Shown here piece by piece: positions 1 through 35,916 of a stretch of 35,916 nt of DNA (positions within the stretch are counted from its first letter, which is position 1; every line of letters starts with the position of its first letter). The notes below the pieces were generated by a model. That model saw nothing but the letters and a program-made list of their open reading frames with translations, was not told the DNA's origin and ran no database searches. The position numbers and the translations under genes are program-made. The stretch is from positions 1 to 35,916 of IMG/VR virus record IMGVR_UViG_3300007735_000673; one strand, written 5' to 3'. The stretch is from a virus.

Positions 1-2
1 TG

Positions 3-389
3 CGCTTTCTGGTGGCCTATGATCTGAACGATCATTATACGCTCATGGAAGAACTGTCGTCGCTGCGGCGCGGCGGATTGCTAGTCGGCCTGTCAGACAG
101 CATCGGGGCCGCGACATTGCAGCAGATCGGCTACGGGTTCGGGCACAAGACGACCTATTACAGCAAGTTCAAAACGTGGTCGAAATCCGCAAATCAGCAA
201 GGCTTGCCGGGTGAGTTTACGCACAAACTAGGTCGGCGCGAATACGGGATCGGGACAAGTGCCCAGCTATTTGCAAACTGGTTCGAAGCGTGGACGAGCG
301 GGAACCCGACACAATACGCGGTTTTCACGCGGTTCTTCCCGCGCACATCGAAGATATTTGAGGATCTGGTCGAGGAGGCGCTGAAATGA
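3..389 (+). CDS. C-terminal part of a minor head-region protein (5' truncated by window edge)
   Basis: The frame is open from the first complete codon at position 3 to a TGA at 387-389, so this is the tail of a gene that begins outside the window. A GTG at 12 could serve as a start, but no ribosome site is visible and the coding looks continuous upstream. The 128 visible residues hold no catalytic motif I can name. The end, with an aromatic-rich stretch (LFANWFEAW) followed by FPRTSKIFEDLVEEAL, resembles C-terminal domains attached to Mu-F-type minor head proteins, some of which are peptidase-like. The Mu-F-like gene running off the right end of the window supports this being its other half. 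The next gene starts inside its stop (ATGA). The role is inferred from position. Confidence 0.6.
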   Translation, partial: RFLVAYDLNDHYTLMEELSSLRRGGLLVGLSDSIGAATLQQIGYGFGHKTTYYSKFKTWSKSANQQGLPGEFTHKLGRREYGIGTSAQLFANWFEAWTSGNPTQYAVFTRFFPRTSKIFEDLVEEALK

Positions 390-604
390 TGGATGATTTC
401 ACATTGCGGTTCCGCGCTGCGATTGATCGTTATGCGGTCAAGTTTCCCGGAGAGATGCCAGATATGCGATCAATGGGCGATGCTGACTATTACGCGCTTC
501 CAGAGCTACTAGACCGCGCCATCTTGCGCGGCAGCCCGATCACTGACGAAGATTTCATTGACGGCGTATCAGGGCCGGATCCAGAACTGGGGCGCGTGCT
601 ATGA
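386..604 (+). CDS. Small hypothetical head-operon protein, 72 aa
   Basis: A short acidic protein (MMDDFTLRFRAAIDRYAVKF at the start, ending DPELGRVL) that I do not recognise. It overlaps the gene before it by four bases and the gene after it by four bases (ATGA both times), the pattern of translationally coupled late genes, which is the main evidence that it is real. It has no membrane segment or signal peptide. It may begin at the second of two adjacent ATG codons. Confidence 0.6.
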   Translation: MMDDFTLRFRAAIDRYAVKFPGEMPDMRSMGDADYYALPELLDRAILRGSPITDEDFIDGVSGPDPELGRVL

Positions 605-1434
605 CAGAAGTCGGCTACACCAAGACGATCAAGCCCGTGCGCGATTGGTCGCAGCGGATCTGGCGGCTGATGTTCACGCAGCAGGTCGAGATCGCCCGGG
701 GGCGCGTCGAGGGCGCGCAGCCGGTCGCAGTCACTGGGACGCTGACGACCAGCGGCGCGGTGACGGACATTATGATCTGGCCCGGGTCGACTGTGAAAGA
801 TCCATCGGTCGCGCCCGCTGGCGGCGTGCAGATGACGCTGGTGTCGACTAGCGCGCAGGACGGCGCGGCAGGCACGGGGGTCAGGACGCTGCGGTTCAAC
901 TATCTGGACGCGGATCTGAACCCGCAGAGCGAGATCGTGACGATGGACGGCACGACGCCGGTCTTGACGACGGCGACCAATGTGCGCTGGGTCGGGGATC
1001 TGACCGGGCTGACGTTCGGATCTGAAAAGCACGTCGTAGGGAATATCACAGTCACCAACAGCGGCACACGCTACAAATACCTTGATGCAGAAGCGCGCGC
1101 CACGCGCAGCACCGCGTTTCGCGTTCCTGCGGGCAAGCGGCTGGTCGTGCATTCAATCTTTGCTGGCGCGAACTCAGGAACTGCCGCAGCCAAGGTGCAA
1201 ATATCATTCGTCGCGTCCGTGATCGCGAACCTTGACGGCAGCGTCGACCGCTTCGAAACTGCGGGGCTACTCTTTCGGCAGGGCACAATCGAACTGCAAG
1301 ACAACACAACGGCGCTCGCGGACGGCGCGCTGGCGTCATTCCCAGCGGGGGCGATTGTCGGTTTTCGCGTCACGACAGACAAGGCGGCGACCGCATCAGC
1401 AGGGTTCTATGGGTGGGTCGAAGATGCTGATTGA
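601..1434 (+). CDS. Putative virion structural protein (head fibre or decoration-like), 277 aa
   Basis: The protein is rich in Thr, Val, Gly and Ala with alternating hydrophobic residues, as expected for an all-beta virion surface protein. The N-terminal ~35 residues are basic and amphipathic (KTIKPVRDWSQRIWRLMF) and could anchor it, followed by a long beta-rich region (for example GTLTTSGAVTDIMIWPG and RFNYLDADLNPQSEIVTMDG). The C-terminus FYGWVEDAD looks like a complete domain end. It lies between head genes and just before the protease/scaffold/capsid block, so a head fibre, decoration or other capsid-associated role is the best guess. A similar layout occurs in other siphophages, but I cannot name a family. 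It starts by ATGA overlap with the previous gene. Confidence 0.6.
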   Translation: MTEVGYTKTIKPVRDWSQRIWRLMFTQQVEIARGRVEGAQPVAVTGTLTTSGAVTDIMIWPGSTVKDPSVAPAGGVQMTLVSTSAQDGAAGTGVRTLRFNYLDADLNPQSEIVTMDGTTPVLTTATNVRWVGDLTGLTFGSEKHVVGNITVTNSGTRYKYLDAEARATRSTAFRVPAGKRLVVHSIFAGANSGTAAAKVQISFVASVIANLDGSVDRFETAGLLFRQGTIELQDNTTALADGALASFPAGAIVGFRVTTDKAATASAGFYGWVEDAD

Positions 1435-1628
1435 TCGCGCTCAAAAACTTGGAGGAGAGGGGAGAGTGGAGGACAAACTTCCCTATAGTGTATCCTCTAC
1501 TACTCCTCCCTGTGAACCTGCGGATGGAACCCGAAGGGGAGACCTGCTAGCGCAGGGTCGCACCTCCGGGGTTCTGGCCGATTTTGCGCCCTCTTCAAAT
1601 CTCTGTCCTCCCATGAGTAGGATCTAAT
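1435..1628 (+). other. Structured intergenic region, possible RNA element
   Basis: This is the only long gap (194 bases) in an operon whose genes otherwise overlap or nearly touch. It contains several perfect complementary segments. GGAGGAG at 1451-1457 pairs with CTCCTCC at 1503-1509. GGAGGACA at 1468-1475 pairs with TGTCCTCC at 1604-1611. A nested hairpin spans 1521-1580: CGG with CCG outermost, GAACCC (1527-1532) with GGGTTC (1569-1574), GGAG (1538-1541) with CTCC (1564-1567), and CCTGC (1543-1547) with GCAGG (1552-1556) around a TAGC loop. The first two pairings interlock, so they would be a pseudoknot or alternatives. No run of T follows the hairpin, so it is not a simple terminator. No convincing ORF was seen in it. 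Confidence 0.55.
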
Positions 1629-3080
1629 ATGCCCTATCAAACGAACGACGATCTACCGGGCGCGGTGAAGCGCGTCCTAACCACCGATAAGGCGCGCTCG
1701 ATCTGGCGGCGCGTGTTCAACGACAGCATCGACCAAGGCTATCAGGAAGGCCGGGCATTCGGCGCGGCCTATGCTGCGATCGAGAGCGCGGGCTACACAA
1801 AGGGCAAGGATGGCGTTTACATCGAGAAGGTCGATGAGGCGCTCGAAAAGGTATCGACGGACACGCTGCGCGCCAAGGTCGAAGCGCACAACGCAGAGGA
1901 CGGCGACAAGGGGCGCGTGACTGTCGATATGCTGCGGCAGGTCTATGACCGGGGGATCGGCGCATATCGCACGAACCCGGGCAGCGTGCGGTCCAATGTC
2001 AGATCCCCGGAGCAGTGGGCTATGGCGCGGGTCAACAATTTCCTGCGCGCCATCCGCGATGGCCGGTTCCGGTCTGGCAAGCACGACACGGATCTGTTGC
2101 CAGAAAAGCATCCTATGGCGACCCGTGGCGTCGAGAAGGCCGACTATCAGGGGCGCGATGTCGAACTAGATCAGCCGTTCCGCCTCCCCGCCGGCGCGAG
2201 CAAGAAGTTCGGCGTTTACGTTAAGGACGGCGACAAGACCAAGAAAGTGACATTTGGCGATCCCAAGATGGAGATCCGCCGCGACGACCCCAAAGCCCGC
2301 GCTAATTTCCGCTCGCGGCACTCTTGCGACACCGCGACCGATAAGACTTCGGCGCGTTATTGGTCGTGCCAGATGTGGGAAAGCGGAACCTCAGTCTCGG
2401 AGATGACGAAGATGGACAAGATGGAAAAGCGACAGATCTCGGATGACGTCTTCACAACGTCGATCGAGGCAGTGCAGCGCGCGCAGCAACTCGGAATGGG
2501 GCTGGTTGCGCATATGACCGAAGGGCCAGACGGGCAGGCGTTCTATATGCCAGGGGCGACGCATGAGGACTACCTTGATATGGTGGGCACGGCGGGCATG
2601 ATGTCGCCCGAAGGCGAAGAGGTCGAGGATCCGACGGGCGAGATGATCGAAGCCGTGATTGATGCCGCGATCAGCGCGATCATCGACGCCACGATGGAAA
2701 AGCGCGCGGCTAAGATCATCAAGATCGATGACGAAGCGCGCATCGTTTGGGGCTGGGCGTCGGTCGTATCGGTCGATGGTAAGCCGATGATTGATCGGCA
2801 GGGCGACATCATCTCGGCGGAGGTAATGACCAAGGCCGCCGATAACTTCATGGCCGACGTCCGCACCGCCAAAGCGATGCACGAAGGCGCGCAAATCGGG
2901 GAGGTTATCCACTCCTTCCCGCTGACAAAAGCACTGGGCGAAGCGCTGGGCGTTTACTCTGCACTCGAAGGATGGATCGTGGCTATGAAAGTGCACGATA
3001 ATGGTGTATGGAACAGAGTTAAGAGCGGCGAACTCGCCGCGTTCAGCATCGGAGGCATGGGGAAACGAAATGCCGTTTAA
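1629..3080 (+). CDS. ChaB-domain / XkdF-type prohead protease-like protein, 483 aa
   Basis: Three parts are visible. Residues 1-60 look like a ChaB domain (MPYQTNDDLPGAVKRVL...). The middle has two patterns I associate with phage head-maturation proteins: YRTNPGSVRSNV...SPEQWAMARVNNFLRAI around residues 110-140, and KKVTFGDPKMEIRRDDPKAR...RHSCDT around 200-240. The C-terminal ~120 residues match the XkdF putative serine protease family (IVWGWASVVSVDGKPMIDRQ, then AMHEG, then GELAAFSIGGMGKR). The expected role is cleavage of scaffold and capsid N-termini inside the prohead. The domain stops early: its usual continuation (IELSLVDEPANP) is in the next gene in another frame. The ribosome site is weak (TAGGATC), and the start follows the structured gap. 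Confidence 0.78.
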   Translation: MPYQTNDDLPGAVKRVLTTDKARSIWRRVFNDSIDQGYQEGRAFGAAYAAIESAGYTKGKDGVYIEKVDEALEKVSTDTLRAKVEAHNAEDGDKGRVTVDMLRQVYDRGIGAYRTNPGSVRSNVRSPEQWAMARVNNFLRAIRDGRFRSGKHDTDLLPEKHPMATRGVEKADYQGRDVELDQPFRLPAGASKKFGVYVKDGDKTKKVTFGDPKMEIRRDDPKARANFRSRHSCDTATDKTSARYWSCQMWESGTSVSEMTKMDKMEKRQISDDVFTTSIEAVQRAQQLGMGLVAHMTEGPDGQAFYMPGATHEDYLDMVGTAGMMSPEGEEVEDPTGEMIEAVIDAAISAIIDATMEKRAAKIIKIDDEARIVWGWASVVSVDGKPMIDRQGDIISAEVMTKAADNFMADVRTAKAMHEGAQIGEVIHSFPLTKALGEALGVYSALEGWIVAMKVHDNGVWNRVKSGELAAFSIGGMGKRNAV

Positions 3081-3912
3081 CGTCACAGAACTGGAGCTAA
3101 TCGAGCTCTCGCTGGTCGATGAACCCGCAAACCCGGCGGCGCGCGTCGTCATGTTCAAGCGTTACGACACGATGAACGACGACGACAAAATGAAAGAACT
3201 GATTGCGGGCGGGATGTCAGAAGACGACGCACGCAAAGAGGTGGCGCGCATGAAGCGCAACAAGGGGGCCGGCCCGTCCGGCGATCAGGGCAAAGGGGGT
3301 CAATCTATGTCCGATCAAGAGAAGCGCCTCGGAGAACTAGAGGCAGCAAACAAGCGCCTCGAAAGCTCGGTTGACGCGCTTGTAAAGTCGCTTGAGACTG
3401 AAGGCTACGTCGTCCAGATCGCGGACGAGGCAGTGACTGTCGAAAAGCGCAAAGCCGAAGACTATATCGAAGTCGGCGGCGAGACGATCCTGAAAAGCGC
3501 GCTCCCTGCGGGCGTTCTGTCGGTGATCTCGAAGCAGGCTGACGAGCTCGCAGCCGTCACCAAAAAGCTGGAAGCCGAAGAGATGGTCAAGCGCGTCAGC
3601 GCAGAGATCCCATACCTTGCGGGCGATCAGGCAACCAAGGGCGCGGTGCTGAAAGCGCTCGACGCCATTGCAGATGAAGCCATCCGCAAGGCAGCGCACG
3701 CTATGCTGAAAGGCGCAAACGCTTTCGCCTCGAAGCTGACCCGCGAGTTCGGCAGCGTCGCTCCGCAAGAGACCGACGCTATGACCGAACTCAACAAGAT
3801 GGCAGAAGATTACGCCGCCGAAAAGAAGGTCACGTTCGCCAAGGCATTCGCCGAAGTGACCAAGACCGGACGCGGTGCGGAACTCTTCGCTAAACGCAAC
3901 CACGCGCAGTAA
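3070..3912 (+). CDS. Scaffold protein carrying the end of the XkdF protease domain, 280 aa
   Basis: Residues 1-30 (MPFNVTELELIELSLVDEPA then NPAARVVMFKR) are the usual last strand of the XkdF-type protease fold, where LVDEPANP follows GGMG in single-chain relatives. From about residue 80 the protein becomes a charged, coiled-coil-rich scaffold (LGELEAANKRLESSVDALV, KQADELAAVTKKLEAEE). The start overlaps the protease stop by 11 bases in a different frame. An in-frame ATG at 3307 preceded by AAAGGGGG would give a 201-residue scaffold-only product, as lambda Nu3 is made inside gene C. Function is inferred from position between protease and capsid. Confidence 0.75.
   Translation: MPFNVTELELIELSLVDEPANPAARVVMFKRYDTMNDDDKMKELIAGGMSEDDARKEVARMKRNKGAGPSGDQGKGGQSMSDQEKRLGELEAANKRLESSVDALVKSLETEGYVVQIADEAVTVEKRKAEDYIEVGGETILKSALPAGVLSVISKQADELAAVTKKLEAEEMVKRVSAEIPYLAGDQATKGAVLKALDAIADEAIRKAAHAMLKGANAFASKLTREFGSVAPQETDAMTELNKMAEDYAAEKKVTFAKAFAEVTKTGRGAELFAKRNHAQ
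3307..3912 (+). CDS. Possible internal-start scaffold product, 201 aa
   Basis: The ATG at 3307-3309 is in frame with the longer scaffold gene. It sits seven bases after a purine run AAAGGGGG, a better ribosome site than that of the long form. The product (MSDQEKRLGELEAANKRLES...) is exactly the coiled-coil scaffold portion, without the protease strand or the Gly-rich linker before it. Lambda Nu3 within gene C and similar nested scaffolds are the precedent. Whether it is made is inference. Confidence 0.45.
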   Translation: MSDQEKRLGELEAANKRLESSVDALVKSLETEGYVVQIADEAVTVEKRKAEDYIEVGGETILKSALPAGVLSVISKQADELAAVTKKLEAEEMVKRVSAEIPYLAGDQATKGAVLKALDAIADEAIRKAAHAMLKGANAFASKLTREFGSVAPQETDAMTELNKMAEDYAAEKKVTFAKAFAEVTKTGRGAELFAKRNHAQ

Positions 3913-3923
3913 GGAGGCCTCGA

Positions 3924-4301
3924 ATGGCAACTCAAGACAACATGCTCTGCGTCACGCTCGAGGCTGGTGCAGACCTCTCGACGAAGCAGTTTTACTTCGT
4001 TTCCGTCGCAGCGGATGGTCAGATTGACCCCACCGGTGCGGGGGTCGATGCGGATGGCGTCCTACAAGACGCTCCCGCCGCTGCGGGGCGCGCTGCGCTC
4101 GTGGCGATCGCTGGCAAGGTCAAGGTCGTTTGCGGTGGCGCTGTCACTCGCGGCGGGCCCGTGGCTTCTGACAGCGCGGGCAAAGCCGTAAACGCCACCA
4201 CCGCAGGGCATATCATCCTCGGCGTGGCTCTTGAAACCGGCGCTTCTGGGCGGATCATCGAGATCCTGTTCCAGCCACGCGGCCCAGTTCCATCAGCATA
4301 A
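3924..4301 (+). CDS. Capsid decoration (cement) protein, DUF2190-like, 125 aa
   Basis: A small Gly/Ala/Val-rich beta protein with the DUF2190 pattern: an N-terminal TLEAGADLSTKQFYFVSVA, a central VVCGGAVTRGGPVASDSAGK, then ATTAGHIILGVALETGASG and IIEILFQP. These proteins bind the capsid surface and stabilise the expanded shell. It lies directly upstream of the major capsid gene, the usual place. It has one of the few strong ribosome sites of the late operon (AAGGAGG, seven bases before ATG), fitting a protein needed in many copies. Confidence 0.88.
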   Translation: MATQDNMLCVTLEAGADLSTKQFYFVSVAADGQIDPTGAGVDADGVLQDAPAAAGRAALVAIAGKVKVVCGGAVTRGGPVASDSAGKAVNATTAGHIILGVALETGASGRIIEILFQPRGPVPSA

Positions 4302-4319
4302 GGCAGGGGGATTTAAATC

Positions 4320-5312
4320 ATGCCACAACCTAACGTCGGCGCGTTTCATATCGACGCAGCCCTTACCAACATCTCTGTCGCGCTTCTGCAAAGCCCGGGG
4401 TCGTTCATCGCCTCGCGCATCTTCCAGAACGTCCCAGTTCAGAAGCAGTCGGACAAGTTCTTCACGTTCGACCGCTCCTACTTCAACCGCAACGGCGCTA
4501 AGAAGCGCGCCGCCGGTGCTCGCGTCTCTGAAGTGGGCTATGAAGTATCGAACGACAGCTACTTCTGCGAAGAGTATGGCGTCGCGATCCCGATCCCAGA
4601 TCAGGTGCGCGCTAACGCAGACCCAGCTGCGGATCCTGCGCGCGCGGCCGCAGAGCTGGCGACCCACCAGATGCTGATCCAAAAAGAAACCGACTTTTCG
4701 TCGTCGTTCTTCACAACTGGCATTTGGGGCAAAGACATCACTGGCGTTGCGTCCTCGCCTTCGACCGATCAGGTCATCCGCTGGTCGGACACCACCAACG
4801 GCGACCCTATCGGCAACGTGCGCACCGGGATCGACTTTATCCTCGGCTCGACCGGCATCAAGCCAAACGTGATGGCGATGGGCCGTCAGGTTTACTCGGC
4901 GCTGATCGATCACCCAGACATTCAGGGCCGGATCAACGGCGGCGCGACCACTTCGCAGCCTTCGATCGCTTCGTTGAACCTGCTTGCGCAGATCTTCGAA
5001 GTTGATGAAGTCATGGTCGGTGAAGCAATCCAGAACACCGCAGCAGAGGGCGACACCGCCGCTCACTCGTTCATTCTGGGCAAGAAGTGCTTGCTGACCT
5101 ATCGGCCACCATCGCCTGGCATCATGACGCCCGCAGCAGGCTACACGTTCTCGTGGGCCGGCTATCTGGGCGGCACGAACGAGTATGGCTTTGTGGTCGA
5201 CACCAAGCGCCGCGATGAAGAAGATACCGACGTCGTGCGCGCTCGCTCGCACTATGACCACAAGGTGGTTTCTTCGGCGCTGGGCTACTTCTGGGACGCG
5301 ATCGTAGCATGA
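4320..5312 (+). CDS. Major capsid protein, 330 aa
   Basis: Length, position after the decoration gene and composition fit an HK97-fold major capsid protein. The N-terminus (AFHIDAALTNISVALLQSPG then SFIASRIFQNVPVQKQSDKF) resembles the capsid family often found with DUF2190 proteins. Conserved-looking parts include GYEVSNDSYFCEEYGVAIPI, KPNVMAMGRQVYSALIDHPD and the C-terminal VDTKRRDEEDTDVVRARSHY. There is no long N-terminal delta domain, consistent with a separate scaffold. The ribosome site is GCAGGGGG, about nine bases before the ATG. It ends by ATGA overlap with the next gene. Confidence 0.88.
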   Translation: MPQPNVGAFHIDAALTNISVALLQSPGSFIASRIFQNVPVQKQSDKFFTFDRSYFNRNGAKKRAAGARVSEVGYEVSNDSYFCEEYGVAIPIPDQVRANADPAADPARAAAELATHQMLIQKETDFSSSFFTTGIWGKDITGVASSPSTDQVIRWSDTTNGDPIGNVRTGIDFILGSTGIKPNVMAMGRQVYSALIDHPDIQGRINGGATTSQPSIASLNLLAQIFEVDEVMVGEAIQNTAAEGDTAAHSFILGKKCLLTYRPPSPGIMTPAAGYTFSWAGYLGGTNEYGFVVDTKRRDEEDTDVVRARSHYDHKVVSSALGYFWDAIVA

Positions 5313-5596
5313 TCAAGCTCGAGCAACGATCTTTCCAGAAGTCGGATCCGCTGTTCGCGTTTCGCGCGTTCATCGCTCACGGGCGTCGGTTCAATCGCGG
5401 CGCAGCGTTCGATTGGCAAGCCCTTGGCATTGCCCCAGAGAAGGTCGCGCTCCTATTCCGGGCGGGTAAGGTTCGCCATTACGCGCCCGGGAACCTTGAA
5501 GTCGACCTAAGCGAAAACGGCCTCGGCGAAGAGATCGCCGAAAATGTCCCAGATCCCGCGCCGGTTAAACCGGCGCGAGCCAAAAAGGTGGTCTAA
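5309..5596 (+). CDS. Hypothetical small head protein, 95 aa
   Basis: An unrecognised 95-residue protein: a basic N-terminal half (FRAFIAHGRRFNRGAAFDW) and an acidic, proline-rich C-terminal tail (ENVPDPAPVKPARAKKVV). It starts by ATGA overlap with the major capsid gene and ends by TAATG overlap with the connector gene. Small proteins in this slot are common in siphophage head operons, but a function cannot be assigned. Confidence 0.7.
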   Translation: MIKLEQRSFQKSDPLFAFRAFIAHGRRFNRGAAFDWQALGIAPEKVALLFRAGKVRHYAPGNLEVDLSENGLGEEIAENVPDPAPVKPARAKKVV

Positions 5597-6054
5597 TGAC
5601 GTGGACTTACGGGGGAGCGCCCGGCACAACGAGCGCAACAACGCGGCGGGATGCCGTGCGCCTCCTCGTAGGCGACACCGATACGACCGATCAGCAGGTA
5701 AGTGACGAAGAAATCGCCTTCGCGCTCTCTCAGGCCACTGATGACATTTACAACGCAAGCGCGCTCATCTGCCGCGCGCTTTCGGGCAAATATGCGCGGC
5801 TGGTCGATACTAGCATCGAAAGCGTTTCGTCTTCCTATTCCCAGCGCGCGACGCAATACGCAGAACTGGCCGTTCGTCTCATCAAAGAGGGCAAGCGGCT
5901 GGGGTCTGTCGGGCTGGGCGTGCCCGTCGCAGGCGGAATGTCGATCTCGGAGATGCAAAGCGTCGAGGACGACAGCGACCGCGTGCCGTCAGCCTTCCGG
6001 GTCGATCAGTTCAGCAATCCGCCGCGCTTCGACCCAATGCTTGATGAGGACTGA
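5596..6054 (+). CDS. Head-tail connector (adaptor) protein, 152 aa
   Basis: The helical region RRDAVRLLVGDTDTTDQQVS then DEEIAFALSQATDDIYNASA is typical of phage adaptor proteins of the HK97 gp6 / SPP1 gp15 type, which bind below the portal. It lies just after the capsid block, where adaptors are found. The C-terminal ~40 residues (SVEDDSDRVPSAFRVDQFSN) look flexible, as in relatives where they contact the portal. It shares one base with the preceding stop codon. Confidence 0.75.
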   Translation: MTWTYGGAPGTTSATTRRDAVRLLVGDTDTTDQQVSDEEIAFALSQATDDIYNASALICRALSGKYARLVDTSIESVSSSYSQRATQYAELAVRLIKEGKRLGSVGLGVPVAGGMSISEMQSVEDDSDRVPSAFRVDQFSNPPRFDPMLDED

Positions 6055-6059
6055 TCCCA

Positions 6060-6437
6060 ATGGCAACCGGCGCGGAGATGCAACGGGATGTCGTCGCGCT
6101 TCTTCGGGAGCACGGCTACAATCTGACGTTTCGCCGCCCGAACAACGGCGGATCCTACAGCCCGTCAACAGGCGCTGTCACTGGCGGATCTAACGCTGAC
6201 GAGACGGCGCGCGTGGTCTTCCTGAACTATAACTCGCGCGACATCGACGGCACGCTGGTGCAGCGCGGAGACCGCAAGGCAGTCATCGCCGCGACCTATA
6301 ACGGCACGGCGCTGACTAAAACCCCGCAGATCGATGACGAACTGCGCGGCGAAGGCGACGCGGTGCGGGTCGTTTCGGTGCAGACGATCAAGAGCGGCGC
6401 GTCGATCCTCGCTTATATCTGCCAAGCGAGGGAATGA
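6060..6437 (+). CDS. Head closure / stopper-like protein, 125 aa
   Basis: A small beta-rich protein (NLTFRRPNNGGSYSPSTGAV, VVFLNYNSRDIDG, DELRGEGDAVRVVSVQTIK). Size, beta content and position between adaptor and the HK97 gp10-like protein match head-closure (stopper) proteins that plug the portal channel after packaging. Its internal pattern of a metal-binding-free beta barrel is only inferred. It overlaps the next gene by four bases. Confidence 0.65.
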   Translation: MATGAEMQRDVVALLREHGYNLTFRRPNNGGSYSPSTGAVTGGSNADETARVVFLNYNSRDIDGTLVQRGDRKAVIAATYNGTALTKTPQIDDELRGEGDAVRVVSVQTIKSGASILAYICQARE

Positions 6438-6871
6438 TGGCGCAGGGCAAGATCCTCCAACAGATCACAGTCGATCTTGACAAGCTCGCCGCTGATGCGG
6501 GGGCGACTGTCGCGCAGGCGCGCAACGAATTTGCAAACCGGCTCGCGCTTGAGGTCGTGCGCGGCACGCCGGTGAAGACCGGGCGGCTCCGGGCATCGTG
6601 GTTTCTCTCCCCCACACTCTCAGGGTCGCCCGGCGCTGGGCAGGGCGAGATCACCGCAGGCGCGCCGGGGGCAACAATGGCGCGCCTCTCTGGGCAGGCA
6701 GGCGCGCTTGCCAGCCTTGACGGGTCGCTCTATCTGCTGAACGGCGCGAACTATGCAATCTTTGTTGAGGCCCGCACCCAGTTCCTTGCAAAGGTGCTGG
6801 CGCGCGCCGCTTCAATCGCGAACGCAGTCGTGGTTGAGATCCGCAACATCAAAGCGACGGGGATCCCATGA
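6434..6871 (+). CDS. HK97 gp10-like neck/tail completion protein, 145 aa
   Basis: It shows the hallmark TPVKTGRLRASW near residues 42-53 and NGANYAIFVE near residues 103-112, the two conserved segments of the HK97 gp10 family. A long N-terminal helix precedes them (QARNEFANRLALEVVR). Members sit at the head-tail interface. It starts with two adjacent ATGs overlapping the previous stop, and ends by ATGA overlap with the tail terminator. Confidence 0.85.
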   Translation: MMAQGKILQQITVDLDKLAADAGATVAQARNEFANRLALEVVRGTPVKTGRLRASWFLSPTLSGSPGAGQGEITAGAPGATMARLSGQAGALASLDGSLYLLNGANYAIFVEARTQFLAKVLARAASIANAVVVEIRNIKATGIP

Positions 6872-7287
6872 CAGTGATGCAGGACATCCGCGCGGCGCTT
6901 GAGCAGCAGATCGCCAATGTTTCGGGGATCCCGTCATCGAGCAATCGCGCATGGGAGAACGTGCGGTTCACCCCAACAACCAACACCGCGTGGGTTCGCA
7001 TGGCACTTGTGCCCGTGACGAGCCGCCCAGCCGTGCGCGGGCCCAGCCCGCAGATCCGGCACGATGGCAGCTTCTTAGTCACCGCGCACTTGCCAGAGGG
7101 CGCAGGCCCAGCTGCCGCTGACGCGCTGGCAGACGCTATTCGCGCATCGTTCACAGTCGACACCGGATTGACATCAGGCGGCGTTACTGTGCGGTTCAAT
7201 TACGCAGAGCGCGGCGTCGCCGTGCTCGATACGCCATGGTATATCGTCACTGTCTCGATTTCATGGTACACCTACACCAGCTCATAA
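6868..7287 (+). CDS. Tail terminator protein, 139 aa (DUF4128-like)
   Basis: The N-terminal helix (DIRAALEQQIANVSGIPSSS) followed by NVRFTPTTNTAWVRMALVP and the C-terminal DTPWYIVTVSISWYTYTSS fit the tail terminator fold, which caps the tail tube and joins it to the head. It is placed immediately before the major tail protein, as in lambda-like gene order. A second ATG three codons in could be the true start. Confidence 0.75.
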   Translation: MTVMQDIRAALEQQIANVSGIPSSSNRAWENVRFTPTTNTAWVRMALVPVTSRPAVRGPSPQIRHDGSFLVTAHLPEGAGPAAADALADAIRASFTVDTGLTSGGVTVRFNYAERGVAVLDTPWYIVTVSISWYTYTSS

Positions 7288-7302
7288 AAGGAGGGCGCAC
7301 AA

Positions 7303-8214
7303 ATGCCATTTGCACAGGGTTCTAGAACACAGCTCGCCTATATTACGGAGAGCACATACGGCACGACACCCGCGACGCCCGCGATGGTTTCGCTGCCCTT
7401 CGTCACACATTCAGTCGACCTCAGCAAAACGCGCGTGCAATCGGCAGAGATCACCCCGGATCGTATGCCCCGCGTCGATCGTCACGGGCAGCGCACTGTC
7501 GCTGGTGACATCGCCGTCGAGATGCGCCCGGCTGATTATGATTTCTTGCTCGAAGCTGCCCTGTTCGGCGCGTTTGCGACCAACGTGCTGAACACGGGGA
7601 CGACAGTCAAATCCTTTACGCTCGAAGACGGCGCGCTCGACATCACGCAGTTTCGCGCGTTCACAGGCTGCATGGTCAACACGATGCAGATCTCGATCGC
7701 ACCAAACCAGATGACGACAGCGACATTCGGGATTATCGGCAAGAACATGACGCAGAGCACGACGCCGCTCGATGCGACCTTGACCGCAGCTTCGAATAAC
7801 GAACCTTTCGACAGCTTCTCCGGCGCGATCAGCGAAGGCGGATCCACCATTGCCTACGTCAATTCAATCGATTTCACGCTCAACAACAACCTGAACCCCG
7901 CATTCGCGCTCGGATCAACGACCACTCCTCAGATGGAGTTTGGGATGTCGAACCTAGAAGGCACGATGACTGTTTACTATCAGGACAAAGCGCTGATTGA
8001 TAAGTTCTTGGACGAAACGGAAAGTTCGCTTTCGATCGTGCTGGACGACCGCGTGGCCGGGCTAAACTACACGCTGCTGATGCCGCGCATCAAGATCAAT
8101 GGCGCGGCTGTTCCTGTTGCCGGCCCAACATCGCGCTTGATCACCATCCCGTTCGTTGCGCTGCGCGACAGTTCGACGGGCACGCAGCTGCGCATCACGC
8201 GCACGACATCATAA
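7303..8214 (+). CDS. Major tail (tube) protein, 303 aa
   Basis: The start GSRTQLAYITESTYGTTPAT is characteristic of long-tube major tail proteins, followed by KTRVQSAEITPDRMPRVDRH. The rest is beta-rich, with a repeat of the type GGSTIAYVNSIDFTLNNNLN. It is followed by a frameshifted chaperone pair and a tape measure, the standard order. The ribosome site AAAAGGAGG is one of the strongest in the window and lies in a rare 15-base gap, fitting a protein made in hundreds of copies. Confidence 0.9.
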   Translation: MPFAQGSRTQLAYITESTYGTTPATPAMVSLPFVTHSVDLSKTRVQSAEITPDRMPRVDRHGQRTVAGDIAVEMRPADYDFLLEAALFGAFATNVLNTGTTVKSFTLEDGALDITQFRAFTGCMVNTMQISIAPNQMTTATFGIIGKNMTQSTTPLDATLTAASNNEPFDSFSGAISEGGSTIAYVNSIDFTLNNNLNPAFALGSTTTPQMEFGMSNLEGTMTVYYQDKALIDKFLDETESSLSIVLDDRVAGLNYTLLMPRIKINGAAVPVAGPTSRLITIPFVALRDSSTGTQLRITRTTS

Positions 8215-8224
8215 AGGGAAACTG

Positions 8225-8590
8225 ATGGATCTCTACGACCTCACGCTTCGCGAAACCTACACCTACGCTGTTTTGCATCCGATCAAAAAGGAACCCGTCT
8301 TAAACAAAGACGGGTCGCCGCAGTGGATCGAGATCTACGGCGCGGACACGCCGCAATACCGCAACGCGCTGGCCGAAGTGGCGCGCCTCGGGATCGAAGA
8401 CCAGACGCAAAAGCTGGTCGCGTTCCTTGGGCGCATCACAGCGCGCTGGGACATCACCGCAGGAAAAGACCGCCCGCGCGTGGAAGACGCCCCAGAGGTT
8501 TATGCCAAGTTTCCCGCGTGGCTGCGCGATGACATATTCACGGCGGCGTCGGTCCGCGCCAATTTTTTCGAGGGGCCCTCGGCGAGCTGA
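8225..8590 (+). CDS. Tail assembly chaperone, short form (gpG-like), 121 aa
   Basis: A small acidic protein between the major tail protein and the tape measure gene, the position of lambda gpG. It begins MDLYDLTLRETYTYAVLHPI with GGGAAACTG upstream, and ends NFFEGPSAS at a TGA at 8588-8590. Near its end the codons AAT TTT TTC form a T TTT TTC slippery heptamer in the correct frame (8563-8569). I take this as the unshifted product, which would coat the tape measure together with the frameshifted form during tail assembly. Confidence 0.85.
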   Translation: MDLYDLTLRETYTYAVLHPIKKEPVLNKDGSPQWIEIYGADTPQYRNALAEVARLGIEDQTQKLVAFLGRITARWDITAGKDRPRVEDAPEVYAKFPAWLRDDIFTAASVRANFFEGPSAS

Positions 8591-8907
8591 TAAAGCACGC
8601 TGAGGGGGTCTTTCGGCTCGCGCAACGGGATAAAGACGGGATCTCGCTGCGCGAGCATTACGAGCAAGTCGAAAAGGCGACGGGGATCCGCCCGCACGAA
8701 CTGGACATCACGCCCATGCCGCCAACAATGGGCGAGTTCTGGTCGGTGTTCCTGCGCCTGCATCGGTCTCGGCAGGCCGACGCGCCGATAGCATTTTCGG
8801 AGGTGTTGGCGTATAGTAAACTTACAGGGCGGGTCTTCACGCCCCTAGAGGTCGACGCGATCTCAGAACTCGACGGCTTGTGGCACGCAGAGAGGGCAAA
8901 GAAGTGA
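8225..8907 (+). CDS. Tail assembly chaperone, -1 frameshift form (gpGT-like), 227 aa
   Basis: After the slippery site at 8563-8569 the -1 frame is open from 8533 to a TGA at 8905-8907 and has no good start of its own near its beginning, so a fusion is the natural reading. The shifted part begins RGALGELIKHAEGVF and includes LREHYEQVEKATGIRPHELD and TPMPPTMGEFWSVFLRLHR. It adds 112 residues to the first 115. This is the conserved G/GT arrangement of siphophage tails. The T domain recruits the tube protein in lambda. The stop overlaps the tape measure start (GTGA). Confidence 0.82.
8563..8569 (+). promoter_or_regulatory. -1 ribosomal frameshift slippery site T TTT TTC
   Basis: Seven bases TTTTTTC lie in the X XXY YYZ arrangement relative to the chaperone frame (codons AAT TTT TTC GAG). 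Slipping back one base leads directly into the long open -1 frame. The unshifted frame stops 19 bases later. A GC-rich stretch (GAGGGGCCCTCGGCGAGC) follows and contains GAGGG with CCCTC, which could form a small stem. Confidence 0.85.
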
Positions 8908-10949
8908 CCAGTCTTGTAACGCTTGGCGTCGAAGTTCAGACCAAAGGCGCAGCGCAATCTGCGCAGCAGCTCGGCCAATTCAGCAGCGCGGCAAAGGGCG
9001 CTGCGGGCGCAGCCGACACCCTAGAGAACCAACTGAACGCGACATCCGCCGCGCAGTCTAAGATCGCAGCAACGGCGCGCCCGCTCCCGGGCGCGATGGA
9101 TCGCATCGGGGCTGCATTTAACAACAACTCGTCTCGCATCCAAAACACCAGCTTCCAGCTTTCTGACCTTATCGTTCAGATGGAGATGGGCGTTCCAGCA
9201 TCCCGCGCTCTCGGCCAGCAACTCCCGCAAATGCTGGGCGGTTTCGGGCCGCTCGGCGCAGTCATCGGCGTTGCAACTGGCGCGCTGCTGACCTTCGCGC
9301 CTTCTATTCTTGGCGCTGCGGATGGCGCTGAAGCACTCACCAAGGCAATGGATGACCTAACTGATGCTGTAGACGCCTATGCTTCAGCATCCGCCGCCGC
9401 TGCTTCACCTACCGATAAGCTGATCGAACAATATGGCGCAGCATCAGGAAAAGCGCGCGAGCTTCTACAGATCAACCAAGAACTTGCCAAGCTAAACGCG
9501 CTAGATGCGCTCGCGGCGTCTTCTGAAGCGCTCGTCAGCGCGTTCGGTGATTTTGAAGGGCAGACAGGTGAGCAACTAATCGCCACGGGGGAAAAGGTTG
9601 AAGCTCTGCGGGCGCAGATGGCCGATCTTCAGAAGCAAGCAGAGACAGCGGGCGACGCGCAGGCTGGATTCCTATCGGGCCGCATTATGGGCCTGCAAAC
9701 CCAGATTGACGATTTGGATGGATATCGGGAGGGTATCGAGCGCGTCAAAGTAGCTCTGGGATCCACGCAGGAAGAAGCAGTTACTTTTTCTGCTGCTCTT
9801 GCAGATCTGCAAACCGCACTGACTGTTGACGAGCAGGTTGCCGCACTTGCTGAAGTCAAGCAGCTGATGCTTGAGATCACCGGCGGCACGGAAAACATGA
9901 CCGAAGCGCAGCGTGAGCTTACCCAGCAAATGATCAATGCCGCACTGGCCGGGCTAGATCTGGCTGACAACGCAGGGGCGGCTGCGAACAACATCAGCGC
10001 GGCGACGTCTAACGCCACCGCCTTGGCCGACGAAATGGGCCGCGCAGCATCAAACGCCATCGCGATGGCAGCGAACGCATCGCAAGCGCGCCGCGAAGCG
10101 GAAATCAGGCTGCAATTTGCGGGCGACCCAGTAGGGCAAGCTGGTGCGCTGGCTGCGGAACAGTTTAATCAATCCGCAGGCAATATGCGGGGATCGCAGG
10201 ACAGGATCCTGCGGATGCAATTTGAAACTTTGCGGCAGGAGACTATCGACAATGCTGTGGCAACCGCTGAAGCTCAGGTCGCGCTTGCATCATTTAACGA
10301 TACTATGCGCAGCAGCGGAACTGCGGCGGCAAAAGTCGATCAAGAGGTGGCAAAACTGACCGAAACCTTTGACCCTTTTCAAAAGATGGTTGAAGGCGTT
10401 GCGGGCACAATCGAGAGCGAACTCAATAGCGCGTTCGCATCGGTCTTAGATGGAACGAAAACACTTGGCGGGGCGTTGCTCGACTTTGCGTCAAACGTGC
10501 TCGCAAAGGTCGCGCAGGATCTGTTTGCAGAGCAGTTCTCTAAGCCTATCGCAGCTGGGATCGCTGGACTCTTTTCAGCGAAGGGGAACGTGTTTAACGG
10601 CGCGGGCGTTACTCCCTTTGCGAACGGCGGCGTCGTCAGCGGGCCTACAATCTTCCCGTTCGCAAACGGCATCGGGCTGATGGGCGAAGCAGGGCCGGAG
10701 GCGATCATGCCGCTGGCGCGCGGCGCGGATGGCAAGCTGGGCGTCTCCGCGGCGAACGGCAACAGCGCGCCGAATGTCATCATCAACAATTACAGCGGAC
10801 AGGAAGCCACGGCGTCATCTGACAGCGCGGGGAACCTCGTCGTCGAGATTGGCCGCGCCATTGCGCAGGACATCACTTCTGGCGGGCCTAGCTATCGCGC
10901 CATCCGAACGACGTTCGGGCTGGGCAACCGCTTGCAGCAGAGGGGCTAG
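8904..10949 (+). CDS. Tail tape measure protein, 681 aa
   Basis: The start chosen is the GTG at 8904, overlapping the chaperone stop and preceded by AGAGGGCAAAGAA. It gives MTSLVTLGVEVQTKGAAQSA, typical of tape measure N-termini. The protein is long and Ala/Gln-rich with extended coiled coil (residues about 170-430). A hydrophobic segment near residue 110-130 (GPLGAVIGVATGALLTFAPS) is typical of these proteins and may enter the membrane. The C-terminal part FANGGVVSGPTIFPFANGIG followed by LMGEAGPEAIMPLARG is the usual tape-measure tail. It sets tail length: at about 1.5 angstrom per residue this would predict roughly 100 nm. Confidence 0.93.
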   Translation: MTSLVTLGVEVQTKGAAQSAQQLGQFSSAAKGAAGAADTLENQLNATSAAQSKIAATARPLPGAMDRIGAAFNNNSSRIQNTSFQLSDLIVQMEMGVPASRALGQQLPQMLGGFGPLGAVIGVATGALLTFAPSILGAADGAEALTKAMDDLTDAVDAYASASAAAASPTDKLIEQYGAASGKARELLQINQELAKLNALDALAASSEALVSAFGDFEGQTGEQLIATGEKVEALRAQMADLQKQAETAGDAQAGFLSGRIMGLQTQIDDLDGYREGIERVKVALGSTQEEAVTFSAALADLQTALTVDEQVAALAEVKQLMLEITGGTENMTEAQRELTQQMINAALAGLDLADNAGAAANNISAATSNATALADEMGRAASNAIAMAANASQARREAEIRLQFAGDPVGQAGALAAEQFNQSAGNMRGSQDRILRMQFETLRQETIDNAVATAEAQVALASFNDTMRSSGTAAAKVDQEVAKLTETFDPFQKMVEGVAGTIESELNSAFASVLDGTKTLGGALLDFASNVLAKVAQDLFAEQFSKPIAAGIAGLFSAKGNVFNGAGVTPFANGGVVSGPTIFPFANGIGLMGEAGPEAIMPLARGADGKLGVSAANGNSAPNVIINNYSGQEATASSDSAGNLVVEIGRAIAQDITSGGPSYRAIRTTFGLGNRLQQRG

Positions 10950-10952
10950 ACC

Positions 10953-11318
10953 ATGCCAACGTGGCCGGGATCACTTCCGCAATATTTCGAAGTCGGCGTG
11001 CAGGACACCCGGCAGCAGGGCTTCATCCGCTCTCAGACCGAAACCGGCCCATATAAGCAACGCAAGCGGTTCACCGCGACATCCAGATTTCTGTCGGGCA
11101 CGATGCTGTTAACGGGAACCCAGCGCGCGACGTTTGAAACATTCTATAAGACGACGATCTCCGAAGGCACGGACGCATTCGACTTCATCGATCCTGCGGA
11201 TTTCTCGACCATCTCAGCGCGCTTTGTGTCGCCGCCTTCCCTCTCCGCCGTATCTGGCGGGGGCACGGCGGGCACTGGGCAGTGGCGCATCGAGATCGTG
11301 CTGGAGGTTCTCCCGTAA
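10953..11318 (+). CDS. Minor tail protein (distal tail side), 121 aa
   Basis: It starts PTWPGSLPQYFEVGVQDTRQ and has a beta-rich body with TATSRFLSGTMLLTGTQRA and QWRIEIVLEVLP. This matches small minor tail proteins (lambda gpM-like) that follow the tape measure and connect tube to tip. It is placed four bases after the tape measure and shares a TAATG overlap with the next gene. Confidence 0.72.
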   Translation: MPTWPGSLPQYFEVGVQDTRQQGFIRSQTETGPYKQRKRFTATSRFLSGTMLLTGTQRATFETFYKTTISEGTDAFDFIDPADFSTISARFVSPPSLSAVSGGGTAGTGQWRIEIVLEVLP

Positions 11319-11794
11319 TGGCGCGCACCCTTCCCACCGCTGTTATCACCGCCGTGAATTCGCAGACGACGGCGCGCGCGTTTCTGGTGCTGCTTGAGAT
11401 CACGCACAGCGATCTCGACACGTTTTATCTGGTCAACAACACAGAGAACATCACATCCGGCGGCAACACCTATATTGCTTTCCCGTTCGCCGTGACGCTC
11501 CCGCCAGACGACCCAGAGCTGCAAGTGCGGGCGCGCCTCACGCTGTCGCACGTCACGACCGAACTTAACATCTTGCGCACGCTGGCAGGGCAGCGCGAGC
11601 GGCCCGCGTTCAAGCTGGAGGTGATCGACGCGAGCGCGCCCAACACCATCTTGCAGAGCGTTTCCGGGCTTGTCGCGGCGTCGGTCAGCTATAACGCAGA
11701 CGCGATGAACATCGACCTCACAATCGACAACTTCCTCACGGAGCCTTTCCCAAGTGCAACCTTCTCGCCGTCTACCTTCCCCGGCATCTTCTAA
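11318..11794 (+). CDS. Minor tail protein, DUF1833-like, 158 aa
   Basis: The order TARAFLVLLEITHSDLDTFY, then ITSGGNTYIAFPFAVTLPPD and NILRTLAGQRERPAFKLEV fits the DUF1833 family of phage tail proteins (lambda gpL-like position). The start at 11318 is chosen because it overlaps the previous stop (TAATG). It is followed by an NlpC/P60 protein and a J-like tip protein, the standard M-L-K-(I)-J order. Confidence 0.78.
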   Translation: MARTLPTAVITAVNSQTTARAFLVLLEITHSDLDTFYLVNNTENITSGGNTYIAFPFAVTLPPDDPELQVRARLTLSHVTTELNILRTLAGQRERPAFKLEVIDASAPNTILQSVSGLVAASVSYNADAMNIDLTIDNFLTEPFPSATFSPSTFPGIF

Positions 11795-12191
11795 CTGGTG
11801 GAACAATTATGTCGGGATCCCGTTCAAATGGAACGGGGCGACGCGTGAAGGCGCGTCGTGCTGGGGGCTTGTCTGCTTGGTTTACAAAGAAGTCTATAAG
11901 ATCAAGCTGCCGCGCCACAATGAGATGGAGAGCCAGATCGAGCGCGGCGCGGGATCCTTTGCGGATTTTGCCGCGACAGGCGTGCAGATTGATCTCGCAG
12001 ATGTGCAATCTGGCGACGTCTTGCACATGTGGGGGTTCTATAAGGGCAGGCGGCGCGCCACGCATTGCGGGATCGTCACGCAGCCCGGCTTCGTGCTCCA
12101 TGCAGAAGAGGTTATCGGATCCTGCATTTCGCGCTATAAGGGCGACAACCGTTTCTTGCAGCGCGTGATCGGAGCATATCGCCTTGAATGA
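11754..12191 (+). CDS. NlpC/P60-type tail tip peptidase (gpK-like), 145 aa
   Basis: YVGIPFKWNGATREGASCWG followed by LVCLVYKE is the NlpC/P60 catalytic Cys region, with Cys at about residue 39. THCGIV about 70 residues later supplies the His. Such tail proteins are thought to cut peptidoglycan or process tail parts during assembly and entry. No ATG fits; the GTG at 11754 has GGAG ten bases upstream and makes a 41-base overlap with the DUF1833 gene. The overlap is large but no later start preserves the WWNNYVGIP fold start. Confidence 0.85.
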   Translation: MQPSRRLPSPASSNWWNNYVGIPFKWNGATREGASCWGLVCLVYKEVYKIKLPRHNEMESQIERGAGSFADFAATGVQIDLADVQSGDVLHMWGFYKGRRRATHCGIVTQPGFVLHAEEVIGSCISRYKGDNRFLQRVIGAYRLE

Positions 12192-15100
12192 CCTCACCCA
12201 CCCAAATCAGAGCGCGCTCGCAGAATACATCGAAGTCACGCTCGTTCTGAACCCGCTGGCGCAAGGGGGCCGCATGGTCGTTCGCGTCGCGCCATTAGGC
12301 ACGCTTGCGGATTTGGTCGCGGCGCTCGTGCCAGACGAACTTGACCGCGACCACATCAGCGCGTTCATTGGGGGCGATTACATCGACCCGGATCTCTGGG
12401 CGAAGATCCGCCCGAAGTCTGGCGCGTCGGTATATCTGCGCATCGTGCCGCAGGATCCAGTCACGCTGATTTCAATTCTTGCAACCGCAACCGCGCCGAC
12501 AATCGCAACCGCAATCGGCTTCACCGCGGGGACACTCGCAGCATCTATCGCGGGCGCGGCGATTTCTATGGCGATCACTTATGCGGCTTCGGCGCTGATC
12601 GGGCCGCGCACAACGCAGAACCGCACTGAAAGCCCGACTTACGGGATCACATCAGCGCGCAATGGCATAACGCCATTCCAGACTGTGCCCGTCGTTCTGG
12701 GCACGCACCGCATGGTTCCGCCATATGGCGCGACCCCATATACAGAGGTCGTCGGGAATGCGCAGTATTTGCGATTTGTGCTGATTTGGGGCTATGGGCC
12801 GGTCACAGTTTCTGACATCAGGATCGGCAATACGCCGATTGGCGATTATGTTGATGTTGAAACAGAGCACGATTTTAACGGCACAGAGACCCAGCTTGAT
12901 CTCTACCCAGCGGACGCCAGCCAAGAAGATCTATCAATCCGCTTGACGACTGATTATGTCGAGCGCAGGACGCCGCTAGACACAACAGAAATCGGCGTCA
13001 CGCTGACTTTCCCCTCTGGGCTGTTCAAACAGAATGACAGTGGGCAGCGGGTGAACACTTCCGCGCGCATCCTTGGCGATTACAGGCTCGTCGGCGCAGG
13101 GTCTTGGACGTCGTGGTTTGACCAGACCTATACCGACGACACCGCGCAGGTGAAACGCGTGTCACAGCGCCAGCGCGGGCTCACCTCTGGGCAATATGAG
13201 GTGCGCATCAAACGCCAAGTTGCGCAATCAAGTAACGCGAAGATCAGCGACAGCTGCATATGGACGGATCTGCGTTCATTCAACACGCAATCGGAGCCGG
13301 TGCTTCTGTCTGGTATCGCAAAAAGCGCGTTTCGCATCAAAGCAACAGACCAGCTCAACGGCATCATCGATCAGCTGAACGCGCTTGTCTCGCTCAAAAT
13401 CCCAACATGGAACGGGTCTGCGTGGACAACGGCGACGAGCACGACATCAAACCCCGCGGCGATCTTCCGCTACGTCCTAAAAGGCGCGCCGAACAAGAAG
13501 CCCGTCACGGCGGCGAACATCAACGACGAAGACCTGGGCGCGTGGTATGAGTTCTGCGAAACAAACGGGTTCGCATTCGACCAAGTGATCGATTTCCAGT
13601 TGTCGGTGCGCGATCTGCTGCAAGACGTCGCTAATGCGGGCAAGGCGAGCCCCGCCTATGTTGACGACAAATGGACAGTGATCATCGAGCAGCCGCGCTC
13701 AACAGTCATTCAACATTTCACGCCGCGCAATACCCGAAATTTTGCCGGCCAGATCATTTATAACGAGATCCCGGACGCGCTGCGCATTCGGTTTTTTAAC
13801 AAGAATAAGGGTTACCGCGAAGACGAGCGCATCATCTATGACGACGGCTTTAACGCCGCGAACGCGACCACTTTCCAGCTGATCGATTTGCCCGGCCAGA
13901 CGAACGCGGCCAACGTCTACAAACTGGGCCGCCACTATATTGCATCGGCGCGCCTGCGCCCAGAGGTGTTCACATTCGAACTCGACATTGAGCACCTTGT
14001 CGCAATGCGCGGGGATCTGTGCCGATTGACGCATGACGTGCCGGGGATCGGCCAGATGTCGGGCCGCGTGGTCTCGCGCGCCACGAATACGATAGTTCTT
14101 GACGAGCCGGTCACGCGCGAAGCGGGTAAGGCTTACACGCTGCGGATCCGCGAAACCGCGACGGGCACGACCCGCGCGCTGACAGTCGCGGCATCAGGCA
14201 CGACAGTGACCAGCGACACTGTGGATGTGACGAGTGGCGGATCTGATGTGAACACTGGCGATCTGTTTCAGTTCGGGGAGCAGAACCTTGAGAGCTTAGA
14301 AGTGCTGATCGCTGGGATCGAATACTTGGACGATCTCGCGGCCGCCGTCACTTGCGTCCCATATTCAGCCGCGATTTATAACGCAGCAGATGCGATCCCA
14401 GAATACACCACGATCCTGTCTGATCCGGTTTCGGCGTCTTTTGTCGGCCCACCGCGCCCGTTTATTTCGAATGTCGTATCAGATGAAGCCGCGCTGCAAG
14501 TCACGTCGAGCGGCGCAATCGTTCCATCGATCTTCCTTTATGTGCAGGCAGGCAAAACAGCCAGCGCATCGGACGGGACAGTCACCAGAACCGCATTCTT
14601 TCAAGCGCGCTTCCGCAGATCAGGCACAGATGACCCGTTCACCTATATGCCCTATTCCGCAGTCGACAGCCCTTATGTCGAAATATTCCCCGTGGAAAGC
14701 GGCATCAACTATGACATCGCCGTGCGCGCAATCGGCCCAGACGACGGAACGACCAGCGCGTTCGTCGAGATTTCAAACCACACAGTCATCGGTGCGACAG
14801 CCAAGCCGCCGCAAGTCGATACGTTCACCCTAAACACCATCGGCGAGCATACCTACGTCGAGTGGGCCTATCCGTCGATTGCGGTCGATGTGACAGGCTA
14901 CGAGATCCGCTATTCGGCAAACCAGAACAACACGGCATGGACAACGATGACAGTGCTATCGGACGCGCTCCCCCGGGAGGCGCGTTCATTTACTGTGCCC
15001 AGCCGCTCTGGATCCTACGCGATCAAAGCGATTGACGTGCTGAACAACCGATCAGTTCTTGCGACCTTTATCAATGCGTCACTGGAAGACCCTGCCGCGC

Positions 15101-15867
15101 AGAACGTCGTTTCTACGCTGACGCAAGAACCGCTTTGGACTGGCACTTTAACAAATGTGGATCGCAGCGGTTCTACCATCTTGCTGCGCAGCCAGAACTT
15201 TATGGCTGGCTGGACGACGCTTGCGTCGATCGTGAGCATCGGCGTCTCACCTGATCTGGGCTACGCTGCGGAAGGTTACTATGAGTTCGGCGAGACGGAT
15301 CTCAGCGAAGTTTACACATCGCGCGTCATCGTGGATGCGGTGGTCTCAACCTCTGGCGGGCTTACGACAATGGCGACATGGGTCAACCTTGCAGGCCTTG
15401 CCAACATCGCTGGGGCCGACACTGGCGACGAAGTATCAGTCGAGCTGCAAGTCAACTATTCCATCGTCGACAGCGCGACCCCGGTCTATCAAGGATGGCG
15501 GCGATTCGTCGTCGGGGATTACACCGCGCGGCATCTCAAGTTTCGCGCCGTGCTCAAGACCATCTTTGCCACAATCAGCCCGACAATCAGCGCGCTGACA
15601 GTCGTAATTGATATGCCAGATCGTGTTGACTATGGAAACGACCTCACGTCGGGCGCGGGCACTTATTCCGTGGTATTCTCGCCCAGCTTCCGCGAACTGC
15701 GGTCGGTGACCATCGCCGCGCAGAATATGAACACGGGCGACTATTACGTTATTTCTAACAAGACGAGAACGGGCTTCGATGTTATATTCCGCAACAGCGC
15801 CGGGGCTGCGGTTAGTCGCTCGTTCGATTATCAAGCAATCGGCTTTGGCAGAGAAAGAGGCACCTGA
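12184..15867 (+). CDS. Tail tip attachment protein, J-like host specificity protein, 1227 aa
   Basis: The start is a TTG at 12184 with GGAG nine bases upstream. Residues 1-90 resemble a small tail-assembly domain (lambda gpI-like), followed by a hydrophobic double segment at about residues 95-140 (LISILATATAPTIATAIGFT, SMAITYAASALIG). After that comes a long J-like body with PYGATPYTEVVGNAQYLRFV and WGYGPVTVSDIRIGNTPIGD. Beta domains of fibronectin-III type lie around residues 760-980 (for example YVEWAYPSIAVDVTGYEIRY). The C-terminal ~150 residues should carry the host-binding part. A gpI-gpJ fusion is inferred. It overlaps the peptidase gene by eight bases and the fibre gene by one. Confidence 0.9.
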   Translation: MNDLTHPNQSALAEYIEVTLVLNPLAQGGRMVVRVAPLGTLADLVAALVPDELDRDHISAFIGGDYIDPDLWAKIRPKSGASVYLRIVPQDPVTLISILATATAPTIATAIGFTAGTLAASIAGAAISMAITYAASALIGPRTTQNRTESPTYGITSARNGITPFQTVPVVLGTHRMVPPYGATPYTEVVGNAQYLRFVLIWGYGPVTVSDIRIGNTPIGDYVDVETEHDFNGTETQLDLYPADASQEDLSIRLTTDYVERRTPLDTTEIGVTLTFPSGLFKQNDSGQRVNTSARILGDYRLVGAGSWTSWFDQTYTDDTAQVKRVSQRQRGLTSGQYEVRIKRQVAQSSNAKISDSCIWTDLRSFNTQSEPVLLSGIAKSAFRIKATDQLNGIIDQLNALVSLKIPTWNGSAWTTATSTTSNPAAIFRYVLKGAPNKKPVTAANINDEDLGAWYEFCETNGFAFDQVIDFQLSVRDLLQDVANAGKASPAYVDDKWTVIIEQPRSTVIQHFTPRNTRNFAGQIIYNEIPDALRIRFFNKNKGYREDERIIYDDGFNAANATTFQLIDLPGQTNAANVYKLGRHYIASARLRPEVFTFELDIEHLVAMRGDLCRLTHDVPGIGQMSGRVVSRATNTIVLDEPVTREAGKAYTLRIRETATGTTRALTVAASGTTVTSDTVDVTSGGSDVNTGDLFQFGEQNLESLEVLIAGIEYLDDLAAAVTCVPYSAAIYNAADAIPEYTTILSDPVSASFVGPPRPFISNVVSDEAALQVTSSGAIVPSIFLYVQAGKTASASDGTVTRTAFFQARFRRSGTDDPFTYMPYSAVDSPYVEIFPVESGINYDIAVRAIGPDDGTTSAFVEISNHTVIGATAKPPQVDTFTLNTIGEHTYVEWAYPSIAVDVTGYEIRYSANQNNTAWTTMTVLSDALPREARSFTVPSRSGSYAIKAIDVLNNRSVLATFINASLEDPAAQNVVSTLTQEPLWTGTLTNVDRSGSTILLRSQNFMAGWTTLASIVSIGVSPDLGYAAEGYYEFGETDLSEVYTSRVIVDAVVSTSGGLTTMATWVNLAGLANIAGADTGDEVSVELQVNYSIVDSATPVYQGWRRFVVGDYTARHLKFRAVLKTIFATISPTISALTVVIDMPDRVDYGNDLTSGAGTYSVVFSPSFRELRSVTIAAQNMNTGDYYVISNKTRTGFDVIFRNSAGAAVSRSFDYQAIGFGRERGT

Positions 15868-17135
15868 TGGCTCAATACGATTTTGGCACGATTGACCCGA
15901 ACACCAAGAGCGGAACCGCGCTCGCCACGGATCTGAACTCCTACCGCAACGCGGTCAACTCAATGCACAGCGGGTCAAGCGCGCCCAGCTATATCACGGC
16001 GGGGATGATGTGGGTCGACACGACATCGGCGAACTATGAGGTCAAACTCTACGACGGCGCGCAGTCGATCACTGTCGCGATTATTGATGCGACAAACAAC
16101 GTGGCGCGGGTCGCAGTCGATCCTGCTGAGACCAGCTATATCACGTCAACGACAAACGCGCAAATCCGCCACGTGATCGCCAGCACGGATATTTTCACGA
16201 CCAGATCGACGGGGATCCAGTTCAATCTGGCTTCCCCGGTGATCTCGGACAGGAACAACAACGAACTGATTTCGTTCACGACAACCGCGAGCGCGGTCAA
16301 TCAGATCAACGTGGCGAACGCCGCTACGGGCGGGGCGGTTGAAATATCAGCAGTAGGTTCTGACACGAACATTTCAATGGCGCTGATGCCCAAGGGCACG
16401 GGCAGTGTGAACGCGGGTGGCCCTATTACATCCACCGGAAGCGTCAGTAACAGCATCGGGCAGCTTTATTCGCTGCGAAATATCGTAACCCTGACTACGG
16501 GCACTGCGGCCACATATACCCCGACAAGCGGCACAAAAGCCATTCGCGTGACAGCCATCGGCGCTGGCGGCGGCGGCGGCGGGGTTGATGGGCAAGGCGC
16601 GGGAACGGCGGGGTGTGCGGGCGGCGGCGGTGCTGGCGCGCGCGCAGAAATTCTTATAACGTCGCTTTCCGCGTCCTACACTTACACGGTTAGCTCCACG
16701 GGCGGCGCGGGCGGCACTGCGGGCGCAAATAACGGGGCAACGGGGGCGACGACTACCTTTGCGGGCGGCGCGGTTTCTCTGTCCGCAGCTGGTGGTGCTG
16801 GGGGCACGGGCAGAACGGCGGGGGCGGGGGGCTTGGCGGGGCAAGGTGGTGCAGGTGGCACTGCCACTGGCGGTACTTTCAACATAGCGGGCGCAAGCGG
16901 TTTTACGGGGCTTGTGCAAGGTGGACTTTCTTCTTCCGAAGGTAAGGGAGGATCAGGTATTTATGGTGCTGGCGGTGCTGGTACAACCGTATCTGGTAGC
17001 TCTGGTGGTGGTGCTGGGGATGCTGGCACGGGTTTCGGCTCTGGGGGCGGCGGGGCTGGTGTCACTGGGCAGAGCACAAACTACGCGGGCGGCGCAGGCG
17101 GGGCTGGGCTAATCATAGTGGAGGAATTGGCATGA
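15867..17135 (+). CDS. Tail fibre with glycine-rich C-terminal domain, 422 aa
   Basis: The N-terminal part (AQYDFGTIDPNTKSGTALAT, MMWVDTTSANYEVKLYDG) is a common tail-fibre shaft start that attaches to the tip. From about residue 230 the protein becomes a glycine-rich array (GAGGGGGGV, GGAGGTAGANNGATG, GGGAGDAGTGFGSGGGG). This resembles adhesins such as the gp38 tip of T-even phages, where glycine helices form a layered sandwich and short variable loops bind receptor. The start overlaps the previous stop by two bases. Rapid variation and recombination are expected in the repeat region. Confidence 0.85.
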   Translation: MAQYDFGTIDPNTKSGTALATDLNSYRNAVNSMHSGSSAPSYITAGMMWVDTTSANYEVKLYDGAQSITVAIIDATNNVARVAVDPAETSYITSTTNAQIRHVIASTDIFTTRSTGIQFNLASPVISDRNNNELISFTTTASAVNQINVANAATGGAVEISAVGSDTNISMALMPKGTGSVNAGGPITSTGSVSNSIGQLYSLRNIVTLTTGTAATYTPTSGTKAIRVTAIGAGGGGGGVDGQGAGTAGCAGGGGAGARAEILITSLSASYTYTVSSTGGAGGTAGANNGATGATTTFAGGAVSLSAAGGAGGTGRTAGAGGLAGQGGAGGTATGGTFNIAGASGFTGLVQGGLSSSEGKGGSGIYGAGGAGTTVSGSSGGGAGDAGTGFGSGGGGAGVTGQSTNYAGGAGGAGLIIVEELA

Positions 17136-17449
17136 AACTCATTCAAGTAATAGCGGGTGTTGTCGTAAACGCGACAACGGATGACAACCGAGATGTTGCC
17201 CCCGAAGGCTGGCAGGCGCATGACACCGCGCAAATTGGATGGGTTTTTGATGGCACTGACTTTGTAGCGCCAGTCAAAGCGCCCGAACCACCGCCCACAC
17301 GTGCTGAGCAAGAGGCAAACCGCCAGCGGGCCTATGCAGCCGAGGCAGACCCCATCGCCATGCAAATGCTGCGGGACGAGGCAACCAGAGACGAGTGGCT
17401 GGCCAAGATCGATGAGATCAAGGCGCGCTTTCCGTATCCCGCAGACTGA
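17132..17449 (+). CDS. Fibre-associated or fibre-assembly hypothetical protein, 105 aa
   Basis: It begins MKLIQVIAGVVVNATTDDN, continues with GWVFDGTDFVAP and ends in a helical domain (DPIAMQMLRDEATRDEWLAK then IDEIKARFPYPAD). This layout is common in small genes next to phage fibres, some of which are assembly chaperones. It is coupled to the fibre gene by ATGA overlap. No exact family can be named. Confidence 0.65.
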   Translation: MKLIQVIAGVVVNATTDDNRDVAPEGWQAHDTAQIGWVFDGTDFVAPVKAPEPPPTRAEQEANRQRAYAAEADPIAMQMLRDEATRDEWLAKIDEIKARFPYPAD

Positions 17450-17456
17450 GGAGCTT

Positions 17457-17690
17457 ATGATGCAAAACCTTCTCCCATATTGGCCGATAGCCGCCAGCTT
17501 CGTGGCGGTGGTCGTCTGGCTCGTTCGCCTCGAAGCGGGCAGCGCAGAGAACACCAAAGAGATCAAGCGGCTCTGGAACCAGCGGCGCGAGGACATGGAC
17601 GCCGCGCAACGTTCGCGCAGCGAGACAAACGCGGTACTCAGCGAGATACGCGACGACATCAAATCCTTAATTGCACGGGTGGGAAAATGA
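17457..17690 (+). CDS. Small membrane protein with coiled coil, holin candidate, 77 aa
   Basis: One N-terminal membrane segment (LLPYWPIAASFVAVVVWLV) is followed by a charged coiled coil (NTKEIKRLWNQRREDMDAAQ). The ribosome site GAGGAG lies before two adjacent ATG codons (17457 and 17460). Proteins of this shape occur as DUF2730-like phage proteins and as holin-accessory proteins. It sits directly upstream of the endolysin (ATGA overlap), the usual holin place. Single-span holins exist, so a holin or antiholin role is possible but unproven. Confidence 0.65.
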   Translation: MMQNLLPYWPIAASFVAVVVWLVRLEAGSAENTKEIKRLWNQRREDMDAAQRSRSETNAVLSEIRDDIKSLIARVGK

Positions 17691-18388
17691 AAATCAATCA
17701 AGCGACTGTCGACCTTATTAAAGAATACGAAGGCTTCGAGGCCAAAGCGTACAAGTGCCCCGCAGGCGTGTGGACAATCGGCTACGGCACAACGGCGGCG
17801 GCGGGTGTGGGCATTACGCCAGAGGCGGGCATGGTGATTAGCAAGTCCGAGGCGGAGGGTTATTTGCACGCCGCGCTGGATAAATTTTCTGATCAAATCG
17901 CTCCTGCAATTAAAGCCCCCATCAATGAAAACGAATTTGGCGCGTTTTTGTCTCTCGCATATAATATCGGCGCGACGGCGTTTAAAAAATCATCGGCGCT
18001 ACGGCATTTTAATGCAGGCGACAAAGGTGCGGCGGCAGATGCAATTATGCTCTGGAACAAGGCGCGTGGAAAGGTGCTGGCGGGGCTGGTGCGTCGCAGG
18101 ACAGCCGAGCGCGCACTATTCTTAACCCACGTCGGCGGCACACTGCCAAAACAGGTTAAGGACACAAACATCACCCCCGATGCGCCACGCGAAAGCACTG
18201 CGCAGTCCACCACGATGCAAGCATCCGCTGTACAGATCGTATCGGGCGCTGGCGCAGGTGTCGCGGCAATCGGCGCGCTGGATGGTACGGCCCAGATCGT
18301 GGCGCTCGTTTTTGCGGGCGTGGTTGTGTTGGCCGCACTGTGGATCATGCGCGAGCGCCTGCGCCGCTGGGCCGATGGTGACCGCTGA
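17687..18388 (+). CDS. Endolysin, GH24 lysozyme with C-terminal membrane segments, 233 aa
   Basis: Residues 1-150 are a T4/P21-type muramidase. Glu15 (EYEGFEAKAY), Cys24 (YKCPAGVWTIGYGTT) and Thr30 have exactly the spacing of the T4 catalytic triad E11-D20-T26, with Cys in place of Asp as in P21-like enzymes. FGAFLSLAYNIGATAFKKS and GLVRRRTAERALFL are further family marks. Unusually, residues about 180-225 form two hydrophobic stretches (AVQIVSGAGAGVAAIGAL, IVALVFAGVVVLAALWIM) and a basic end (RERLRRWADGDR). There is no N-terminal signal. It breaks peptidoglycan at lysis. Confidence 0.92.
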   Translation: MKINQATVDLIKEYEGFEAKAYKCPAGVWTIGYGTTAAAGVGITPEAGMVISKSEAEGYLHAALDKFSDQIAPAIKAPINENEFGAFLSLAYNIGATAFKKSSALRHFNAGDKGAAADAIMLWNKARGKVLAGLVRRRTAERALFLTHVGGTLPKQVKDTNITPDAPRESTAQSTTMQASAVQIVSGAGAGVAAIGALDGTAQIVALVFAGVVVLAALWIMRERLRRWADGDR

Positions 18389-18609
18389 TGTTTGGATGGA
18401 TCAAGCGCACTGTGATGTGGGTTGCAGGGCTTGCCGCCCTTTTATTTGCGGCGTGGATGGCTGGGCGGCGCGACCAGCGCCAACAATCCGCCGTAGAAAC
18501 AGCCGAGGCATATACAAAAACCCGAAAGGAAATTGAAGATGTCGAGAGCAATATCGGTGATGACCCTGCTGTGCTTCGTGAGTGGCTGCGCGAGCGTGGT
18601 AAACAATAA
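18388..18609 (+). CDS. Rz-like inner-membrane spanin, 73 aa
   Basis: A single N-terminal membrane segment (WVAGLAALLFAAWMAG) is followed by a charged helical periplasmic part (DQRQQSAVETAEAYTKTRKE). Size, topology and position right after the endolysin match Rz-type i-spanins, which fuse inner and outer membranes in the last step of lysis. It shares one base with the endolysin stop (TGATG). The Rz1-like gene begins inside it in another frame, the classical spanin arrangement. Confidence 0.82.
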   Translation: MFGWIKRTVMWVAGLAALLFAAWMAGRRDQRQQSAVETAEAYTKTRKEIEDVESNIGDDPAVLREWLRERGKQ

Positions 18610-18736
18610 CGCGATCTGCGATGGTACAGCCGTCGCGCGGACAAAACACGCCGCCGCGCTGGCCGAGGATGGCGGGGACGCGTCCGTCGTCACTGGCGCA
18701 ACGCTCGTTATGATGATTGACGCGGCCTGCAAATGA
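18539..18736 (+). CDS. Rz1-like outer-membrane lipoprotein spanin, 65 aa
   Basis: The signal peptide MSRAISVMTLLCFVSGCAS has a lipobox VSGC with lipidated Cys17. The mature part is short. The start is the ATG at 18539, eight bases after GAAAGGA; a TTG two codons earlier is less likely. It starts inside the i-spanin gene in the +1 frame, as in other embedded or overlapping Rz/Rz1 pairs, and overlaps the metallophosphoesterase by four bases. It would pair with the Rz-like protein across the periplasm. Confidence 0.85.
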   Translation: MSRAISVMTLLCFVSGCASVVNNNAICDGTAVARTKHAAALAEDGGDASVVTGATLVMMIDAACK

Positions 18737-19824
18737 CACCGCGCCAGCGCGAGATATACGATCTGTTCCTGAAATTGGGGAACAAGAACGAGGTCGCGCG
18801 CGTGTCGGGAATGGATGCGCGCGAGGTGCGACGCATAATCAAGCGGGCAGAGGCGCACATAGACCCCGCCATTGCAGACGCGATGGACGGGGCGGGGCTG
18901 CAGGACGCGGAGCTGCTGTATTCTGGGTGGCTAAAAACCGAAAAGGCGTCGCTGTATTTTAAGCTGCCAAAAAACGATTTAGTGCAAGACGTGATTGAGC
19001 GCGTCCGCGAGGCAATGGACGGCGTGAAGGCCATCCCAGAAATCCAGAAGGACGAAACCCACGACGAGGATTTGCTGACGGTGTACCCCATTTTTGATGT
19101 GCATCTGGGGATGCGGGCAAACAAGAACGAGACGGGCGAGGCGTACAATACCGAGATCGCCGCGCGGCGATTGGTGCGCGGAATTACAAACTGCATTGCT
19201 TCAGCGCCGTCATCAAAATTTGGTGTAATCCTCGTGGGCGGTGATTTTCTTCACCACAACGACAACACAAACACGACGCAGAGCGGCCACGCCCTCGACG
19301 TGGATACCCGAATTGACCAGACGATAGAGGCAGCCGTGAATGCGCTGGCGGCGGCTATAGAGCTGGCCGCCACTAAGCACGACACGGTTTTGGTATCTAT
19401 AATCAAGGGCAACCACGACCGAGACGCATATATCGCCGTCAGGATGGGGATGATCCAGCGGTACAGAGAAAACCCGCGCATAGAGGTGCAGAAAAACGCG
19501 GGCGATTTCTTCGTTATGGAATTTGGCTTGTGCTTGCTGGCCGCACATCACGGCGACAAGGCCAAGGCCGAGCGCCTCGTGATGCACTTGGCGAGCGAGT
19601 GGCCAGAGGTGTGGGGCAGGACAAGATTTCGTTTCTACTTTACGGGACACCTGCACCATGCCAAAATGCAGGACATCGGCGGGGTTCAAATTGAGCAATT
19701 GCGGCCTGTGACACCGCGCGACGCGCACCACGCATCCAGTGCGTATGGGTCACAATCGCAGATGCAGGCCATTACGTTTCATAAACAGCGGGGCGAGATT
19801 AGCCGCATAAAGGTGTCGCTATGA
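18733..19824 (+). CDS. Metallophosphoesterase with N-terminal helix-turn-helix, 363 aa
   Basis: The calcineurin-type metal motifs appear in order: DVHLG (about residue 122), GGDFLHHND (about 173), GNHDRD (about 231) and GHLHH (about 309). The N-terminal 60 residues look like a DNA-binding helix-turn-helix (REIYDLFLKLGNKNEVARVS, EVRRIIKRAEAH). This fits a DNA-directed nuclease or phosphatase; the substrate is unknown. It is the last clear gene of the late + strand block and is coupled to the o-spanin by ATGA overlap, an unusual place for a nucleic-acid enzyme. Confidence 0.88.
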   Translation: MTPRQREIYDLFLKLGNKNEVARVSGMDAREVRRIIKRAEAHIDPAIADAMDGAGLQDAELLYSGWLKTEKASLYFKLPKNDLVQDVIERVREAMDGVKAIPEIQKDETHDEDLLTVYPIFDVHLGMRANKNETGEAYNTEIAARRLVRGITNCIASAPSSKFGVILVGGDFLHHNDNTNTTQSGHALDVDTRIDQTIEAAVNALAAAIELAATKHDTVLVSIIKGNHDRDAYIAVRMGMIQRYRENPRIEVQKNAGDFFVMEFGLCLLAAHHGDKAKAERLVMHLASEWPEVWGRTRFRFYFTGHLHHAKMQDIGGVQIEQLRPVTPRDAHHASSAYGSQSQMQAITFHKQRGEISRIKVSL

Positions 19825-20003
19825 GTAACTTCAACAATGGCGGCGAGAACTGCGATTACCTCTTTCCGTTTGGCAACAAGAATTTCTGCGTTGTTGATCG
19901 GCATTGATCCATCCGACAAATAATGAAGGTCATGAGCCGCGCACTCTTTTTGAGCGCCGTAAAATCTGCCATTTAAAGATTTATAAGCAGTGGTTTTTGT
20001 CAT
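19779..20003 (-). CDS. Hypothetical small protein, 74 aa, last gene of leftward operon
   Basis: The start at 20003 has GAGAGGA eight bases upstream on the - strand. The sequence (SLNGRFYGAQKECAAHDLHY...) resembles short phage proteins with the loose pattern of an aromatic/glycine start followed by an acidic-His helix, but no function is known. It overlaps the preceding 34-residue gene by 23 bases in another frame, and runs 46 bases tail-to-tail into the metallophosphoesterase gene of the + strand. Confidence 0.65.
   Translation of the reverse strand: MTKTTAYKSLNGRFYGAQKECAAHDLHYLSDGSMPINNAEILVAKRKEVIAVLAAIVEVTHSDTFMRLISPRCL
19821..19907 (+). CDS. Possible 28-residue peptide at end of late operon
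   Basis: An ATG overlaps the metallophosphoesterase stop (ATGA) with AAAGG seven bases upstream, and the frame runs 28 codons (MSNFNNGGENCDYLFPFGNK...). It is fully antisense to the 74-residue gene on the other strand, which has better support. It may be a chance ORF. Confidence 0.28.
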   Translation: MSNFNNGGENCDYLFPFGNKNFCVVDRH

Positions 20004-20085
20004 TTTTCATTCCTCTCTCGCATTTCACCCTTTCCATCTGCCCCCGCGCGTGGCAGGGGCAGTTTTTGAAGTCTTCAGGTGTCAT
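19981..20085 (-). CDS. Cysteine-rich small protein, 34 aa
   Basis: The ATG at 20085 overlaps the methyltransferase stop (ATGA) with GGAG eight bases upstream. The frame gives [20 protein letters not shown] then KCERGMKNDKNHCL. The four Cys and two His (CPCH, KC, HC) suggest a tiny zinc-binding knuckle, although this is inference. A + strand terminator hairpin lies inside it. The gene is too short to be found by ordinary ORF length limits. Confidence 0.55.
   Translation of the reverse strand: MTPEDFKNCPCHARGQMERVKCERGMKNDKNHCL
20038..20067 (+). terminator. Intrinsic terminator of the late rightward operon
   Basis: CTGCCCC (20038-20044) and GGGGCAG (20056-20062) form a perfect 7-pair stem with an 11-base loop, followed directly by TTTTT (20063-20067). 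Read on the + strand this is a rho-independent terminator about 210 bases after the metallophosphoesterase stop. On the - strand there is no T run after the stem, so leftward early transcription should pass. Confidence 0.75.
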
Positions 20086-21314
20086 TGTATTGTCTCCATT
20101 ACACTTTCGATGAACGCTTGCGCTGCTTCGGCATTGATTGCATTGCCGTAACCGCGCAATCGTCCCACTCTTTCGGCAGCCCCATAAGCCAGCGGGAATG
20201 TGCCGGGTTCAACTGGCCTCCACTTTCCATCCCGGCAGAAGAGCCAATCAGCATCTCGCCAGAAGCCGTTAGTCGGTCCGGGCCTTCCAGCGCCACCGGA
20301 TAACCCATCGCTTCGCACATCTCCGCGTCCACTGTAATCTGCGCCGTTTCGTTGAGATACATCGGAACTGTCGATTGGTTCGCGTTGTCGCGCCTGAAGT
20401 CGCGCCGCTTCTGCATTGTATCCAGATTGGCGTTTCGTTCCAATGCTGTCGGTGTCGGCCAGCCCGCTATATCCGCCGCTCCCGGCAGCTTCAGCACCTT
20501 TTTGTCGTGGTTCCCCTGACTGTAGGCATACTTGCTGCCCGTCGTGTCGTTCACCACTGGCGTCGGCCAGCCCGCCCAAGCCTGCGCTTGCATATTCAAG
20601 TCTGACAGACTGATACCCATCGACTGACTGCCCCGCGCCATGCTGTCCCGCTTGCGCTGCAAGAACGCTTCCGGGGTGCCATTGGCCTGCTCTGCTAAGG
20701 GCGTCGCCCACCCCGCCAGCAATGCCTGCTGCTCGATCCGCCCCTTGGTCTCGCCCGCTTCGTCCATGATCTGCGAGGCTTGCCCGTTCCCGCCCACCCG
20801 GGGCGTTCCCCAACCTACTTCCAACCCACCAGAGGCGCTGTCGGATGTGCGGCGCGCCGACGCCCGCAGCGCAGAGATCGACCGCCCCTGCGGCGTAATT
20901 CGCTGCTTCCAAGTCAGCGCATACAAGGTCGAGCCAACCAAGGCCGTCTTTGCTTGCAACTTGCTCACCAAGCACGACGTTAGGTCGGCACTGGCTGATG
21001 AGGTGATGGAAAGCTGGCCATAAGTGCCGCTCGTCAGCAAACCCAGCGCCTTTGCCTGCCGCGCTGAAAGGTTGGCAGGGGCAAGATCCTGTCCAGACGG
21101 GTCTGTCGTCTGCCCATCCTGCGCGGCGCAGGGCGTAAGACCAGACCCCAATTCCTGCGAAGAAGTGGCACTGGGTAAATCCTTTGAGGTCGTTGGGGGT
21201 AACATCTTCTATGCTCCGTTCATCGATTACGCCGTCGGCAATGTGGCCATGTTTGACCAATTCCCGCAGCCACGCAGCGGCCTTCGGGGCAAATTCGTTG
21301 TAGTATGCGGTCAC
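20082..21314 (-). CDS. C5 cytosine-specific DNA methyltransferase, 410 aa
   Basis: Motif I is FFAGIG at residues 51-56. Motif IV is PCQP at 79-82, with Cys80 the catalytic nucleophile. Motif VI is reduced to GEQV (Glu117, usually ENV). Motif VIII is QRLWWVG and the C-terminal motif X is [10 protein letters not shown]. Between them lies a long low-complexity region with repeated GLADA/GLADT units, probably the target-recognition region. The start is a GTG at 21314 overlapping the previous stop, with GAGG upstream, giving [20 protein letters not shown]. No restriction enzyme is nearby, so host-restriction avoidance is likely. A second complete ORF is nested inside it in another frame. Confidence 0.9.
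20099..21205 (-). CDS. ORF nested in the C5 methyltransferase gene, 368 aa, repeated GW-TP motif
   Basis: This frame is open for 368 codons entirely inside the methyltransferase gene, same strand, different frame. It has its own ATG at 21205 with GGAG eight bases upstream. The product has a patterned sequence: [20 protein letters not shown], then GWGTP, GWATP, GWPTP and GWPTP repeats, and the C-terminal [18 protein letters not shown]. From memory, phage proteins with WPTP repeats and an LNP..WLMG.P end are common hypothetical annotations. The repeats are the alternate reading of GLADT units in the methyltransferase, so they could be by-products. Function unknown. Confidence 0.5.
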
Positions 21315-21535
21315 TGCGGCCTCGACTTCGGGAACGGCGACACGCTGGGCGCGCCTGTGGCTTGGCAGTGGACGCCCTGCACGTCCAGCCCCTGCGCCTC
21401 GAATACGTCGCGCAGCGTGTTGATCTGGGCGCTGCACTCAGCGTAGGATGGGAACATCAGCGCGATGCTGGGCGGATGCGCCTCAAGCGGCCCGCCTAGC
21501 GACAGGGCCATGATTGTCCAGACGGGGATTGTCAT
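21311..21535 (-). CDS. Hypothetical small protein, possible signal peptide, 74 aa
   Basis: It has GGAG eight bases before the ATG at 21535. The N-terminus (MTIPVWTIMALSLGGPLEAH) is hydrophobic and could be a short signal or membrane segment. The middle (FPSYAECSAQINTLRDVFEA) is a helical Cys-containing region also seen in small phage proteins, with a second Cys (GVHC) that could pair with it. It overlaps its neighbours by four bases on both sides. Confidence 0.7.
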   Translation of the reverse strand: MTIPVWTIMALSLGGPLEAHPPSIALMFPSYAECSAQINTLRDVFEAQGLDVQGVHCQATGAPSVSPFPKSRPQ

Positions 21536-21777
21536 TTTGTTTTCTCCATTTCTAATATCCGCGCTTCTGCCATTTCGGCACGGGATATAGCGGCGTCGTA
21601 CAGGTCGATGCGGATATATTCTGCGCCGCTTTTCCGCTCTCGGTCATCTAGTGGGCGGCGATTTGTGGGGCGACAATGCCCAAATTGTGCGATAGCGTGC
21701 GGGCCAGAAAGTGGGGGGTTTTCATCCCACTCCGCGTTCCAATGCCATGCCCAAAGCCGTTCAGGTGCACTACTCAT
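21532..21777 (-). CDS. Hypothetical small protein, 81 aa
   Basis: The start at 21777 is chosen because it overlaps the stop of the gene before it (ATGA) and follows GGAGAGGAAGCGAA. The N-terminal part is rich in Trp (RLWAWHWNAEWDENPPL) and the C-terminal part contains EYIRIDLYDAAISRAEMAEA. Proteins with a Trp-rich start and a short Tyr-Ile-Arg strand are common in phage early operons. No function is known. Confidence 0.75.
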   Translation of the reverse strand: MSSAPERLWAWHWNAEWDENPPLSGPHAIAQFGHCRPTNRRPLDDRERKSGAEYIRIDLYDAAISRAEMAEARILEMEKTK

Positions 21778-21959
21778 TTCGCTTCCTCTCCAATGCAGCG
21801 CAGGGCGATGCCCGCCAATAGTTGCAGCTCTGTGACGTTCTGGTGCGCCAGCGTGTTGCGCGGCGCGTCCATTGCCATGATGTCGATTTTGCGCTTGATG
21901 CGCCTCAGCGTCGTGCGCAGGGTGATGTCCTCTGCCAACTCTTGTATCGGCCCGATCAT
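21774..21959 (-). CDS. Hypothetical small protein, 61 aa
   Basis: A basic, mostly helical protein (ELAEDITLRTTLRRIKRKID, then NVTELQLLAGIALRCIGEEA). AGAGGATGGC precedes the ATG at 21959. It overlaps its neighbours by ATGA on both sides. No membrane segment or recognised domain. Confidence 0.7.
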   Translation of the reverse strand: MIGPIQELAEDITLRTTLRRIKRKIDIMAMDAPRNTLAHQNVTELQLLAGIALRCIGEEAK

Positions 21960-22135
21960 TTGCCATCCTCTGGTTTTGTTTCATTCAGCATCTCCGCCAG
22001 TTCGCGGATCTGCGCGGCCTTGGCCGTCGGCACTACAACTTCGACCCGGGACATTCCGCGATCTGCGAGATGGGCGCGCTCGGCGCGCTTGCGCTCCCGG
22101 GCTTTGCGGCGGCGTTCATTGGTTGCGTCGTCCAT
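21956..22135 (-). CDS. Small basic protein, ribbon-helix-helix-like, 59 aa
   Basis: Reading down from the ATG at 22135 (AAGGAG nine bases upstream) gives MDDATNERRRKARERKRAER, then MSRVEVVVPTAKAAQIRELA, ending EDGK. The MSRVEVVVPTAKA strand followed by a helix is a ribbon-helix-helix pattern, suggesting a DNA-binding regulator. It overlaps the next gene by ATGA. Confidence 0.65.
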   Translation of the reverse strand: MDDATNERRRKARERKRAERAHLADRGMSRVEVVVPTAKAAQIRELAEMLNETKPEDGK

Positions 22136-22168
22136 CAGGCAGGTCTCCTTGGTTGAAATATTTCGGAG

Positions 22169-22288
22169 TCAGTTACACATCTGCAAAACAATGGTTCCAA
22201 GCTGGATCCAGTTTGCAAATAGGACAATGGCGCAGCCGATGGCGATCCCAAGAATAGGCGGAAGCAATAGGTCAATCCAATCTTTCAT
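22169..22288 (-). CDS. Single-span membrane peptide, 39 aa
   Basis: MKDWIDLLLPPILGIAIGCA then IVLFANWIQLGTIVLQMCN: nearly the whole peptide is one hydrophobic segment with a charged start. The ATG at 22288 overlaps the previous tiny ORF's stop (ATGA). The ribosome site is modest (CAGGTCAC). An early membrane peptide could act in superinfection exclusion or envelope effects, but this is a guess. Confidence 0.55.
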   Translation of the reverse strand: MKDWIDLLLPPILGIAIGCAIVLFANWIQLGTIVLQMCN

Positions 22289-22374
22289 GTGACCTGCCCC
22301 AATTCATCTGCAAACTTTGGGAGCGTTACACTCAAGCGCGCGCTTTTGATCTGTGTTTCGGTGGGGCGGGTCAC
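22285..22374 (-). CDS. Possible 29-residue peptide
   Basis: A GTG at 22374 overlaps the stop of the RecT-like gene (GTGA), and the frame ends by ATGA overlap with the membrane peptide gene. Sequence: MTRPTETQIKSARLSVTLPK then FADELGQVT. Coupling at both ends is the only evidence; there is no recognised domain. Confidence 0.45.
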   Translation of the reverse strand: MTRPTETQIKSARLSVTLPKFADELGQVT

Positions 22375-23180
22375 AATAGCGCCCCCCTTAATGCTGTTTC
22401 AATGCGCACTCGGATGCTGTCCAGAACGCCTTGGAATTGACTGGCGTGTTCGGCCTCAATCGCGCCGTGCAATTCTGGGTCTGTGGCGGTGGCGGCGTAA
22501 ATCTCGTCCACCACTGGCGCGGGGTCTTGCACGTACGTGATACTGCCCCCACGGCGGCGCGGCTGATCTGCGGGCGTTACATCGCGCGCTGCGTCTGGGC
22601 CATAGTCTTGATGCTCCTCGGCCACGCCTAGGCCCATCAAGGCATCTGCGGCCCCGTCACGCACGGCCCAAGCGCGGGCGCGCATGGCAATCATGCGTTG
22701 CGGGTATTGCGTCCACGGGCCTGCCTTGCCAGCCAGCCCCGCGCGCTTTGCATCCGCAATGCTAAACGTGCGCACGATTTTCTTGCCCGTATCGCCCCGC
22801 GTCAGCGTGGCAACGGCGGTCATCTTGTCGCCTTCGCCTTCATAGTCAACATCAATGCTGTGGCCTGCGCGCAGCACAAGCGCGGGGATAGCATCGCCCC
22901 AGATCGTTGCGCGGCCATTGATAACGGCAATGCTCGCAAGCGCCTGCATTGGGGCTAGGCCAACTTCCATGCCGCGCACGATTGCAGCCATAACGGCGCG
23001 TTCGTTGTTCTGAAATGCCTTCGGGATCATATCGCCAGACCCCGCCAGCGCCTGCGATAGGCGGAAAGCCTCGTCAAGTGACTGTGGCACAAGTGCGGCA
23101 AGAACGCCGCCTGCTTTGATTGGCGGCTTGGGCGCGGCGGGCGCTTTGCCCTCGTTTTGGATTGCAACGGCGTTATTCAT
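22371..23180 (-). CDS. recT: RecT-like single-strand DNA annealing protein, 269 aa
   Basis: The segment AIVRGMEVGLAPMQALASIA followed by VINGRATIWGDAIPALVLRA is the core pattern of RecT family recombinases, which bind single-stranded ends made by the partner exonuclease and anneal them. The N-terminal ~30 residues are basic and disordered. It is directly downstream of a PD-(D/E)XK exonuclease (ATGA overlap), the usual RecE/RecT arrangement for phage recombination. The C-terminal ~80 residues are acidic and variable. Confidence 0.85.
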   Translation of the reverse strand: MNNAVAIQNEGKAPAAPKPPIKAGGVLAALVPQSLDEAFRLSQALAGSGDMIPKAFQNNERAVMAAIVRGMEVGLAPMQALASIAVINGRATIWGDAIPALVLRAGHSIDVDYEGEGDKMTAVATLTRGDTGKKIVRTFSIADAKRAGLAGKAGPWTQYPQRMIAMRARAWAVRDGAADALMGLGVAEEHQDYGPDAARDVTPADQPRRRGGSITYVQDPAPVVDEIYAATATDPELHGAIEAEHASQFQGVLDSIRVRIETALRGALL

Positions 23181-24142
23181 TCTGCGGCTCCTATAAAACC
23201 TTCGGGTGTCTGAAAATTGCGCGCGGCGGCGACTGTCGCGGGCGATGGTTTGCTGATCTGCGCGCGATACGTGCGGTCTTGCACCTTGGCGCGGTAGTAC
23301 GGGCTGGCCCCTATCTCAATCATCTGCGCGGGGTATCCATGCCAAACGCCACTGGCCAAGCAGTCGCGCCATGTCGCGCGGGCCTGCGCCAGCGCCTCGG
23401 ATGCGTCTTGGCCCCAGTCTTCGGAATGCCCTGCGCTGTCTAGGAGGCGGGCAACCGCTAATTCATGCGGCGCGGCTTTCTCTTGAAACGCAAAGATAAA
23501 GCCCCGATTTTCGCCCGTGGCCGCTTCCCATACTTGGCGATAGTGCGCGGCCTGCACGGCATACCCGTAATTCTCGCAAGCGCGGCGCACCGCATCGGGG
23601 CTGGCATCTTCGCAGGTCTTGTAATCATAGATCGGCAGGCGCGGGTCTGCGGGCACGTTGTCCAGCATCGCGCGGCACCAAATGCCATCAATCTGCGCAA
23701 CCGCGACAAGTTCAGATCGGGCAGGATCCAGCTTGATACCCATCGCCGCAAGCCTTGCGCGGGCGGTGTCAACCATCGCGCCTATCGCGTCCACTTCGTC
23801 CGCCTTTAGCGGCGTGTCGCCATTGGCGCGCACGGCATCGGCCCAAGCCTTTGCCTCTTTCGTGCTTGCCGCGCCGTTGCTTGCCAGCATTTCAGGCGGA
23901 TAGGCGAGGTATGCGCCGCCACGGCCCAAGATTGCGCTATGCGCTGCGCGGCCAATGTCAAACGTTTTGCGCTCTACAGGCTCCCAGTTCGGGTTGAGGC
24001 GCGGGGATGCTGTCCAAGCGTGCAGCGGGCTTTGGTTAAGCAGGATTTTCGCCAGCGATGATGAAAGCGACGGTTCTGGGCATGGGTCTGCATGGTATTC
24101 TTCGGCTGTCATGCGATACACGCCTGCGGTGGTGATTTTCAC
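23177..24142 (-). CDS. RecE-like PD-(D/E)XK exonuclease, 321 aa
   Basis: GVYRMTAEEYHADPCPEPSL followed by SSSLAKILLNQSPLHAW is the start of phage RecE-like/DUF3799-type exonucleases. GRAAHSAIL carries the conserved His. ELVAVAQIDGIWCRAMLDNV followed by LPIYDYKTCEDAS gives the D...DYK catalytic set. It should degrade one strand of DNA ends for annealing by the RecT-like protein. The GTG start at 24142 overlaps the stop of the small gene before it; the longer frame upstream is not protein-like. Confidence 0.85.
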   Translation of the reverse strand: MKITTAGVYRMTAEEYHADPCPEPSLSSSLAKILLNQSPLHAWTASPRLNPNWEPVERKTFDIGRAAHSAILGRGGAYLAYPPEMLASNGAASTKEAKAWADAVRANGDTPLKADEVDAIGAMVDTARARLAAMGIKLDPARSELVAVAQIDGIWCRAMLDNVPADPRLPIYDYKTCEDASPDAVRRACENYGYAVQAAHYRQVWEAATGENRGFIFAFQEKAAPHELAVARLLDSAGHSEDWGQDASEALAQARATWRDCLASGVWHGYPAQMIEIGASPYYRAKVQDRTYRAQISKPSPATVAAARNFQTPEGFIGAAE

Positions 24143-24240
24143 AGCAACACCCCCGCAATCTCTGGCATGTGCAGCATCGCCCAAAACGCTGCACACAGCG
24201 CGGCTAGGCCGATGGCGTCTGATAGGGCGCGGCGGATCAT
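24139..24240 (-). CDS. Small membrane peptide, 33 aa
   Basis: MIRRALSDAIGLAALCAAFW then AMLHMPEIAGVLL: a basic start followed by one hydrophobic helix. It is coupled by ATGA to the gene before it and by GTGA to the exonuclease. Too short for normal ORF detection. Function unknown. Confidence 0.6.
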   Translation of the reverse strand: MIRRALSDAIGLAALCAAFWAMLHMPEIAGVLL

Positions 24241-24560
24241 AGCCCTGCATCCCGTGCGATTTTCGCCAGATCAGAGCGGCAAGCCATATCAACCGCGCGA
24301 CTGGCCGCATTGGCAACGCCGTGCGCGTCACGTTCTGACCAAACCCCAAGCGCAATCATTTGCCCAAACACATCGGCCAGAACGGCGGCTGCGGTCGTTG
24401 GCGGTGTTGCGGGCAATAGCGCCGTGAGGGCTTGCTGCAATGCCGCGCCGCCTTCGAGCTGGGCCGCTACGGGGCGCAGATCGTTGGATTTGACAGTGCC
24501 AGCGCGAAGGCTTTCGGCCAGTGTCAGTTGTGGTTTACGGGTGAAAAGTTGCATGGCCAT
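24237..24560 (-). CDS. Hypothetical protein, 107 aa
   Basis: An Ala-rich helical protein (KPQLTLAESLRAGTVKSNDL, ALGVWSERDAHGVANAASRA). The start is the ATG at 24560, sharing one base with the preceding stop (TGATG); a second ATG two codons later is possible. No ribosome site is obvious, so coupling probably drives translation. No family is recognised. Confidence 0.7.
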   Translation of the reverse strand: MAMQLFTRKPQLTLAESLRAGTVKSNDLRPVAAQLEGGAALQQALTALLPATPPTTAAAVLADVFGQMIALGVWSERDAHGVANAASRAVDMACRSDLAKIARDAGL

Positions 24561-25030
24561 CACCACTGCGCCGTTTTGCGCTCTTGGCGGCGCACTGTTT
24601 CGGCGCGCTCCCAAGCAAAGACGCGCGACTTTCCAAAAGCAGCAACGCAAGTAGCGCGGGGCCAAATCTTGGCCTCGTCATATTCTGCGGATCGGTCAAC
24701 AATCATGCCGCCCAGATATACGCAACCATTTTCATCGTCGCTCCACGCAAACTGCGTAGGGCGCTCATCATTGGCCATCGGGTCGCCCTCAGCAAAGTAT
24801 GCGCCCAACTGATCTTCGCCATCCTCAATGCGGTAATTGCAAGCAAAGTAATTCGCAGCCACAACGCTTCTCAGCCGCGCGCCAGCCGCGTCTATCGCGG
24901 TGATCTGCGCTAACAGCCCAAACCCCGTGCGGCCCTCGCCCGCTGCGGTAACCTGTTTCACAATCGCGGCTGCAACGGCGGCGATTGTCGGTTCGGTGGT
25001 GCTGGCTTCGATTTGCGAAAAGGCGGTCAT
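24560..25030 (-). CDS. First gene of leftward early operon, hypothetical, 156 aa
   Basis: The start at 25030 follows GGGAGAGACAAG (good ribosome site). The protein begins MTAFSQIEASTTEPTIAAVA and has a mixed acidic body (EDGEDQLGAYFAEGDPMAND, CVYLGGMIVDRSAEYDEAKI). The first genes of phage early operons often carry host-takeover or anti-defence proteins, but nothing in the sequence shows such a function. It lies about 50 bases from the possible leftward promoter. Confidence 0.75.
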   Translation of the reverse strand: MTAFSQIEASTTEPTIAAVAAAIVKQVTAAGEGRTGFGLLAQITAIDAAGARLRSVVAANYFACNYRIEDGEDQLGAYFAEGDPMANDERPTQFAWSDDENGCVYLGGMIVDRSAEYDEAKIWPRATCVAAFGKSRVFAWERAETVRRQERKTAQW

Positions 25031-25078
25031 CTTGTCTCTCCCATACATCGGCGGCGGGTATCGCGGCCTGTTGGGGTA

Positions 25079-25107
25079 TGTATATGACAAGAAAATTGGC
25101 ATTGCAA
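25079..25107 (-). promoter_or_regulatory. Possible leftward early promoter
   Basis: On the - strand TTGCAA (25107-25102) and TATACA (25084-25079) are separated by exactly 17 bases. Each matches the sigma-70 hexamer at four of six positions. Transcription would begin near 25072, leaving a leader of about 40 bases before the first leftward gene. Operator-like copy 1 overlaps the -35 box and the spacer, so binding there would block it. Confidence 0.5.
25086..25104 (+). promoter_or_regulatory. Operator-like repeat, copy 1
   Basis: GACAAGAAAATTGGCATTG. It matches copy 2 at 17 of 19 positions and copy 3 at 17 of 19, and overlaps the possible leftward promoter. Probably a binding site of the Cro-like protein or of an unseen regulator. 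Confidence 0.65.
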
Positions 25108-25116
25108 CAACAAAAC

Positions 25117-25135
25117 GACAAGAAAATTAGCATTT
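25117..25135 (+). promoter_or_regulatory. Operator-like repeat, copy 2
   Basis: GACAAGAAAATTAGCATTT, beginning 31 bases after copy 1, close to three helical turns, so proteins bound to both would face the same side of the DNA. Confidence 0.65.
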
Positions 25136-25143
25136 TCAATCTT

Positions 25144-25162
25144 ATGCAATAATTTTCTTATC
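25144..25162 (-). promoter_or_regulatory. Partial inverted operator-like copy
   Basis: On the - strand this reads GATAAGAAAATTATTGCAT, sharing the GA-AAGAAAATT core with copies 1 and 2 but diverging afterwards. It may be a weaker site or a chance match in AT-rich DNA. Confidence 0.35.
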
Positions 25163-25190
25163 GCAACCACAAAGAATTGTCTTGCGCATT

Positions 25191-25209
25191 GTCAAGAAAC
25201 TTGGCATTG
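25191..25209 (+). promoter_or_regulatory. Operator-like repeat, copy 3
   Basis: GTCAAGAAACTTGGCATTG, eight bases before the Cro-like gene's start codon and therefore placed to control it. It lies 74 bases after copy 2. Confidence 0.6.
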
Positions 25210-25216
25210 TCGCCGC

Positions 25217-25447
25217 ATGACACACATCAATGACATCATTCGCACAGTCGGCCCGGAGCAAATCAAAGCGGTTTGTGATGTGGGCGACTCGTCCATTCGC
25301 GCGGCGCGCGCGGCGGGCCAGTTCCCTGCGAGCTGGTTTGATATGCTTGAGGTGGAATGCCGCGCAAAGGGACTTGAATGCCCGCGCGAATTGTTCGCCT
25401 TCAAGCGGCCCAATGCGCCGCAAGACCAACAGCAGGGGGCGGCATAA
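25217..25447 (+). CDS. Cro-like DNA-binding regulator, 76 aa
   Basis: A small protein with a helix-turn-helix: EQIKAVCDVGDSSIRAARAA at about residues 14-33, followed by GQFPASWFDMLEVECRAKG. The pattern of a short HTH then FPASWF is common in small Cro-type regulators of alphaproteobacterial phages. It is the first rightward early gene, next to the operator array, so autoregulation and control of the leftward operon are likely. No ribosome site is visible, so its mRNA may be leaderless or have a very short leader. It ends by TAATG overlap. Confidence 0.72.
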   Translation: MTHINDIIRTVGPEQIKAVCDVGDSSIRAARAAGQFPASWFDMLEVECRAKGLECPRELFAFKRPNAPQDQQQGAA

Positions 25448-25530
25448 TGTCGGCCCTTGCATCGCATATATCTCTTGGTGTTGCCCGCCCCGTATCACAG
25501 GCAATTCCCGCGTGTCGGTCTGAAAAATGA
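25447..25530 (+). CDS. Possible 27-residue peptide
   Basis: MSALASHISLGVARPVSQAI followed by PACRSEK. Its start overlaps the regulator's stop (TAATG) and its end overlaps the next start (ATGA). Coupling at both ends is the only support. Confidence 0.35.
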   Translation: MSALASHISLGVARPVSQAIPACRSEK

Positions 25531-25745
25531 CAGCCCTACCCGCCATGCGCAAAGCCGCAACCGCCAAGGGCGCAACGCCGCAAACCATCGTGCGCGCTGG
25601 GCAGATGGCGATTGTGGCGGCCAACGGCTGGGCTGGCCATTTGACCGCGTGGGCCGATGCGCGCGCGATTTATGACGCGCAGTTTGCGGACAAAAGTCCG
25701 AACGGAACCCCCGCGCTTGGGTCAATGCGTACTTCCTCCCTGTAA
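25527..25745 (+). CDS. Hypothetical small protein, 72 aa
   Basis: An Ala-rich protein (MRKAATAKGATPQTIVRAGQ, GHLTAWADARAIYDAQFADK) coupled to the preceding tiny ORF by ATGA. It ends three bases before a strong terminator, which marks the end of a short Cro-type transcript. No recognised domain. Confidence 0.5.
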   Translation: MTALPAMRKAATAKGATPQTIVRAGQMAIVAANGWAGHLTAWADARAIYDAQFADKSPNGTPALGSMRTSSL

Positions 25746-25747
25746 CT

Positions 25748-25777
25748 GCGGGCGGCTTTCGGGTCGCCCGCTTTTTT
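25748..25777 (+). terminator. Intrinsic terminator after the Cro-like mini-operon
   Basis: GCGGGCG (25748-25754) and CGCCCGC (25765-25771) form a perfect 7-pair stem with a 10-base loop, followed by TTTTTT (25772-25777). It sits between the regulator cluster and the helicase. Either a second promoter lies beyond it or transcription must read through, so it could be a control point. Confidence 0.85.
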
Positions 25778-25800
25778 CACCGAAATTTGAGAGGCTACCA

Positions 25801-27186
25801 ATGGGACTGCAAGATTATCGCGCGTTTATTGCAAAAAAAGCCCCAATGCATGAATCGCATGGGTTCAGCGCAAAGCAGATCAACTCCAATGCAAAAAAAC
25901 ACCAAGATGCAGTTTTGCAATTCTCCTTGGGAAAAGGCAAATCTGCTGCGTTTTTGGACACTGGCCTTGGCAAGTCATTCATTGAATTAGAGTTTGCCCG
26001 CCAATGCGCTGATGAAACTGGCAAACCATCATTAATCCTAACGCCCCTTGCTGTAGCTGGGCAGATGGTTCGAGAGGGGCAGAAATTTAACATAGACGCG
26101 CGTCAAATTCGGGATCAGTCCGAAGTGGGTGGCGGTGTTATGGTTGCCAATTATGAGCGCCTAGCCAAGCTTGACCCGTCTGCATTTGGCGCGGTGATCT
26201 TGGACGAAAGCAGCATCCTGAAAAGCTATGCCAGCAAGACGCGAGTGGCGTTGCAAGATGCCTTTTCCGATATTCCCTACAAGCTTGCGGCAACCGCCAC
26301 ACCGTCGCCAAACGATCATACAGAATTGGGCAACCATGCCGAGTTTCTAGGCGTTATGCGCCAGCAAGAAATGCTTTCCAAGTGGTTTATCAATGACACC
26401 GCTACAGCATCGCAGGAATGGCGCCTAAAAGGCCATGCGGTTGATGATTTTTGGGCCTTTGTCGCATCTTGGTCGCGGTGCGCAACCTTGCCGTCCGATT
26501 TGGGCGGCGATGATGATGGGTATATCTTGCCAAGCATTGATCGGCGCATTCATCAAGTCGCGGCGGATCGGATGCTAAATGTTGATCAGGGGATGCTTTT
26601 CCGCATTCCTGAATTGTCGGCAACGTCTTTCCATGAGGAAAAGCGTCTGACACTGCAAGAACGGTGCGAGTTGGCGGCCAAGTTGGCAAGCCACGATAAA
26701 CCTGTAACTGTATGGTGCGAAACAAATGACGAAAGCGCCTTGCTGGCTAAAATGGTTGACGGGGCAATTGAAGTCCACGGCGCGCTAGACCCAGACGAAA
26801 AAGAGCGCCGATTGCTTGGGTTTGCAGATGGCAAATACCGCGCAATCATCACAAAGCCCAAATTGGCGGGCTTTGGCGTTAATTGGCAGCATTGCGCCCA
26901 TGCCGTATTTGCCAGCATCAGCTTTTCTTACGAACAGCACTATCAAGCTGTCCGCAGATCGCACCGATTTGGGCAATCCGAAACTGTCAAGAATGACATT
27001 GTAATCGCAGACACCGAGGCTGCGATTTGGAATGTGATTAATGAAAAGTCACATAAGCATGACGAAATGAAGCGCCGCATGGCGGACGCTATGAGATCGG
27101 CGCAGATGCAAGCGGGGGTTAGGGTGAAATATGACCGCCCGCTTGATCTAGCGTTCCCGAATTGGTTGAAAACAGAGGGTCAATAA
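25801..27186 (+). CDS. SNF2-type DNA helicase/translocase, 461 aa
   Basis: Superfamily 2 motifs are clear: Walker A DTGLGKS (residues 53-59), motif II DESS (135-138), motif III TATPSPND, the GFGVNWQ motif, and motif VI QAVRRSHRFGQ (382-392). The last is characteristic of SNF2 proteins. The ribosome site GAGAGG lies six bases before the ATG at 25801. It is one base away from a DNA methyltransferase gene, a pairing seen in many phages, where the helicase probably moves along DNA in support of modification or replication. Its coding is visibly more AT-rich than that of the late genes. Confidence 0.9.
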   Translation: MGLQDYRAFIAKKAPMHESHGFSAKQINSNAKKHQDAVLQFSLGKGKSAAFLDTGLGKSFIELEFARQCADETGKPSLILTPLAVAGQMVREGQKFNIDARQIRDQSEVGGGVMVANYERLAKLDPSAFGAVILDESSILKSYASKTRVALQDAFSDIPYKLAATATPSPNDHTELGNHAEFLGVMRQQEMLSKWFINDTATASQEWRLKGHAVDDFWAFVASWSRCATLPSDLGGDDDGYILPSIDRRIHQVAADRMLNVDQGMLFRIPELSATSFHEEKRLTLQERCELAAKLASHDKPVTVWCETNDESALLAKMVDGAIEVHGALDPDEKERRLLGFADGKYRAIITKPKLAGFGVNWQHCAHAVFASISFSYEQHYQAVRRSHRFGQSETVKNDIVIADTEAAIWNVINEKSHKHDEMKRRMADAMRSAQMQAGVRVKYDRPLDLAFPNWLKTEGQ

Positions 27187-27187
27187 C

Positions 27188-28177
27188 ATGAAAGAACCAG
27201 AATATCAAGGTGCTGGCTGGGCGATACACAATTCAGACTGCATTGAAGGAATGTGGGCCATGCCGCCCGCGTCTGTCGATTGCTGCATATTCTCGCCGCC
27301 ATTTGGTGACTTGTTTGTTTATTCAGACAGCGACCGGGATTTAGGCAATGCTGGCACAGGCCAAGCGTTTATTAACCAATATGCCTATTTTTGCGAGGCG
27401 CTAACCCGCGTAATGAAGCCAGGTCGGATGGTCTGTGTTCATTGCACTGATCTGCCCGCGCGCAAAGGGCGTGATGGTTATATCGGCCTGCAAGATTTTT
27501 CTGGCGACTTGATCAAGGCCCATACAGACGCAGGGCTAATCTATCATGGCCGCGTCACGATCTGGAAAGACCCTGTAGTCGAAATGCAGCGCACAAAGGC
27601 GCTGGGCCTACTTTACAAGCAGATCCGCAAAGATAGCACTATGAACCGAGTTGGGATGCCCGACTATATGCTATTTTTTCGCGCCCAAGGCGAAAACCCA
27701 GATCGGGTTGAGCATTGCGCCCCGAATGATGCAAAAAACGGCGTTGCAATTGCAAAGGCATGGCTTGCTGAAATGCATCGCCACGGGCTTGCATCTGCCG
27801 TTCCAACGGATGATCAGATTGCTGCTATTTTGCCGCACGTGGAATTTGACGTTTACGATTGGCAAAAATTGGCAAGCCCTGTCTGGATGAACATTCAGCA
27901 AGGAAACGTTTTGAACCGCGTCAAAGGCGTGGGTGACGAGCGCCATGTTTGCCCGCTTCAATTAGATACAATCGAGAATTGCTTGCGACTTTACAGCAAG
28001 CCTTCAGACGTTATTCTTGACCCTTTTAACGGGATCGGATCGACGGGCTATCAGGCCGTTAAAATGTATCGCCGCTATATTGGTTTTGAATTGAAGCCTG
28101 AATATGCAAAGCAGGCCGATAAGAATTTGAAAGAGGCGGAATCGTCGGTCGGAAACCTGTTTGGGTATGCCGCATGA
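27188..28177 (+). CDS. N4-cytosine/N6-adenine DNA methyltransferase, 329 aa
   Basis: The catalytic motif SPPF lies at residues 36-39 and the AdoMet-binding motif DPFNGIGSTG at 278-287, the beta-class order. SPPF favours N4-cytosine, but adenine cannot be excluded. KPGRMVCVHCTDLPARKGRD is a further family segment. No restriction enzyme accompanies it. With the SNF2-type helicase immediately upstream, it probably modifies phage DNA to resist host restriction. The ribosome site is GAGGGT. It overlaps the next gene by ATGA. Confidence 0.9.
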   Translation: MKEPEYQGAGWAIHNSDCIEGMWAMPPASVDCCIFSPPFGDLFVYSDSDRDLGNAGTGQAFINQYAYFCEALTRVMKPGRMVCVHCTDLPARKGRDGYIGLQDFSGDLIKAHTDAGLIYHGRVTIWKDPVVEMQRTKALGLLYKQIRKDSTMNRVGMPDYMLFFRAQGENPDRVEHCAPNDAKNGVAIAKAWLAEMHRHGLASAVPTDDQIAAILPHVEFDVYDWQKLASPVWMNIQQGNVLNRVKGVGDERHVCPLQLDTIENCLRLYSKPSDVILDPFNGIGSTGYQAVKMYRRYIGFELKPEYAKQADKNLKEAESSVGNLFGYAA

Positions 28178-28527
28178 CTGAAATCATATTCCCTTGGCCC
28201 GACAAGGCGCTGTCGTCTAACGCGCGCGGCCATTGGCGCAAGAAGTCGGCTGCTGTCAAAGCGCAGCGCGAGGCGGCTTTTTGGCTGGCGAAAGAGGCCA
28301 AGGTCAAGCCAAACCCCGCCGCCATTTTGCTGATCGAATATTGCCCGCCAGATCTGCGCCGCCGTGATCTGCACAATATGCCCGCAAGCGTCAAAGGGCT
28401 GATCGACGGGATAGCAGAGGCAATGGGCTGCGATGACAACGGGTTTTGCGTCTATTTCCCGCCCATGTTTGGTGAGATGGTCAAAGGCGGCGCAATCAAG
28501 GTTCGCATCGGGGAGGCCATGCCGTGA
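28174..28527 (+). CDS. RusA-like Holliday junction resolvase, 117 aa
   Basis: The start (PWPDKALSSNARGHWRKKSA) and the segment PPDLRRRDLHNMPASVKGLI followed by DGIAEAMGCDDNGF match the RusA family of small dimeric resolvases that resolve branched DNA before packaging. In E. coli RusA the motif is RRDLDN with two catalytic Asp; here the second is His (RRDLHN). The later Asp pair (CDD) is present. The change could reduce or alter activity, or be a family variant. It is coupled to neighbours at both ends. Confidence 0.75.
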   Translation: MTEIIFPWPDKALSSNARGHWRKKSAAVKAQREAAFWLAKEAKVKPNPAAILLIEYCPPDLRRRDLHNMPASVKGLIDGIAEAMGCDDNGFCVYFPPMFGEMVKGGAIKVRIGEAMP

Positions 28528-28931
28528 ACGATATGCCGCGCCCTGTACATATCCTGCGCGCATTGGGCGCGATGGTTGATATTCACGCCGATTTTGATGC
28601 GGGTTTAACCAATGCCGAGATTGCGCGGAAATACAAAGTCCGCACCGAAACAATTCGGCGGCATCACGTCAAATATCGCGGCGATGGCAAGCGCCTGGTT
28701 GACGGGCCTTCAAAGGCGCAAATCGAACGTGAGGCCGAAGCCAAGCGTGACGCTGATCTGGCCGCAAGTGCGCGCCGTGCGGCGTTGCTGGCGACGATGG
28801 GCGAGATTGAAGCCCTGCGCGCGCTGCGCCAGTGGCCCGAATTTATGCTGACAAAGGACGGGCGGCATATCGTGACGATTGCCGCGATGAAAGCGGAATA
28901 TGACGCTGAAATTCAGAAAAGGAAGAAGTGA
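28524..28931 (+). CDS. Helix-turn-helix protein, 135 aa
   Basis: A GTG start at 28524 overlaps the previous stop, with GGGAGG seven bases upstream. The HTH NAEIARKYKVRTETIRRHHV near residues 31-50 resembles resolvase/transposase-type or regulator HTHs. The C-terminal half is a long charged helix (IEREAEAKRDADLAASARRA). It may be a regulator of the replication operon or of late genes; the sequence does not decide. Confidence 0.68.
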   Translation: MNDMPRPVHILRALGAMVDIHADFDAGLTNAEIARKYKVRTETIRRHHVKYRGDGKRLVDGPSKAQIEREAEAKRDADLAASARRAALLATMGEIEALRALRQWPEFMLTKDGRHIVTIAAMKAEYDAEIQKRKK

Positions 28932-29191
28932 TGGGCGCGAAAAAAGTCAACGAACTGGCGGTGAAAACGGGCAGCTACACCGACAATCAGGGCCAACAAA
29001 AGAACCGTTATGAGAATGTCGGATCGCTGATGAAAAACGACGATGGCAGCTTTTTTGTGTTGATCAAGCGCACATTCAACCCTGCTGGCGTGGCCGTTCA
29101 AGATGGCAAAGATCAAGTGCTGATTTCCGTTTTTGACCTCAAGGACAACAGCCAAAACGGCGGTCAATCTGGCGGCGGCTATTGGGCCTAA
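28931..29191 (+). CDS. Conserved-looking small protein, 86 aa
   Basis: The start is the ATG at 28931 (five bases after GGAAG); a GTG three bases earlier is possible. The order TGSYTDNQGQQKNRYENVGS, then LMKNDDGSFFVLIKRTFNP suggests a small beta protein of the kind seen in phage and plasmid early operons, perhaps OB-fold and nucleic-acid binding. The Gly/Gln tail (DNSQNGGQSGGGYWA) resembles the flexible tails of single-strand binding proteins. The role is a guess from composition and place before replication genes. Confidence 0.62.
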   Translation: MGAKKVNELAVKTGSYTDNQGQQKNRYENVGSLMKNDDGSFFVLIKRTFNPAGVAVQDGKDQVLISVFDLKDNSQNGGQSGGGYWA

Positions 29192-29203
29192 CGGGGGCGC
29201 GAA

Positions 29204-30010
29204 GTGAAGCCACGCATACCATATTTCAGCTTCTACCCGTCCGATTTTATGAACGGGGTGCGCGGCCTTTCGGCGCAAGAGGTTGGCGTATATACGATGC
29301 TGCTTTGCCGCATTTATGAAGAAAATGGGCCAGTTGAATATCACCAGCTGCGCCTTGCCACTTACTGCGGAATGCGGGTTCCGACATTCGAATCTGTGGT
29401 CAAGAAACTGGTTGATCTGGGCAAGATCACCATTGCTGAAAACATGCTGTCAAACGCCCGCGCAGAAACTGAAATTGCAAAGCGTTCGGACGATTTGAAA
29501 AATAATTCCAAGGCAGGCAAATCAAGTGCCGAAAAAAGGAAACAAAATCAACAGAACAATCCAACGGGCGTTCAACAGGCGTTCAACCATACAGATACAG
29601 ATACAGATACAATAAGTAGTAGTAGTAGTGACGCGCGCGATGCGTTTCCGCAGATCGCCGTGGGCGGTTCGGACGCTGACCAACTTTGGTCTGACCTGAT
29701 TGCAGCCGTGGGTTTGCAAAACGGTCAAAGACTTCCCGCGCATTGGATGCCCCCATCGGCCACAATCCACGTTTGGCGATGGGTAAATGATCTTGGGTTG
29801 ACAGCAGATCAGATCATCGAAGTTGCCAAAAAAAACAGGGCGCAATTCAACAACCCGCCAAATGGGCCAAAGGCTTTGGATGCAGCCATGGCCCGTATGG
29901 CGGGGGAATTGTCCGCGCCGAAAATGCAGGCTGGCACGGGGTTCACCGCAACCCCACTGGCCCCAAAGCCCCCCCTTTTTGATTTGACCAAAGTGAGGTT
30001 TGACCAATGA
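29204..30010 (+). CDS. DUF1376-type replication protein, 268 aa
   Basis: RIPYFSFYPSDFMNGVRGLS followed by AQEVGVYTMLLCRIYEENGP is the DUF1376 N-terminal domain, a winged-helix region found in phage replisome organisers. The middle is disordered and includes TDTDTDT and SSSSS runs encoded by simple repeats. The C-terminal ~90 residues (WMPPSATIHVWRWVNDLGLT) form a second helical domain, as in replication proteins of this type. A GTG start at 29204 is used. It probably binds the origin and recruits the host helicase through its neighbour. Confidence 0.82.
   Translation: MKPRIPYFSFYPSDFMNGVRGLSAQEVGVYTMLLCRIYEENGPVEYHQLRLATYCGMRVPTFESVVKKLVDLGKITIAENMLSNARAETEIAKRSDDLKNNSKAGKSSAEKRKQNQQNNPTGVQQAFNHTDTDTDTISSSSSDARDAFPQIAVGGSDADQLWSDLIAAVGLQNGQRLPAHWMPPSATIHVWRWVNDLGLTADQIIEVAKKNRAQFNNPPNGPKALDAAMARMAGELSAPKMQAGTGFTATPLAPKPPLFDLTKVRFDQ
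29591..29629 (+). repeat. Short tandem repeats within the DUF1376 gene
   Basis: ACAGAT is repeated three times (29591-29608, continuing AC) and AGT five times (29615-29629). They encode the TDTDTDT and SSSSS linker. The six-base and three-base units keep the frame when gained or lost, so they would change linker length rather than switch the gene off. Confidence 0.8.
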
Positions 30011-30618
30011 ATCGCAATGACGACATTGCTAGATTGTTTAACGATTGGCTTGCGCGCAAAGCGCCGCCACGCGAATTTGCAGACAAGCCCGAATCTGCCC
30101 AAGCCGAGGCCGTGGCGCTGGCAAAGGTGCTTCTGCGCATGGCCCCTGCCACGGGCTACATCGAATTTGTGAACGAGGCGCTGGACGCGCTGGACTTGCA
30201 AATGAAAACCCGATTTTGGCCCAATGCAAACGAATTGGGCGCAGCTTGTTCAAACGTGCGCAAGGAAAAGCACCGCAAAGCTCAAATCCAAAACGGCGGT
30301 GATGTGGATATGTCCCCGGATGGCATCACAGCCCGCAAAATGCAGCGCGGTGAGCCTGTAGGCGAGGGTTGGTTATATGGCCGCCAAGCCTGTATTTTGA
30401 TCGCCACAGGCAAGATTGATGAGGCGACAATGACCGCTTATCGCAGCGGCGCATTCTTGGCCCGCCGTGAGGCATTTGGACAGGAAGCCGCCCTTGAGTG
30501 GGAGGCAGAGGCAAAAGTCCGCCACGCAGAGGCCAAGGAAATTCGCAAGCAAGTCATCGAAAAAAACCGCAACACAGCCCCGCCAAACATGCGGGCAAAT
30601 CGGGAAATCGCAGCATGA
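30007..30618 (+). CDS. Replication-module hypothetical, possible helicase loader, 203 aa
   Basis: A helical, charged protein: DDIARLFNDWLARKAPPREF, then FVNEALDALDLQMKTRFWPN, GWLYGRQACILIATG and a basic end (EIRKQVIEKNRNTAPPNMRA). It starts by ATGA overlap with the DUF1376 gene. Proteins in this place in similar phages are replisome partners such as helicase loaders, but no Walker motif is present, so a DnaC-type ATPase can be excluded. Confidence 0.65.
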   Translation: MNRNDDIARLFNDWLARKAPPREFADKPESAQAEAVALAKVLLRMAPATGYIEFVNEALDALDLQMKTRFWPNANELGAACSNVRKEKHRKAQIQNGGDVDMSPDGITARKMQRGEPVGEGWLYGRQACILIATGKIDEATMTAYRSGAFLARREAFGQEAALEWEAEAKVRHAEAKEIRKQVIEKNRNTAPPNMRANREIAA

Positions 30619-31088
30619 CAACCCATTTCAATTCCTACGAATTTCGCACCGTGACACCCGTCACTGTCCTACCGCCCAAGCCCGCGCAGGTATCGCCCGC
30701 CATTGCCGCGCGGATGCAGGAGTTGGCCCTGCGCATGGCCCCGCTGATGAAGGGCGGGATGGATTTTGACATGGCCTATGCGCAGGCGTTTTGCGAACTC
30801 GCCAAGCCCAAGCGCAAGGCGGAACGCGACAGGTTCATTCCAAACGCCAGCGAAAACGGCGCAAAAGGCGGCAATGGCGGAATCAATGAATTGCCGCAAA
30901 GCCTGATTGACGAGGTGCTTGGCGATACGGGTAAAACTGCCGAAAACATTCGCCGCGTGTTGATGGAATGGAATATGCCAACGGGTCACAGGGCTATATC
31001 GCGCGCATTGCGGGCGGGTGTTGAATCTGGGCGGTTGGTTGCAGAGCCGAAGGGCAAGGCCGTGATTTATCGGAGGGCGGCGGTATGA
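30615..31088 (+). CDS. Hypothetical protein with winged-helix-like end, 157 aa
   Basis: The start at 30615 overlaps the previous stop (ATGA). The C-terminal half (AENIRRVLMEWNMPTGHRAI then SRALRAGVESGRLVAEPKGK, AVIYRRAAV) reads as a winged helix with its wing strand. The N-terminal half is helical (MQELALRMAPLMKGGMDFDM). A DNA-binding role in replication or regulation is possible. Confidence 0.68.
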   Translation: MTTHFNSYEFRTVTPVTVLPPKPAQVSPAIAARMQELALRMAPLMKGGMDFDMAYAQAFCELAKPKRKAERDRFIPNASENGAKGGNGGINELPQSLIDEVLGDTGKTAENIRRVLMEWNMPTGHRAISRALRAGVESGRLVAEPKGKAVIYRRAAV

Positions 31089-31501
31089 GTGACGCGCCAG
31101 AATACCGATACATCGGCAGGGACGGAAAGCCCGTGCTGGCGCGCGACTTAGAGGATCAGCGTGACGCAGCCATTGCCCGCGCGGAAACGGCAGAGGCCAA
31201 AATTGCAGCTTGGGAGGATAATGACGGGATGGATGGCGCGGTCGTTTGTTTAATCCGCAAGTTGCTGGACGATTGCGAAGTGCCAAAAGCGGCCTTTATT
31301 GACGATCATGTGATTAACGCGATTGTCCAGCGCAATGATGCTATCGCGGCGAAAGAGGCGGCGGAAAAGGAACGGGATGTGTTGCGGGCGGCTTTGTCCG
31401 AGATCGAAGGGGCCGCAAGCCCAGATCATTGGGTTCCGCAATATCAGCATTGCGTCGACATCGCCCGCCAAGCCCTGAAAGGAACGCCCAATGCAGATTG
31501 A
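31085..31501 (+). CDS. Hypothetical protein, 138 aa
   Basis: It begins EYRYIGRDGKPVLARDLEDQ, then a coiled coil (AAIARAETAEAKIAAWED), and ends DHWVPQYQHCVDIARQAL. A coiled coil followed by a short C-terminal helix is common in small phage proteins next to packaging genes. Coupled by ATGA to the gene before. No function known. Confidence 0.68.
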   Translation: MSDAPEYRYIGRDGKPVLARDLEDQRDAAIARAETAEAKIAAWEDNDGMDGAVVCLIRKLLDDCEVPKAAFIDDHVINAIVQRNDAIAAKEAAEKERDVLRAALSEIEGAASPDHWVPQYQHCVDIARQALKGTPNAD

Positions 31502-31537
31502 CAAAGACACCCTTGCGGCAAAGCTGGGAGGTGTGTG

Positions 31538-31606
31538 ATGGGAAAACCTGACGACCAAGTAGCAAAGGCCGCGCTTTTAGCGTATCATGCGGCAGGATAC
31601 CGGTGA
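31538..31606 (+). CDS. Possible 22-residue peptide before the terminase genes
   Basis: MGKPDDQVAKAALLAYHAAG followed by YR. It has GGGAGG seven bases before its ATG, a strong ribosome site, and ends nine bases before the terminase small subunit. It may be a leader peptide or the vestige of a longer gene. Confidence 0.4.
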   Translation: MGKPDDQVAKAALLAYHAAGYR

Positions 31607-31614
31607 GAGGCATC

Positions 31615-32097
31615 ATGGCAGACATCGCAGAAAAACCGACGCCAGAAAAGAAGCGCAAGTTTGGCGGGGCGCAGCCCGGGGCCGGTCGACCTGCGTTCGT
31701 GCCAACATCGGAAGAGCGCGCGCTGGTGCAGAAGCTATCTGGTCTAGGTCTTCCGCAGAACCAGATCCGAATGCTCGTGCGGGGCGGCATCGCGCTTGAG
31801 ACACTGCTTGAGCACTTCCGCGTCGAGCTTGACGAAGGCAAGGCCACCGCCAACTGGAAGATTGCGAACGCGCTGTTTAACAAGGCACTGAAGGGCGACA
31901 CAACCGCCATGATCTGGTGGACAAAAACGCAGATGCGCTGGTCGGAAACGCAGAAGGTCGAGATCACCGGCGCGGCTGGCGGCCCGATCCAAAGTGTCGA
32001 TCTATCGAAGGTATCGACCGAATCGCTCCTCGAACTGTCAAAGGCGATCGCAGATGCAACTCCCAAAGATAACGACGGCAGATCGCGACTTAATTGA
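31615..32097 (+). CDS. terS: Terminase small subunit, 160 aa
   Basis: KRKFGGAQPGAGRPAFVPTS followed by EERALVQKLSGLGLPQNQIR is a typical TerS N-terminal start with a DNA-binding HTH. The middle ANWKIANALFNKALKGDTTA then MIWWTKTQMRWSET is a common TerS signature. It recognises the packaging site and hands DNA to the large subunit. The start chosen is the ATG at 31615 (GAGAGG five bases upstream); the GTG at 31603 would add four residues. It overlaps the large subunit gene by 44 bases. Confidence 0.88.
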   Translation: MADIAEKPTPEKKRKFGGAQPGAGRPAFVPTSEERALVQKLSGLGLPQNQIRMLVRGGIALETLLEHFRVELDEGKATANWKIANALFNKALKGDTTAMIWWTKTQMRWSETQKVEITGAAGGPIQSVDLSKVSTESLLELSKAIADATPKDNDGRSRLN

Positions 32098-33520
32098 GGC
32101 GGAGCTCTGCCGCCGATCTGTGCTCTACTTCGCGCAGACGTTCTGGCCGGTGCTTGAACCCGGGCGGCAACTGGTCACTGGGTGGCCGATCGAGGCGATT
32201 GCAGAGCACCTTGAGGCAGTCACGCGGGGCGAGATCCGCAAACTGCTGATCACTGTCCCGCCCGGGTCGATGAAGTCGCTGTTGACGCGCGCGTTCTGGC
32301 CAACGTGGAGCTGGGTCTCGAACCCGTCGCTGCGATACATCGGCGCGTCCTATGCTGAAGCGCTGGCGGCGCGCGACAACCGGCGCGCCAAGATGATCGT
32401 GGAAAGCCCGCTTTACCAGCGGCTCTTTCCCAGCGTGCGGCTGTCTGATGACCAAGCGCAGAAAGTAAACTTCGCGAACACCGCGACGGGATCGATGATG
32501 GCGACATCGGTGCGCGGGCGCGCGACGGGCGAGCGCGGCGACGTGTTCGTCATCGATGACCCGCACAATGTGCTGGAGGCGGAAAGCGAGGCGATCCGGG
32601 GCGAGACGCTGCAATGGTTCCGCGAGGTCGTGCCCAGCCGCGTGAACGACCTAGATCGCAGCGCGTTCGTCTGCATCATGCAGCGCGTGCACCATGAGGA
32701 CGTGGCCGCAGCGGCCCTAGAACAGGGCTATGAGCACCTGTTGATCCCAATGCACTATGACCCAACGCGAGCGCGCACAACGTCGATAGGCTGGCGGGAT
32801 CCGCGCACGCAGCCCAATGAACTGATGTGGCCCGCGCGCTTCTCTGCGCAGGCGGTGGCCGAACTGGTGCAGACGCTCGGCCCTTACGCATCCGCCGCCC
32901 AGCTGGAGCAACGCCCGACGCCGCGCGAAGGCGGGCTGTTCAAGGTCGACAAGATCCAGACGATCGACGCCGTGCCGGACGAGGACATCAACTGGTGCAG
33001 GGCATGGGATCTCGCGGCGACAGATGGCGGCGGCGCATATACCGCAGGCGTGCTGGTCGGCTGGCGCGTCGAGGCGCGCCGGGTGATCATCGCGGACGTG
33101 CGTCGCGCCCGGCTCGGCCCGGACGGCGTGCGCAAGATGGTCGAGAGCGCCGCAGACTTTGACGGCGAAGACGTGCCGATCTCGCTCCCGCAGGATCCCG
33201 GGCAGGCTGGCAAGGCGCAGGCGCGCGATTTTGTCGTGCGTCTGGCTGGGTATCGCGTGCGGATCGAGCCGCAGAGCGGATCCAAGGAAACCCGCGCCGA
33301 ACCGCTGGCGGCGCAGATGGAGGCGGGCAACGTCGACATCGTGACCGGTGCGTGGAACCGCGACTTCATAGAAGAGCTTCGACATTTCCCAAGATCGGTG
33401 TATAAAGATCAGGCGGACGCCGCGAGCTCGGGCTTTAACGCCGTCGCGCCGAAGCGGCAGAAGACGACCGGTCTATTCGCGATCGGTGATCATGTGGGCA
33501 ACAAGGCGAGGCCGGTCTGA
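32054..33520 (+). CDS. terL: Terminase large subunit, 488 aa
   Basis: The ATPase domain has Walker A VPPGSMKS (residues 68-75) and Walker B VFVIDDPH (164-171). The C-terminal RNase H-type nuclease shows AWDLAA with Asp319, and a second acidic site at Asp381 (DPGQAGKAQA). It translocates DNA into the prohead and cuts concatemers. The start is the ATG at 32054, inside the small subunit gene, giving MQLPKITTADRDLIEAELCR; a longer frame upstream is not protein-like. It ends by TGATG overlap with the portal. Confidence 0.94.
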   Translation: MQLPKITTADRDLIEAELCRRSVLYFAQTFWPVLEPGRQLVTGWPIEAIAEHLEAVTRGEIRKLLITVPPGSMKSLLTRAFWPTWSWVSNPSLRYIGASYAEALAARDNRRAKMIVESPLYQRLFPSVRLSDDQAQKVNFANTATGSMMATSVRGRATGERGDVFVIDDPHNVLEAESEAIRGETLQWFREVVPSRVNDLDRSAFVCIMQRVHHEDVAAAALEQGYEHLLIPMHYDPTRARTTSIGWRDPRTQPNELMWPARFSAQAVAELVQTLGPYASAAQLEQRPTPREGGLFKVDKIQTIDAVPDEDINWCRAWDLAATDGGGAYTAGVLVGWRVEARRVIIADVRRARLGPDGVRKMVESAADFDGEDVPISLPQDPGQAGKAQARDFVVRLAGYRVRIEPQSGSKETRAEPLAAQMEAGNVDIVTGAWNRDFIEELRHFPRSVYKDQADAASSGFNAVAPKRQKTTGLFAIGDHVGNKARPV

Positions 33521-34878
33521 TGAAAGCACCAATAAAGACAACTGCGACGCGCGAGCTGGGCGCAGCGGGCAATTATGGGCGCGATGATCAGCTGCGCCCT
33601 GATGAGTTCCTGCCCAAACTGCGCGGGCTGAACGCGACGCGGACATTCCGCGAGATGAAAGACAACGACCCGACAATCGGCGCGATCCTGATGGCATTCG
33701 AGATGCTGTTGCGCGCGGCGGAGTTCCGCGTTGACGCGACCGACACTAGCCCAGAGGCGGAGGAAGCGAAGCTGTTCGTTGAGCAGTGCTTCAACGACAT
33801 GGAAGGCACTGTTGACGATTTCCTTGCCGAAGTGTTGACGTTCCTTCCGTTCGGCTTCTCCGTCTTCGAGGTGGTCTATAAGACCAGATCGGGCCGGCAG
33901 ACTGATGACCCCACGCGCTATTCGCAGTTTGATGATGGCCGCTATGGGATCCGCAAGCTCGCGCCGCGTGCCCAGTGGACGATTGACCGGTTCCTGACTG
34001 ACGAGAACGGCACGATCACGGGCGTGCGGCAGAGCGCGCTGTCGCTCAAGCTGGGATCCGTCGACATCCCGTCGTCGAAGATGCTGCACTTTCGCACCTC
34101 GACTGTGAACAATGATCCCAGCGGGCGCTCCATCCTGCGCAACGCATTCACGTCCTACCATTATGCGTCGCACATTCAGATGGTCGAGTCGATCGCTGTC
34201 GAGCGCGAGATGAACGGGATCCCGGTCGGTAAGATCCCGTCCGAATACTTGGGCGAGAGCGCGAGCGCCGCGCAACAGGGCTTTACGAATGCGTTCAAGA
34301 AGATCCTGCGCGATGTTAAGTTCAACGATCAGGGCTTCATCCTGATCCCGTCCGACGTCTATGAGAACGACGACGGCACAAAGACATCGATCCCAATGGT
34401 CGAGTTCGGGCTGGTGACTGCCCAAGGGTCGCGCGCAATCCCGACAGGGGATGTGATCTTGCGTCATCAGCAGAACATCGCGCGCTCAGTGCTGGCCGAC
34501 TTCCTGATGCTGGGCGGCGGCGACACTGGGTCATTCGCGCTGTCGAAGAGCAAGACCGATCTATTCCTTGCAGCGGCCAGCGGTTACACGGAGGCGATCG
34601 CGTCGGTGCTGAACCGCCAGCTTTTGCCGCGCCTCTGGGAGATCAACGGGTTCGACCCAGCCGTCATGCCAAATGTCGGCTTTGGCGAAATCGCGCCGGT
34701 GGATCTGGCCGAACTGGGCACGTTCGTGCGCGACATCGCGGGCGCGGGGATGCCGCTATTCCCAGACGACGACACGGAAAACACAATCCGGCGCGCCGCC
34801 GGCTTCCCAGAGAAAACAATCGACCCGGATCTGCTTGGGTCGCCAGACACGCAACTTGATGAAGGGGTTCCAGAATGA
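33520..34878 (+). CDS. Portal protein, DUF935-like, 452 aa
   Basis: EMKDNDPTIGAILMAFEMLL then RAAEFRVDATD, FLPFGFSVFEVVYKTRSG and KMLHFRTSTVNNDPSGRSIL match the Mu gp29/DUF935 type of portal. The portal is the 12-fold ring through which DNA is packaged and ejected. Its place after the large terminase and before the minor head gene is standard. The DUF935-type portal normally goes with a Mu-F-like minor head protein, as here. Confidence 0.9.
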   Translation: MKAPIKTTATRELGAAGNYGRDDQLRPDEFLPKLRGLNATRTFREMKDNDPTIGAILMAFEMLLRAAEFRVDATDTSPEAEEAKLFVEQCFNDMEGTVDDFLAEVLTFLPFGFSVFEVVYKTRSGRQTDDPTRYSQFDDGRYGIRKLAPRAQWTIDRFLTDENGTITGVRQSALSLKLGSVDIPSSKMLHFRTSTVNNDPSGRSILRNAFTSYHYASHIQMVESIAVEREMNGIPVGKIPSEYLGESASAAQQGFTNAFKKILRDVKFNDQGFILIPSDVYENDDGTKTSIPMVEFGLVTAQGSRAIPTGDVILRHQQNIARSVLADFLMLGGGDTGSFALSKSKTDLFLAAASGYTEAIASVLNRQLLPRLWEINGFDPAVMPNVGFGEIAPVDLAELGTFVRDIAGAGMPLFPDDDTENTIRRAAGFPEKTIDPDLLGSPDTQLDEGVPE

Positions 34879-35258
34879 GGTTCCAAGTTTACCCGCGCGG
34901 CATATGGATCGCGATCGACGACTTTACTGTTAGCGCTATCGAAGCGTCGATGTCGGGCGAAACGCTGATCGTGCACGCGCCGGGCTTGCAGTTCGCCGTG
35001 ATCAATGGCGCGGAGTTCATCGAGACCGACGCATTCGCGCGCGACTTCATCGAGATGAGCCCGCAGCGGTGGATCCGCACCTCCGCGATCGCATCGATCA
35101 AGCGGTTCGGCGACGAATATGCGCGCGTCATGCTGCAAGACACCCGGCAGTGCTTTGACATCTTCCCCGGCGACAACGACCTGTTCGAAGTCTATCAGGC
35201 ATTTCGCGCAAAGCTGCCGCTCGGCGCGCCTGCATTCGCAGATCTGGACAGCATCTGA
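34875..35258 (+). CDS. Hypothetical head-module protein, 127 aa
   Basis: A mixed alpha/beta protein (MRFQVYPRGIWIAIDDFTVS, PQRWIRTSAIASIKRFGDEY, LFEVYQAFRAKLPLGAPAFA). It sits between portal and minor head protein and overlaps both. I do not recognise the family. A role in head assembly is inferred from position only. Confidence 0.65.
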   Translation: MRFQVYPRGIWIAIDDFTVSAIEASMSGETLIVHAPGLQFAVINGAEFIETDAFARDFIEMSPQRWIRTSAIASIKRFGDEYARVMLQDTRQCFDIFPGDNDLFEVYQAFRAKLPLGAPAFADLDSI

Positions 35259-35916
35259 TGAACGTCGAAATCCGCAAGATCACCGCGTCCGACGCCGTGG
35301 CCGTGTTCTTGCGGGCTGCGGAGGGTATGGATCCGAAGATCGCGCGGGCGTTTATTGCTGCGATTGAGACGATCCGAACCCGCGTTCCTGCGGAGCAGCT
35401 GGCGCGGTTCATCGAGCGGCGCGACTTCGCCTCGCTGGAAGCCGCGTTCGCATCGCATTTCACATCGACCGAATGGCAGGCCTATGGCAAGGCCATCGAG
35501 CAGGCGGTGCTGGCAGGGGTCAAGGCAACCAGCACAACGCAGGGCGTGATCAACGGCGCGCAGGCTGACTTCGAGATCGCCGTCGGGCTGAACCCGCGCC
35601 TTGAACAGTTCGCCATCACGATGACATCGACGCGGATCCGCGAGATTGACCAGACGACGCGCGACACGATCCGGCAGGTGCTCCAGCGCGGGCTGACAGC
35701 GGGCGATGACCCGTTCGCCATCGCGCGCCAGATCAGGGGATCCATCGGACTGACGCGGCGGCAGGAAGCGGCGGTGTCAAACTATGAGAGGATGCTGCGC
35801 GCGCTCGACCCGGAGGCGCTGGAGCGCAAGCTGCGCGACCGGCGCAGTGATGGATCCGTCGGGCGCGCAATCGCCAACGACAAGGCGCTGACCGACGCGC
35901 AGATCCGCTCACTGGT
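35258..35916 (+). CDS. Mu-F-like minor head (head morphogenesis) protein, N-terminal part, truncated
   Basis: 219 codons are visible from the ATG at 35258 to the window edge with no stop. Residues 110-200 (FAITMTSTRIREIDQTTRDT then IRQVLQRGLTAGDDPFAIAR, QIRGSIGLTRRQEAAVSNYE) match the N-terminal half of the Mu-F/SPP1 gp7 family of minor head proteins, which ride on the portal and are ejected or assist assembly. The ending LTDAQIRSLV is the middle of the domain, so the gene continues beyond the window, probably into the open frame at the left edge. Confidence 0.85.
   Translation, partial: MNVEIRKITASDAVAVFLRAAEGMDPKIARAFIAAIETIRTRVPAEQLARFIERRDFASLEAAFASHFTSTEWQAYGKAIEQAVLAGVKATSTTQGVINGAQADFEIAVGLNPRLEQFAITMTSTRIREIDQTTRDTIRQVLQRGLTAGDDPFAIARQIRGSIGLTRRQEAAVSNYERMLRALDPEALERKLRDRRSDGSVGRAIANDKALTDAQIRSL

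Follow-up and report, generated by a model that had tools for sequence, protein, structure and literature searches.

In the two-polypeptide C5-cytosine methyltransferase M.EcoHK31I, the large subunit carries motifs I-VIII and X and has been predicted to hold the target-recognition domain (TRD), and the small subunit contributes only motif IX (PMC3404938). M.AquI is split in the variable region, such that motifs IX and X lie together on its small subunit (PMC3404938). The C5 enzymes of the Bacillus phages SPR, SP-beta, phi3T and H2 carry tandem TRDs that give several specificities (PMC8936443), and orphan methyltransferases of phages can serve as protection from restriction enzymes (PMC4190342).

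The window analysed here is the whole 35,916 nt stretch of IMG/VR virus record IMGVR_UViG_3300007735_000673, a siphophage-like record with genes for terminase, portal, capsid, tape measure, central tail fibre, endolysin, RecT and an exonuclease. A previous sequence-only reading had pointed to a second frame of 368 codons on the same strand within a C5 methyltransferase gene, with an ATG, GGAG at the right distance and a clear C-terminal signature. All of this is borne out. The nested ORF (beta; 368 aa, ATG start, 20099-21205, minus strand) lies wholly within the methyltransferase ORF (alpha; 20082..21437, minus strand, with the GTG at 21314 as the likely real start) and is read in the +1 frame, so that codon position 2 of beta is position 3 of alpha and position 1 of alpha is position 3 of beta. 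GGAG occurs 8 nt before the ATG, and the signature corresponds to C5 methyltransferase motif IX. The features of the locus are:

20082..21314, minus strand: alpha, proposed catalytic subunit of a C5-cytosine methyltransferase (GTG start at 21314, stop at 20082, GAGG upstream); motifs I, IV, VI, VIII and X present, motif IX absent
21214..21217, minus strand: Shine-Dalgarno-like GGAG, 8 nt upstream of the beta ATG; homologues favour the rare Arg codon AGG there
20099..21205, minus strand: beta, nested WPTP protein, proposed target-recognition/motif IX subunit (phrog_31772, 4e-36; phrog_1008, 1e-32; selection tests)
21065..21205, minus strand: beta N-terminal tail, residues 1-47; protein-level constraint in the beta frame undetectable
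20831..21064, minus strand: beta N-domain, about residues 48-125, helix plus beta hairpin, over alpha motifs IV-VIII
20268..20822, minus strand: alpha linker, the cassettes read out of frame, open and amino-acid-neutral
20714..20815, minus strand: WPTP cassette 1
20573..20713, minus strand: WPTP cassette 2
20465..20572, minus strand: WPTP cassette 3
20288..20464, minus strand: WPTP cassette 4
20162..20221, minus strand: C5 methyltransferase motif IX of beta (hhalign to actinophage in-frame enzymes, E 1.6e-7)
20136..20162, minus strand: alpha motif X (RLRGYGNAI), aligning with motif X of actinophage in-frame enzymes (E 0.003)

Alpha matches PF00145 (4e-11) and phrog_363 (1.5e-86), and its match to M.HhaI (1e-15) is restricted to motifs IV-VIII; motif IV reads PCQ, and motif VI is GEQV in place of ENV. 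Beta has no match in Pfam, NCBIfam or PADLOC and a PDB sequence search with it gave nothing meaningful; PHROGs labels both families that it matches 'DNA methyltransferase'. As beta possesses motif IX and an array of cassettes, which alpha lacks, it has the appearance of the enzyme's other half. We therefore favour, with a probability of about 0.85, a split two-subunit C5-cytosine DNA methyltransferase in which beta is the target-recognition/motif IX subunit, with several target sites and exchangeable cassettes.

Compared by reported layout, the locus resembles M.EcoHK31I (which recognises YGGCCR) in that motif IX is on the small subunit only and the rest on the large one. The small subunit of M.EcoHK31I is reportedly encoded in a different frame inside the gene of the large subunit, the nesting that is found here and at the classified homologous loci. 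New with respect to that enzyme are the cassette array in beta and the lack of a recognised restriction partner: the TRD of M.EcoHK31I is predicted in the large subunit, whereas here the constrained cassettes are in beta and alpha is neutral there, and M.EcoHK31I belongs to a restriction-modification system, whereas no restriction enzyme was recognised among the neighbour genes scanned. Beta is also longer than the M.EcoHK31I small subunit. M.AquI is likewise one enzyme divided over two polypeptides but does not separate motifs IX and X between them. The multispecific Bacillus phage enzymes are, like the present one by our interpretation, phage orphan methyltransferases with tandem TRDs; they are however single polypeptides in one frame, whereas here the array lies in a second, nested frame.

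It is common for GC-rich genes to contain long +1 ORFs, and alpha is the only frame annotated in many records; both facts would suit the view that the WPTP frame encodes nothing and simply shadows a GC-rich methyltransferase gene. We give this hardly any credence, as all selection tests contradict it and, within the cassettes, the dependence between the frames runs the opposite way; at the sequence level the shadow is refuted. Upon shuffling of synonymous codons in the alpha gene of the window (200 trials), the longest +1 ORF averaged 128 with a maximum of 260, while 369 is observed, and since shuffling never reaches this length, the frame is not due to chance. The same procedure applied to 150 loci gave an average of 166 vs an observed 327 (p<0.05 in 132/150). 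Because these loci had been found via beta, a second set of 80 was fetched through alpha alone, using residues 1-32 which lie outside the overlap; 67 of them, with alpha complete to motif X by pattern, were counted and 13 were set aside. An open +1 frame is present in 62 of these 67 homologues, as against 3.9 predicted by synonymous shuffling; none has an open third frame. Frequent stops in the nested frame are thus not seen among homologues, and the notion of a large family created by misreading methyltransferases is contradicted by the same count.

All five exceptions retain motif IX of beta: in three, alpha contains an additional segment ahead of motif X and the stop falls there, after motif IX; the remaining two have larger inserts. 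Eight of the 13 set-aside loci were inspected by eye, and beta sequence was present in each of the eight. Beta sequence was therefore in the +1 frame at every alpha-anchored locus examined, including L254, a decayed locus in which both frames are broken at once, alpha being frameshifted and a beta cassette continuing into the alpha C-terminus.

The start signals of beta are also under selection. They were analysed in 85 representatives below 85% identity; pairs of loci are not independent. Asp at alpha codon 33 is encoded by GAT, which generates the ATG of beta, in 65/78 representatives, vs 805/2152 elsewhere (p=3.5e-16). For Arg at alpha codon 29, the rare AGG, which generates AGGAG, is used in 28/85 vs 226/2595 elsewhere (p=9e-10), and in 1/108 cases in the region that encodes alpha only. 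ATG and Shine-Dalgarno sequence occur jointly in 42/85 representatives, as compared to 6.4 +/- 2.4 (maximum 15) under synonymous resampling. Taken with the open-frame counts, beta is a real, conserved nested frame under selection.

The sequence-only reading had proposed an overlap-aware comparison of both frames across homologous loci, and this finds the nested frame constrained in the N-domain, the cassettes and motif IX. The ratio dSN/dNS, in which changes silent in alpha are divided by those silent in beta, is 11.8 in the alpha-only region and, at 8.3, close to this in the beta N-tail, so that the first ~47 residues of beta show no detectable protein-level constraint (phage N15 has stop codons in this part); the ratio falls to 2.8 in the N-domain and to 0.60 at motif IX. 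The corresponding omega values for beta are 0.53 (0.29-0.87) in the N-domain and 0.24 at motif IX. Differences at alpha position 3 amount to 0.46-0.53 in the alpha-only N-terminus vs 0.040 over beta motif IX, silent change in alpha being reduced about tenfold at this C-terminal signature, where the third position of beta itself is the freest.

The cassettes were aligned type by type, with omission from the omega counts of type 2, one of the larger clusters, which is really N-domain sequence. Beta shows strong purifying selection (dN/dS-like omega 0.15, 0.12-0.18) and alpha is neutral in the same alignment (omega 1.17, 0.90-1.51). Nevertheless, not a single alpha stop codon occurs in the cassettes where 385 would be expected under beta-synonymous shuffling, a supportive rather than independent count as loci had been chosen with alpha open. 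Being neutral yet stop-free, alpha is read through this region as a sequence-free linker, selected only for openness. Four GW-TP units had been described as falling on GLADA/GLADT-like units of the methyltransferase; there are indeed four (W132, W166, W213 and W249), opposite RLGNA, GVGDA, GLADA and GLADT, and just two are literal GLADA/T. The tight co-constraint envisaged for the two sets of units did not hold up, since only the WPTP frame is constrained in the cassettes (0.15 vs 1.17). GLADA is thus the by-product, or shadow, of WPTP; the reverse is rejected, as selection in the cassettes runs the opposite way. Dual coding can be eased in this way, one frame being constrained and the other a neutral linker.

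A weak match of beta led to Streptomyces phage Sebastisaurus, where gp34 has motifs I-VIII and gp35 an LPTP array followed by LSPEFAEWLMGLDPGW (motif IX) and IGNGVVPHQA (motif X). The whole order is found in one chain in mycobacteriophages DillTech15 (gp66), Saroj (gp68) and Aggie (gp53), and is split into two adjacent genes in Sebastisaurus (gp34/35), TygerBlood (gp79/78) and Colucci (gp82/83). A profile built from beta aligns with the part of these actinophage C5 enzymes that holds the TRDs and motif IX (E 8.6e-10, probability 96.5%; E>0.4 for reversed and column-shuffled control profiles), and a profile of the cassettes alone matches more weakly (probability 74%, E 2.9e-5). The motif IX segment taken alone is matched by beta and not by alpha (E 1.6e-7), while the motif X segment next to it matches alpha (E 0.003) and not beta. 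As array, motif IX and motif X form one chain in the actinophages, this chain is here divided between two frames. The order of array, motif IX and motif X is thus shared with the actinophage LPTP methyltransferases, but those use a single frame or two adjacent, barely overlapping genes, their motif X stays with motif IX, and no overprinted N-domain was seen in them.

The identical order in a single frame would also suit a fused polypeptide made by ribosomal frameshifting, from alpha motifs I-VIII into the beta frame for the cassettes and motif IX and perhaps back again for motif X, and such a product would account for the neutral alpha sequence in the cassettes. We nevertheless consider this improbable, because beta has its own Shine-Dalgarno sequence and ATG under selection, because its N-domain, upstream of the cassettes, is selected in the beta frame, and because alpha is kept stop-free across the cassettes, which would be needless under a shift. 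Slightly less probable still is that beta acts independently as a regulator, chaperone or anti-defence protein and is dual-coded with the methyltransferase by happenstance. The sequence-only reading had suggested such roles for a widespread dual-coded partner, and a distinct ORF with its own start and no match in PADLOC and Pfam could be taken to agree. The widespread dual-coded partner stands; the suggested roles are not the best reading, as beta contains both a C5 methyltransferase motif IX and the cassette array that goes with it, motif IX is lacking from alpha, and beta sequence accompanies alpha in +1 at every alpha-anchored locus examined.

In the split-enzyme reading, beta very probably carries the parts that choose the DNA sites for methylation. 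Alpha would provide cofactor binding and catalysis through motifs I-VIII and the late motif X, and beta, translated in +1 from its own start inside alpha, would supply WPTP cassettes of about 37 residues in tandem, acting as TRDs, and then motif IX. The two would pair, and the resulting single enzyme would methylate several short sites, each cassette specifying one of them; this methylation would protect phage DNA from host restriction. We infer the pairing, the methylation, the relation of one site to one cassette and the anti-restriction role; the multi-site, anti-restriction role is proposed because of the tandem TRDs (PMC8936443) and the protection conferred by orphan methyltransferases (PMC4190342) described for other phages. 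Docking of beta on alpha by the N-domain is a guess. As to the origin, we speculate that in a monomeric actinophage-like enzyme two compensating frameshifts may have moved the array and motif IX into another frame, and that an upstream start may have been gained thereafter.

The role of the cassettes as TRDs is suggested by the actinophage in-frame relatives, and by position they sit between motifs VIII and IX. We found 456 cassettes in 109 clusters from 146 loci, with 1-6 per locus and a median length of 37 aa; one cassette type is found at differing positions and with many different neighbours. Cassettes are swapped between phages, and such swaps would change specificity; if cassettes do set the target sites, the methylation specificity of a phage could be read from its sequence. 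Five loci (L022, L151, L191 in phage Bas75, L219 and L236) are minimal versions with one cassette-like unit and a diverged motif IX, possibly single-site enzymes.

With tblastn, the nested protein matched in 211 phage records, among them epsilon15; an IMG/VR scan gave at least 573 confirmed relatives and GTDB genomes 78. Wherever the pattern script classified both frames (about 165 loci), beta is at +1 inside alpha, a few of these loci having also a second, broken alpha piece. The arrangement is also present in gene 58 of phage N15. A WPTP protein that does not overlap a methyltransferase, the search for which had been suggested, was not found in proteobacteria, where every beta found overlaps alpha; a Lacticaseibacillus match was noise. 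Both frames are annotated in Xanthomonas phage PhiXhv-18, as two 'DNA methyltransferases', and in K1ind2, as 'C-specific methylase' and 'Mte8-like protein'. Our results make a strong case for a long gene pair of double-stranded DNA phages in which one member lies entirely within the other on the same strand. The pair occurs in at least several hundred viral contigs as well as in laboratory phages such as N15, epsilon15 and BASEL Bas75, and accounts for the common WPTP 'hypothetical proteins' and 'Mte8-like' annotations. A literature search within a limited collection found no paper describing this nested phage arrangement. We lean, at somewhat better than even odds, towards a large proteobacterial-phage class that has a nested specificity subunit, more than 100 interchangeable cassette types, an alpha linker, and an N-domain that arose de novo by overprinting of motifs IV-VIII and probably serves to dock beta on alpha.

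AlphaFold modelled beta with low confidence (pTM 0.29 for the window version and 0.23 for a one-cassette version), with pLDDT of about 80-93 at residues 71-120 in the N-domain. A PDB fold search with the models gave no match, and a viral fold search with the beta model gave only four under E 1e-3, of which two are named, both phage proteins and one of them a methyltransferase.

Short extra alpha segments occur between the motif IX position and motif X at L155, L124 and L183 (EPGVARVASSNRVGRL in epsilon15). At L185 (phage phiKX1, 2512-3030), and also at L226 and L268, an HNH-endonuclease-like ORF in the beta frame is inserted between beta motif IX and alpha motif X, with alpha open throughout the insert (549 aa in phiKX1); this is perhaps a homing element that has settled in a dual-coded site. 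Elsewhere in the window, a second methyltransferase-like ORF (27188-28174, plus strand; phrog_67, PADLOC MTase_II) has also a helicase-family match and adjoins a helicase ORF. Another ORF (1629-3080, plus strand) matches both phrog_1530, labelled 'DNA methyltransferase', and head maturation proteases, so that this PHROG is probably mislabelled.
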